From NCBI GenBank assembly GCA_029260535.1, contig JAJDDA010000166.1:1-41748 (forward strand): DNA of 41,748 bases, given 5' to 3'. The first letter of the stretch is position 1, and each line of letters begins with the position of its first letter. The DNA comes from Phycisphaerales bacterium (GTDB lineage Bacteria; Planctomycetota; Phycisphaerae; Phycisphaerales; UBA1924). Position numbers and translations under genes: made by a program. The notes beneath the pieces are model-generated. The model did no database searches and had not been told where the DNA came from. It saw only the letters and a program-made list of their open reading frames with translations. Positions 1 to 41,748 of the stretch are shown piece after piece.

Positions 1-1
1 A

Positions 2-328
2 TCGATGCGGCAGATCCAGGCTGAAGGCGCCGGCGCGATCGTGTATCTCCGACCAGAAGGCTCCGCGGATGACCTTGAAAACAGGCTCCTGACGTTTAAC
101 CGGGATCGCCTTAGCGGCACAAGCAATATGCAAGCAGGCGCAGTCTCCCCGGCGGATGTCCCGATGAACGAACGGCAGTTCGGGATCGGGAGCCAGATCC
201 TCCGCCAACTCGGGCTGACGCACATCCGGCTGCTCACCAACTCACCGGTCGATCTCCCGGGGCTCGATGCGTTCGGTCTTGAAATCACCGAGCACGTCCC
301 GGTGGCGGGCTCATCGGTGAACGCATGA
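2..328 (+). CDS. ribBA: RibBA C-terminal part: GTP cyclohydrolase II-like domain, 5' end outside window
   Basis: The reading frame is open from the first base, so this is the 3' end of a longer gene. The segment NERQFGIGSQILRQLGL followed by IRLLTNSP and the ending FGLEITEHVPV is the conserved C-terminal half of GTP cyclohydrolase II, which in many bacteria is fused behind 3,4-dihydroxy-2-butanone-4-phosphate synthase (RibBA, riboflavin synthesis). The usual catalytic stretch after YLR is QEGRGIGL. Here YLR is followed by PEGSADDLENRL, so the arginine-containing motif is gone. The domain is therefore probably degenerate and the working part may be the unseen RibB half. Its stop overlaps the next start as ATGA, suggesting translational coupling. 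Assignment of the fold is secure; cyclohydrolase activity is doubtful. Confidence 0.8.
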   Translation, partial: SMRQIQAEGAGAIVYLRPEGSADDLENRLLTFNRDRLSGTSNMQAGAVSPADVPMNERQFGIGSQILRQLGLTHIRLLTNSPVDLPGLDAFGLEITEHVPVAGSSVNA

Positions 329-984
329 GCAAGAGCGATTCGACACCGGAGGTCCCCCGATCGGCGCCCTACCTCGATCCCTACCGAGAAGCGGTCGATC
401 GCTTCGGTCCATCGTTCGAGGCGACGCTCTGGGCGAACGAGAATTTCCAGACCATCCGATTCCAGGTCTTCTGCTCGCTCTTCGATTTTACCGACGCGAC
501 GATCGTCGATGCCGGCGCGGGTGACGGCGCCTTGGCGCGGTACCTCCACGAGCAGGGGATCCGGTTCCGCCAGTACCGGGGGCTCGAAGCGATGCCGGAG
601 ATGGTCGAGCGCGCCGACTCGCTGGCGCCACCGAACGCCTCGCATGTTGTTGCGGACTTCGCGACGGACCGGTCCTCGCTGCTGATCGATGGCGTGAAGC
701 CGGACGTGATCGTTTTTTCGGGTTCGCTCAACACGTTCACCGAGCGGCTGGCACAGGAAACAATCGGGCATGCGTGGGAGGCCGCCAAGGGGGCGGTGCT
801 GTTCAACTTCCTCTCATTAAGGACAGACCCCGCCCGGCTGACCGGCGACACCGGGCCTGCAAACCGCTTCGACCCTCTCGCCATGCTCGACTGGGCACTG
901 AACGCGACCCCGTCGGTCGCGTTCCGGCAGGAGTACCTCAAGGGGCACGACGCGACGATCGCGATGTTCAGGGACGCCGACTGA
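325..984 (+). CDS. Class I SAM-dependent methyltransferase
   Basis: This is a 219-residue soluble protein with a Rossmann-type S-adenosylmethionine-binding core. Motif I is IVDAGAGDG at about residues 60-68. It is followed by an acidic strand end, GLEAMPEMVERA, that would bind the ribose, and by VVADF as the adenine-contacting motif. No SET, radical-SAM or RNA-binding domain is visible, so the substrate cannot be named. The start ATG overlaps the stop of the upstream ribBA-like gene by four bases (ATGA), so the two are probably cotranslated. The amidotransferase gene follows after 25 bases on the same strand. The methyltransferase fold is clear from the motif; the role is unknown. Confidence 0.8.
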   Translation: MSKSDSTPEVPRSAPYLDPYREAVDRFGPSFEATLWANENFQTIRFQVFCSLFDFTDATIVDAGAGDGALARYLHEQGIRFRQYRGLEAMPEMVERADSLAPPNASHVVADFATDRSSLLIDGVKPDVIVFSGSLNTFTERLAQETIGHAWEAAKGAVLFNFLSLRTDPARLTGDTGPANRFDPLAMLDWALNATPSVAFRQEYLKGHDATIAMFRDAD

Positions 985-1009
985 CCTTGCGATTGGGTAT
1001 CCTGTCCCC

Positions 1010-1738
1010 ATGACGATCCTCTTCTGCCAACACGACGACATGTGCCGACCCGGTCGGCTTGGGCTGACCCTCCGCGACCAAGGCCACCAGCTGGATGTCC
1101 GCCGGCTGCACCGCGGTGACTCGCTCCCCAACGATCTCAACGGGATTACGGGGGTCGTCTCGCTCGGGGGCGGGATGGACATCGGCGACGACATCGCGTG
1201 GATCGAACCGGAGTGTGAGATCCTCCGCAAAGCGCACGCGAACGAGATCCCGCTGATTGGCGTCTGCCTCGGTTCGCAACTCGTCGCGCACGCGCTCGGC
1301 GGGAAGGTCGAGCCGATGGACAAGCCGGAGATCGGCTTCCCGGCAGTCGACATCTCGCCGCAGGGGCAGACTGACGCACTCCTTGCCGGCATCGCGTGGT
1401 CGATCCCGCAGTTCTCGCACCACTCAAACCAGATCACCGAATTGCCCGAGGGCTCGACGCTGCTGGCATCTTCTGAATCGTGCAAGCACCAGGCGTACCG
1501 CGTCGGGGTGCGCACGTACGCGTTCCAGTACCACTTCGAGTGCGACCGCCCTATGGTTGCCGACCTGATCCGTGCGTACCCCAAGTCGCTCCAGGCGGCG
1601 GGTGTCACCGAGGTCGAGTGCAACAAGCTCGCGGACGAGCATTACCAGTTCTTCGCACGCCAGGCCGACCGGCTGTGCGTCAACATCGCGACTTGCCTCA
1701 TGCCCGCGGGCATGGTGCTGGCGCCGATCCCGACATAG
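1010..1738 (+). CDS. Class I glutamine amidotransferase, GMP-synthase-like stand-alone domain
   Basis: The 242-residue protein is a free-standing class I (triad) glutamine amidotransferase. The nucleophile elbow is GVCLGSQ with Cys86. The His-Glu pair lies in FQYHFE (His175 and Glu177), where family members normally read FxxHPE. An oxyanion-type loop SLGGGMDIGD sits at 51-60. Such proteins hydrolyse glutamine and pass ammonia to a partner, or act on gamma-glutamyl compounds. No synthetase domain is attached and no obvious acceptor partner is adjacent, so a GuaA or CarA role is not supported. The next gene starts 12 bases downstream. All three triad residues are present, so an active hydrolase is likely; the substrate is unknown. 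Confidence 0.82.
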   Translation: MTILFCQHDDMCRPGRLGLTLRDQGHQLDVRRLHRGDSLPNDLNGITGVVSLGGGMDIGDDIAWIEPECEILRKAHANEIPLIGVCLGSQLVAHALGGKVEPMDKPEIGFPAVDISPQGQTDALLAGIAWSIPQFSHHSNQITELPEGSTLLASSESCKHQAYRVGVRTYAFQYHFECDRPMVADLIRAYPKSLQAAGVTEVECNKLADEHYQFFARQADRLCVNIATCLMPAGMVLAPIPT

Positions 1739-1750
1739 TGACATAGCCAC

Positions 1751-2683
1751 GTGGGTTCTCGACTGACACTCCAGGCGCCTCCTGATTACCGCTTCATGCG
1801 GGATGTCTGTTCGTACGGGTATTTCCTGCTGGCGCCCAACGTCTGGGACCCCGACAGGAAGACCATGACGCGCCCGCTGAACCTCGAAAACGGGGTCGCG
1901 ACGCTGACGATCGCACAGCCCGATATCAAGAAGGGCTCACCGATCAAGGCGGTCGCCGACCGGGCGCTGACCAGATCTGAACAACAGGACGCCAAACGGC
2001 AGCTCATCCGGATGCTCCGCCTCGACGACACGAGCCCGGCGGACTTCCATCGGACCGACCCTCGCTGGAAGAAATCCGGCAAGGCGAGGCTCTCCCGCAG
2101 TCCGACCGTTTTCGAGGACATCATCAAGACGGTCACCAGTTGCAACGTCACCTGGCCCAGCACCGTGAACATGAACAAACGGCTGTGCGAGGTCGTGTGT
2201 CCTGCTTTCCCCACACCCAAACAGATGGCTCGGAAGCGCCCCGCCACGCTCCGCGCCCGGTGCAGCGTCGGGTACCGCGATCAGCGGATGGTTGATCTGG
2301 CGAAGATGGCCGTCCGGGGCGAACTCGATCTGGACCACCTCGAGGACCCAACCGTCAGCGATGACGACATCTACGAGACGCTCCTGGCGCTCCCCGGGAT
2401 CGGGCCTTATGCGGGAGCGAACATCATGTCGCTCCTGGGTCGGTACAGCCGGCTGGCGATCGACACGGAGACGATCCGGCACGGCAAGGTGGTGTTGGGC
2501 TACAAGGGGAGCGACCTTGCGATCCGCAAGAAACTCGAGAAGCACTACGCCCCGTTTGGCGAGCACAAGTTCCGCAGCTACTGGTTCGAGGTCTGGGATT
2601 TTTACGAATCCAAGCAGGGCCCGGCCCATACCTGGGCGCCGCGAGCCGTGGTGAACGCCTTTACCGCGAGCAACCTGAAATAG
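1751..2683 (+). CDS. HhH-GPD DNA glycosylase, AlkA/OGG-like
   Basis: This 310-residue protein has a base-excision-repair glycosylase architecture. The helix-hairpin-helix is LPGIGPYAGANI at residues 214-225, followed by the catalytic-aspartate strand RLAID with Asp238. The position normally holding a Schiff-base lysine shows no clear lysine in the hairpin, which favours a monofunctional 3-methyladenine/alkyl-base glycosylase over an OGG1-type lyase. The N-terminal part (LQAPPDYRF, GYFLLAPN) fits the AlkA-like beta domain. It lies before the first ATG at 1796, so I chose the GTG at 1751. No FeS-cluster cysteines follow the HhH, excluding MutY/Nth. It probably cotranscribes with the amidotransferase 12 bases upstream. 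The exact lesion specificity is inferred. Confidence 0.82.
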   Translation: MGSRLTLQAPPDYRFMRDVCSYGYFLLAPNVWDPDRKTMTRPLNLENGVATLTIAQPDIKKGSPIKAVADRALTRSEQQDAKRQLIRMLRLDDTSPADFHRTDPRWKKSGKARLSRSPTVFEDIIKTVTSCNVTWPSTVNMNKRLCEVVCPAFPTPKQMARKRPATLRARCSVGYRDQRMVDLAKMAVRGELDLDHLEDPTVSDDDIYETLLALPGIGPYAGANIMSLLGRYSRLAIDTETIRHGKVVLGYKGSDLAIRKKLEKHYAPFGEHKFRSYWFEVWDFYESKQGPAHTWAPRAVVNAFTASNLK

Positions 2684-2852
2684 CCTCTCGGGCCTTGGGA
2701 AGAACCGTTGTTCGCACAGGATTCTTCACGCACTCATCCATCCCGATGCCCCTTTTCATCACCGGTTCGGATATCCTTGCACGCCGGGCCGATGATCGCG
2801 AGAATCGGTCCTGCGTCTCACCCCCCGCTCACCCCTCTTGCAGCGAATACCC

Positions 2853-3770
2853 ATGCAAAGCGTCAGACTCCTGCTGACTGAGATCGTCGATTACGCCGGG
2901 CTCTTCCCGCCGGCCAAACTCGATATGGACCCGGTCGTTCGCAACTACGGCGCGTACCTCTGCTCGAAGGACCAGTGGATGCTGGGCCGGGTGATCATCC
3001 CCGTCGCGAGGCTCGACGAGTTCGAGGCAGCCGCGGCGGAGTTGCTCCCGACCAACGATGACCACGAGATCTGGAAAATCAGCGCGCTGATGCCCCCGGC
3101 GAGCGATGCCGACCTCGATGCGCTGTACAAACGCATCGCGGAATTCAACGACAAGCACGAGGACCCGGCGAACGGGTGCGCGTTGATCGATGCCGTCGAG
3201 ATCAAGGCGACCAAATCCGAGCACATCGACCGCGTGATGAACGAGAACCCGGCTGGGCTCCGCACGTTCTTCGAGATCCCGATCGACGAGGATCCCAGAG
3301 GGTTGATCGCCGCGCTCGCCGGAGCGGATGATGAAGCGCCGGTGTGCGCCAAGGTGCGCACCGGAGGCGTCACCCCGGATCTGATTCCGAGCTGCGCCGA
3401 CATCGCCCGGTTCCTGATCGCCTGCAATGCGGCCCACGTCGGATTCAAGGCAACCGCAGGCTTGCACCATCCGGTCCGGCACCACGACGCCCAGGTCGGC
3501 GCCCCGATGCACGGGTTCCTCAACGTGTTCCTCGCGGCGGCGGGCATCATGGTCGACGATCTCGATGAGCACGCCGCAATCCAGCTCCTCGAGGAGCGCG
3601 ATGAGTACGCGTTCCGGTTCACCGACTGCTGCGCCGCGTGGCGCGACCTCTCGCTCGATGACGGGCAGCTTGCGCTGACGAGGGAGCGTTTCGCGCTCTC
3701 GTTCGGCTCGTGCTCGTTCATCGAACCCATCGACGATCTCAAGGAACTCGAGATCTTCCCCAACGACTAG
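2853..3770 (+). CDS. Unrecognised conserved-looking protein beside fumarylacetoacetase
   Basis: I cannot assign this protein of about 305 residues to a named family. It opens with VRLLLTEIVDYAGLFPPAKLDM. The middle has alternating strand/helix segments ending in FFEIPID, VCAKVRTGG and VGFKATAGLHHPVRH, a rhythm suggestive of a TIM barrel with Lys, Arg and paired His residues at strand ends. No signal peptide or membrane segment is visible, so it is cytoplasmic. I took the ATG at 2853 rather than a TTG 15 bases earlier. The fumarylacetoacetase gene starts 34 bases after its stop on the same strand, suggesting cotranscription and a possible link with aromatic amino acid breakdown. An enzymatic role is inference. 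Confidence 0.7.
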   Translation: MQSVRLLLTEIVDYAGLFPPAKLDMDPVVRNYGAYLCSKDQWMLGRVIIPVARLDEFEAAAAELLPTNDDHEIWKISALMPPASDADLDALYKRIAEFNDKHEDPANGCALIDAVEIKATKSEHIDRVMNENPAGLRTFFEIPIDEDPRGLIAALAGADDEAPVCAKVRTGGVTPDLIPSCADIARFLIACNAAHVGFKATAGLHHPVRHHDAQVGAPMHGFLNVFLAAAGIMVDDLDEHAAIQLLEERDEYAFRFTDCCAAWRDLSLDDGQLALTRERFALSFGSCSFIEPIDDLKELEIFPND

Positions 3771-3804
3771 CCTTCACCTCCCAACGAATAGCTGCTGCCA
3801 ATCC

Positions 3805-5160
3805 ATGACCGACGACTACCCGAACACGCAATCCATCGACGCCAACGACCCCTCCCTGACCAGCTGGGTTGAATCCGCGAACACACCCGGGATCGATTTC
3901 CCGATCCAGAACCTGCCCTTCGGCGTGTTCCTGCGCAACGACGACAACGCCAACAAACCGGCGGTTGGTGTTGCGATCGGCGATTCGATCCTTGACTGCT
4001 CCGCATGCTGGAACGCGGGGCTGTTCAGCAACACGCCGTGCGAGGACTCGAACATCTTCGCAAGGGGCTCGTGCAACAGGCTCGCGGCGCTGGGCCGGGC
4101 GCGTGTCCGGGAGATCCGCGATCGCGTGAGCTGGCTGCTCCGCAGCGACACCGACGCGATCAAGGGCAACGAGGCCCTCCGCGAGCGCGGCATCGTCTCG
4201 ATGAGCAACGCGACAATGCTCATGCCCTTCGCGATCGGTGATTACACCGATTTCTACGCGAGCGCCAACCACGCGACGAACGTCGGCAAGATGTTCCGCC
4301 CCGACGGCGACCCGCTGCTGCCCAACTACAAACACCTCCCTGTCGGGTACCACGGCAGGGCGTCGTCGATCGTCGTCAGCGGGACCGGCATCAAACGCCC
4401 GCATGGGCAGCTCAAGGCGGACGATGCGCCGCCGACGTTCGGCCCTTGCCGGTTGCTCGATCATGAATTGGAGATCGGCTGCTTCATCGCAAGCGGGAAC
4501 GAGTTGGGCTCGCGGATCGATGTCAACGATGCGCCCGGGCACATCTTCGGGATCGTGCTGGTGAATGATTGGTCGGCGCGGGATATCCAGAAGTGGGAGT
4601 ACGTGCCGCTCGGACCATTCAATGCGAAGAACTTCGGGACAACGATCAGCCCCTGGGTCGTCACGCTCGATGCGCTCGCGCCGTATCGCAAGCCGCTTCC
4701 TGCACGCGCCGATGGCGATCCGGCGCCGTTGCCTTACCTGAGCCCCGACGCCGGCTCCGAGTCAGAGGCGATGGGGCTCGAGATCAACCTCGAGGTCACC
4801 ATCGAGTCGGCGAAGATGCGTGAAGAGGGCATCGCGCCGATGCGGATCAGCCACTCGAGCGGGATGGACCTCTACTGGACGTTCGCGCAGATGATCGCGC
4901 ACCACACCTCGACCGGCTGCAACATGCGCGCCGGCGACATGCTCGCCTCGGGCACCGTCTCCGGTGTCAACGAGGACCAGCGCGGCTGCATGCTCGAACT
5001 GACCTGGCGCGGGCAGAACCCGGTCAAACTGCCCACCGGGGAAGAACGCAAGTTCCTCGCCGATGGTGATCGGTTGACGATCACGGGGCATTGCGAACGC
5101 GAGGGCGCGGTGCGGATCGGGTTCGGCGAATGCAGCGGGGTTGTGCTGCCGGCGGAGTGA
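3805..5160 (+). CDS. fahA: Fumarylacetoacetase (FAH)
   Basis: This 451-residue enzyme matches full-length fumarylacetoacetate hydrolase, the last step of tyrosine degradation, which splits fumarylacetoacetate into fumarate and acetoacetate. Compared with mammalian FAH, the residues line up as follows. DYTDFYASANH supplies the metal Asp149, Tyr151 and catalytic His156. HELEIGCF supplies metal ligands Glu221 and Glu223. NDWSARDIQKWEYVPLGPF supplies metal Asp255 and Gln262, and Lys275 follows in NAKNFGTT. GYHGRASS, also invariant, is at 181-188. The N-terminal SH3-like domain occupies roughly residues 1-130. All key residues are kept, so activity is likely. No hmgA or maleylacetoacetate isomerase gene is visible here; the only tightly linked gene is the unknown protein upstream. 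Confidence 0.95.
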   Translation: MTDDYPNTQSIDANDPSLTSWVESANTPGIDFPIQNLPFGVFLRNDDNANKPAVGVAIGDSILDCSACWNAGLFSNTPCEDSNIFARGSCNRLAALGRARVREIRDRVSWLLRSDTDAIKGNEALRERGIVSMSNATMLMPFAIGDYTDFYASANHATNVGKMFRPDGDPLLPNYKHLPVGYHGRASSIVVSGTGIKRPHGQLKADDAPPTFGPCRLLDHELEIGCFIASGNELGSRIDVNDAPGHIFGIVLVNDWSARDIQKWEYVPLGPFNAKNFGTTISPWVVTLDALAPYRKPLPARADGDPAPLPYLSPDAGSESEAMGLEINLEVTIESAKMREEGIAPMRISHSSGMDLYWTFAQMIAHHTSTGCNMRAGDMLASGTVSGVNEDQRGCMLELTWRGQNPVKLPTGEERKFLADGDRLTITGHCEREGAVRIGFGECSGVVLPAE

Positions 5161-5168
5161 ATGGCTGA

Positions 5169-5570
5169 TTAGTTCGCAAGGGCAATATACAGCACCACCG
5201 GGATGCCGATGACGAGCAGGGTCATTGCAACCTGTAGCAGCACGATCAGCAGACCTTTGGTATACGGAACACTCAGGTATTTGCTAACGATCCCGCCGGC
5301 GATCAACAATGAGACCGGGATCATTCCGAGTGACAAGGCGGTAATGGATTGATCCGATGCCTCCATGCTCCCAGCGATCATCCCGGCGCCCAAACCGAGA
5401 AAGCCGTTGATGATCACCGTTAAGAACGAGCAGAGATAAGCGGTCCCGTAGGTCGGGGATTCCTTGACAATGATCTTCGCAGATATCCGAAGAAATATCG
5501 CTGCGATCAGCGATCCGACGACCGCCTGGGCCAAAATCTGCCTTCCTTCTGAAACAAGTATTTCGCCCAT
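5169..5570 (-). CDS. Small multi-pass membrane protein, unknown function
   Basis: The 133-residue protein is almost entirely hydrophobic, with four likely membrane spans: about residues 12-30 (AQAVVGSLIAAIFL), 43-65 (GTAYLCSFLTVIINGFLGL), 75-95 and 105-130 (GLLIVLLQVAMTLLVIGIPV). I recognise no family motif. The ATG is preceded by a strong AAGGAG Shine-Dalgarno six bases upstream of it, which fixes the start and supports a real gene. It is convergent with fahA, with only 8 bases between the two stops. A plausible sigma-70-like promoter lies about 40 bases upstream. Function cannot be inferred from context. Confidence 0.72.
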   Translation of the reverse strand: MGEILVSEGRQILAQAVVGSLIAAIFLRISAKIIVKESPTYGTAYLCSFLTVIINGFLGLGAGMIAGSMEASDQSITALSLGMIPVSLLIAGGIVSKYLSVPYTKGLLIVLLQVAMTLLVIGIPVVLYIALAN

Positions 5571-5605
5571 CAGTGATCTCCTTGAATTAGATGCCTGAGA
5601 GGGAA

Positions 5606-5634
5606 GTCATAGCGTGCCTGATTCATCTACGCAA
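5606..5634 (-). promoter_or_regulatory. Putative sigma-70-type promoter for the small membrane protein
   Basis: Read on the minus strand, TTGCGT (5634-5629) and TATGAC (5611-5606) are separated by 17 bases and sit about 36 bases ahead of the start codon at 5570. The spacing is ideal and both hexamers match the consensus at four positions. This is a pattern match only. Confidence 0.35.
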
Positions 5635-5702
5635 AGTCGGGCAAACACACTGCTTTGCATCGAGCAACGAAACAATATCGCAAGAAACCTTGTTACCGGC
5701 GG

Positions 5703-8159
5703 TTATGGCGCCTGTGTGATCTCAACACCCAGCACCGTCCCCGTCGGCTGGTAGCAGGCCGCGTCGTCGCAGACCTGGTAGAGCACGCGGATCCGGGGGT
5801 TGCCCTCGATCTGTTCGCCCTCGATGGGATGAAGCCCGATGACGATCAAGGTGTCGTTCTCGTACACCATCAGCTGATCACCCTCGCGGTCTTCGACGGC
5901 GTTGCCGGTGTACGCGACACCCTCAGGGTAGGTGACTTCGAGCGCGACTCCTGAGCCTCCGGTGATGTCGATCGACAACCCGATCAGCCCCTCGACACCC
6001 GGCTCGTGCGCGTTGACGTGGAAGCCTTCCGCGATGCTGAGATTCAGGATGACCGGGACCGGCTTGCCGGGTCGGAGTTCGACCGATTCGGTGTTGGCAA
6101 AGACCTTGACCGGCGATTCGGTCGGGGCCTGCCTGACCTCGTTGACCATCCCCGCACGCAGAATCGCGCCCGGGTCCATGCGGAGCAGGCGGTGGAGCGC
6201 CCTGGTCGCGACGACGGCGCCGAGCGGTGATTGCGCCACGTCCTGGGAGACCGTAGCGAGCGCGCTCGCCGCCTCGTCCTTGTACCGCTCGATCCCGGTC
6301 AGCTCGTGCAGGTCGAGGAGGTTGTTGAGCATCGCGCCCATTGCGCTGGGGATCGCGCCGTCGTTGACGGATCGTGCTCGGACAATCAGGTCGGTCCGAT
6401 CCGGTGGCGTATCGAAATAACCGCCGGTCGCCTGATCGCCGAAGCGATCCTTCGCGATGTCGGCAAGGCGGATCGCCTCGTCGATCGTTCGTGTGCCGTT
6501 GATCTCGGTGACACCGGCGCGTTCGAGGGCGAGCAGCCCCTGAATAACGAAGGCGTAGTCATCGAAGAGCCCCGCGTTCTTCACCTTTCCAAGACGGCTC
6601 GTGCGGTAGAGCGCGCCTTCGTTGTCCTGCATGCTCCCGAGGATGAACGAAGCGGCGCCCCTGGCGGCCTCGGTGTACCGGGGTTCGTTCAGCGCGCCCC
6701 CGGCCTCGGCGAACGCGGTGATCATCAACCCGTTCCAGGCGGCGATGGATTTATCGTCCAGACCTGGCTGATCACGCCTGGCCCTCGCCTCGTACAACGC
6801 CGCGTTGATCGCGTCGGTGCGCTGGAGCAGGTCTTCCGTCGTGATTCCCATCTTCTTGGCGATGGAGTCAGGGCGTGCGCTCATCCGCAGGACATTCGCA
6901 GGCGGTGTCTCCCTGTGGTGCGGGTCCTGGAAGTTGGTCTGAATAGACAGGCCGTACATCTCGTTGATGAAGGCCGCGTCTTCGGCATTCAGGACCGCCT
7001 CGATCTCCGCCTTGCGCCAGAGGTAGTTCTCGCCCTCGTGGGCGTTGACCTCGGCGTCCTGCGCCGAATAGAAACCACCGCTTGGCGCGGTCATCTCATT
7101 CAGTACGTAGTCGAGGGTGCGCCGGGCGATGCGTTCGTGGAATTGATCGCCGGTCGCTGTCGCGCTTGCGGCGTAGATGCGCGAGAGTTGGGCGTTGTCG
7201 TAGAGCATCTTCTCGAAGTGCGGGACGGTCCACGTGCCGTCGGTGGCGTAGCGGTGGAAGCCGCCGCCGACCTGATCGAAGAGACCCCCCACCGCCATGC
7301 GGTCGAGCGAGTGCGCCACGGCGTCTCGGATGACGCCCCTTTGGTCGTCATCACCCAGGGTCGGCTCGACCTGCTGAAGGAACTCGATGAACACCGGCTG
7401 CGGGAACTTGGGGGCGCCGCCGAAGCCGCCCTCGGCGCTGTCGTAGATCTGGATCAGCTGCTGGACGGCCTGCCCGATCTGCTTGTTGCCGATGCGCACC
7501 GGGTCCGACTTGGACGCGATGCGATCACGGACCGCCTCGGTCAGCATCGCCGACTGCTGGAGGACCTGCTCGCGGTCGGTCATCCACGCGTTCGAGAGCG
7601 CCATGAGGACGCGCGTGAACGAGGGACGGCCCTGCATGTCGTCCTTCGGGAAGTACGTCCCGGCATAGAACGGCTGGAGCCCCGGGTCGTCCTCGCCCTG
7701 CGCGCCGGGAGGTGTGAGGAAGACGTTCATCGGCCAGCCGCCGCCGCCGGTGAGGGTCTGGGTCGCCGCCATGTAGATGTCGTCAACGTCGGGGCGCTCC
7801 TCGCGGTCGATCTTGACGCAGACGTAGTGCTCGTTCATCACGGCAGCGGTGGCTTCGTCCTCGAAGGACTCGCGCTCCATGACGTGGCACCAGTAGCAGG
7901 TCGAGTACCCGATGGAGATGAAGATCGGGACGCGGCGCTGCCGAGCCTCTTCGAACGCCGCCGGCCCCCAGGGCTTCCAGTCCACCGGGTTGTGGGCGTG
8001 CTGGAGGAGGTAGGGCGAGGTCTCGTCGATCAGGGCGTTGGTGTGCTTGTGGTTCGTCACGGCGTCCTCGGCGGCGGAGGCGGGTTGGATAGTCGGCATA
8101 AGGGCGATTCCGGCGAGTATGAGGGCGGAATGGAGGATTCTGGGGGGTTTGGTGGGCAT
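5703..8159 (-). CDS. Exported thioredoxin/YyaL (DUF255, SSP411-like) protein with C-terminal DsbD-alpha-like domain
   Basis: This protein of about 818 residues starts with a hydrophobic signal peptide ending near QPASA. A DUF255-type thioredoxin domain follows at about 45-190, with [12 protein letters not shown] and the redox motif STCYWCHVM (Cys-Tyr-Trp-Cys near residue 90). Next is an alpha/alpha-barrel region of about 220-670 typical of the YyaL/SSP411 family ([38 protein letters not shown]). The last 140 or so residues ([43 protein letters not shown]) resemble the N-terminal alpha domain of the disulfide reductase DsbD, including its C-x4-C pair. The start is ATG at 8159; an in-frame TTG lies six bases earlier. 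The DsbD-like fusion and export suggest a periplasmic thiol-redox role, but no substrate is known. Confidence 0.88.
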
Positions 8160-8213
8160 GGGCAATCTCGGTGGGGTGGAGCCTAGTCTAGCCTTGCAAT
8201 GAGTAATACCACC

Positions 8214-8241
8214 TTGCCTAGGTAGTATGTCGGGCTACACT
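8214..8241 (+). promoter_or_regulatory. Putative promoter of rpmB
   Basis: TTGCCT (8214-8219) and TACACT (8236-8241) are 16 bases apart, lying about 75 bases before the rpmB start in a divergent intergenic region. The composition is visibly less GC-rich than the surrounding coding sequence. Predicted by eye from hexamer similarity. Confidence 0.45.
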
Positions 8242-8315
8242 ATCCGGCTCGCCAGATCCCCTGAAGGGGCTGCTGGAGGGCCTCGGACCCCATTTGAAGC
8301 TTTGGAGCGATCATT

Positions 8316-8600
8316 ATGCCACGCGTCTGCAAATTCACCGGCAAGAGAACATCCACCGGGCTCACCCGCACCTACCGCGGGCAGAAGATCAGCAAGGGTG
8401 GGTTCGGCCTCAAGCCGACCGGCATCACCAAGCGGACCTTCAAGCCCAACCTCCAGAAGGTCAACGCGATGATCGACGGCTCGCCGCAGAAGATCCGCGT
8501 CTCGACCAAGGCGATCAAGTCCGGTCTCGTCGTCAAGCCGCTCAAGCGGAAGTACGGCTACACGCGGCAGCAGAAACTGCTGGCTGCTTCCGGCGGCTGA
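8316..8600 (+). CDS. rpmB: 50S ribosomal protein bL28
   Basis: The 94-residue basic protein begins PRVCKFTGKRTSTGLT, the typical CxxTGK opening of bL28. It continues with TKRTFKPNLQKV, the family's RRFxPNLQ core, and ends in a lysine/arginine-rich tail, VKPLKRKYGY. It is a structural component of the large ribosomal subunit. Only one cysteine (Cys5) is present, so this is the zinc-free version. It is a single-gene unit: a promoter-like pair lies upstream and a T-tailed hairpin lies 24 bases downstream of the stop. The family normally has about 60-95 residues, so the length is at the upper end, with an insertion around GQKISKGGFGLKP. Confidence 0.95.
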   Translation: MPRVCKFTGKRTSTGLTRTYRGQKISKGGFGLKPTGITKRTFKPNLQKVNAMIDGSPQKIRVSTKAIKSGLVVKPLKRKYGYTRQQKLLAASGG

Positions 8601-8623
8601 TCTGCATTCTCTCGATTTGAATG

Positions 8624-8651
8624 AGGCGATCCTGTTTGGGTCGCCTTTTTT
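8624..8651 (+). terminator. Rho-independent terminator of rpmB
   Basis: The stem arms AGGCGA (8624-8629) and TCGCCT (8641-8646) flank an 11-base loop, and the 3' arm runs into six T residues (8646-8651). It lies 24 bases after the rpmB stop codon. Confidence 0.8.
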
Positions 8652-8668
8652 CTTGCGCGCAAGGTGTT

Positions 8669-8709
8669 CGATATCCGAGCCTTCGCTTTGCTCAGACTCG
8701 GCGTCCAAA
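8669..8709 (-). repeat. 41-bp interspersed repeat, copy 1
   Basis: The minus-strand reading of this segment matches the plus strand of 11513-11553 at 39 of 41 positions. It starts TTTGGACGCCGAGTC and ends GGCTCGGATATCG. Each copy contains a CCGAG...CTCGG pair that can fold. This copy lies between the rpmB terminator and the stop of the convergent Nif3-family gene, just outside both coding regions. Confidence 0.8.
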
Positions 8710-8722
8710 AAAGAGTGATCTG

Positions 8723-9874
8723 TCAAACCGTCGCGAAGACCGGGCCATCGGCGCGGCTTGTGATGACCTCGACACCTGGAACCTGCGCCTTGATCCGCTC
8801 GGCGTAGCTCGGGAGGTAGCCGCGCTCGGTGTTGGTGTGACCGGCGAGCAGGATCGAGCACCCGCGCTGGATCGCGCCGAGCGCCTCGTGGTGCGAGACT
8901 TCTCCGGTGAGGAAGAGCGTGCAGCCGTCAGCGATGGCGCTATCGATCAGGGAGCCACCAGCGCCGGGGCAGACACCGACGGTCGAGACGGGGTCATCTC
9001 CTGCGCAGGCGATCTTGACCGCGTCGACACCCAGGTTCACCTTGAGGTTCGCGGCGAGTTGCTTGGGGGTCATGGGCTGATCGAGGTGGATCCTGCGCCC
9101 GGCGCCGACGGTTCGTCTGGGTTTGGACGCGAGCGGGATCACATCGCACGCCGGCTCTTCGTAGGGGTGCAGCGCCCTGAGGATCTCCATCGCCAGCGGG
9201 ATCGCGCCCTCTGCGATGACCATCTCCAGGCGAACCTCCGGGGCGGATTCGAGGGCGCCGGCTTTGCCGATCATCGGGGTCGTTCCCTCGTCACCCAGGA
9301 ACGTGCCCTCGCCTTGTGTCGTGAATGAACAGTTCGAATAAGCGCCGATCCTGCCTGCGCCGACGGACGCGAGCCCATCGCGGACGCGCTCGGCGTGATC
9401 CTGCGGGACGAACGTCACGATCTTGTGCGTTGCGTTGGGATCCGAAACAGCGCAGGGCTGCAACGCTCTGCGATCGCCGTGACTCGGCAAGTCGGCGCCT
9501 TGCGGGGCGAGCATCTCGCAGAGCCAATCGGTGACACCGCCTTCGGTGGCGTCGAGCGCGGTGTGGGGTGAGTACACCGGGATGCCGGACTCGATCACGC
9601 CGACGAGCGTTCGGCCCTTGGGGTCATCGGTGGTGATTCGCTTGAGCGGGTGAAAGATCGTCGGGTGGTATGCGATGATCAGCCCGGCGCCGGCGCGTTT
9701 GGCCTCGTCGAGCGAGGCCTCGGTCAGGTCGATCGTCAGGAAGACAGGGCCGGCGAGCGGCTTCTCGCGATCGCCTAGCAGCAGCCCCACGTTGTCCCAG
9801 GGCTCGGCAAGCGGCAGCGGCGCGATCGTTTCGAGCGCGGCGAGGATGGTCCCGATAGTTCGTGTTTCGCCCAT
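8723..9874 (-). CDS. Nif3-like dinuclear metal-centre protein (YbgI/YqfO type)
   Basis: This protein of about 383 residues is in the Nif3/NGG1p-interacting family, which forms hexameric rings with a two-metal site. The N-terminal half has PWDNVGLLLGD, IIAYHPTIFHPLKRI and YSPHTALDATEGGV, which carry the metal-binding His and Asp residues. The C-terminal half has GEVSHHEA and LLAGHTNTERGY, supplying the remaining His and Glu ligands. Between them lies the PII/CutA-like insert (IVTFVPQDHAERV to HPYEEPACDVIPL) found in the longer bacterial members. All ligand motifs are present. GTP-cyclohydrolase-like or other hydrolase activities have been proposed for the family, but the physiological function is unsettled. 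The start ATG at 9874 precedes MGETRTIG, the usual family beginning. The gene is divergent from phoH. Confidence 0.9.
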   Translation of the reverse strand: MGETRTIGTILAALETIAPLPLAEPWDNVGLLLGDREKPLAGPVFLTIDLTEASLDEAKRAGAGLIIAYHPTIFHPLKRITTDDPKGRTLVGVIESGIPVYSPHTALDATEGGVTDWLCEMLAPQGADLPSHGDRRALQPCAVSDPNATHKIVTFVPQDHAERVRDGLASVGAGRIGAYSNCSFTTQGEGTFLGDEGTTPMIGKAGALESAPEVRLEMVIAEGAIPLAMEILRALHPYEEPACDVIPLASKPRRTVGAGRRIHLDQPMTPKQLAANLKVNLGVDAVKIACAGDDPVSTVGVCPGAGGSLIDSAIADGCTLFLTGEVSHHEALGAIQRGCSILLAGHTNTERGYLPSYAERIKAQVPGVEVITSRADGPVFATV

Positions 9875-9895
9875 ATCGCCCGATAGTAGCCGATC

Positions 9896-9968
9896 GGGGG
9901 CGCCCCCACGACAGAGCGGCAATACCCGCCCAACCGAGGGGGCGATCGCACCGATAGAGCGCTATCGG
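9896..9968. promoter_or_regulatory. Divergent intergenic region with two inverted repeats
   Basis: Between the divergent Nif3-family and PhoH genes there is a perfect 12-base palindrome, GGGGGCGCCCCC (9896-9907), and a 7-bp hairpin, CCGATAG-AGCG-CTATCGG (9951-9968). The CCGATAG half-site recurs near 9880 and inside the Nif3 start region near 9852. Such placement suits an operator for either gene, but no regulator is known. Confidence 0.35.
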
Positions 9969-10001
9969 GTACGATTCAGCGGCGGGAGCGACGGACCGAA
10001 C

Positions 10002-11495
10002 ATGCTCCCGCCTCGACCTCATCCTCAACCGGAGATCCCCCGCTTGGCCACGCCAACGCCTACCGGAAAATCAGCGACCGAGCCGCTCAAGAGCTTTGTC
10101 CTCGATACCAACGTCCTGCTCCATGACGACGGCTCGATGTTCGCGTTCAAAGAGCACAACGTCGTCATCCCGTTCCCGGTCATCGAGGAACTCGATGGCT
10201 TCAAACGGGCGGATGGCGAGGTCGGGCGCAACGCCCGCCACACCATCCGCAAGCTCGATGCGCTCAGCAAGCTGGGCCGCCTGATCGAGGGCGTCCAGTG
10301 GGGCGAGGACACCGGGACCATCTCCATCGACATCGAGGAGCACGACCGCCCGCTCCCGCTGCACGGCGATTCTCCCGACAACCGGATCATCTCCTCCGCC
10401 AACGCGCTGCACCGCAAGGGTGTCGAGGCGATCTTCATCTCCAAGGACATCAACGCGCGCGTCAAGTGCCGGGCGCTGGAGATCCCCGCGGAGGACTACG
10501 AAACCGATCGCGTCGATCCGAACCTGCTCTACACCGGGTTCGCCGAGCTCTCGGCGCCTGGCGAGCTGATCAACACGCTGCACGAACAACGGATGCTCCC
10601 GGTCGAGCACCTGGTGAGTGCCGCCAGTGTGATCCGTAGCTCCGGACACGACGACGGCGACGAGATCCCCGATGCGAACGGGCCCGAAGAATTCGAACTG
10701 CATCTCCAGCCCAATGAGTTTGTCATCATCCACGATGCGCTCGACCCGTCGCACTCCGGCCTTGCGCGCCGTCTCTCGGACACCGAGCACCTCATCCCGA
10801 TCTCCGCTCCGCGCAAGCCGGTCTTCGGGATCCTGCCTCGGAATGTCCAGCAGACGATGGCGCTCGACCTGCTCCTTGATGACGACGTCAAGATGGTGAC
10901 GCTCACGGGCGGCGCAGGCACCGGCAAGACCCTGCTCGCGCTCGCTGCCGCGATGACCAAGTCCATCATGGAAGAGCGGTACGAGCGCGTGTTGGTCGCG
11001 CGTCCGATCATGCCGATGGGCCGCGATATCGGGTACCTGCCCGGCGACAAGGACGAGAAGCTCGGCGCCTGGATGCAGCCGGTCTTCGACAACCTCGAGT
11101 TCCTGATGCAGACACGCAGCGCACCGATGGGCCAGCACGCCGAGAGCAAGTCCGCCGAACAGCGCCTGGAGCGGCTGCTCGCCGACGGGAGTGTGATCGT
11201 TGAGGCGCTGACATACATCCGCGGTCGCTCGATCCCGAACCAGTTCCTGATCGTCGATGAGGCGCAGAACCTGACGCCGCACGAGGTGAAGACGATCGTC
11301 ACGCGCGTCGGCGAGGGGACCAAATTAGTCCTGACCGGCGACATCGCGCAGATCGACAGCCCTTACCTGGACATGTCATCCAACGGCCTGACCTACGCGG
11401 TCGAGCGGATGAAGGACCTGGGCGTGACCGGTCACGTCACGCTGATGAAGAGCGAGCGGAGCGAGCTGGCATCGCTGGCGGTGGAGCGGCTGTAA
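10002..11495 (+). CDS. phoH: PhoH-family ATPase with N-terminal PIN domain
   Basis: This protein of about 497 residues has a PIN nuclease-like domain (SFVLDTNVLLHD at about 31-42, IEELDGFKR, and DNRIISSA later) followed by a PhoH P-loop ATPase. Walker A is GGAGTGKT at 303-310. Walker B is FLIVDEAQNL near 415, followed by VLTGDIAQID. This matches the PIN-PhoH (PhoH2/YlaK-like) family, described as RNA helicase/RNases in a few species. Two starts are possible: ATG at 10002 and TTG at 10044. The second has GGAG nine bases upstream and leaves a shorter, more typical N-terminus. The gene is divergent from the Nif3-family gene. The second copy of the 41-bp repeat lies 17 bases after its stop. Confidence 0.9.
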   Translation: MLPPRPHPQPEIPRLATPTPTGKSATEPLKSFVLDTNVLLHDDGSMFAFKEHNVVIPFPVIEELDGFKRADGEVGRNARHTIRKLDALSKLGRLIEGVQWGEDTGTISIDIEEHDRPLPLHGDSPDNRIISSANALHRKGVEAIFISKDINARVKCRALEIPAEDYETDRVDPNLLYTGFAELSAPGELINTLHEQRMLPVEHLVSAASVIRSSGHDDGDEIPDANGPEEFELHLQPNEFVIIHDALDPSHSGLARRLSDTEHLIPISAPRKPVFGILPRNVQQTMALDLLLDDDVKMVTLTGGAGTGKTLLALAAAMTKSIMEERYERVLVARPIMPMGRDIGYLPGDKDEKLGAWMQPVFDNLEFLMQTRSAPMGQHAESKSAEQRLERLLADGSVIVEALTYIRGRSIPNQFLIVDEAQNLTPHEVKTIVTRVGEGTKLVLTGDIAQIDSPYLDMSSNGLTYAVERMKDLGVTGHVTLMKSERSELASLAVERL

Positions 11496-11512
11496 ATAAG
11501 AATTACCGAGCC

Positions 11513-11553
11513 TTTGGACGCCGAGTCTGAGCGAAGCGAAGGCTCGGGTATCG
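11513..11553 (+). repeat. 41-bp interspersed repeat, copy 2
   Basis: This is the same element as at 8669-8709, in opposite orientation, with two substitutions (both G for A). Here an extra flanking CCGAGCC (from 11507) can pair with GGCTCGG inside the repeat, giving a longer stem than copy 1. It lies between the phoH stop and the start of the next gene. No T-run follows, so it does not look like a simple terminator. Confidence 0.8.
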
Positions 11554-11584
11554 GTGTGCCGAAGCGGCCCTATCATCTTGGGTG

Positions 11585-12616
11585 ATGACCAAGGCGATCA
11601 AATCAATAGTGGTGTTGACGTTCACCCTATCTGTGATGGGGATTGCTCTTGCGGACTCAACGGAGCAGCAAACCGCGCGGATGTATGAGAAGATCTGGGA
11701 CGGGCACCTGAAAAACACGGAGAGCGCCCGGAGCATCTACAAGGAACGGCAACGCCTGATCGCCGAGGACTGGGAACCAAGCCCGGTCATTGTGAAAGAA
11801 CTATCAAACCAGGCGCGAATGAACAGGATCACAGCCGCATCTCTTTCCGGGCTCTGTGATTTCCAGATCGATTACGCGCTAGGCCCCGATCGCGACCCGC
11901 CACACATCAGAACACTGGCTTGCTGCGAGGTGCTTCTGATCGCGGATGCCCGGATACTGCTCCGCGACAACATGATCGACAACGTGATCGACCGGCTCGT
12001 TTCCTCGCTCGCTATCGCAGAACAGACCCTCACCGATCTTTCAATGCAAGCCGCGGATATCCGGATCGAAACCATTGGGTTTGTGCTTCAGATTGTTCTC
12101 GACATCCCACTTGACGAATGGACCCCTGACCGCAGCCAGAGGATGGCTGATTCTCTCGCATGGATCAACGAACACGACCCGTTCGGATTGCGAGAATCAA
12201 TCGCTCACGAAAGAGATTCAACAGCGAAATGGTTACAGAGAGTACACCGAGACAAAAAAGGCAAACTGCAGGTTCTAGAAACAACCGCAAAGTTCTCGAG
12301 AAGACGAGGCATCATCGGAGAAGCCGACTCGGCCGGCGCCGCGGTTGCTGTCCACCTGTACGGCGGCTTCGAGACCTCCATCAATCAATATACGAAATCA
12401 ATGAATCTGGTCCTCGAATCTCTTGATGATCCTGATCATAAAAACTTGCTCAAGGATTTAAATGTCAAATTCAAGAACAATGAGTACGGGCCGTTTGCCA
12501 GAGCATTTACGATCGATGCGGCCTGGTTCAGAGGGTATGAAGCATCTCTAACCGAGAATATCCGGTCGTCGAAGGCTTTCTTTGCTCAAGCATCAAAGCC
12601 ATCCGCTTTCAACTAA
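11585..12616 (+). CDS. Secreted hypothetical protein, paralogue of the gene at 13710
   Basis: The protein of about 343 residues starts with a signal peptide (IVVLTFTLSVMGIALA, cleavage near ALA-DS). The mature part is helix-rich and I recognise no named domain. It shares scattered motifs in the same order with the protein at 13710-14741: a C-D-F-x2-D segment, LLxxDxRxxLxDxxxD, HDPFGLRESIAHERDSTAKW against DDPFHLLRSIEYEGEIMEAW, and a C-terminal YGxF. The two are therefore probably ancient paralogues. Its base composition is clearly more A/T-rich than its neighbours, especially in the last third. Start: ATG at 11585, with a GTG immediately before it. It may act in the periplasm; the function is unknown. 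Confidence 0.7.
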   Translation: MTKAIKSIVVLTFTLSVMGIALADSTEQQTARMYEKIWDGHLKNTESARSIYKERQRLIAEDWEPSPVIVKELSNQARMNRITAASLSGLCDFQIDYALGPDRDPPHIRTLACCEVLLIADARILLRDNMIDNVIDRLVSSLAIAEQTLTDLSMQAADIRIETIGFVLQIVLDIPLDEWTPDRSQRMADSLAWINEHDPFGLRESIAHERDSTAKWLQRVHRDKKGKLQVLETTAKFSRRRGIIGEADSAGAAVAVHLYGGFETSINQYTKSMNLVLESLDDPDHKNLLKDLNVKFKNNEYGPFARAFTIDAAWFRGYEASLTENIRSSKAFFAQASKPSAFN

Positions 12617-12770
12617 AACGCACCTTGACGAAACAGCGCCAATATTCTCAGCATTTTCTGATTCAATCAATCGCTTTTTGAGCCCCGAAACCCCTCGCGC
12701 CGATCTCCCTACAATCTGTTGTCTCAGCAAGACTCGACAATATTGATCCACGCACGGAGTTCTCCATCCA

Positions 12771-13607
12771 ATGATCCGCACCAACAATCCCGCGCTCACC
12801 GCGTCCACCTTCGGCGGGAATGCCGTTGACTTCTCACCCGCTTCGGTTGATTCCGCCGCCCCCGGCGCGATGTCGCTCCAGGGCGCCGTGAACAAGACAT
12901 TCATCCTGCTCACGCTCTGCGCCGCGACGGCGGTCTTCGCGTGGTCGAAGATCCTCCCCGCCGGCTCGGTCGTCGATGGCGTGCTCGACCCGGCCGCGAT
13001 GGGCAGCCCGAACCTCTTCCTGCTTGTCGGCGGGCTCGGCGGGTTCGCGGTCGCGATGGTGACGGTCTTCATGCCCAAGCGGGCGCCCATCCTCGCTCCG
13101 ATCTACGCGCTGCTCGAGGGGCTCTTCGTCGGCGCGATCTCCGCGGTCTTCGCGATCCGGATGGGCTCGATGACCGTCGGTGCGCTGGCGGTGGATTATT
13201 CGATCGTCATGCAGGCCGGGCTGCTCACGTTCGGCATCCTCGCGGCCCTGCTTGTCGCGTACACCTCACGGCTGATCAAGCCGACCGAGAACTTCAAGCT
13301 CGCCATCGTCGCCGCAACCGGCGGGATCGTGCTGCTCTTTGTCGCGCAGATGCTCCTGGGCATGCTCGGCGTGCAGATCCCGGGGATCTTCTCGACCGGA
13401 CCGATCGGGATCGGGTTCGCCGGGTTCGTTGTCGTGATCGCCGCCCTGAACCTTGTGCTCGACTTCGACTTCATCGAGCAGGGCGTAGCGACCGGCGCCC
13501 CCAAGCACATGGAGTGGTATGCCGGGTTCGGCCTGCTCGTAACGCTCGTCTGGCTCTATGTCTCGATCCTGCGCCTGCTCTACCTCATCGCGGCGAGCCG
13601 GGATTAA
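12771..13607 (+). CDS. Bax inhibitor-1/YccA family membrane protein
   Basis: The 278-residue protein has a soluble N-terminus of about 45 residues and then seven hydrophobic spans in the pattern of the Bax inhibitor-1 (TMBIM, YccA/YetJ) family. Characteristic pieces are LQGAVNKTFILLTLCAATAV in the first span, ALLEGLFVGAISAVF in the middle, and LVLDFDFIEQGVATGAPK before the last span. The acidic residues in LDFDFIE match the position of the pH-sensing aspartates known for YetJ-type proton/calcium leak channels. Whether it conducts calcium or modulates membrane proteases here is unknown. The gene sits between two secreted paralogues on the same strand, but gaps of 154 and 102 bases leave its operon status open. 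Confidence 0.88.
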   Translation: MIRTNNPALTASTFGGNAVDFSPASVDSAAPGAMSLQGAVNKTFILLTLCAATAVFAWSKILPAGSVVDGVLDPAAMGSPNLFLLVGGLGGFAVAMVTVFMPKRAPILAPIYALLEGLFVGAISAVFAIRMGSMTVGALAVDYSIVMQAGLLTFGILAALLVAYTSRLIKPTENFKLAIVAATGGIVLLFVAQMLLGMLGVQIPGIFSTGPIGIGFAGFVVVIAALNLVLDFDFIEQGVATGAPKHMEWYAGFGLLVTLVWLYVSILRLLYLIAASRD

Positions 13608-13709
13608 AATAATCTGAAATCATCATTTCGGTTCCGCTTGTTGGCGGTGTCCTGTTGGTATGCATCCGTCCCATTGCCGGGTGCGAACCATGATCAGGAG
13701 AACCGACCG

Positions 13710-14741
13710 ATGCCGAAGACGCCGATAACCCGATTCCTGCCGCTGCTCGCCTTGCTGGCGGCGCTGCTGCCAACCCACATGACTCTCGCTGACGCCGCCC
13801 ACAACGCGGCGCTGCGGTACTGGCGCGGGATGGCGATGATGACGCCTGAACTCGAGGAGACGATCAAGGCGGTGGAGTTTGACCTTCTCGTTGCCCCTGA
13901 TTGGACGCCCGACGACGAGATGCGGGAGGCACTCGAATCATTGGGCGCCCAGAGCACGATCCACGAGTTCATCAAGGGCGGGAAACTTCCTGAGTGTGAT
14001 TTCGGGAAGGACCCCGAAGAGGGCATCGAACTCCTGCTCCCCCACCTCGGCGGGTTGCGGGTCACCGCGAAGCTGCTCCTCATGGACGGCCGGATGAAAC
14101 TCGCCGATGACGATACGGATGCCGCGGCGCAGCGGTTTGCTGCGGCGTACGCGCTCGCCGCGAACAGTGCCAGTGACGAGTTCATCATCAGTTCGTTGGT
14201 GTCTGCCAGCATCCTGAAACAATGCAACAAGGTGATCCTGCACGATGCCGTCCTGCAAGGGCTCGGCGAAGAAGGCAGGCGAACGGTTCGGCTTGCGACC
14301 TGGAACTTCGAAGACGATGACCCTTTTCACCTGCTGCGCTCCATCGAGTACGAGGGCGAGATCATGGAAGCATGGCTCCGCCGGACATTCTCGGCGCCGG
14401 TGTCGGAGGTCCAGGTCAGAGCGTTCTTCGAGACCTGGCTGAACCAGAGCGGGAGCGATGCGGAGGTGAAGCAATTCCTCAGCATCGTCAACGACCCCGA
14501 CCGTTTCGAGGCGGAGCTCGCGAGGCTCAGGCTGTGGAACACCGAGTCTGCATCTGCACTCCGATCACCCGATCCAGCGGCGGCGCTCGAGCGAATGGAC
14601 AAATTGATCAGCGCACCAGGAGCAGAAAGCCCCTACGGGATGTTCACCGAGATGCTCGCGCCCTCAATCTCCAGAGCCAAGGCCAACGAACTGAAGGCCA
14701 TCGCCGAACTCGAAAAAGCCCGGGCGATGCTCGCCAACTAA
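13710..14741 (+). CDS. Secreted hypothetical protein, paralogue of the gene at 11585
   Basis: The 343-residue protein has a clear signal peptide, RFLPLLALLAALLPTHMTLA, followed by a helical mature region without a recognisable domain. Motifs shared with the protein at 11585-12616 are CDFGKD, LLLMDGRMKLADDDTDAAAQ and DPFHLLRSIEYEG. The two mature proteins are equal in length to within a few residues. The ATG at 13710 follows AGGAG by nine bases, which decides the start over upstream in-frame codons. The ECF sigma gene begins eight bases after its stop, so the three genes from 13710 to 15717 probably form one transcript. A role linked to envelope sensing is inferred only from that arrangement. 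Confidence 0.72.
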   Translation: MPKTPITRFLPLLALLAALLPTHMTLADAAHNAALRYWRGMAMMTPELEETIKAVEFDLLVAPDWTPDDEMREALESLGAQSTIHEFIKGGKLPECDFGKDPEEGIELLLPHLGGLRVTAKLLLMDGRMKLADDDTDAAAQRFAAAYALAANSASDEFIISSLVSASILKQCNKVILHDAVLQGLGEEGRRTVRLATWNFEDDDPFHLLRSIEYEGEIMEAWLRRTFSAPVSEVQVRAFFETWLNQSGSDAEVKQFLSIVNDPDRFEAELARLRLWNTESASALRSPDPAAALERMDKLISAPGAESPYGMFTEMLAPSISRAKANELKAIAELEKARAMLAN

Positions 14742-14749
14742 CCCCACCG

Positions 14750-15304
14750 ATGACCGCCTCCATTGACAGACTGACCGCAGAACTGCGCCGCTGCCGGGGT
14801 GGCGATGAGATCGCCGCCCGGCGGCTGTACGCCAACGCCGGCAGGGCGATGGAGTTGGTGGCGCTCGCCTGCACGAACGATCGCGCCGACGCGCAGGACG
14901 TTGTGCAGGCGGCGCTGCTCCGGGTTCTCGAAACACCGATCGAACGAGTCGATGCGGTGCGTGAGGCCTTGCCATGGCTGCTGAAGATCACCCGGCATGT
15001 CGCTTTGAATCACCGACGGACGGATCAGCGACGCTGTGCTCGTGAGCGCACCGCGCTCTTGGGAATCAACCACTCGCCGCAGAATGAAAACCCGCCGGAA
15101 GAACTGATGCCCGCGATCGCCGCACTGGAACTCGACCACCGCGAGATCATTATCCTCCGACACTTCATCGGGCTGACCTGGACCCAGATCGGTGAGACGC
15201 TCGGGATTACCGATCGAGCAGGCGCCGCTCGGCACCGGGTTGCGCTCGAACAGATGCGTCAGACCATGCACAAAATCCGGACCGTGGAGCCACACCAATG
15301 CTGA
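14750..15304 (+). CDS. ECF-type RNA polymerase sigma factor
   Basis: The 184-residue protein has the two-domain ECF layout. Region 2 (ADAQDVVQAALLRVLET, residues about 45-62) recognises the -10 element. A linker follows, then region 4 with the helix-turn-helix (LDHREIIILRHFIGLTWTQIGETLGIT, given here as two overlapping pieces of the same helix pair) that recognises the -35 element. Region 3 is absent, as expected. The start ATG is eight bases after the secreted paralogue. Its stop overlaps the start of the next gene (ATGCTGA), the usual linkage of a sigma factor to its membrane regulator. The ECF subgroup and target genes cannot be told from sequence alone. Confidence 0.85.
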   Translation: MTASIDRLTAELRRCRGGDEIAARRLYANAGRAMELVALACTNDRADAQDVVQAALLRVLETPIERVDAVREALPWLLKITRHVALNHRRTDQRRCARERTALLGINHSPQNENPPEELMPAIAALELDHREIIILRHFIGLTWTQIGETLGITDRAGAARHRVALEQMRQTMHKIRTVEPHQC

Positions 15305-15717
15305 ACAGCAACGATCGAAGCTGGCACGATCTCGAACAACTCCTCGATGATGCCGGGGAAGCATTCCGCGATCGCGCCGTCAATCAGCCGCCAGAGGCGC
15401 CGGAGAGCTTCGTCGAAGCGGTCCGCGCGATCGGCATCGGCGCTGATCGCGCGCCGGCGCTTCGTGTCCGATCGGTCGCCGCGGTGATCGCGCTGGCGGC
15501 GTGCATGGCGCTGGTGGTCACGGTCATCCGATACCCGGGGTCTTCCCAAACGCCACTTCTAACGGACCCGACCGGTCGCCCTGCGATGCGGTCGTTGAAC
15601 CCGCTCAGCGCCGGCGCCCTTCGGCTGCGGAATCTTGATCGATCCATCGAGGATTCCGACCTGCCGGATGCCTCGATCGTGCATTGGGTGACCAGGACGA
15701 ATCCGCTAGGGCCTTGA
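15298..15717 (+). CDS. Small one-pass membrane protein, candidate anti-sigma factor
   Basis: The 139-residue protein has a cytoplasmic N-terminal part of about 60 residues, a single membrane span (VAAVIALAACMALVVTVI, about residues 60-78) and a short outer tail. It overlaps the ECF sigma gene by seven bases. Position and topology are those of an anti-sigma factor. However, the HxxxCxxC zinc motif of the common ZAS domain is absent, and I recognise no RskA-type outer domain. The call therefore rests on context. Confidence 0.5.
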   Translation: MLNSNDRSWHDLEQLLDDAGEAFRDRAVNQPPEAPESFVEAVRAIGIGADRAPALRVRSVAAVIALAACMALVVTVIRYPGSSQTPLLTDPTGRPAMRSLNPLSAGALRLRNLDRSIEDSDLPDASIVHWVTRTNPLGP

Positions 15718-15728
15718 TCAATCCCCGG

Positions 15729-15756
15729 TTGACCCACCCGGCGGACCATCTAAGAT
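15729..15756 (+). promoter_or_regulatory. Putative promoter of tRNA-Glu
   Basis: TTGACC (15729-15734) and TAAGAT (15751-15756) are 16 bases apart and end about 31 bases before the mature tRNA. The -35 hexamer matches the sigma-70 consensus at five of six positions. Confidence 0.5.
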
Positions 15757-15787
15757 CACCCTCGCTGGCAACGATTGCCGGTCTATT

Positions 15788-15861
15788 GGCCCCATCGTCT
15801 AGCCTGGTCAGGACGCCAGGTTCTCATCCTGGAAACCGGGGTTCGAATCCCCGTGGGGTCA
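15788..15861 (+). tRNA. tRNA-Glu, anticodon CTC
   Basis: The 74-base sequence folds into a full cloverleaf. The acceptor stem is GGCCCCA with TGGGGTC plus discriminator A. The D stem is GTCT/GGAC. The anticodon stem CCAGG/CCTGG closes the loop TTCTCAT, giving anticodon CTC, which reads GAG. The T arm is CGGGG-TTCGAAT-CCCCG. The 3' CCA is not encoded. It stands alone between a promoter-like pair and a terminator. Confidence 0.95.
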
Positions 15862-15870
15862 CTTGATCAG

Positions 15871-15900
15871 AGCCGATGGATGCGAATCCTCGGCTTTTTT
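15871..15900 (+). terminator. Rho-independent terminator after tRNA-Glu
   Basis: The arms AGCCGA (15871-15876) and TCGGCT (15890-15895), extended inward by GGA/TCC with one bulged base, close on a TGCGAA loop and run into six T residues ending at 15900. Confidence 0.8.
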
Positions 15901-15932
15901 CATGCGCACCCGACCCGAGGTAGGATGCCCCC

Positions 15933-16400
15933 ATGAACGCCGCCCAGAAACTCCGACAGACCCTCGACTCGATCATCGCCTCACTCGAATCGGGCAAAGA
16001 CTCGGGCGGTGATTGGGATCTCATGCAGCGGCTGATGGGCCGGATGCCGGTGGATCAGGCGGAGGTCGAACGCTGCCTGAGTGAGCGGGACCTGCTGGGG
16101 CTCGATGTGCTCGTCACGCTCGTCGAGCACCCCGAACGCATCGGTGGTGGCGCCGGGCGCAACCCGACCGATGTCCCCGAGAACGAGAAGCGCGACGCGA
16201 TGAAGGCGTACCGCAAGCGGCTGAAACTCTCGAGGCTTGCCGACGAATCCCGCATCACCGGGCGGCTGCTGACCACGGGCGCGGATTCATCGATCGACGC
16301 GATCATCCCACCACGGGAATACCCGCGCGAGGTCTGGGATGCGCTCGTCGCCGACGGCGAGCTGAAACACACCGGGCAGGGCTTCTTCGCGCCGGCGTGA
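15933..16400 (+). CDS. Small hypothetical protein
   Basis: The 155-residue protein is hydrophilic, largely helical, and without signal peptide or membrane span. It opens AAQKLRQTLDSIIASLES. Later it carries a basic helix, AMKAYRKRLKLSRLADES, and it ends YPREVWDALVADGELKHTG, which could be a small winged-helix-like turn. I recognise no family. It sits between the tRNA-Glu terminator and the kinase gene (57 bases downstream, same strand). Coding character is supported by its high-GC codon bias and lack of overlap, but the function is open. Confidence 0.6.
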   Translation: MNAAQKLRQTLDSIIASLESGKDSGGDWDLMQRLMGRMPVDQAEVERCLSERDLLGLDVLVTLVEHPERIGGGAGRNPTDVPENEKRDAMKAYRKRLKLSRLADESRITGRLLTTGADSSIDAIIPPREYPREVWDALVADGELKHTGQGFFAPA

Positions 16401-16457
16401 TCCCCCCTACACTCCTGGGTCTGGCAACAGCTCCGGCAATCGCGGTTGGGGAACCTC

Positions 16458-19190
16458 ATGTCGCATCCATCGGTCATCGGGCCTTACACCATCGAACGCG
16501 AGATCGCCCGTGGCGGCATGGGCATCGTCTATCTCGCCAAGGATGACCGCCTCGACAGGACGGTGGCGATCAAGTCGTTGCCCGCCGAGTTGGCCGATAG
16601 CGCCGAGCGGCTCGCCCGCTTCGAGCGCGAAGCGAAGGCGCTCGCGGCGCTCAACCACACCAACATCGCAGGGATTCATAGTGTCGAGGAATTTGAGGGC
16701 GCTAGGTATCTCGTGCTGGAATACGTCGATGGGCTCACACTCTCGCAGCGGATCGAGCAGGGGCCGATGCCAATTGACGAGGCCTTGGAGATTGCCGTCC
16801 AGATCGCGATGGGCGTTGAGGCGGCGCACGAAGCGGGTGTGATCCACCGGGATCTGAAACCTGGCAACGTGATCGTTCGCCCTGATGGCGTGGTTAAGGT
16901 TGTTGACTTTGGGCTGGCGAAGGAGATCGAGACGCGCACGTCATCGCTTGACCTGACCAACATGCCCACCGCCACCATGCCCAACGAGCCGGTCAGCGCG
17001 ATCGGCCAAGTCATCGGCACCCCGTCATTCCTCAGCCCTGAGCAGGCGCGCGGGAAACAGGTGGATCGTCGCACCGATATCTGGTCCTTCGGGTGCGTGC
17101 TCTACGAATGCCTCACCGGAAGCCGTCTCTTTGGAGGCGAAACCACAACGGACTCATTAGCAGCGATCCTCGAGCGTGAGCCCCAATGGAACGCGCTGCC
17201 CGACAGCACTCCGCCTCGGATCCGCGAATTGCTCAAGGCGTGCCTGGAGAAAAACCAGAAGAGCCGTCTCCGCGACATCGGTGATGCTCGTCTGGAAATT
17301 GAACGGGCGCTGGCGAACAAGGAATGGTCCTCGACCACCATCGCGGCTTATCAGGGCGCGCTGCCGAGGAAGCGTCGCGGCGGGATGATCGCGCTCGGCG
17401 TGATCGTCGCCTTTGTGTTGGGCGCGGCAGCGATGTACCTGACGCCGAAGAACTCGACGACCGGGCAGTCCGCCGACACGCAGGTGCGCCGGTATTCGAT
17501 CGACCTCGTTGGCGGTTCAGAAGACTTCCTGACCTTCAGCAACCTGACGATCTCTCGGGATGGCCAGCAGATCGCGTATACCAGGTACGACGGTTCAGAA
17601 CGAGACCGTGAATCCACGAAAACAGTCTTCGTGCACGACCTCGCGCAGCTGATGCCGCGGGCCATCCCGGGCGCAGACGATGTTCAGGAATTGTTTTTCT
17701 CCCCGGATGGACGCCGGCTCGGCATGCACACCGGGAAATCGATCAAGGCAGTCTCGGTGCAGGGCGGGCCGCTGACAACGCTCCACGATGAACTCTCACC
17801 GGTGACCAGCAGCCTCGTCTGGACCGACAACGACACCTTAGTGAAGCCCGGCAGGGCGAATGAATCGCTCATCGAGATCACGCTGAGCGACGCGAGCGTC
17901 CGCACGCTCTTCGAATGTGCTCCCGCGAACGGGTTCCTCGGGGTCGAGTCGTTCTGCCCGATGCCCGACGGCAACGGCTACCTGATCAGCGGCTGGACCG
18001 GCCACACCGTCGAGGACTACACGGTCGCGCACCTCTCGCCGGATGGGAAGGTCAAGACGCTCGTGCACGACGCGGGAGCCCCCCGCCTTGCCGATGGCCG
18101 CTACCTCGTGTTCTTGCGCCGTTCGACGCTCTTCGTGGCGCCGTTCGATCCGGATCGGGTTGAATTGCTGAGCGAGCCGGTCCCGATGATCGAGGGCGTG
18201 AAGGCGTTCCAGTGGGGTGGCGGAGGGCAGATGGCCCTGGCGCCCAACGGCGACCTTGTGTATCAGCCCGGTGAGCGGATCACCACCGGGCGGCGTCTCG
18301 TCTGGGTCGGCATGGATGGCAGCATCGAGCCCGCACTTGAACGCGACGACGCGTTCATGGAATCGGTCGGGGTGTCGCCCGACGGGCGGTATGCCTCGGT
18401 CTCTACACTTCGGAACAAGAACGAACTCTGGCGGATTGATCTGGAATCGGGCGCGCGGGACCGGGTCTGGGACGATGGCGAGCCCGACAGCGCCGTGTTC
18501 AATCACGACGGCTCGCGCATGGCGTTCTCGACACCACCGATCGGCGGCGCTGTCGGCGCCCAGACCCAGATCGTGATCAAGGACGTGAACTCGTCGCGCG
18601 AGCCTCTGGTCTATTCCAGGGAAGGATCCCTGTCGTACGCCACGTCGTGGATACCCGATGAGAATCAGCTCATCATCAGCCAGTACGATCCGGCAACGCA
18701 GAACAACGACATCCTCCTGCTCGATATCGAGACCATGGAGACCACCGCTCTGGTCAACTCAGATCAGCTCGAATATTCCGGGGAGCTTTCGCCGAACGGA
18801 CGATGGCTGGTGTATGGCTCGACACGGTCAGGCGATCCGAATATCTATCTGCGCGCCTTCCCCGATGGCGCCACCGACACGCTCATCTCTCCAGGCGGCG
18901 CGTGGGGCAAGCCCTACTGGAGCGCCGATAGCAAGTCGATCTTCTATGCGCTCTTCGACACGATGATGCGGGTGGACATCGAGACCGAACCGGCATTGAC
19001 AATCGCCAGACCCGTGCCAGTGTTCAAGTGGCCATGGCCGGACGGCTTGTCCGATGACGACCAAATGGCGGTCGCTCCAGATGGCCGCTTCCTCATGATC
19101 GAACCCGCCGAGTGGGAAAAAGAGCCGCCGCGATTGATCGTCGTGCACAACTGGCTCGCGGAACTCGACGAGCGGTTCGGAAAAAACTAG
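16458..19190 (+). CDS. Transmembrane Ser/Thr protein kinase with PD40/TolB-like sensor
   Basis: The 910-residue protein has a complete PknB-type kinase domain at about 8-280. It shows the glycine loop ARGGMGIVYLAK, the invariant lysine in VAIKSLP (Lys39), HRDLKPGN with catalytic Asp132, DFGLAKE with Asp150, and SPEQARG. One membrane span follows (GMIALGVIVAFVLGAAAMYL, about 309-328). The remaining 580 residues form repeated PD40/WD40-like blades (FSPDGRRLGM, VSPDGRYAS, LSPNGRWLVYGS), probably an outer propeller that senses a ligand. The start ATG at 16458 directly precedes the kinase fold. This architecture is common in planctomycetes and acidobacteria; ligand and substrates are unknown. All catalytic residues are present. 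Confidence 0.93.
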   Translation: MSHPSVIGPYTIEREIARGGMGIVYLAKDDRLDRTVAIKSLPAELADSAERLARFEREAKALAALNHTNIAGIHSVEEFEGARYLVLEYVDGLTLSQRIEQGPMPIDEALEIAVQIAMGVEAAHEAGVIHRDLKPGNVIVRPDGVVKVVDFGLAKEIETRTSSLDLTNMPTATMPNEPVSAIGQVIGTPSFLSPEQARGKQVDRRTDIWSFGCVLYECLTGSRLFGGETTTDSLAAILEREPQWNALPDSTPPRIRELLKACLEKNQKSRLRDIGDARLEIERALANKEWSSTTIAAYQGALPRKRRGGMIALGVIVAFVLGAAAMYLTPKNSTTGQSADTQVRRYSIDLVGGSEDFLTFSNLTISRDGQQIAYTRYDGSERDRESTKTVFVHDLAQLMPRAIPGADDVQELFFSPDGRRLGMHTGKSIKAVSVQGGPLTTLHDELSPVTSSLVWTDNDTLVKPGRANESLIEITLSDASVRTLFECAPANGFLGVESFCPMPDGNGYLISGWTGHTVEDYTVAHLSPDGKVKTLVHDAGAPRLADGRYLVFLRRSTLFVAPFDPDRVELLSEPVPMIEGVKAFQWGGGGQMALAPNGDLVYQPGERITTGRRLVWVGMDGSIEPALERDDAFMESVGVSPDGRYASVSTLRNKNELWRIDLESGARDRVWDDGEPDSAVFNHDGSRMAFSTPPIGGAVGAQTQIVIKDVNSSREPLVYSREGSLSYATSWIPDENQLIISQYDPATQNNDILLLDIETMETTALVNSDQLEYSGELSPNGRWLVYGSTRSGDPNIYLRAFPDGATDTLISPGGAWGKPYWSADSKSIFYALFDTMMRVDIETEPALTIARPVPVFKWPWPDGLSDDDQMAVAPDGRFLMIEPAEWEKEPPRLIVVHNWLAELDERFGKN

Positions 19191-19191
19191 C

Positions 19192-20244
19192 TCACTCCGG
19201 GAGCGCGCACGTCGTGCCGTGCTTGGCGTGGTAGTCCTGGTGGTATTCCTCCGCAGCCCAGAACTCTGACGCATCCTCGATCGCGGTGACGATCGGACGG
19301 TTCTTGTACTTGTCCGACTGCTGGAGCTGCGCCTTGTAGGCCTGCGCCTGGGTTCGCTCGTCATCATTGGATGTGAACACGACGCTGCGATAAAGCGGTC
19401 CTGCGTCGGGTCCCTGCCTGTTGAGCGTCGTCGGGTCGTGGTACTTGAAGTAGCGCTCGAGCAATTCGCCATAAGAGATCGCGTTGGGGTCGTAGGTCAC
19501 CTCCACGGTCTCCGCGTGGCCGGTTTCCTTCGCGTACGCGATCTTGCTTGTCACGTTCGGGACGTTGCCGCCCATGTAACCGCTGACGGCGTTGATCACA
19601 CCCGGCGTGTGCTGGAAGCGGTCCTCGACTCCCCAGAAGCAACCGCCGGCGAAGTACGCGGTGGCGGTTTCAACAGGGATCGCGCCTTGGGGAAGTTCCG
19701 CGCCGTCGGCGTAGAACTCGAGCGACGCGGAGTTGAGGCAGAATCGCAGGCCGGTCGGCGCAGGACCATCGGGGAAGACATGACCTAGATGTCCGCCGCA
19801 GCGGGCGCAGGTGATTTCCACTCTTCGCATCCCGAGCGTGTTGTCCTCGATCGTATCGACATGATCAGGATCGATCGGCTGGAAGAAACTGGGCCAGCCT
19901 GTACCTGAGGTGAACTTGGAGTTGGATGCGAAGAGCGGGAGCTCGCACAGGCGGCAGGTGTACTGCCCGTCGGTCTTGTTGTCGACGAGGTTGCCGCAGA
20001 ACGCCTGCTCGGTGCCCTGGTTGAGGATGATCCGCTTCTCCTCAGGGGTCAGTTTTTCGGCGAGCTTTTCGATCCGCTCATCGGTCAACGGCGTGATATC
20101 GAACCCGCTCTTGGAATACCCTTCCATCCGCTCTCCGTTCTGGCCCTCGGCCCTGCTCACTCCGAGAACGCCGCCGAAGAGCAGCGTGAAGAGAGTCATC
20201 CCGATGATGGCGCCGAGCCCCAACTGCATGCCGATCGTCCGCAT
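19192..20244 (-). CDS. msrBA: Exported MsrB-MsrA methionine sulfoxide reductase fusion
   Basis: The protein of about 350 residues begins with a signal peptide or anchor (LGAIIGMTLFTLLFGGVLGV). It then has MsrB (about 55-180) and MsrA (about 195-350). MsrB shows GTGWPSFF, the zinc pairs CRLC (97/100) and CARC (146/149), and the catalytic cysteine in GLRFCLNSASL (Cys169). MsrA shows the catalytic GGCFWGVE (Cys202), followed by TGHAETVEV and YHQDYH. Together they reduce both the R and S forms of methionine sulfoxide. The order MsrB before MsrA is less common than the reverse. I chose ATG 20244, which is preceded by AAAGGG; an in-frame ATG lies at 20289. Export suggests repair of envelope proteins. 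An electron donor for the extracytoplasmic enzyme is not adjacent. Confidence 0.93.
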   Translation of the reverse strand: MRTIGMQLGLGAIIGMTLFTLLFGGVLGVSRAEGQNGERMEGYSKSGFDITPLTDERIEKLAEKLTPEEKRIILNQGTEQAFCGNLVDNKTDGQYTCRLCELPLFASNSKFTSGTGWPSFFQPIDPDHVDTIEDNTLGMRRVEITCARCGGHLGHVFPDGPAPTGLRFCLNSASLEFYADGAELPQGAIPVETATAYFAGGCFWGVEDRFQHTPGVINAVSGYMGGNVPNVTSKIAYAKETGHAETVEVTYDPNAISYGELLERYFKYHDPTTLNRQGPDAGPLYRSVVFTSNDDERTQAQAYKAQLQQSDKYKNRPIVTAIEDASEFWAAEEYHQDYHAKHGTTCALPE

Positions 20245-20383
20245 CGGATCCCTTTCCGGAGCGTGCCTGTTGCATCGCTTCCTGTTCATTCAGTCCGCAT
20301 GGTATACCGCACGCCACGCTGGCTGTTGCCGCACCATCTACGGTGCGGTCACAGGATTGGATGCCGATCAGGTCAGATACGTT

Positions 20384-22825
20384 TCACCGGACTCTGGCGA
20401 TGCGGCCCTTGCCTGGGCCCTTGGACCGCCCGCGTGCGGCGTCGTTGCTGTTGAACGCATCGATGAGGATAGAGAGGTCCGCAGTCGAGACGATCCCGTC
20501 GCTGTTGAGGTCCGCCGTGCCGGGGCCACCCCACTGCGACAGGAGCATGCCCAGATCGGCGGTATCCACATTCCCATCGCCGTTGAGATCACCGAGCATG
20601 CCCTCGCCGATCAGGCCTCTCGACTGCATGTAATCGAGCAGCGTCGTGAGCGCCTCGGGGGTGTTCGTCGGCTCCGGCGCGAGGGTCTGGTCCATCCGGT
20701 TCGCGCCGTGACACGAGGCGCACACGCGGATCTCTCCCGGCTGGAAGTTGAGCCAGTACCGCTCGCGAACGACAGGATCACCTGCGGGGTCGATGAGCTG
20801 CCAGCTCAGGGCGCGCTGCGCCGGGACGATCGCGGCCATCGAGCCGTCATCGCCGAGTTTGACGGAGCCGATCGGCCCGAAGATGTTCGGGTTCGTATTG
20901 CCGTCCTCGTGCATGGGCTGCGCGAGCACCCGCCGGCCTGCTTTCTGCTCGTACCCTCGGATCAGGTCCCCCTGCAGGATCTGCATGCGATCGACCTCGT
21001 ACATCCGGCCCTCGTTGCCGGCGCTCTGCGTTGATGTCCCGGGGATCATCAGGTTAAAGGGCTGCTGCCTGTCCGCGTGGTCGCGCGACGTGACATCTCG
21101 GCTGACGATCAGCGCCAGATCGTTCGCACGGAGGTACGCGCGCAGTTCATTGACATCGGCGAGCGCATCGCGGATCGCATTCAGCTCCGGCGCTTCGAGC
21201 GAGGCTTCCTTTGCCGCAACCGGCGCCTGTCGCGAAACAACCTCAACCGGGTCGAGCTCCCACAAAGGACCGGTGTATCTGATCATCACGTCGGGATCCC
21301 ACCACCAGACCGACTCGACGATCCCGCCGGTGAGCGATTCACCCGCGGTCGCGTACTCGCTGGAGGTATCGATCCGTTTGATGCGCAGGTCGTACCGGGT
21401 CGTCGGCTCCTCGCGCGTCGCGTCGTTGTCGTCTGCGCGGGTGTCGTCGGTGTGCACCGCGAGCATCACGCCGTTGGTCAGCGGGAGCGGGTTGCGGTAC
21501 AGACCGGAATGGTCCGCGGAGGGCTCGTAGGTGTAATTGGCCGTATCACGGTGCGTGATGTAATCGATGCGCATGTCATCGGGGTTCTCGGAGGTTGAGC
21601 CGTTGATACGGACGAGCTGCCCCGCCGAGTGCGTAAAAAATGTTGGGGCGTCGATGCCGTAGAAGACACCGGGGTTGTTGGGGTCTTCGGCGGGCTGGAG
21701 GAAGTTCCGCATGCGCCGCTCGACGTTGTTCTGTGAGCCGTAGAACTCGACGAGGCTCGGGTCGTCGTTGAAGCTTGGTGTGAAGTAGGTCTTGAGCTCG
21801 TGCCGACCGACGTGGTTGAGAGTTTCCTCGCCGGTGCCGTCCTGGTTGAGCTGCCAGAGCTGGAAGAACTCGATGGTGTGCCCAACGAGGTTCTCTTCGA
21901 ACCCGCGCATCGGACCGGCGTACCCCGGGTTGCTGCGGACGTAATTCATCCAGCCACCGCGGGGCTCGGGGAACACCTCATCGCTTCTGCCGGTGCTGCC
22001 CGCGTTGGGGGCTTCGCTCCCCAGGTTGTGCGCACCGATCGAGTATCCCCCCATCGCCTCGCCGTCGGCCTGCTGGTCGCGCTGGAGGTGGTCCCACTTC
22101 GTGTAGATCAGCCTGCCCGCGGTTGATTCGATCAGCGGATCGAAGGCGCCCGAGGGCTCGTGCGCGAGCAGTTTCAGATCGCCGGTCGCGGGGTCGAGAC
22201 CCCAGAGACCGGTGTTGGTCGGTGTGGACTCGTACTCGTCGAGTTGCGGATGCAGGTGCATCGCGCCGTTGCGCGGGCGGTCGGAGGTAAAGATAATCGT
22301 CCCATCGCTGGCGTAGATGGGGCTGACGTTGTTGAACTGCGCCGGCTGGTTGGGCACCTTGGTGATCACCGCGGTGTCATCAGGGCCAAGCCCCGTCACC
22401 TCGTATATCTGCCACTGGTAATCGACATGCTGAAACCGGGTCGCCGTGGCGCCGACGACCATGCTGAAGACGGCGCGGTCGCCGTCCCAGTGCACACAGG
22501 GCTGCCTTACGGCGATCGAGTTGTCGCTCTGGAAGCCTTCCTGTCCGAAGCCTGCTTCCTTGGTGAGGTTGCGCATCGCCCCGTCGGGGTAGCGGATCCA
22601 CAGGTCGCCGCCCCTGGGGACGCTCTGAATGTTCCCCTTGTGGTTGGCGAAGGGCGAGCCGATGTTGGCGAAGTCTTCCGCCTTGGGAACCTGCGTCACG
22701 AACAGGATCGGGTTGCCGGTGTCGACCGCTTGTGGCGCCCCCGCGTTCGTTATCGAAGCAGGGGTGAGAACAAAGGCAGCCACGAGCGCAAGCGGTGCGC
22801 ACACGAGAGACCGAGAGCGAAACAT
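20384..22825 (-). CDS. Secreted HzsA-like protein with one CXXCH haem site and C-terminal dockerin
   Basis: The 813-residue protein has a signal peptide (VCAPLALVAAFVLTPASITNAG). A propeller-like body follows (IIFTSDRPRNGAMHLHP, GRLIYTKWDHLQRD) that resembles the hydrazine synthase alpha-subunit family. A single c-type haem motif, VCASCHGAN, lies at about 702-706. It ends with a dockerin-type pair of calcium loops (GDLNGDGNVDTADLGMLL and ADLNSDGIVSTADL, about 745-793) and a basic tail rich in Arg, Lys and Gly. An AGGAGG Shine-Dalgarno six bases before the ATG fixes the start. The HzsA resemblance does not imply anammox; related proteins occur widely in planctomycetes with unknown activity. 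It probably acts outside the cytoplasm. Confidence 0.78.
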   Translation of the reverse strand: MFRSRSLVCAPLALVAAFVLTPASITNAGAPQAVDTGNPILFVTQVPKAEDFANIGSPFANHKGNIQSVPRGGDLWIRYPDGAMRNLTKEAGFGQEGFQSDNSIAVRQPCVHWDGDRAVFSMVVGATATRFQHVDYQWQIYEVTGLGPDDTAVITKVPNQPAQFNNVSPIYASDGTIIFTSDRPRNGAMHLHPQLDEYESTPTNTGLWGLDPATGDLKLLAHEPSGAFDPLIESTAGRLIYTKWDHLQRDQQADGEAMGGYSIGAHNLGSEAPNAGSTGRSDEVFPEPRGGWMNYVRSNPGYAGPMRGFEENLVGHTIEFFQLWQLNQDGTGEETLNHVGRHELKTYFTPSFNDDPSLVEFYGSQNNVERRMRNFLQPAEDPNNPGVFYGIDAPTFFTHSAGQLVRINGSTSENPDDMRIDYITHRDTANYTYEPSADHSGLYRNPLPLTNGVMLAVHTDDTRADDNDATREEPTTRYDLRIKRIDTSSEYATAGESLTGGIVESVWWWDPDVMIRYTGPLWELDPVEVVSRQAPVAAKEASLEAPELNAIRDALADVNELRAYLRANDLALIVSRDVTSRDHADRQQPFNLMIPGTSTQSAGNEGRMYEVDRMQILQGDLIRGYEQKAGRRVLAQPMHEDGNTNPNIFGPIGSVKLGDDGSMAAIVPAQRALSWQLIDPAGDPVVRERYWLNFQPGEIRVCASCHGANRMDQTLAPEPTNTPEALTTLLDYMQSRGLIGEGMLGDLNGDGNVDTADLGMLLSQWGGPGTADLNSDGIVSTADLSILIDAFNSNDAARGRSKGPGKGRIARVR

Positions 22826-22856
22826 CCGAATCCTCCTAGGTCACCCCGAGCGGGAC

Positions 22857-22886
22857 GGCATACCGCCACCGACTCCGACGTGCCAA
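22857..22886 (-). promoter_or_regulatory. Possible promoter of the HzsA-like gene
   Basis: On the minus strand TTGGCA (22886-22881) and TATGCC (22862-22857) are 18 bases apart and lie about 32 bases before the start codon. Weak evidence from hexamer similarity only. Confidence 0.25.
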
Positions 22887-23048
22887 ATCGAAACATCCAA
22901 TATCCAACCATCAGATTCCTCGGACGCCCAAAACACGAAAATGATCCGCCCCGATACAAGATCACGCCGTTCGGCCCTCTCCGCTGGTTCAATCGGGCTA
23001 TCGTTCCAACCAGCCCAGACCGAACCCTGAGCAACAGGAGCCCCCCCG

Positions 23049-24452
23049 ATGCCAATCACGATCAGACCCTTCGGCGCCGCGGGTGAGGTCACCGGCTCGT
23101 GCCACTTGCTCGAGACGACGCAGGCCCGGATCCTGATCGATTTCGGCATGTTCCAGGGGGGCCGGATGTCGTTCCGGAAGAACATGCAGCGCCCGGCGAT
23201 CGACGCGGCTTCGCTCGATGCGGTCCTCCTGACACACGCGCACCTCGATCACTGCGGCCGCCTGCCGCTGCTGCCCTTGATGGATTACGAGGGTCCGATC
23301 ATCTCGACCAAGGCGACGCGTGACGTGACGGAGGTCATCCTGCGTGATTCCGCCGGCATCCAGGAACAGGACGCCGAGCGCACGAGCAGGACACGGATGC
23401 GTTCCGGCAAAGCGCCCGTCTCGCCGTTGTATACGAGCGAGGATGTGGAGCGCGTGATGGGCATGTTCGAGCGGATCGATTATTACGAACCGAGAGAAGT
23501 GGCCCCGGGGATCAGCGCGAAGTGGATCGAGGCCGGGCATATCCTGGGTTCGGCGAGTATCGCTCTCACCATCGATGTTGGTGGCGGGACACGCACCGTG
23601 GTCTTCTCCGGGGATGTCGGCCCGGACGGCGCCCCGCTGCTGCGGGACCCCGACCCGCCCCGTCGTGCCGATCTGATCGTGCTCGAATCGACCTACGGCG
23701 ACCGAGATCATCGCCCGCTGGATGCGTCGGTCGAGCAACTCGCCGGGGTGGTCCGCGCCGCTGATTCAACAAAGTCCCAGATCCTGATCCCCTCTTTCGC
23801 CGTGGGACGGACGCAGGACCTGATCTACCACCTGGGCGAGTTACAGCGCGACAAGCGGATCCCCGTCGTCCCGATCTATCTCGACAGCCCGATGGCGATC
23901 GATGCGACCAAGTTGTACCGATCGAACCGGGATGTCTTCGACGAGGAATCCTGGGCGCGCATCAACGCGGGGGATTCGCCGCTCTCGATCCCGAATCTCA
24001 GGCTGTGCCGGACGCCCGAGGAGTCGATGAAACTCAATGCTATCAAAGGGACCGCGATCATCATCGCAGGTTCGGGTATGTGCACCGGGGGGCGGATCCT
24101 CCACCACCTCAAGCATCGGCTGTGGAAATCAAAGACACACCTGATCTTCGTCGGGTTTCAGGCCGGCGGAACTCTCGGGCGGCAGATCGTTGATGGGCGG
24201 AAGCAAGTCAGGCTGTTCGGCCAATCGATCGCGGTCAAGGCGGATGTTCACACCCTCAACGGGTTCTCTGCGCACGCCGGTCAGGGCGACCTGCTCAAGT
24301 GGGCCGAGTCGATCGAGTTTGCTGACGCTCCACGGGTTGTGCTCACACACGGCGAGGATGAGCCGAGGCGGATCCTGTCAGATCTACTCCGAAAGCGGAT
24401 CGGGGCCCGGTGCGAATCACCAATGACCGGCGAAGCGATCACGCTTGAGTAG
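23049..24452 (+). CDS. Metallo-beta-lactamase fold, beta-CASP RNA nuclease family
   Basis: The 467-residue protein carries all motifs of the beta-CASP branch (CPSF73/Ysh1-like bacterial nucleases). These are LTHAHLDHCGRLP (zinc ligands at 63-68), EAGHILGSASIAL, FSGDVG, the beta-CASP insert with IAGSGMCTGGRILHHLK, and the C-terminal FSAHAGQGDLLKW and VLTHGEDEP histidines. The opening GAAGEVTGSCHLL is also diagnostic. It is predicted to be a cytoplasmic zinc-dependent RNA endo- or exonuclease. The ATG has AGGAG eight bases upstream. It is divergent from the HzsA-like gene and convergent with mscS, with two bases between stops. All metal ligands are conserved. Confidence 0.93.
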   Translation: MPITIRPFGAAGEVTGSCHLLETTQARILIDFGMFQGGRMSFRKNMQRPAIDAASLDAVLLTHAHLDHCGRLPLLPLMDYEGPIISTKATRDVTEVILRDSAGIQEQDAERTSRTRMRSGKAPVSPLYTSEDVERVMGMFERIDYYEPREVAPGISAKWIEAGHILGSASIALTIDVGGGTRTVVFSGDVGPDGAPLLRDPDPPRRADLIVLESTYGDRDHRPLDASVEQLAGVVRAADSTKSQILIPSFAVGRTQDLIYHLGELQRDKRIPVVPIYLDSPMAIDATKLYRSNRDVFDEESWARINAGDSPLSIPNLRLCRTPEESMKLNAIKGTAIIIAGSGMCTGGRILHHLKHRLWKSKTHLIFVGFQAGGTLGRQIVDGRKQVRLFGQSIAVKADVHTLNGFSAHAGQGDLLKWAESIEFADAPRVVLTHGEDEPRRILSDLLRKRIGARCESPMTGEAITLE

Positions 24453-24454
24453 GA

Positions 24455-25411
24455 TTACACCGAGGCCTCGACCACACAGACCGGCACCGGGTTCGCCGCA
24501 TCAAGGTGCACGTCCCGCTGCGGGAAGGCGATCACGATCCCGTGCTCAGCGAATTTTTCGTCGATATGGAAACGGAGATCGCTCTGCATCCTGCTCAGGT
24601 CCGAAGGGGTCTGCGTCGGCGCCCAGACGTGCAGGAGAAAGTTCATCGCGTTATCACCGAACGAATCGAACCGGACGTTGGGCTCGGGCGATTTCAGCGA
24701 CAGCGGGTGCTCGCATCCCACCTCGATGAGCAGCCGTTCGACCTCCCGCGATGGCGATCCGTACGCGACTCCCACGGCCACCGCGACGCGGACCGTCCGG
24801 TTGTTGTGGGACCAGTTGATCACGTTCTGTTCGAGAAAGGCGCTGTTGGGAACAATGATGTGCGTGTTGTCGGCGGTGATAATCCTCGTGCTGCGAGCGC
24901 CGATCTGCTCGACCACGCCCTCGGTCCCGGCGACCTCGATCACATCACCCGCCTTGACCGGGCGTTCGAGGTGCAGGATCAGCCCGCTGATGAAATTGTT
25001 GACGATGTTCTGGCTGCCGAAGCCGACACCGATCGCCAGGGCGCCCCCAAGAACGGTGAACGCGGTGAGCGGGATGCCGATGATGTTGAGCGCAAAGAAC
25101 CCTGAGATCACCAGCAGTGAGTAGAACGTCAGCGCCTGAACCGCCGCGATGCCGCCCTCGGTGGCCCCGATGCGTTTGACCACACGCCGTGCGAGCAGCG
25201 CACTGACGATCTTCGCGATCAGGAAACCGACCAGGAACAGGACAACACCAAGGACAACCATCCCGACGGTGATCGTGCTGTCCTGGAGCGTGAAGAGACG
25301 GAACTCCCAGACCTGATGGAGCGTATCGACTGCCCCTTTCGACGCCGCATTTGATGCCGCATTTGATGCCGCATTTGATGCCGTTACATTCTCAGTGCCA
25401 ATCGGGATCAT
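24455..25411 (-). CDS. mscS: MscS-family mechanosensitive channel
   Basis: This protein of about 318 residues is a small-conductance mechanosensitive channel. It has three membrane spans (about 45-65, 85-105, and the pore helix region AFTVLGGALAIGVGFGSQNIVNNFISGLIL). The pore-lining helix contains the Gly/Ala-rich pattern and the following Q-N-x3-N-x2-S-G signature. The soluble beta domain follows (GDVIEVAGTEGVVEQIG, IIVPNSAFLEQNVINW). It releases solutes under hypo-osmotic shock. The N-terminus before the first span contains a serine-asparagine-alanine repeat encoded by a 12-base tandem repeat. The start ATG comes two bases after the stop of the upstream glutamate-synthase-like gene, so translation is probably coupled. 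Confidence 0.92.
   Translation of the reverse strand: MIPIGTENVTASNAASNAASNAASKGAVDTLHQVWEFRLFTLQDSTITVGMVVLGVVLFLVGFLIAKIVSALLARRVVKRIGATEGGIAAVQALTFYSLLVISGFFALNIIGIPLTAFTVLGGALAIGVGFGSQNIVNNFISGLILHLERPVKAGDVIEVAGTEGVVEQIGARSTRIITADNTHIIVPNSAFLEQNVINWSHNNRTVRVAVAVGVAYGSPSREVERLLIEVGCEHPLSLKSPEPNVRFDSFGDNAMNFLLHVWAPTQTPSDLSRMQSDLRFHIDEKFAEHGIVIAFPQRDVHLDAANPVPVCVVEASV
25341..25386. repeat. 12-bp tandem repeat inside mscS
   Basis: The unit GATGCCGCATTT occurs about 3.8 times in a row, with the first unit reading GACGCCGCATTT. Because 12 is a multiple of three, copy-number changes would keep the mscS frame and only lengthen or shorten the Ser-Asn-Ala-Ala stretch ahead of the first membrane span. 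Confidence 0.9.
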
Positions 25412-25413
25412 GC

Positions 25414-27015
25414 TCACGCGACCCCCTGCGTCACCCTGCACGGGAATGTCTCGGCGCTGGCGCGAACGAGCCAGCCGCGGTAATCGACAGGGACGACGTC
25501 TTCGAGCAGAGCGCCCGGCTCGAGGAAATCGTAGATCTCTTCGTAGGTCCTGACCTCGGTCGGCGAAACGCGCCGGTGGATGTGCCAGGGCCGGAGCAGC
25601 TCGGGGTTCGCGATCCCCGCAGCACCGAGCAATTCCATGAACGCCGTTACTGTCAGCTCGTGGAAGTTCGCGGTGCGCACCGTTTTGTCAGAAACATCCA
25701 AACCTCGCACGAGCCCCTGCTTCTGCGTCGCGACGCCGACCGGGCAGTGGTTGGAATGGCATCGCCGCGCCTGGATGCATCCCAGCGCGAACATGAACCC
25801 ACGCGCGGCATAACACAGGTCCGCACCAGCGGCGAGCCTCGACGCGATATCGAAGCCGGTCGTGATCTTGCCCGACGCGATCAGCCTGACCTGCTCCCGG
25901 ACGCCGAACCCATTGAGCGCGTTGTGCGCAAAGACAAGCCCTTCCATCAGCGGTGAGCCGATCGAGTCGGAGAACTCCAGAGGCGCAGCGCCAGTGCCGC
26001 CCTCGCCGCCATCAATCGAGATGAAATCCGGCGCGATTCCCGTCTCGCGCATCGCCATGCAGACACCGAGGAATTCGCTCCGGTCACCGATGCACAGCTT
26101 GATCCCGATGGGCTTGCCCCCGGATCGCTCGCGGAGGAGCTGGATGAACTCGAGCATCTCGATCGGGGTGTTGAAGGCGCTGTGCGCCGGGGGGGAGATC
26201 ACGTCGCGGTCCATCCCGACGTGGCGGATCTCAGCGATCTCAGGGGTAATCTTCGCCGCGGGGAGGATGCCGCCGTGCCCGGGCTTGGCGCCCTGCGAGA
26301 TCTTGATCTCGATCATCTTCACCGCGTCGAGGTGCGCTTTTTCCTCGAAGAGATCGGGGTTGAACGTGCCATCATCATTCCTGCACCCGAAGTAGCCCGT
26401 GCCGATCTGCCAGATGAGATCACCCCCCGGCTCAAGGTGATGCGGGCTGATCCCGCCTTCACCCGTGTTGTGCGCAAAGCCACCCAGCGCGGCGCCACCG
26501 TTGAGCGAGCGGACCGCTGCGGAGGAAAGTGCGCCGTAACTCATCGCGGAGACATTCAGGATCGAAGACGAGTAGGGCTGCTCGCAGCGGTGACCACCGA
26601 TCTGGATCCGGGGGTGCTCGCCGGTCGGGTGCCTGGCGCACATCGAGTGGTTGATCCATTCATAGCCCGGGCGGTACACGTCGAGCTGCGTCCCGAAGGG
26701 AACCGTCGCGAGCGCACGCTTGGCGCGCTGGTAGACGATCGATCGCTGCTGCCGGTCGTAGGGCATCCCGTCGCGGTCGGACTCGATGAAGTACTGGTAG
26801 ATCTCAGGACGGATGTGCTCGAACAGATAGCGGAAGTGCCCCAGCACCGGGAAGTTCCGCAGGACCGCCTTCTGCCTCTGAATGCTGTCACGCACCCCGA
26901 GCAGGAAGACCGGCAGGAGCGCGATCATGATGACGATCGCCGGCTGCCAATACATAGCCAGCACGCCGAGCGATGCATAGAGCACGAATGAGATCAGGAA
27001 AAAGAGCGGGACCAT
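25414..27015 (-). CDS. FMN-binding glutamate synthase-like protein, membrane-anchored
   Basis: The 533-residue protein has two N-terminal membrane spans (about 3-21 and 25-41). The FMN-binding TIM-barrel synthase domain of glutamate synthase follows: NVSAMSYGALSSAAVRSLN, HNTGEGGISPHH, KISQGAKPGHGGILPA, and DGGEGGTGAAP for flavin binding. The 3Fe-4S cysteines are in the C-x5-C-x4-C pattern at 413, 419 and 424 (GCIQARRCHSNHCPVG). The glutaminase domain is absent, as in the archaeal-type and other stand-alone GltB-like proteins, so ammonia or another amino donor would be needed. GAGG-like SD (GAGGT) lies eight bases ahead of the ATG. It begins 12 bases after the glycosyltransferase stop. Physiological substrate is not certain. 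Confidence 0.88.
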   Translation of the reverse strand: MVPLFFLISFVLYASLGVLAMYWQPAIVIMIALLPVFLLGVRDSIQRQKAVLRNFPVLGHFRYLFEHIRPEIYQYFIESDRDGMPYDRQQRSIVYQRAKRALATVPFGTQLDVYRPGYEWINHSMCARHPTGEHPRIQIGGHRCEQPYSSSILNVSAMSYGALSSAAVRSLNGGAALGGFAHNTGEGGISPHHLEPGGDLIWQIGTGYFGCRNDDGTFNPDLFEEKAHLDAVKMIEIKISQGAKPGHGGILPAAKITPEIAEIRHVGMDRDVISPPAHSAFNTPIEMLEFIQLLRERSGGKPIGIKLCIGDRSEFLGVCMAMRETGIAPDFISIDGGEGGTGAAPLEFSDSIGSPLMEGLVFAHNALNGFGVREQVRLIASGKITTGFDIASRLAAGADLCYAARGFMFALGCIQARRCHSNHCPVGVATQKQGLVRGLDVSDKTVRTANFHELTVTAFMELLGAAGIANPELLRPWHIHRRVSPTEVRTYEEIYDFLEPGALLEDVVPVDYRGWLVRASAETFPCRVTQGVA

Positions 27016-27027
27016 CCGGTTACCTCG

Positions 27028-28071
27028 TCAGTTCATCGCGGTGTGAGCCGCCAGTTCTTCCATCCATTGAATCGGCGGTACGCACGCACCGCCTCGCCCT
27101 GCATCGGCAAGGCCCATCTGGCGCAGGCACTGCCTGCACTGCGCATATCGTTGAAAACACGATCGGAGCTGTCCTTGATCGAGATCGCCGGACGGGGCCA
27201 ACGCCTCATCAACGAATCGACGGATCATCTCGGCCGCCTCGGCACGGTCGCGCAACGATTGATCCTTTGCGGCATCGATCACCTGTTCATCGAGCGGGCT
27301 CTTCGGAAAAAACTCATCCGCGCAAGCCGGCGCGATTGCTGCGAGTCGGTGCGACTGATGCCCCAGAATATACTCCCGCGCCAGCAACCCGATCGGCTCG
27401 TAGCGGTGATGGTGGATCACTCCCGCGCCTTGCCTGTACAGCGTCGGCGCTCCGAACCGCTCGCGGACACGGAACCCGAACTCGATGTCCTCGTAGACCG
27501 GAAGCTGCATCCCCTCGTTGAACCCACCGACCTCGCGCGCACACCTTGCGGGCAGCGAGAGGTTCAGCGTCCACGAGTGCCGCCATCCCCAATCGTGATC
27601 CGGATCGTTCGCTTTATCGCCGGTCATCTGGTCGTAGAAGAAAATCAGCGAGGTCTCACGCGTCAGCCGATCGATCACACGGTCGGGCTGCACGATCGCC
27701 CAAGGCGCCGAGCCAAGGACCATCGCAACATTGCCCTGCTCGTCCAGCCCCCGCTGCGCCTCAACATGCGCAGCGAGCAGCCCGGGCGACGCGAAGACAT
27801 CGTCGTTCAGAAAAAGCAGGGTCTGGCCGGATGCCTCGCGCACGATCCGGTTCCGTGTCGCCGCCGGACCAGCGTGCGGCGCCTCCATCGCCCGCATCGG
27901 GATCCGCTCGGACGACCAGCGAACCGCCGAGGCGACCTCGCCGGTGTCCTCTCCATCAATCCCGACGATGACCTCGACTGTGAAACCTTCAACACATTGC
28001 TCCGCGATCGATCGCAGGCAACGGTCCAGCAGGTCGGGTCTGCCGCACGTCGGGATGAGCACGCTGAGCAT
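27028..28071 (-). CDS. Family 2 glycosyltransferase
   Basis: The protein of about 347 residues has a GT-A nucleotide-sugar-binding fold at its N-terminus: MLSVLIPTCGRPDLLDRCLRS (split here at the strand end), VEVIVGIDG, GPAATRNRI and the metal-binding LLFLNDDVFA (Asn89-Asp90-Asp91). The central part has HSWTLNLSLPARCAREVGGF and YEDIEFGFRVRERFG, the typical acceptor-site ED motif. No membrane span is present, so it is cytoplasmic. The ATG overlaps the previous stop by one base (TGATG). It is the fifth gene of the minus-strand glycan operon. Donor and acceptor sugars are unknown. Confidence 0.88.
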   Translation of the reverse strand: MLSVLIPTCGRPDLLDRCLRSIAEQCVEGFTVEVIVGIDGEDTGEVASAVRWSSERIPMRAMEAPHAGPAATRNRIVREASGQTLLFLNDDVFASPGLLAAHVEAQRGLDEQGNVAMVLGSAPWAIVQPDRVIDRLTRETSLIFFYDQMTGDKANDPDHDWGWRHSWTLNLSLPARCAREVGGFNEGMQLPVYEDIEFGFRVRERFGAPTLYRQGAGVIHHHRYEPIGLLAREYILGHQSHRLAAIAPACADEFFPKSPLDEQVIDAAKDQSLRDRAEAAEMIRRFVDEALAPSGDLDQGQLRSCFQRYAQCRQCLRQMGLADAGRGGACVPPIQWMEELAAHTAMN

Positions 28072-30632
28072 CACGACGCGGCTCCTCCCGCGGAATCGCG
28101 CAACCTCTGATGGATGAACCCAAGCATGCGCTCGGCGACCCGATCGACCGTGATCCGTTCCCGCACACGACCGGCGATCCCGTCGATCAAGCGTTGGCGC
28201 CAGACCGGGCGCTCGATCGCACGTTCAACGAGCCGCTCCAGGCCTTCCTCGCTGGTGAAAGCGCACTGTGAGCAATCGCCGAAGAGCCAGCGGGTCCGGG
28301 TATCGATCCTCGGGATCTCGGTCACCGCCTCGCGGCGGTCCCAGTCGCTGCGCTCGATCCAGAGCAGCGAGGGATCGGGCCCTTCTTCCATCCACATCCC
28401 CATGCGTTGTAATTGCGCCGCGATCGCGAGCAGGTCCGGGTTTTCGGCGATGCGGAACCCGATCAGACCATTGGCATCGTCGCGTGCGCACGGGTCGACC
28501 CGCCCGGCAGCGCCGAGGCGGATGAGTTCGTATTCAACCTGCATCGCGTCGCGCGTGATCCTGCTCAGGGGCGCGCCCCCTGAGAGCGCGCACTCCTGCA
28601 CCCGCTGGTGCGCCGGGTTGCACACCGAGGCGTGCAGATGCACGATCGACCGCTCGTAGCAATCGCGCAGTTCTGAGCCGTGCTTCACCGCGCCCATCGC
28701 GTGGTTGCACAGTTCGGGGTGTTCTTCCCAGCCGTTGCCGTAGATCGAACACTTCCAGCCGCGCCGTGAGCAGATGTCGGCTGCCCATTGGAGCATCTCC
28801 TGCCTGATCATCCGCTCGGCGAGCGGGATCGCGAACTGGTGGAAGGTTCGCGCCGCGATGTCATTCCTGCCAGCGCCCGGGTGCGTCAGCTCAACCTCAG
28901 ATTCGACCATGCGCCAGAGCGGCTGTCTGAATCCCTCGGCGCCGGCGCGGCGGAGCAGCACGCCGATCCTTCCGGCGATCGTCCGCAGCATCGGCTCGTA
29001 GTTGCCACCTGCTTCCTGGATCTGACGCCCGAGCATGCGCTCGGGGGTTTCGCTCTGGTGGCTGACGTACGCGATCTCCGAGTCGAACCTCGCGGGCTTG
29101 TTGATCGAGAACCCGCTCGGTTTGAACACCTCGCTGTCCGCGACTACGGGGAACCGCATCGCCCGGTCGGACCTATACCCGAAATCGGTGAGCAGCGCGC
29201 TGTAGACGTGCCCGACCACGAAGTCGAGATCACCGAGAGCCGCACCGGTCGAATGATCGAACAGGTGGTTGACGCCGTCCTGGATCCAGCAGACGTGGGG
29301 CGCCCCGGCAGGCAGACGCTGCACGCAGCCCGACCTGGTGTAGTTGATCATCACGATCAGGTCGGGGCGGAACGATTCGAGCGTTCGCTGGTACGCATGA
29401 TCGCTCAGATTCGCGTGATCGCTCTGTTCGATCAGCAGCTGTGTTTCGCACCCGAGGCGCTCGAAGGCGCTCCGGATCGAACTCGCGGCGTGCTGGACGT
29501 ATGTCGTGAACCGGCATGACGGGATCAATACTCGCAGCGGCGAATCGCTCCCGGGCGCGAGCGCATCGCGGTATCGCGCTGCCCACGCCTTTGCGTCCCT
29601 GCCTTCATATATCGCTTCGACACACCGAGAGAGCCGATCCATTTCGGATCGCTGCGCATCCCAGATGCGACCGATGACGCCGCCCAGCCCCGGCTCGCTC
29701 CTGGTGCGCACCGTCGAGCAGGTCATCCCGATCTTGCCGAGTTGCTCGTCCATCCGGCTCATCGCGTCCCGTTCGAATCGTTGCGACGCGTCATCCCCAA
29801 CGAAGAGGTGAAGCCTCGGCTGCGACAGGAGCCCACGGAGATCGGCGACCGACAGCCCCTCGAACAGTTCCGTCGGATCGGACTGGATGATCGAGAGCCT
29901 TGGTGAATATTCGAACCGTTTCCGCGTTGTCTGTTCGCTCATCGCCATCAGCAGCCACGGGGGGTTGACACCCTCGACGACGATCTGGGGAACACTCACC
30001 CGCTCGATCCCTTCGAGCGCGTTCGTCGCGATCGAATGCATCCCGTTGCGCAGATCGCCGACCCAGAGCCAGTCCAGGCTGTCGATCGACCCTGCTGGTC
30101 GGCGGACCACGTTGCCGTCCTTCGCGCGGAGGTGCTCCCAATCCGATTCATCGGCGCTCCACGCATTGAATCGATCGTGCAGCATCGCGCCCTGCTCACC
30201 AAGGGCATCGAGATTGCGCTTTGCCATCTTCAGCCGTCTCGAGAGCGGGACGATGTCCGAGGGCAGCGCCTCGATGCACCGCTTCAAGTCTGCCGCGTCT
30301 TTGTTTCCTCGCAGGATGACTTCGAGCGCCTCAAGGCGTTCGAGCGCTGGCGTGCGCAGCCCCAGCGCCGAGAGCGTGCGGATCCCGAGCAGCGCGATCG
30401 GCAGTTCGTCCGGCGACTTCCTTGCGGCGCGGTCGATGATCGAGAGAAAGACCCAACTCGACACCTCGCAGGAGAGCCGGGAGAGGTCCTCGATGCTCAA
30501 GGACGTCGTCCGCGCCGGCTTCGGAGCATCGATCAGGATGGGGGCGGGCGGGGATGACATCGCTTCTTGGTTATCGGTCATTGGCGCTGACGGATCCCAA
30601 AGATGCTCAGCGGCCATATCCCCCACTGTCAC
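28071..30632 (-). CDS. Large CgeB-like glycosyltransferase with helical N-terminal extension
   Basis: The 853-residue protein has a helical region of about 45-160, then an alpha/beta segment (PRLSIIQSDPTELFEGL to RLHLFVGDDASQRFERD, about 245-290). A GT-B type transferase starts at LRVLIPSC (366-373). Diagnostic pieces are RPDLIVMINYT, VCWIQDGVNHLFD near 450, KCSIYGNGWEEHP and HASVCNPAHQRVQECAL, as in the CgeB/DUF3880 group of glycosyltransferases. It is likely cytoplasmic and adds a sugar to a surface glycan or glycoprotein. Possible starts are GTG 30632, GTG 30626 and ATG 30617; an AAGG lies near the first two. The sulfotransferase gene ends 17 bases upstream. Exact linkage is not predictable. 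Confidence 0.75.
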   Translation of the reverse strand: MTVGDMAAEHLWDPSAPMTDNQEAMSSPPAPILIDAPKPARTTSLSIEDLSRLSCEVSSWVFLSIIDRAARKSPDELPIALLGIRTLSALGLRTPALERLEALEVILRGNKDAADLKRCIEALPSDIVPLSRRLKMAKRNLDALGEQGAMLHDRFNAWSADESDWEHLRAKDGNVVRRPAGSIDSLDWLWVGDLRNGMHSIATNALEGIERVSVPQIVVEGVNPPWLLMAMSEQTTRKRFEYSPRLSIIQSDPTELFEGLSVADLRGLLSQPRLHLFVGDDASQRFERDAMSRMDEQLGKIGMTCSTVRTRSEPGLGGVIGRIWDAQRSEMDRLSRCVEAIYEGRDAKAWAARYRDALAPGSDSPLRVLIPSCRFTTYVQHAASSIRSAFERLGCETQLLIEQSDHANLSDHAYQRTLESFRPDLIVMINYTRSGCVQRLPAGAPHVCWIQDGVNHLFDHSTGAALGDLDFVVGHVYSALLTDFGYRSDRAMRFPVVADSEVFKPSGFSINKPARFDSEIAYVSHQSETPERMLGRQIQEAGGNYEPMLRTIAGRIGVLLRRAGAEGFRQPLWRMVESEVELTHPGAGRNDIAARTFHQFAIPLAERMIRQEMLQWAADICSRRGWKCSIYGNGWEEHPELCNHAMGAVKHGSELRDCYERSIVHLHASVCNPAHQRVQECALSGGAPLSRITRDAMQVEYELIRLGAAGRVDPCARDDANGLIGFRIAENPDLLAIAAQLQRMGMWMEEGPDPSLLWIERSDWDRREAVTEIPRIDTRTRWLFGDCSQCAFTSEEGLERLVERAIERPVWRQRLIDGIAGRVRERITVDRVAERMLGFIHQRLRDSAGGAAS

Positions 30633-30649
30633 CTTGAATCGCCGAGTTC

Positions 30650-31468
30650 TCAGCGCGTCGGGAGGTACCCGAACCTCGCGTTGGCCTCGTCGCCGCCGAG
30701 CTCGATGAATCGTCGCCGATGCTCTGCCGAAAACTCGATCTCCCAGCCGCCTGCTGATCCGGTGTGGAAGGTGATGGCGCCGGGGTTGAAGACAGACTGC
30801 GCCAGGCGGCCAACCGTTGCCTCATCCGCATCGAGACCCAGGTGGTTCAGCACACCCGAGACTGCAGCGTGCTGATCGCGAGCGCCGTTGGCGCCGAGCA
30901 GGTCTTCGTACCGAATGACGGCTTCAGCAGGCAGCCGATCGGCCCACCGGATCAGCCGGTCGTACCTCGTTGGGAGCGGCGCAGCCCAGTTGATTCCCGA
31001 ATCGAGATCGAACGGGTGCTCGTTGGTCAGCCCTTCGAGGATCCGTATCAGCCGACTCTGATCGGTCGGCAGCGCGAGCAGCGATCGGCTCGCTGGCCAA
31101 TCAGGGCTGAGGTCGCGCATCCACCGCAGCGTCGAGCAGGCGACATCGCGCAGGTCGCGGACAATCAGGAGCACTCGCAGACCCTGCTCATCGACTCCCG
31201 CCTCGATTCTCGGTGACCAGGGGATGTGCCCCTTGATGGCGAACCCGGATTGATGCGTCGCGATACTCTGGTCGATCCCGGTCAGGAAGCCGGCGTCGCC
31301 GTGCGGCGATTTCACATCGCGATCATCGAGCCATGGCCCATCACCAACAATGTTGCGGATCAGTTCAAGGAGCAGGTGCGTGCCGGCCTTGGGGCAACTG
31401 TTGACGAGGATCCGGAGACGCTCGGCGCCGATGAGCGGTTCCATTTGATCGGTCAGCGGATGGATCAC
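30650..31468 (-). CDS. PAPS-dependent sulfotransferase
   Basis: The 272-residue protein has the two cofactor motifs of sulfotransferases. The 5'-phosphosulfate loop is VNSCPKAGTHLLLELI (about 22-37). The 3'-phosphate-binding strand is VLLIVRDLRDVACSTLRW (Arg104 and Ser112). IKGHIPW supplies a substrate-side histidine. It would transfer sulfate from PAPS to a hydroxyl of a sugar or other acceptor. No signal peptide is present. The start is GTG 31468; ATG 31444 is an alternative just ahead of the conserved domain, and neither has a good SD. It lies between the methyltransferase and CgeB-like genes, which suggests sulfation of the glycan made by this operon. Confidence 0.87.
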   Translation of the reverse strand: MIHPLTDQMEPLIGAERLRILVNSCPKAGTHLLLELIRNIVGDGPWLDDRDVKSPHGDAGFLTGIDQSIATHQSGFAIKGHIPWSPRIEAGVDEQGLRVLLIVRDLRDVACSTLRWMRDLSPDWPASRSLLALPTDQSRLIRILEGLTNEHPFDLDSGINWAAPLPTRYDRLIRWADRLPAEAVIRYEDLLGANGARDQHAAVSGVLNHLGLDADEATVGRLAQSVFNPGAITFHTGSAGGWEIEFSAEHRRRFIELGGDEANARFGYLPTR

Positions 31469-31501
31469 AACAATTAAATCGGCGCCTTACAGTGCTGACG
31501 A

Positions 31502-32878
31502 TCACAATCGCGCGCACGCCGCTGTGCGGATGATCACCTCGTGCCACCCCGCGCCCCGAGTAACCGGTTCGCTGATCCAGCGACCGGAGCCGAGCACACG
31601 ATCGAGATGGCGATGCAGATCGTCGGAGGAGAATTCCGATCGGTGGTAAGGCGAGTTGTTGGAGCCGACATCGGGTGTTGTCAGGGCAATCAAGCCATCC
31701 GGTTTACAGACCCTGGCAAACTCCGAGATCGCTGCATCGGGATTATCTACGTGCTCAAGTGTTTCGATGCACACGACCGCATCGAATGTGTTATCCGAGA
31801 ACGGCAGGCGTTGTGCGCTCGCGCAGACGATGTCCAAGCCTGGATATCGCGCCTTCGCAAACGCGACGACGGCCTGGTCGATTTCCGCGCCGGTGACCAC
31901 GAATCCCTGTTCTTGGAGGAACATGGCGCCGAAGCCGGTCCCCGAGGCGCAATCGAGCACCCTGGCGCCGACCGGCAGCGCCGGAATCATCCGCTCGTAT
32001 CGGCTCAGTTCGGATGCCCCGCTCAGGTCGGCGTACGTGCGCTCGCGCGTCACCGTGATCTCCGCCTGTTCGTCTCGATCGAACCGGACGGTGTACCGCC
32101 CACCTTCATGCTTATCAGATGGGATCCACAACGCGTTTCCTGTTCGTAACGGGCACACGGCGAGCTCATCACGGCGAGCCCAGATCATCGCGGCGCTGCA
32201 CCCATCGGGGCTGAATGCGGTGAAGTGCTCGCTCGTGATCGGAGCCCAGAACGCGTCCGATCGAAGCGGGGAATCGCCCCTGATTGTCACCACCTGCCCC
32301 ACCCGCAGCGATCGAGACTCGTCGATGAATCGCCCGTGCTCTTCTGCGCCGAAGCAATCCCGGCGATACGGATCGCTCATCAATTCGTGCGCCCGGCGCC
32401 ATCGATCCGCCGGGGCGATCGCGCCACCGATGGATTCAAGCTCAAGCTGCGCCAGACCTACCGATTCACGCCACCTTGCTCTGTGCGTCCGAACAAAGCC
32501 CCCAGGCGCGTCGCAAGGGTGGACCCACGAACCCTCCGGCGGATCGAACAGATCAACCACTGCTAGAGCATCTCCCCATTGCTCGTTGATGCGAACGGTG
32601 AAGACCATCGCGTGCGCATCGGTCGCGAGAACCACCCGGCATGGGGGCTCGATCGTCGAGGGTGCGAGCACCGGGATGCCCCGAATCTCGGGGCTTAAAA
32701 CCGATGCCCGGTCATCGGCGATTGCGCGAACACATCCGCGCTGTTGAGCGGCAAGCGCCCCTGCAAGGCGGCTCGCAAACGAGCCGGCGCCGAACCAGAC
32801 GACCGGGTCATAGCCTCGAACAAGCTCGCCATAGCAAGCCCTAAGGTAGGCGGCTTTGATGGATGCCTGCGTAATCAT
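31502..32878 (-). CDS. Two-domain protein: N-terminal Rossmann-like domain plus SAM methyltransferase
   Basis: The 458-residue protein has an N-terminal nucleotide-binding-like domain (VVWFGAGSFASRLAGAL at 27-42, GIPVLAPS, VVLATDAH near 85). A middle region of unknown fold follows. A class I methyltransferase domain lies at about 295-455, with motif I VLDCASGTGFG (307-317), GAEIDQAVV, LPFSDNTFDAVVCIETLEHV and CKPDGLIALTTPD. The methyltransferase part resembles the UbiE/Methyltransf_11 group. The ATG overlaps the upstream stop by four bases (ATGA). Its N-terminal domain has the same pattern as that of the adjacent capsule-type protein. Target is unknown; methylation of a glycan is inferred from context. 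Confidence 0.82.
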   Translation of the reverse strand: MITQASIKAAYLRACYGELVRGYDPVVWFGAGSFASRLAGALAAQQRGCVRAIADDRASVLSPEIRGIPVLAPSTIEPPCRVVLATDAHAMVFTVRINEQWGDALAVVDLFDPPEGSWVHPCDAPGGFVRTHRARWRESVGLAQLELESIGGAIAPADRWRRAHELMSDPYRRDCFGAEEHGRFIDESRSLRVGQVVTIRGDSPLRSDAFWAPITSEHFTAFSPDGCSAAMIWARRDELAVCPLRTGNALWIPSDKHEGGRYTVRFDRDEQAEITVTRERTYADLSGASELSRYERMIPALPVGARVLDCASGTGFGAMFLQEQGFVVTGAEIDQAVVAFAKARYPGLDIVCASAQRLPFSDNTFDAVVCIETLEHVDNPDAAISEFARVCKPDGLIALTTPDVGSNNSPYHRSEFSSDDLHRHLDRVLGSGRWISEPVTRGAGWHEVIIRTAACARL

Positions 32879-34584
32879 GGGATGCCCGCCGGAACAGCGC
32901 GAGATGGATCTTCGCACACAATCTGCTCGCCTGACATGAGCGCAGCGAGAGCGGGGTTCCGGCGCGGCATGATGTTCAGAGCCGCGGACTCATCGGTGGG
33001 CACGAGATGCTCGAAGAGCTCATCGTGCACATAGCGCAACGCGAGATCGTGCTGGCGCGCAGCAAGGACCGGAGATTCGAGCACGGCCTTCAACGCGGAG
33101 GTGATCTCAGCAGTGCTCGTGGCGTCTCGCGTGAAGCCGGCGCCCCCGAACGGCGCTTGCCCGACGAGGCAGACCGGCTTTGCGTACATCGCGACCATTT
33201 CCATCGCAGATTGGGAGTTGATCGTCAACCCCGCATCGGCGAGACGCATGAGTGCGTAGACGCTGTGCTCGCTCGGTTCGACGAGCCTGACATGAGGCTG
33301 CTGCACGATTGGATCAAGTCGCAACCGATCGAAAGCGCCTTGCAGATAGGGATTCCCGGCGACCGGATCAACCCCGGAGGCCTCCTTGGGGTGCGGCTTG
33401 ATCAGCAGTGTCCAACGCGGGAACCCGCTGACCACTTCTGAGGCGAGTTGCGCCAGACGAACGACATCGTTCACGAATGGCGCCCGGTACACGAGCGCTG
33501 TATCTGTGCAGACCTGCCCCAGCAGGAGCAGCACGCGGTTGTTCTCGTCGATGCCGAGACGACCCCGGATCGATTCGGTGGTTCCCGGCGCGGGCTGCGG
33601 CGCCGAGTCGACCCTCACCTCGGTGTGTGGGGTGCGCTTCTCGAAGTACGAGGTGACCCTGCTGCGCCGCGCCTCGTCCAGTTCGATAGCCGGTTGTTGC
33701 ACATGAGGTGCGGACGTCATCCGGTTGAAGTCAGTGATCCGCTCGACCCGGCACAGCGCCGGGAAGCATGAGGATTCCACCGCGAATACCCGCGTGCCGC
33801 ACCGCAGCGCTGCTTCAGCAACAGCGCGCTGGTGATGCAGCAATCCGTTCGCAACCACAACGCTCGACGGTGCACCTGCGCCCGAGAAGCATCGCACCGC
33901 TGACTCGTAGATCCGGATGCCCTCGTCCACCAGTTGGACCAGAGTCTGGCGATCAGCGACCGGATCGATGTCCGCTCGACCAAGCACGCAAGCGGCGGAT
34001 CCCTTGACAACGTCATGCAGATCAAGATCATCCCAGACCAGCCGATCTGCTGGAGTGTCGCGGTGCTCACTCCAGAACGGCGCGGTGTCAATAAGATCGA
34101 AGCCGGGCAGCCCGGTCGCGCTGGCGAGAATGAACGACTTCCCAGCCTGTTCAAGCAACCCCGGCAGATCGAGCCCAAACCACGCGGATTCAGGCAAGAG
34201 CAGCGTGTCGACGCGGAGCTCGCGTGGGTCGGCGATGGTGTGCGGCCCGATGATGGGCATAGCGCCAAACTCCCCGCGACCTGATCGGCGGAGGATCTCC
34301 GGCTCGTGCATCGGGGTTGAAACAACGACCGCATCGCAGTCTGCTTCGCGAGCTGATCGCAAAAGCGGGATCCCCTGCATCTCCGTTGGCTGCTCCGCAC
34401 CTGATTCATCGATGATCCCGGTCACCAAGGCGCCCGCGAATTGATGGTCGTCACCGATATGGGACAACAGCCCACGCGTGAACTTGCCTGCGCCGAGCAA
34501 CGCGATCCGGTCGGCGCCGATCGATGACAGCCGAGTGGCCACGCGCGATTCGATGTGCCCTGCATAGGTGCTTGAACAATGCAT
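32875..34584 (-). CDS. Capsule-polysaccharide-synthesis-like protein (KpsC/KpsS-like) with N-terminal Rossmann-like domain
   Basis: The 569-residue protein starts with a domain reading IALLGAGKFTRGLLSHI (27-43), then GIPLLRSA and DAVVVSTPMHEPEIL. A long middle region follows. The C-terminal half resembles capsule-synthesis Kdo transferases and related GT-B enzymes: VLLLLGQVCTDTALV, WTLLIKPHPKEAS (HPKE at 398-401), HVRLVEPSEHSVYALMRLAD and TINSQSAMEMVAMYAKPV. It is the first gene of a seven-gene run and probably acts at the cytoplasmic face in assembling a surface polysaccharide. The ATG at 34584 precedes MHCSSTYAGH and was chosen over longer in-frame extensions. No strong SD is visible. Confidence 0.72.
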   Translation of the reverse strand: MHCSSTYAGHIESRVATRLSSIGADRIALLGAGKFTRGLLSHIGDDHQFAGALVTGIIDESGAEQPTEMQGIPLLRSAREADCDAVVVSTPMHEPEILRRSGRGEFGAMPIIGPHTIADPRELRVDTLLLPESAWFGLDLPGLLEQAGKSFILASATGLPGFDLIDTAPFWSEHRDTPADRLVWDDLDLHDVVKGSAACVLGRADIDPVADRQTLVQLVDEGIRIYESAVRCFSGAGAPSSVVVANGLLHHQRAVAEAALRCGTRVFAVESSCFPALCRVERITDFNRMTSAPHVQQPAIELDEARRSRVTSYFEKRTPHTEVRVDSAPQPAPGTTESIRGRLGIDENNRVLLLLGQVCTDTALVYRAPFVNDVVRLAQLASEVVSGFPRWTLLIKPHPKEASGVDPVAGNPYLQGAFDRLRLDPIVQQPHVRLVEPSEHSVYALMRLADAGLTINSQSAMEMVAMYAKPVCLVGQAPFGGAGFTRDATSTAEITSALKAVLESPVLAARQHDLALRYVHDELFEHLVPTDESAALNIMPRRNPALAALMSGEQIVCEDPSRAVPAGIP

Positions 34585-34847
34585 AGATACGGTGATCCGA
34601 CAGGACCGCCTCAGAGGAAATTCGCTGATCAGTTCCGGTTCAACTTTGACGGCGCTGATGTTATCGGGCTTCTCTCTGTTCTGGCGCCACGAGCCATTGA
34701 TTCCATCGCGCACGCGGGCACACCCGGATTGGGTGATCCGGCCTCAAATCGGGCCGGTCCCGATGAACTCCGGCGGTCAAGTTGCCGATGCTGATGGGCA
34801 CCGCGCAGACACACAGGGACCCGACGAAATTGTCGCAGGAGCGAACC

Positions 34848-35177
34848 ATGGGCATCAACGAGGCGGATTCAGAGCCGATCCAGAGCGACTTCGAGGGCGA
34901 TCCCGCGATGCGCGATCTCATCGAGCTGTTCGTCTCGGAAATGCCGTCTCAGGCGACCAGGCTCTCGGATCTCTTCGAAGGCAATCAGATCGATGACCTG
35001 CAGCAACTGGCGCGACAACTCAAGGGCGCCGCCGGCGGCTATGGGTTCGGGGTACTCAGCGATGCTGCGGCAGAGTTGGAAGACGCGATCAAGGTCGCCG
35101 GCGTGGTCGAGCACATGCGCTCGCAGGTCGATCAGTTGATCGATCTCTGTCAGCGCACGCGTACATCAGCCGGTTGA
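34848..35177 (+). CDS. Hpt-fold protein lacking the phospho-accepting histidine
   Basis: The 109-residue helical protein matches the histidine phosphotransfer (Hpt) domain in length and in its central helix: LARQLKGAAGGYGFGVL (residues 54-70) against the family pattern xHxLKGxAGxxG. In normal Hpt proteins the residue two before LK is the phosphorylated histidine. Here it is Arg56 (codon CGA, two changes from a His codon), so phosphotransfer by the usual route is not possible. AGGAG six bases before the ATG at 34848 fixes the start. The response-regulator/diguanylate cyclase gene starts 11 bases after its stop, indicating a functional pair. It may bind the receiver domain as a docking or inhibitory module (inference). 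Confidence 0.72.
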   Translation: MGINEADSEPIQSDFEGDPAMRDLIELFVSEMPSQATRLSDLFEGNQIDDLQQLARQLKGAAGGYGFGVLSDAAAELEDAIKVAGVVEHMRSQVDQLIDLCQRTRTSAG

Positions 35178-35188
35178 AGTCAGGGATC

Positions 35189-36193
35189 ATGGAACGGGGC
35201 CATCGCGTGTCGAAAGAGCTAAGCAACAACACGAAACCTCTGCGACCCGCGGTGACCGATCGCATCGCGGATCATCAGGACGTCCTGCTGGTCGACGACT
35301 CGACATTCATCCATGATTTGATCAAGAGGCGGATCGGGACCGAAGCGCTCACCATCCACAGCGCGATGGACGGCGAGCGCGGGATCGCGATGGCGGAATC
35401 GATCAGGCCTGCGCTGATCCTGCTGGACCTGAACATGCCGGGGATGGACGGATTCCAGGCGCTGCGGCGCCTGATGAATTCACCGAAGCTGAGCGACACG
35501 CAGGTCATCGTGATCTCCGCGAGCGACGACACCGAGGACAAGGTGGCCGGTCTCGAGCTCGGTGCGTGCGATTATGTCACCAAGCCGTTTAACCTTCCTG
35601 AGCTGCGCGCGAGGATGCGCTCGGCGCTCCGGACCCATGAGCTGCTCACGCTGCTCGCCGAGCGCGCCCAGGTCGACGGGCTCACCGGTATCGGGAACCG
35701 CTCATGCTTTGATGAACGCATCGACGAGGAAGTCTCGCACCGGATCCGAACCGACGCTGATCTGACGATCGCGATGTGCGACATCGATCTCTTCAAGCAG
35801 GTCAATGACACCTACGGGCACGCGGCGGGCGACGAGGTGATCCGTGGGATCGCCAAGATCTTCAATCGCCTCCTGCGCAAGAGTGATATCGCCTGCAGGT
35901 ATGGCGGCGAAGAATTCGCGATCATGCTCCGAGACACCTGCGTTCAAAGAGCGATCCCGGTCCTTGACCGGATCCGCAAACAGCTCGAGCAGACACGTTG
36001 GCCGTCCCATCCCGAGCACACGGTGACGTGCTCATTCGGCATCTGTGATCATCCGTCGGGTGATGCCAAGAATCCGACGGACTGGATCAAAACCGCGGAC
36101 GAGGCGCTCTACGCGGCCAAGCATGCCGGACGCAACCGGATCTATGTCGGCAACGGCTCAGGGATGCAAAGTTCGCTCAAGATCGCGTCCTGA
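35189..36193 (+). CDS. Response regulator with GGDEF diguanylate cyclase domain (PleD/WspR type)
   Basis: The protein of about 334 residues has a receiver domain (about 31-148) and a GGDEF domain (about 160-325). The receiver has the acidic pair in VLLVDDS, phospho-acceptor Asp80 in ILLDLNMPGMDG, Ser110 and Lys132 in VTKPFNLPEL. The cyclase has DGLTGIGNR, DIDLFKQVND, and the active-site RYGGEEF (239-243). The inhibitory I-site RKSD lies five residues ahead of it, so product inhibition by cyclic-di-GMP is expected. It synthesises c-di-GMP when phosphorylated. No kinase is adjacent. I chose the ATG at 35189; a TTG at 35174 would overlap the Hpt stop and a GTG at 35207 is also possible. Confidence 0.92.
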   Translation: MERGHRVSKELSNNTKPLRPAVTDRIADHQDVLLVDDSTFIHDLIKRRIGTEALTIHSAMDGERGIAMAESIRPALILLDLNMPGMDGFQALRRLMNSPKLSDTQVIVISASDDTEDKVAGLELGACDYVTKPFNLPELRARMRSALRTHELLTLLAERAQVDGLTGIGNRSCFDERIDEEVSHRIRTDADLTIAMCDIDLFKQVNDTYGHAAGDEVIRGIAKIFNRLLRKSDIACRYGGEEFAIMLRDTCVQRAIPVLDRIRKQLEQTRWPSHPEHTVTCSFGICDHPSGDAKNPTDWIKTADEALYAAKHAGRNRIYVGNGSGMQSSLKIAS

Positions 36194-36207
36194 TCAGGAC
36201 CGCTTAA

Positions 36208-37473
36208 TTACGAAACAGGATCGGCCAAACGCCACGAGGCGCCCTCGCGGGTGACCCTGCGGTAGCGCGTATCGCGTTCGATCGGTTCGAGACCGGCGTT
36301 GCGTATCGCGTTCTCGAGATCAACCGCGGTTGTTTCCTGGTGCGTTGAGGCGTGCCCAACCTTGGTGATGTCGTACCAGACGACGGTCCCGTCGATGTCG
36401 TCGGCGCCCGCCTGGAGCATCAGTTCCGCCATCGGCAGGGTCTGCATGATCCAGAACGCCTTGACGTGCGGGAAGTTATCGAGCATCAGCCGCGAGACGG
36501 CGATGGTCCGCAGGTTTTCGAGCCCCGATGGGCCGGGCAGCGCTTCCAAATCGGAACCGTCGGGGAAAAACGGGAGCGGGATGATCGCCTGGAAATAGCC
36601 GTGCGTGTCGTTTGGTTGGGGCTGGACGGCGCCCTGTCCTGTCAGCGTGACCGCCCCTGAAGCATCAGCCTTGTAACCCATCGCGGCGAGGGCTTCGTCC
36701 TGCGTGGTCCTGAGCATGTCCATGTGCACGAGGCGGTCGGCGCGCTCTTCGATGTGCCCGTAGAGGATCGTCGCGTTGGTGTTCAGCCCGAGCTCGTGCG
36801 CGACCTGATGCACGGTCAACCAGACATCGGACCGGATCTTTCCCTTGAACGCATCGTCGTGCACGCGGTCGTCGAAGACCTCGGCGCCGCCACCGGGGAG
36901 CGAGCCGAGACCGGCTTCCTTGAGTTGTTCGAGCACCCACCGGATCCCGGGCGCCGGATCGGCCTGCTTGTGCTTTTTCGTGATGCGCGCCAGGTGGACG
37001 ATCTCGACCGCGGTGAAGGCCTTGATATGCAATCCCGGCGCAGCCTCGCGGATCGCGCGCAGCATGTCGGTGTAGTACTCGAAGGGGAGCGTCGGGTGCA
37101 GCCCCCCCACGATGTGCATCTCCGTAGCGCCCCCGGTCTGGGCATCGATCGCCTCGTTGCGGATGTGATCGATCGAGAACTCGTACGCGCCCTCCTCGCC
37201 GGCCTTGCGGTAGAACTCGCAGAACTTGCAACTCAGGGCGCAGACGTTCGAGTAGTTCAGGTGCCGATTGACGTTGTAGTACGCGTTGGTCCCGTGCATC
37301 CGCTTGCTGACGAGATCGGCGATGCCGCACAAACCCCAGAGGTCACCGGTCGCATAGCACACAGCGCCCTCAGCCAACGTCAGCCTTTCGCCGGCGAGAG
37401 CCTTTTCGAGGATCGGCTTGAGAGCTGGATCGAGCAGATTGATCGGCGTGCATGTTGTGGTTGGTGTCGGCAT
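36208..37473 (-). CDS. mqnE: Aminofutalosine synthase (radical SAM)
   Basis: The protein of about 421 residues is MqnE, the radical-SAM enzyme that joins a chorismate-derived enolpyruvyl-benzoate to S-adenosylmethionine, giving aminodeoxyfutalosine in the alternative menaquinone pathway. The 4Fe-4S cysteines are in C-x3-C-x2-C (Cys78, 82, 85; NVCALSCKFCEFYRK). Further family signs are NRHLNYSNVC, HIVGGLHPTLPFEYY, LPGGGAEVFDDRVH, NATILYGHIEERADRL and DIDGTVVWYDITKVGHAS near the C-terminus. The ATG at 37473 gives a typical family N-terminus; the longer frame upstream is probably untranslated. It is convergent with the diguanylate cyclase gene. No other mqn gene is visible here, so the pathway genes are scattered. 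Confidence 0.93.
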   Translation of the reverse strand: MPTPTTTCTPINLLDPALKPILEKALAGERLTLAEGAVCYATGDLWGLCGIADLVSKRMHGTNAYYNVNRHLNYSNVCALSCKFCEFYRKAGEEGAYEFSIDHIRNEAIDAQTGGATEMHIVGGLHPTLPFEYYTDMLRAIREAAPGLHIKAFTAVEIVHLARITKKHKQADPAPGIRWVLEQLKEAGLGSLPGGGAEVFDDRVHDDAFKGKIRSDVWLTVHQVAHELGLNTNATILYGHIEERADRLVHMDMLRTTQDEALAAMGYKADASGAVTLTGQGAVQPQPNDTHGYFQAIIPLPFFPDGSDLEALPGPSGLENLRTIAVSRLMLDNFPHVKAFWIMQTLPMAELMLQAGADDIDGTVVWYDITKVGHASTHQETTAVDLENAIRNAGLEPIERDTRYRRVTREGASWRLADPVS

Positions 37474-37721
37474 TGGAACAGATGGTAGCCCAGGCGTCGC
37501 ACGTGGCGGGAGCGAGCGATCCGCTCTGAGTGTCCGAGAACGTGTCCGCCTATTCGGACGGCGCGGGTTGGTCTGAGGAGAGGACATCATCTCCATGATC
37601 GGGGGTTGGGACAGGTTCACCGCTGGTCGATTCGGACCGATTCCCGATGAGACGGACCGTTTCGGCGAAGGTGCGCACTGTGCGCGACGCTGACGGCCCC
37701 CAATCGGAGCCATGCCACCTC

Positions 37722-39680
37722 ATGTCTGACTGGCGCGACCCGCAACCTACCGACGGCCCCGATCAGGATCGGCCCCTCGACGAAACACCCGACTCCGAGG
37801 GGTACGGCACACTCAGCGAAGCGGACGCGGGGCTTGCCCCTGCGGAATCACCGCCCGCTGGCACTTCGCTCTCCGCACCTGAATCGGCGCCTGAGACGCC
37901 GGTCAACAACGAGGACTCGGAAGCGGTGACCTCTCTGGTCCACGCGATCGAATCCCGGATGGAGGAGGTCCGCCGGCTCGGTGAGGACCTGAGCGATCGC
38001 GAGAGCTCGATGTCCGCGAGGGTCGTTGATCTGGACCGCCGCGCTGCGGAGGTCTCCGCGAAGCTCGCCTCACTTGATGCGGACCGGGCGCAGCTCGCTG
38101 CACGTGAGTCCGCTGTGCGCGAACAATCCGAGTCCATCGAACGGAAAGAGACCGAGCTTCGACGCCGGATGGAAGAGGCCGAGGCCAGATTGAACTCCAT
38201 CGAGTCCCGTGAGAAGGATCTCGCGGATCAGGACGCGGCGCTGTGCAACAGGGCGCAGTCGCTCGAATCGCAGGCTTCGACCGCGCAGATGCAGGACCAG
38301 TCGATCTCGAACCGCGAGCAGGCCATCGACGGTCGCGCCCGCGCCGTGGAGGACGCCGAGCGCGAGATCGAATCGCTGAAACAGGAATTGGAATCCGAAC
38401 GCGAAAAACTCCGCGACACCGCCCTCAGGCTCAAGCAGGAGCACGCGGCGTTGACAGAGATGAAGTCCGCCGCGCTGGAACAGAACGACCGCTCGCTCGA
38501 AGAGCGGGAGCGGGACCTGGCGCAGCTCCGTGCGAGCCTTGATATGGAACGGGATCGCCTGGAGCAGCAGTGGCAGGAATTCGAAGCGAACAAAGCGAGC
38601 ATGCTCGACGGCGGCGCCCCGGCGATCACCTCGTTCGAGCAGCAGCAGCAGCTCGAAGACCGCGAGCAGGAACTCGAAGACGCCAGGCTCAACGTCGAGA
38701 CCGAACGGGAGCGGCTCGAAGAGATGGCCGAGCAACTCCACAACGATCGCGCATCGGTGCAGCGCGAACGGTCAACCGTTGAGGTTGATCGCGACCGTGG
38801 CGCCGCGATGGCCGCGATCGGCGCGGCGATGGACAAGACCCTCGAAGAATGCCAGATCCGCCGTGATCGGCTCCGCAAGGTCCGCATCGCGCTTCGCGAG
38901 CGGTCGGCGAAACTGGACAAGGCCCGCGAGATCATCCGGGGCCGGCACAAGGAATGCGAGCGGATTCTCGCGATGCGCGATCGGGTCGCCCGAGCACAGG
39001 AAGAGGTCGAAACCCAGCGGGAGCAGATCGGGCGCCAGGCGGATCGGAGCCGGGTCGCCGGTGTCCTGATGAAACTCGTGATCTCGATCGCGATCCTCGG
39101 CGGGCTCAGCTGGGCAATCGCCGATCGGGTGGCGCCCACGATGAACCTCACGCAGGCAACGATCTCTGCCCAGGCATCCAACGGCGCTCTCGACGAGAGC
39201 GCCCAAACGATGTGGACGCAGTACTGCGAGTCGCTCGCGATGGATCCGAGGCTGATGGAAGAAACCGCAGCAAGGCTCAAGCGTCGCGGCGTCGAGGCGC
39301 TCGCGACCCCCGGCGCTGTCAGCGCCTACTTTGATGAATCGCTGAACGTCGATTCGCAGCGCCCCGGCGAGTTGAACATCGCGCTCAAGGGTGAGGGAGG
39401 CGCCGCGACAAGGCGGATCCTCGAGACCTACCTGGCCTCCTTCGTTGCGATCGCCAATGACGCCAAGGGGCAGCAGCTGGGGCAGGCCTCAACGATCGTT
39501 TCCGCGAACGCAGCCGTGGACGCCACACCATTGCGTGACGACCGCCTCAAGTGGGCCGGCGCGATGTGGGGCGGCGCTACGCTGCTGATCCTCATCATCG
39601 GGTGGGCGCTCTGGACCAGGCTCGCGGTGTCGGCCAGCAGGTCGGAGAACATCGGCAGCGGCGCGTTCGGCGTCGGGTAA
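37722..39680 (+). CDS. Long coiled-coil protein with a Wzz-like two-span C-terminal membrane part
   Basis: The protein of about 652 residues starts with an acidic, proline-rich disordered stretch (1-75). About 330 residues of charged heptad-type coiled coil follow (Glu/Arg/Gln/Leu rich; LEDREQELEDARLNVETER is typical). Two membrane spans are near 448-467 (LMKLVISIAILGGLSWAIA) and 612-632 (MWGGATLLILIIGWALW), separated by a 145-residue loop. The loop has RPGELNIALKG, a helix AATRRILETYLASFVAI and TIVSANAAVDATPL just before the second span. This layout resembles the periplasmic domain of Wzz/GumC chain-length regulators, whose coiled coil, however, lies in the loop rather than in the cytoplasm. 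A strong terminator follows. The function is inferred weakly. Confidence 0.72.
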   Translation: MSDWRDPQPTDGPDQDRPLDETPDSEGYGTLSEADAGLAPAESPPAGTSLSAPESAPETPVNNEDSEAVTSLVHAIESRMEEVRRLGEDLSDRESSMSARVVDLDRRAAEVSAKLASLDADRAQLAARESAVREQSESIERKETELRRRMEEAEARLNSIESREKDLADQDAALCNRAQSLESQASTAQMQDQSISNREQAIDGRARAVEDAEREIESLKQELESEREKLRDTALRLKQEHAALTEMKSAALEQNDRSLEERERDLAQLRASLDMERDRLEQQWQEFEANKASMLDGGAPAITSFEQQQQLEDREQELEDARLNVETERERLEEMAEQLHNDRASVQRERSTVEVDRDRGAAMAAIGAAMDKTLEECQIRRDRLRKVRIALRERSAKLDKAREIIRGRHKECERILAMRDRVARAQEEVETQREQIGRQADRSRVAGVLMKLVISIAILGGLSWAIADRVAPTMNLTQATISAQASNGALDESAQTMWTQYCESLAMDPRLMEETAARLKRRGVEALATPGAVSAYFDESLNVDSQRPGELNIALKGEGGAATRRILETYLASFVAIANDAKGQQLGQASTIVSANAAVDATPLRDDRLKWAGAMWGGATLLILIIGWALWTRLAVSASRSENIGSGAFGVG

Positions 39681-39706
39681 GCCCTCGTCGCACATCACCA
39701 ACGAAG

Positions 39707-39747
39707 AACGCCTCGGTTGCCAGAGCAGCCGAGGCGTTTGCGTTTGT
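39707..39747 (+). terminator. Rho-independent terminator after the coiled-coil gene
   Basis: A perfect 10-bp stem, AACGCCTCGG (39707-39716) with CCGAGGCGTT (39729-39738), encloses a 12-base loop and is followed by a T-rich run, TGCGTTTGTTT. It lies 26 bases after the stop codon. Confidence 0.8.
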
Positions 39748-39831
39748 TTGAAAACGGTGTGATCCGTTCGCTATCAGTTTGATCTTCGGCGGAGATCTCG
39801 ATCGGCTGCTGTTGGTATCTCTACCCTCAGA

Positions 39832-40632
39832 TCAGAGGCTGACGAGGATCGGTTTCGCGTCCTCGCCGGCGGCGTTCGAGGCATAAATCGCCAGCTGATC
39901 GCTGCGTTTGAATTGCCCGTTAAGGAGTTGCCCATCGAGCTGGCCTTCGTTTTCGAAACTGGCGAGCGTCTTGAGGATGCCGCCGTCCTTGTCAATAACC
40001 ACCAGCGCGTATTTCCCGTCGATCTTCGGCAGGTTCTTGCAGACGAGGAACGCGATGTTCATCTCGCTGTCAACGAGGACCGTGGCGCGGCTGTTCCGCA
40101 CCGAATTGTCGGCGACGGTGGTGAACTTCACTTGATCAGCGGTGGGGCTCAGGAGGGTGTCGACGAACTCGGGGCCGATCTCCCGTGCGATCTGTTCGGA
40201 CAATTCGCCGGTGCGGAACGCGTGAAGCGAGTTGTCGTAGGTGTTCTGCAGGTTGAACGCGAAGCCGAGCAGCACGACGGTCGCCGTTGCAAAGCCGATG
40301 CAGGCCGCCCGCCAGAGCGGCGAGACGTTGCTGCGGAGCGTCACCGCGAGCGGTTCGATCCGGGCGAGCACGTCGTTGTTCCGGCCTGAGACAGCGGTCA
40401 TCGCATCGCGAACCGCACCGATGACCCGCGCGCGGAGATCCTGCGGAGGATCGACGTCCGGGAGCAGATCGCCGATATCCGTCAGGCGGTTCTGCTCGCG
40501 GCGGATCTGCTCACGCAGCGCCGGCGAGGCGTTCTGGAAAGCACGCTCGAAGGCGACGCGTTCGTCGCTATCAAGCATCCCCAGCGCGTCGAGCCGCGCC
40601 AGTTCCAGGGTTTCGTGTGTCGTTGGGTTCAT
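39832..40632 (-). CDS. Anti-sigma factor, RskA/anti-sigma-K type
   Basis: The 266-residue protein has a cytoplasmic N-terminal helical region (about 1-95; LARLDALGMLDSDERVAFERA, as in anti-sigma-K proteins, given by its opening helix). One membrane span lies near 108-128 (AACIGFATATVVLLGFAFNL). The outer beta domain contains ATVLVDSEMNIAFLVCKNL and GKYALVVIDKDGG, matching the RskA outer domain pattern. It would hold the partner sigma factor at the membrane until proteolysis or another signal frees it. The ATG overlaps the sigma stop (ATGA), so the pair is cotranslated. The zinc HxxxCxxC motif is absent, as expected for this type. Confidence 0.82.
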   Translation of the reverse strand: MNPTTHETLELARLDALGMLDSDERVAFERAFQNASPALREQIRREQNRLTDIGDLLPDVDPPQDLRARVIGAVRDAMTAVSGRNNDVLARIEPLAVTLRSNVSPLWRAACIGFATATVVLLGFAFNLQNTYDNSLHAFRTGELSEQIAREIGPEFVDTLLSPTADQVKFTTVADNSVRNSRATVLVDSEMNIAFLVCKNLPKIDGKYALVVIDKDGGILKTLASFENEGQLDGQLLNGQFKRSDQLAIYASNAAGEDAKPILVSL

Positions 40633-41201
40633 GATGCTAAATCCTCGATCGCTGCTCGTTCTCGCAACCTGCTCAGGGCCCGGCTGAGGGTTGACTTGAT
40701 TGTTCCTAGCGGCCTGTCCAGATCTTCCCCGATCTGCCGCAATGTCTGTCCTTTGAGGTACGCCCTGGTGAGCACCGTTCGTTGGAGCTCGGGGAGTGCC
40801 TCGATCCGCTGCATGAGCGTCGCAAAACGCTCGTTCTCTTCAACCGATGCCAAAGGCGCCTTGCCTCCGACCTCCGGTGACCATTGTTCCTCAAGCGTGA
40901 AGTTCGCTTTCACGCGCGCTCTCGATCGGCGGAGACGGTCAACCAGCCGCCGCCTAGTCAGGAGCACCACCCAGGTCGACAACGCCGCCCTTGATGCGTC
41001 GTATCGGTCGGCGCTCTTCCAGAGTCTGATAAACACCTCCTGCACCGCATCATCGGCATCAGAGGAGGTCGGCATCATCTGGTACGCCATGCGATACACG
41101 AGAGCGCCAAAGCGGTCGTACAGCTCGCCCACGGCGTCTTCTTCGCCTTGTGCGACACGGTCCATTAACCGCTGATCTGCTTGCTTCTGGCGAGCGTCCA
41201 T
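40629..41201 (-). CDS. ECF-type RNA polymerase sigma factor
   Basis: The protein of about 190 residues has ECF region 2 (VGELYDRFGALVYRMAYQM, SSDADDAVQEVFIRLW) and region 4 (LPELQRTVLTRAYLKGQTL and RQIGEDLDRPLGTIKSTLS, the HTH) with no region 3. The region-4 helix ending in PLGTIKSTLSRAL is close to the SigK/RpoE-like groups that pair with RskA-type regulators, agreeing with the overlapping downstream gene. I placed the start at ATG 41201 (MDARQKQ); a longer frame begins at 41255 but adds a poorly conserved leader. AGGT lies six bases ahead of this ATG. Target promoters are unknown. Confidence 0.9.
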   Translation of the reverse strand: MDARQKQADQRLMDRVAQGEEDAVGELYDRFGALVYRMAYQMMPTSSDADDAVQEVFIRLWKSADRYDASRAALSTWVVLLTRRRLVDRLRRSRARVKANFTLEEQWSPEVGGKAPLASVEENERFATLMQRIEALPELQRTVLTRAYLKGQTLRQIGEDLDRPLGTIKSTLSRALSRLRERAAIEDLAS

Positions 41202-41598
41202 CACGTGACCTGGTTGTTGTTCCACCAGCACCCGGAGAATGCATCCACGATCCAAACCCGGTTGCCTCTATTGTACGGATGTGCCCCGGCTCAGGATCCG
41301 TCATTTTCATCGATCTTCTTTCAAAAAACACGATGCCGATGAAAACCCCGGGTCTTCGGTGAGTATTTGAAAGCACAGGGGTTGCGACAGGTCACACCAT
41401 TTCTAACTCGTGCAGAATAGGTATATGTTAGGTATAAATCAAGCCTCTCGCGCTGTTTTTATCAAAAACTTGTACCCCGTCGCCTGCCATTCGCGTCGAA
41501 AATACTAGAAGAGACCCGAGAGACGGCCCTTGTTTTCCCGGGGTTTCTCGTGGTATGCTTACTCGTTCAAGGACACCCCTCCGCTCGGGAGTTTCCAG
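41202..41598. other. 397-base divergent intergenic region
   Basis: I see no gene here. The middle (about 41310-41520) is markedly more A/T-rich than the rest of the window, with runs such as TCAAAAAACA and TTTTTATCAAAAA. It separates the ECF sigma operon from the prepilin-like gene and must hold promoters for both. One promoter-like pair is listed separately at 41530-41559. No riboswitch or terminator was recognised. Confidence 0.6.
41530..41559 (+). promoter_or_regulatory. Putative promoter of the prepilin-like gene
   Basis: TTGTTT (41530-41535) and TATGCT (41554-41559) are 18 bases apart, with a TG two bases... one base before the -10 element (TGGTATGCT), like an extended -10. The pair ends 40 bases before the proposed TTG start. 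Confidence 0.4.
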
Positions 41599-41748
41599 TT
41601 GGCTGGACAAGTGAACAACCGGTTCGGAACCAAGACATTTGTACGTGGCAACTGCGCTCGCGCGTTTACGCTCGTTGACATCCTTGTCTCCGTTGCGGTG
41701 ATGGCGGTGCTTATCGGCGTGTTGCTTCCGAGTGTGGCCAAGGTGCGC
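41599..41748 (+). CDS. Prepilin-type (type II secretion/pseudopilin-like) protein, 3' end outside window
   Basis: Only the first 50 codons are present. They hold the class III signal of prepilins: a short basic leader, then the processing site and hydrophobic helix AFTLVDILVSVAVMAVLIGV followed by LLPSVAKVR. Cleavage would fall before the Phe (after RA rather than the usual Gly), and the residue at mature position 5 is Asp where pilins normally have Glu. I favour TTG 41599, because GGGAG lies seven bases upstream; a GTG at 41611 is also in frame. Such proteins in planctomycetes often belong to the large DUF1559-type or GspG/H-like families. The truncation prevents a choice. Confidence 0.8.
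   Translation, partial: MAGQVNNRFGTKTFVRGNCARAFTLVDILVSVAVMAVLIGVLLPSVAKVR

What the first reader, a model, noticed from the sequence alone, without database searches (positions are those of the whole stretch)
34848..36193. Hpt-like protein without its histidine paired with a c-di-GMP synthase
The Hpt helix reads ARQLKGAAGG, where the phospho-accepting His should be the Arg. It is encoded 11 bases ahead of a receiver-GGDEF protein whose receiver keeps Asp80 and whose cyclase keeps GGEEF and the I-site. A pseudo-Hpt that docks on the receiver without transferring phosphate would be an unusual control for cyclic-di-GMP output.
Basis: partly seen in the sequence, partly recalled or inferred. Interest (0 to 1): 0.6.

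Follow-up and report, generated by a model that had tools for sequence, protein, structure and literature searches.

The report
Hpt that lost its histidine
One bacterium's relay protein has lost the histidine that carries phosphate to its neighbouring cyclic-di-GMP synthase; relatives still have it, so this looks like a recent rewiring or early decay of an ordinary signalling relay, not a conserved new control device.

Summary
The 109-aa protein at 34848-35177 is an Hpt fold (Pfam 44.7 bits, AlphaFold pLDDT 88.5) with Arg56 (CGA) where the phospho-accepting His belongs. It sits 11 bases before a REC-GGDEF protein with intact Asp80, GGEEF and I-site.

Arg56 is not conserved. Of 130 homologous Hpt/REC-GGDEF loci in the same family, 128 have His; the exceptions are the window (Arg) and G059 (Ser). 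The pair is therefore ancestrally an ordinary hybrid-kinase -> Hpt -> cyclase relay.

The loss fits its surroundings. The window's genome (93.8% complete) shows no hybrid kinase, while seven of seven compared relatives have one, and no other non-CheA Hpt. The protein is not visibly decaying: its branch is no longer than its partner's, whereas G059's is 2.6-fold longer. The receiver's Hpt-docking helix alpha1 is unusual (Asp43 where 124 of 129 have Arg).

Most likely it is a lineage-specific pseudo-Hpt that still docks the receiver; a relic in early decay is the main rival. No binding or transfer was tested.

In passing: a family-wide PilZ-REC-Hpt-fold class, in 152 of 163 genomes, lacks this His in 42 of 43 sequences read.

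The parts
34848..35177 (+). 109-aa Hpt-fold protein without the phospho-accepting His (pseudo-Hpt); likely ribosome site AGGAG at 34837-34841
   Evidence: Pfam PF01627 44.7 bits; AlphaFold four-helix bundle H19-44, H48-64, H68-82, H87-103, pLDDT 88.5; VIA best match 3myf Hpt, Z 12.3; upstream bases
35013..35015 (+). codon CGA, Arg56, at the position of the Hpt His
   Evidence: alignment column His in 128/130 family loci; codon
34950..34952 (+). codon of Gln35, at a position that is Arg or Lys in 121 of 127 family proteins
35109..35111 (+). codon of His88, the only His of the protein, at the start of helix 4
   Evidence: sequence, helix boundaries
35189..36193 (+). 334-aa REC-GGDEF diguanylate cyclase, 11 bases downstream of the Hpt stop
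   Evidence: Pfam PF00072 91.2 bits, PF00990 158.3 bits
35282..35617 (+). receiver domain (residues 32-143) with D36, D37, D80, S110, K132
35300..35341 (+). receiver helix alpha1 (residues 38-51), the face that docks Hpt/DHp partners; D43 instead of Arg; T39, R47 and I49 seen in no relative
   Evidence: docking role from PMC9981736
35426..35428 (+). Asp80, phospho-acceptor of the receiver
35876..35887 (+). RKSD, inhibitory-site RxxD
35903..35917 (+). GGEEF active-site motif

Best explanation
Ancestrally this is a standard phosphorelay (hybrid kinase -> stand-alone Hpt -> REC-GGDEF cyclase), encoded as an Hpt/REC-GGDEF gene pair throughout the family. In the window's lineage the hybrid kinases appear to be gone and the Hpt has lost its His (H56R) and the conserved Arg35, while the protein, its gene pairing and a competent-looking cyclase remain. 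The Hpt now cannot carry phosphate. Shown: His loss, pair conservation, no hybrid kinase or other non-CheA Hpt seen in the assembly, intact partner, no Hpt-specific acceleration, altered alpha1. Inferred: docking, the pose of Arg56, and the sign of the effect on cyclic-di-GMP.
For: His in 128/130 family loci, 127 of 130 directly next to a co-oriented GGDEF gene. G000: 18 HATPase and 23 REC matches, and no listed HATPase shares an open frame with a REC, while G099, G098, G020, G107, G090, G058 and G059 each have at least one HATPase-REC ORF. G000 has only two Hpts, the second in a CheA-like 789-aa ORF. The exact hybrid-type H-box is found in 16 of the 18 genomes of the window's clade, as a variant in G058, not in G000. 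Hpt/GGDEF terminal-branch ratio 0.94 (family median 1.26; G059, where both sites are broken, 2.57). Window keeps 12 of 14 Hpt positions conserved at 90% or more, losing only R35 and H56. Three residues of alpha1 are unique to the window; only 2 of 127 genomes, the window included, have as many. A precedent for the ancestral relay is CdgK-CdgS of Anabaena (PMC9927289).
Against: No congeneric genome is held, so Arg56 cannot be shown to be maintained; one lineage gives no conservation signal. No complex could be modelled. REC and GGDEF branches are also long (ranks 4 and 1 of 127), so the alpha1 changes may be general divergence. The hybrid kinase may lie in the missing 6% of the assembly.
Confidence: 0.48

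Rival explanations
1. Relic: once the hybrid kinase was lost the Hpt had no job; H56R and R35Q are early steps of decay and the cyclase now works alone, from another phosphate donor or constitutively.
For: Kinase loss is suggested. In G059 the equivalent Hpt is decaying (H to S, Q to H, K to I, G to D; Hpt branch 2.57 times its partner's) beside a receiver that lost D37 and D80 (to E); sister G058 has the broken receiver but intact His. So dismantling does happen in this clade.
Against: Window Hpt is not accelerated against its partner (ratio 0.94, 25th percentile), keeps K59, G60, Q57 and 12 of 14 conserved positions, keeps an intact ORF with coding-type GC3, and its partner's receiver is intact.
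Confidence: 0.3
2. The pseudo-Hpt serves other partners, for example the PilZ-REC-Hpt-fold proteins of the same genome (three in tandem on contig C32), as a docking or competition piece in a cyclic-di-GMP network without phosphotransfer.
For: G000 carries three PilZ-REC-Hpt-fold proteins whose Hpt-like domains also lack His; the class is family-wide.
Against: These proteins also occur where the stand-alone Hpt keeps His, so they do not explain the change; no interaction evidence.
Confidence: 0.1
3. Still a phosphotransfer protein, using another His (H88) or another residue.
For: H88 exists.
Against: H88 is at the start of helix 4, away from residue 56 in mid helix 2, and the 90%-conserved columns do not include it.
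Confidence: 0.04
4. Sequence or assembly error; the real codon is His.
For: It is one draft assembly in 257 contigs.
Against: CGA differs from CAC/CAT at two bases; frame intact; a second conserved residue, R35, is changed as well.
Confidence: 0.04

Closest known systems
AHP6 of Arabidopsis, a pseudo-histidine phosphotransfer protein (PMC3572949)
   Same: Hpt protein without the phospho-accepting His; acts in a phosphorelay without carrying phosphate
   Different: AHP6 inhibits a pathway that also has active AHPs, and pseudo-Hpts are conserved in higher plants; here no other non-CheA Hpt was found in the genome, the Arg is not conserved, and the partner is a single co-encoded cyclase. Effect not tested.
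CdgK -> CdgS of Anabaena PCC 7120 (PMC9927289)
   Same: Hpt-to-REC-GGDEF phosphorelay raising diguanylate cyclase activity; the likely ancestral working of this pair
   Different: there the Hpt is fused to the hybrid kinase and needs its His (H1757); here the Hpt is separate and has no His
HptB-type stand-alone Hpt (7c1i), Shewanella Hpt (3myf), YPD1 (1c02)
   Same: four-helix Hpt fold with helix-2 active site; K and G of HxxKG kept
   Different: the His itself is Arg
G059 locus L188 and G058 locus L113 (same family)
   Same: same gene pair with broken phosphotransfer chemistry
   Different: there the receiver has lost D37 and D80 (to E); G058 keeps the Hpt His, G059 has Ser; the window has the opposite pattern, dead Hpt and intact receiver

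Membership tests
Hpt phosphotransfer proteins (PF01627) | Hpt four-helix fold / profile match | tested here: met
   Pfam 44.7 bits; AlphaFold model; VIA Z 12.3 to 3myf, 10.8 to HptB
Hpt phosphotransfer proteins (PF01627) | phospho-accepting His in helix 2 (HxxKG) | tested here: not met
   Arg56 on the His column; no other His on helix 2
Hpt phosphotransfer proteins (PF01627) | phosphotransfer to a receiver | not testable with these tools
   needs purified proteins
pseudo-Hpt of the AHP6 kind | Hpt fold, His replaced | tested here: met
pseudo-Hpt of the AHP6 kind | competes with active Hpts in the same cell | tested here: inconclusive
   no other non-CheA Hpt found in a 93.8% complete genome
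pseudo-Hpt of the AHP6 kind | replacement conserved among orthologues | tested here: not met
   128 of 130 family homologues have His
REC-GGDEF diguanylate cyclases (PleD / DgcR / CdgS kind) | receiver with acidic pair, Asp, Ser/Thr, Lys | tested here: met
   D36, D37, D80, S110, K132
REC-GGDEF diguanylate cyclases (PleD / DgcR / CdgS kind) | GG[DE]EF active site and RxxD I-site | tested here: met
   GGEEF 239-243, RKSD 230-233
REC-GGDEF diguanylate cyclases (PleD / DgcR / CdgS kind) | cyclase activity raised by phosphorylation | not testable with these tools
   needs an assay

The most novel reading that the evidence does not exclude
In Phycisphaerales the Hpt fold has repeatedly been turned into a non-catalytic docking module of cyclic-di-GMP control: in PilZ-REC-Hpt-fold proteins across the family, and in the window as a stand-alone pseudo-Hpt that tunes a co-encoded diguanylate cyclase through its receiver without carrying phosphate.
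Probability: 0.3. Interest if true: 0.65.

Novelty: new variant of a known kind. Interest (0 to 1): 0.42.

Why it matters
Three related genomes give a natural series of one relay being taken apart: intact His with dead receiver (G058), both dead (G059), dead Hpt with intact receiver and no visible hybrid kinase (window). That makes it testable whether an Hpt keeps a job once it can no longer carry phosphate. Papers in the held library that use the term pseudo-HPt are on plants, so a bacterial one acting on a cyclase would be a new setting.

Tried and rejected
A conserved Arg56 sub-family was looked for and not found: family census, wider set, and a non-His codon pattern over 397 genomes of the class, whose only other credible Hpt-like hit was a PilZ-REC-Hpt protein (L240). 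That pattern only covers substitutions with a non-A second codon base. No complex could be modelled: the two genes lie in different frames and the tool folds single proteins. R35 loss as a mark of dead relays: non-Arg/Lys at this site in 6 of 127, including all three lineages with broken chemistry (L003, L113, L188), but Gln occurs there in 9 of 115 rows of the wider set (three of them copies of the window), so this is only suggestive. Pair presence goes with the hybrid-kinase motif (115 of 149 against 4 of 14, Fisher p 3.6e-4), but genomes are not independent and the exact motif misses variants (34 pair genomes lack it). PvrS/RcsC (PMC3842833) and Hmr (PMC11481889) were read as possible bacterial pseudo-Hpt precedents; neither is one. 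My first reading of Cys at the His position in the PilZ proteins was off by one residue and was corrected.

Full report
Observation. The window holds a 109-codon ORF at 34848-35177 whose product reads LQQLARQLKGAAGGYGF; residue 56, on the Hpt His position, is Arg with codon CGA. Pfam calls it Hpt at 44.7 bits. Eleven bases after its stop begins a 334-aa REC-GGDEF protein, 35189-36193, with D36, D37, D80, S110, K132, RKSD and GGEEF.

Is Arg56 conserved? No. A search of 163 genomes of the same family found homologues in 149. I aligned 130 loci (129 genomes): His in 128, Arg only in the window, Ser only in G059. In 127 of 130 a co-oriented GGDEF gene starts next to the Hpt; in the other three the GGDEF open frame extends further upstream. 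A wider set from GTDB genomes gave 111 His of 115 rows. So the pair is an old, family-wide Hpt -> REC-GGDEF module, and His is its normal state. The nearest homologues are only 45-50% identical and from other genera, so the age of the change is unknown.

What changed around it. The assembly (3.09 Mb, 93.8% complete, 257 contigs) has two Hpts: this one and one in a 789-aa CheA-like ORF. It has 18 HATPase and 23 receiver matches; among those listed no open frame holds both, so no hybrid kinase is visible (one weak HATPase match was not listed). Each of seven relatives examined has at least one HATPase-REC ORF, mostly with FLANMSHEIRTPM and a C-terminal receiver. Sixteen of the 18 genomes in the window's clade carry the exact H-box, G058 a variant, the window none. 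A kinase could still be in the missing 6%.

Decay or retained role? On a fixed tree the window's Hpt branch is 0.94 times its GGDEF branch, family median 1.26; in G059, where Hpt (Ser) and receiver (D37P, D80E) are both broken, the ratio is 2.57. The window keeps 12 of 14 near-invariant Hpt positions, also keeps K59, and loses R35 and H56. This speaks for an Hpt that is still constrained, though the change may simply be recent. The receiver's alpha1, the face that docks phosphotransfer partners (PMC9981736), has Asp43 where 124 of 129 have Arg, and three residues seen in no relative; only 2 of 127 genomes, the window included, have as many. The whole locus is on a long branch, so this is suggestive only.

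Structure. AlphaFold gives a confident four-helix bundle with Arg56 in the middle of helix 2; the only His, H88, starts helix 4. Best structural matches are true Hpts (3myf Z 12.3, AHP1 11.1, HptB 10.8). Helical bundles give middling Z easily, but the sequence profiles agree.

How it most likely works. Ancestral route, by analogy with CdgK-CdgS where phosphorylation raises cyclase activity (PMC9927289): hybrid kinase, Hpt, receiver, GGDEF. In the window phosphate can no longer pass through the Hpt (follows from the sequence). I infer that it may still dock on the receiver and set its phosphorylation by other donors or its dimerisation. The rival, that it is an early relic of a dismantled relay, is not far behind; G058 and G059 show dismantling from the receiver side in the same clade.

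Comparison with the known. By fold it is an Hpt; by the defining His it is not, so I file it as a pseudo-Hpt. The known precedent is plant AHP6 (PMC3572949); unlike AHP6 it has no other non-CheA Hpt to compete with in this assembly, and its replacement is not conserved. In the held library the term pseudo-HPt occurs only in plant papers; absence there is not proof of novelty.

In passing. A separate class of about 370-450-aa proteins with PilZ (RxxxR and NxSxxG kept in 90% or more), REC and a C-terminal Hpt-like bundle occurs in 152 of 163 genomes (E below 1e-40). The His-equivalent is His in 1 of 43 aligned; the receiver Asp is kept in 29 of 44 (a few rows repeat the same protein). AlphaFold of a member from the window's genome shows all three domains, with Hpt-like helices 310-394 at high confidence. 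These look like cyclic-di-GMP receptors carrying a dead Hpt and deserve their own study.

Noticed in passing
G000 contig C32 5389-9129 (loci L262, L265, L266, L289); also L065, L234, L235, L238, L240, L288-L317: Family-wide PilZ-REC-Hpt-fold proteins (152 of 163 genomes) whose Hpt-like domain lacks the phospho-accepting His in 42 of 43 sequences, often with a Cys one residue before it; PilZ RxxxR and NxSxxG are kept. Three stand in tandem in the window's genome.
   Followed up: partly
L188 (G059:C16) and L113 (G058:C11): Same Hpt/REC-GGDEF pair with the receiver's D37 and D80 lost (D80 to E), Hpt His kept in G058 and Ser in G059; as in the window, a convergent radical-SAM (menaquinone-type) gene lies downstream.
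   Followed up: partly
window 36208-37713 (-): Convergent radical-SAM gene (menaquinone/futalosine-type by appearance) after the pair; this neighbour is found in only 4 of 130 family loci.
   Followed up: no
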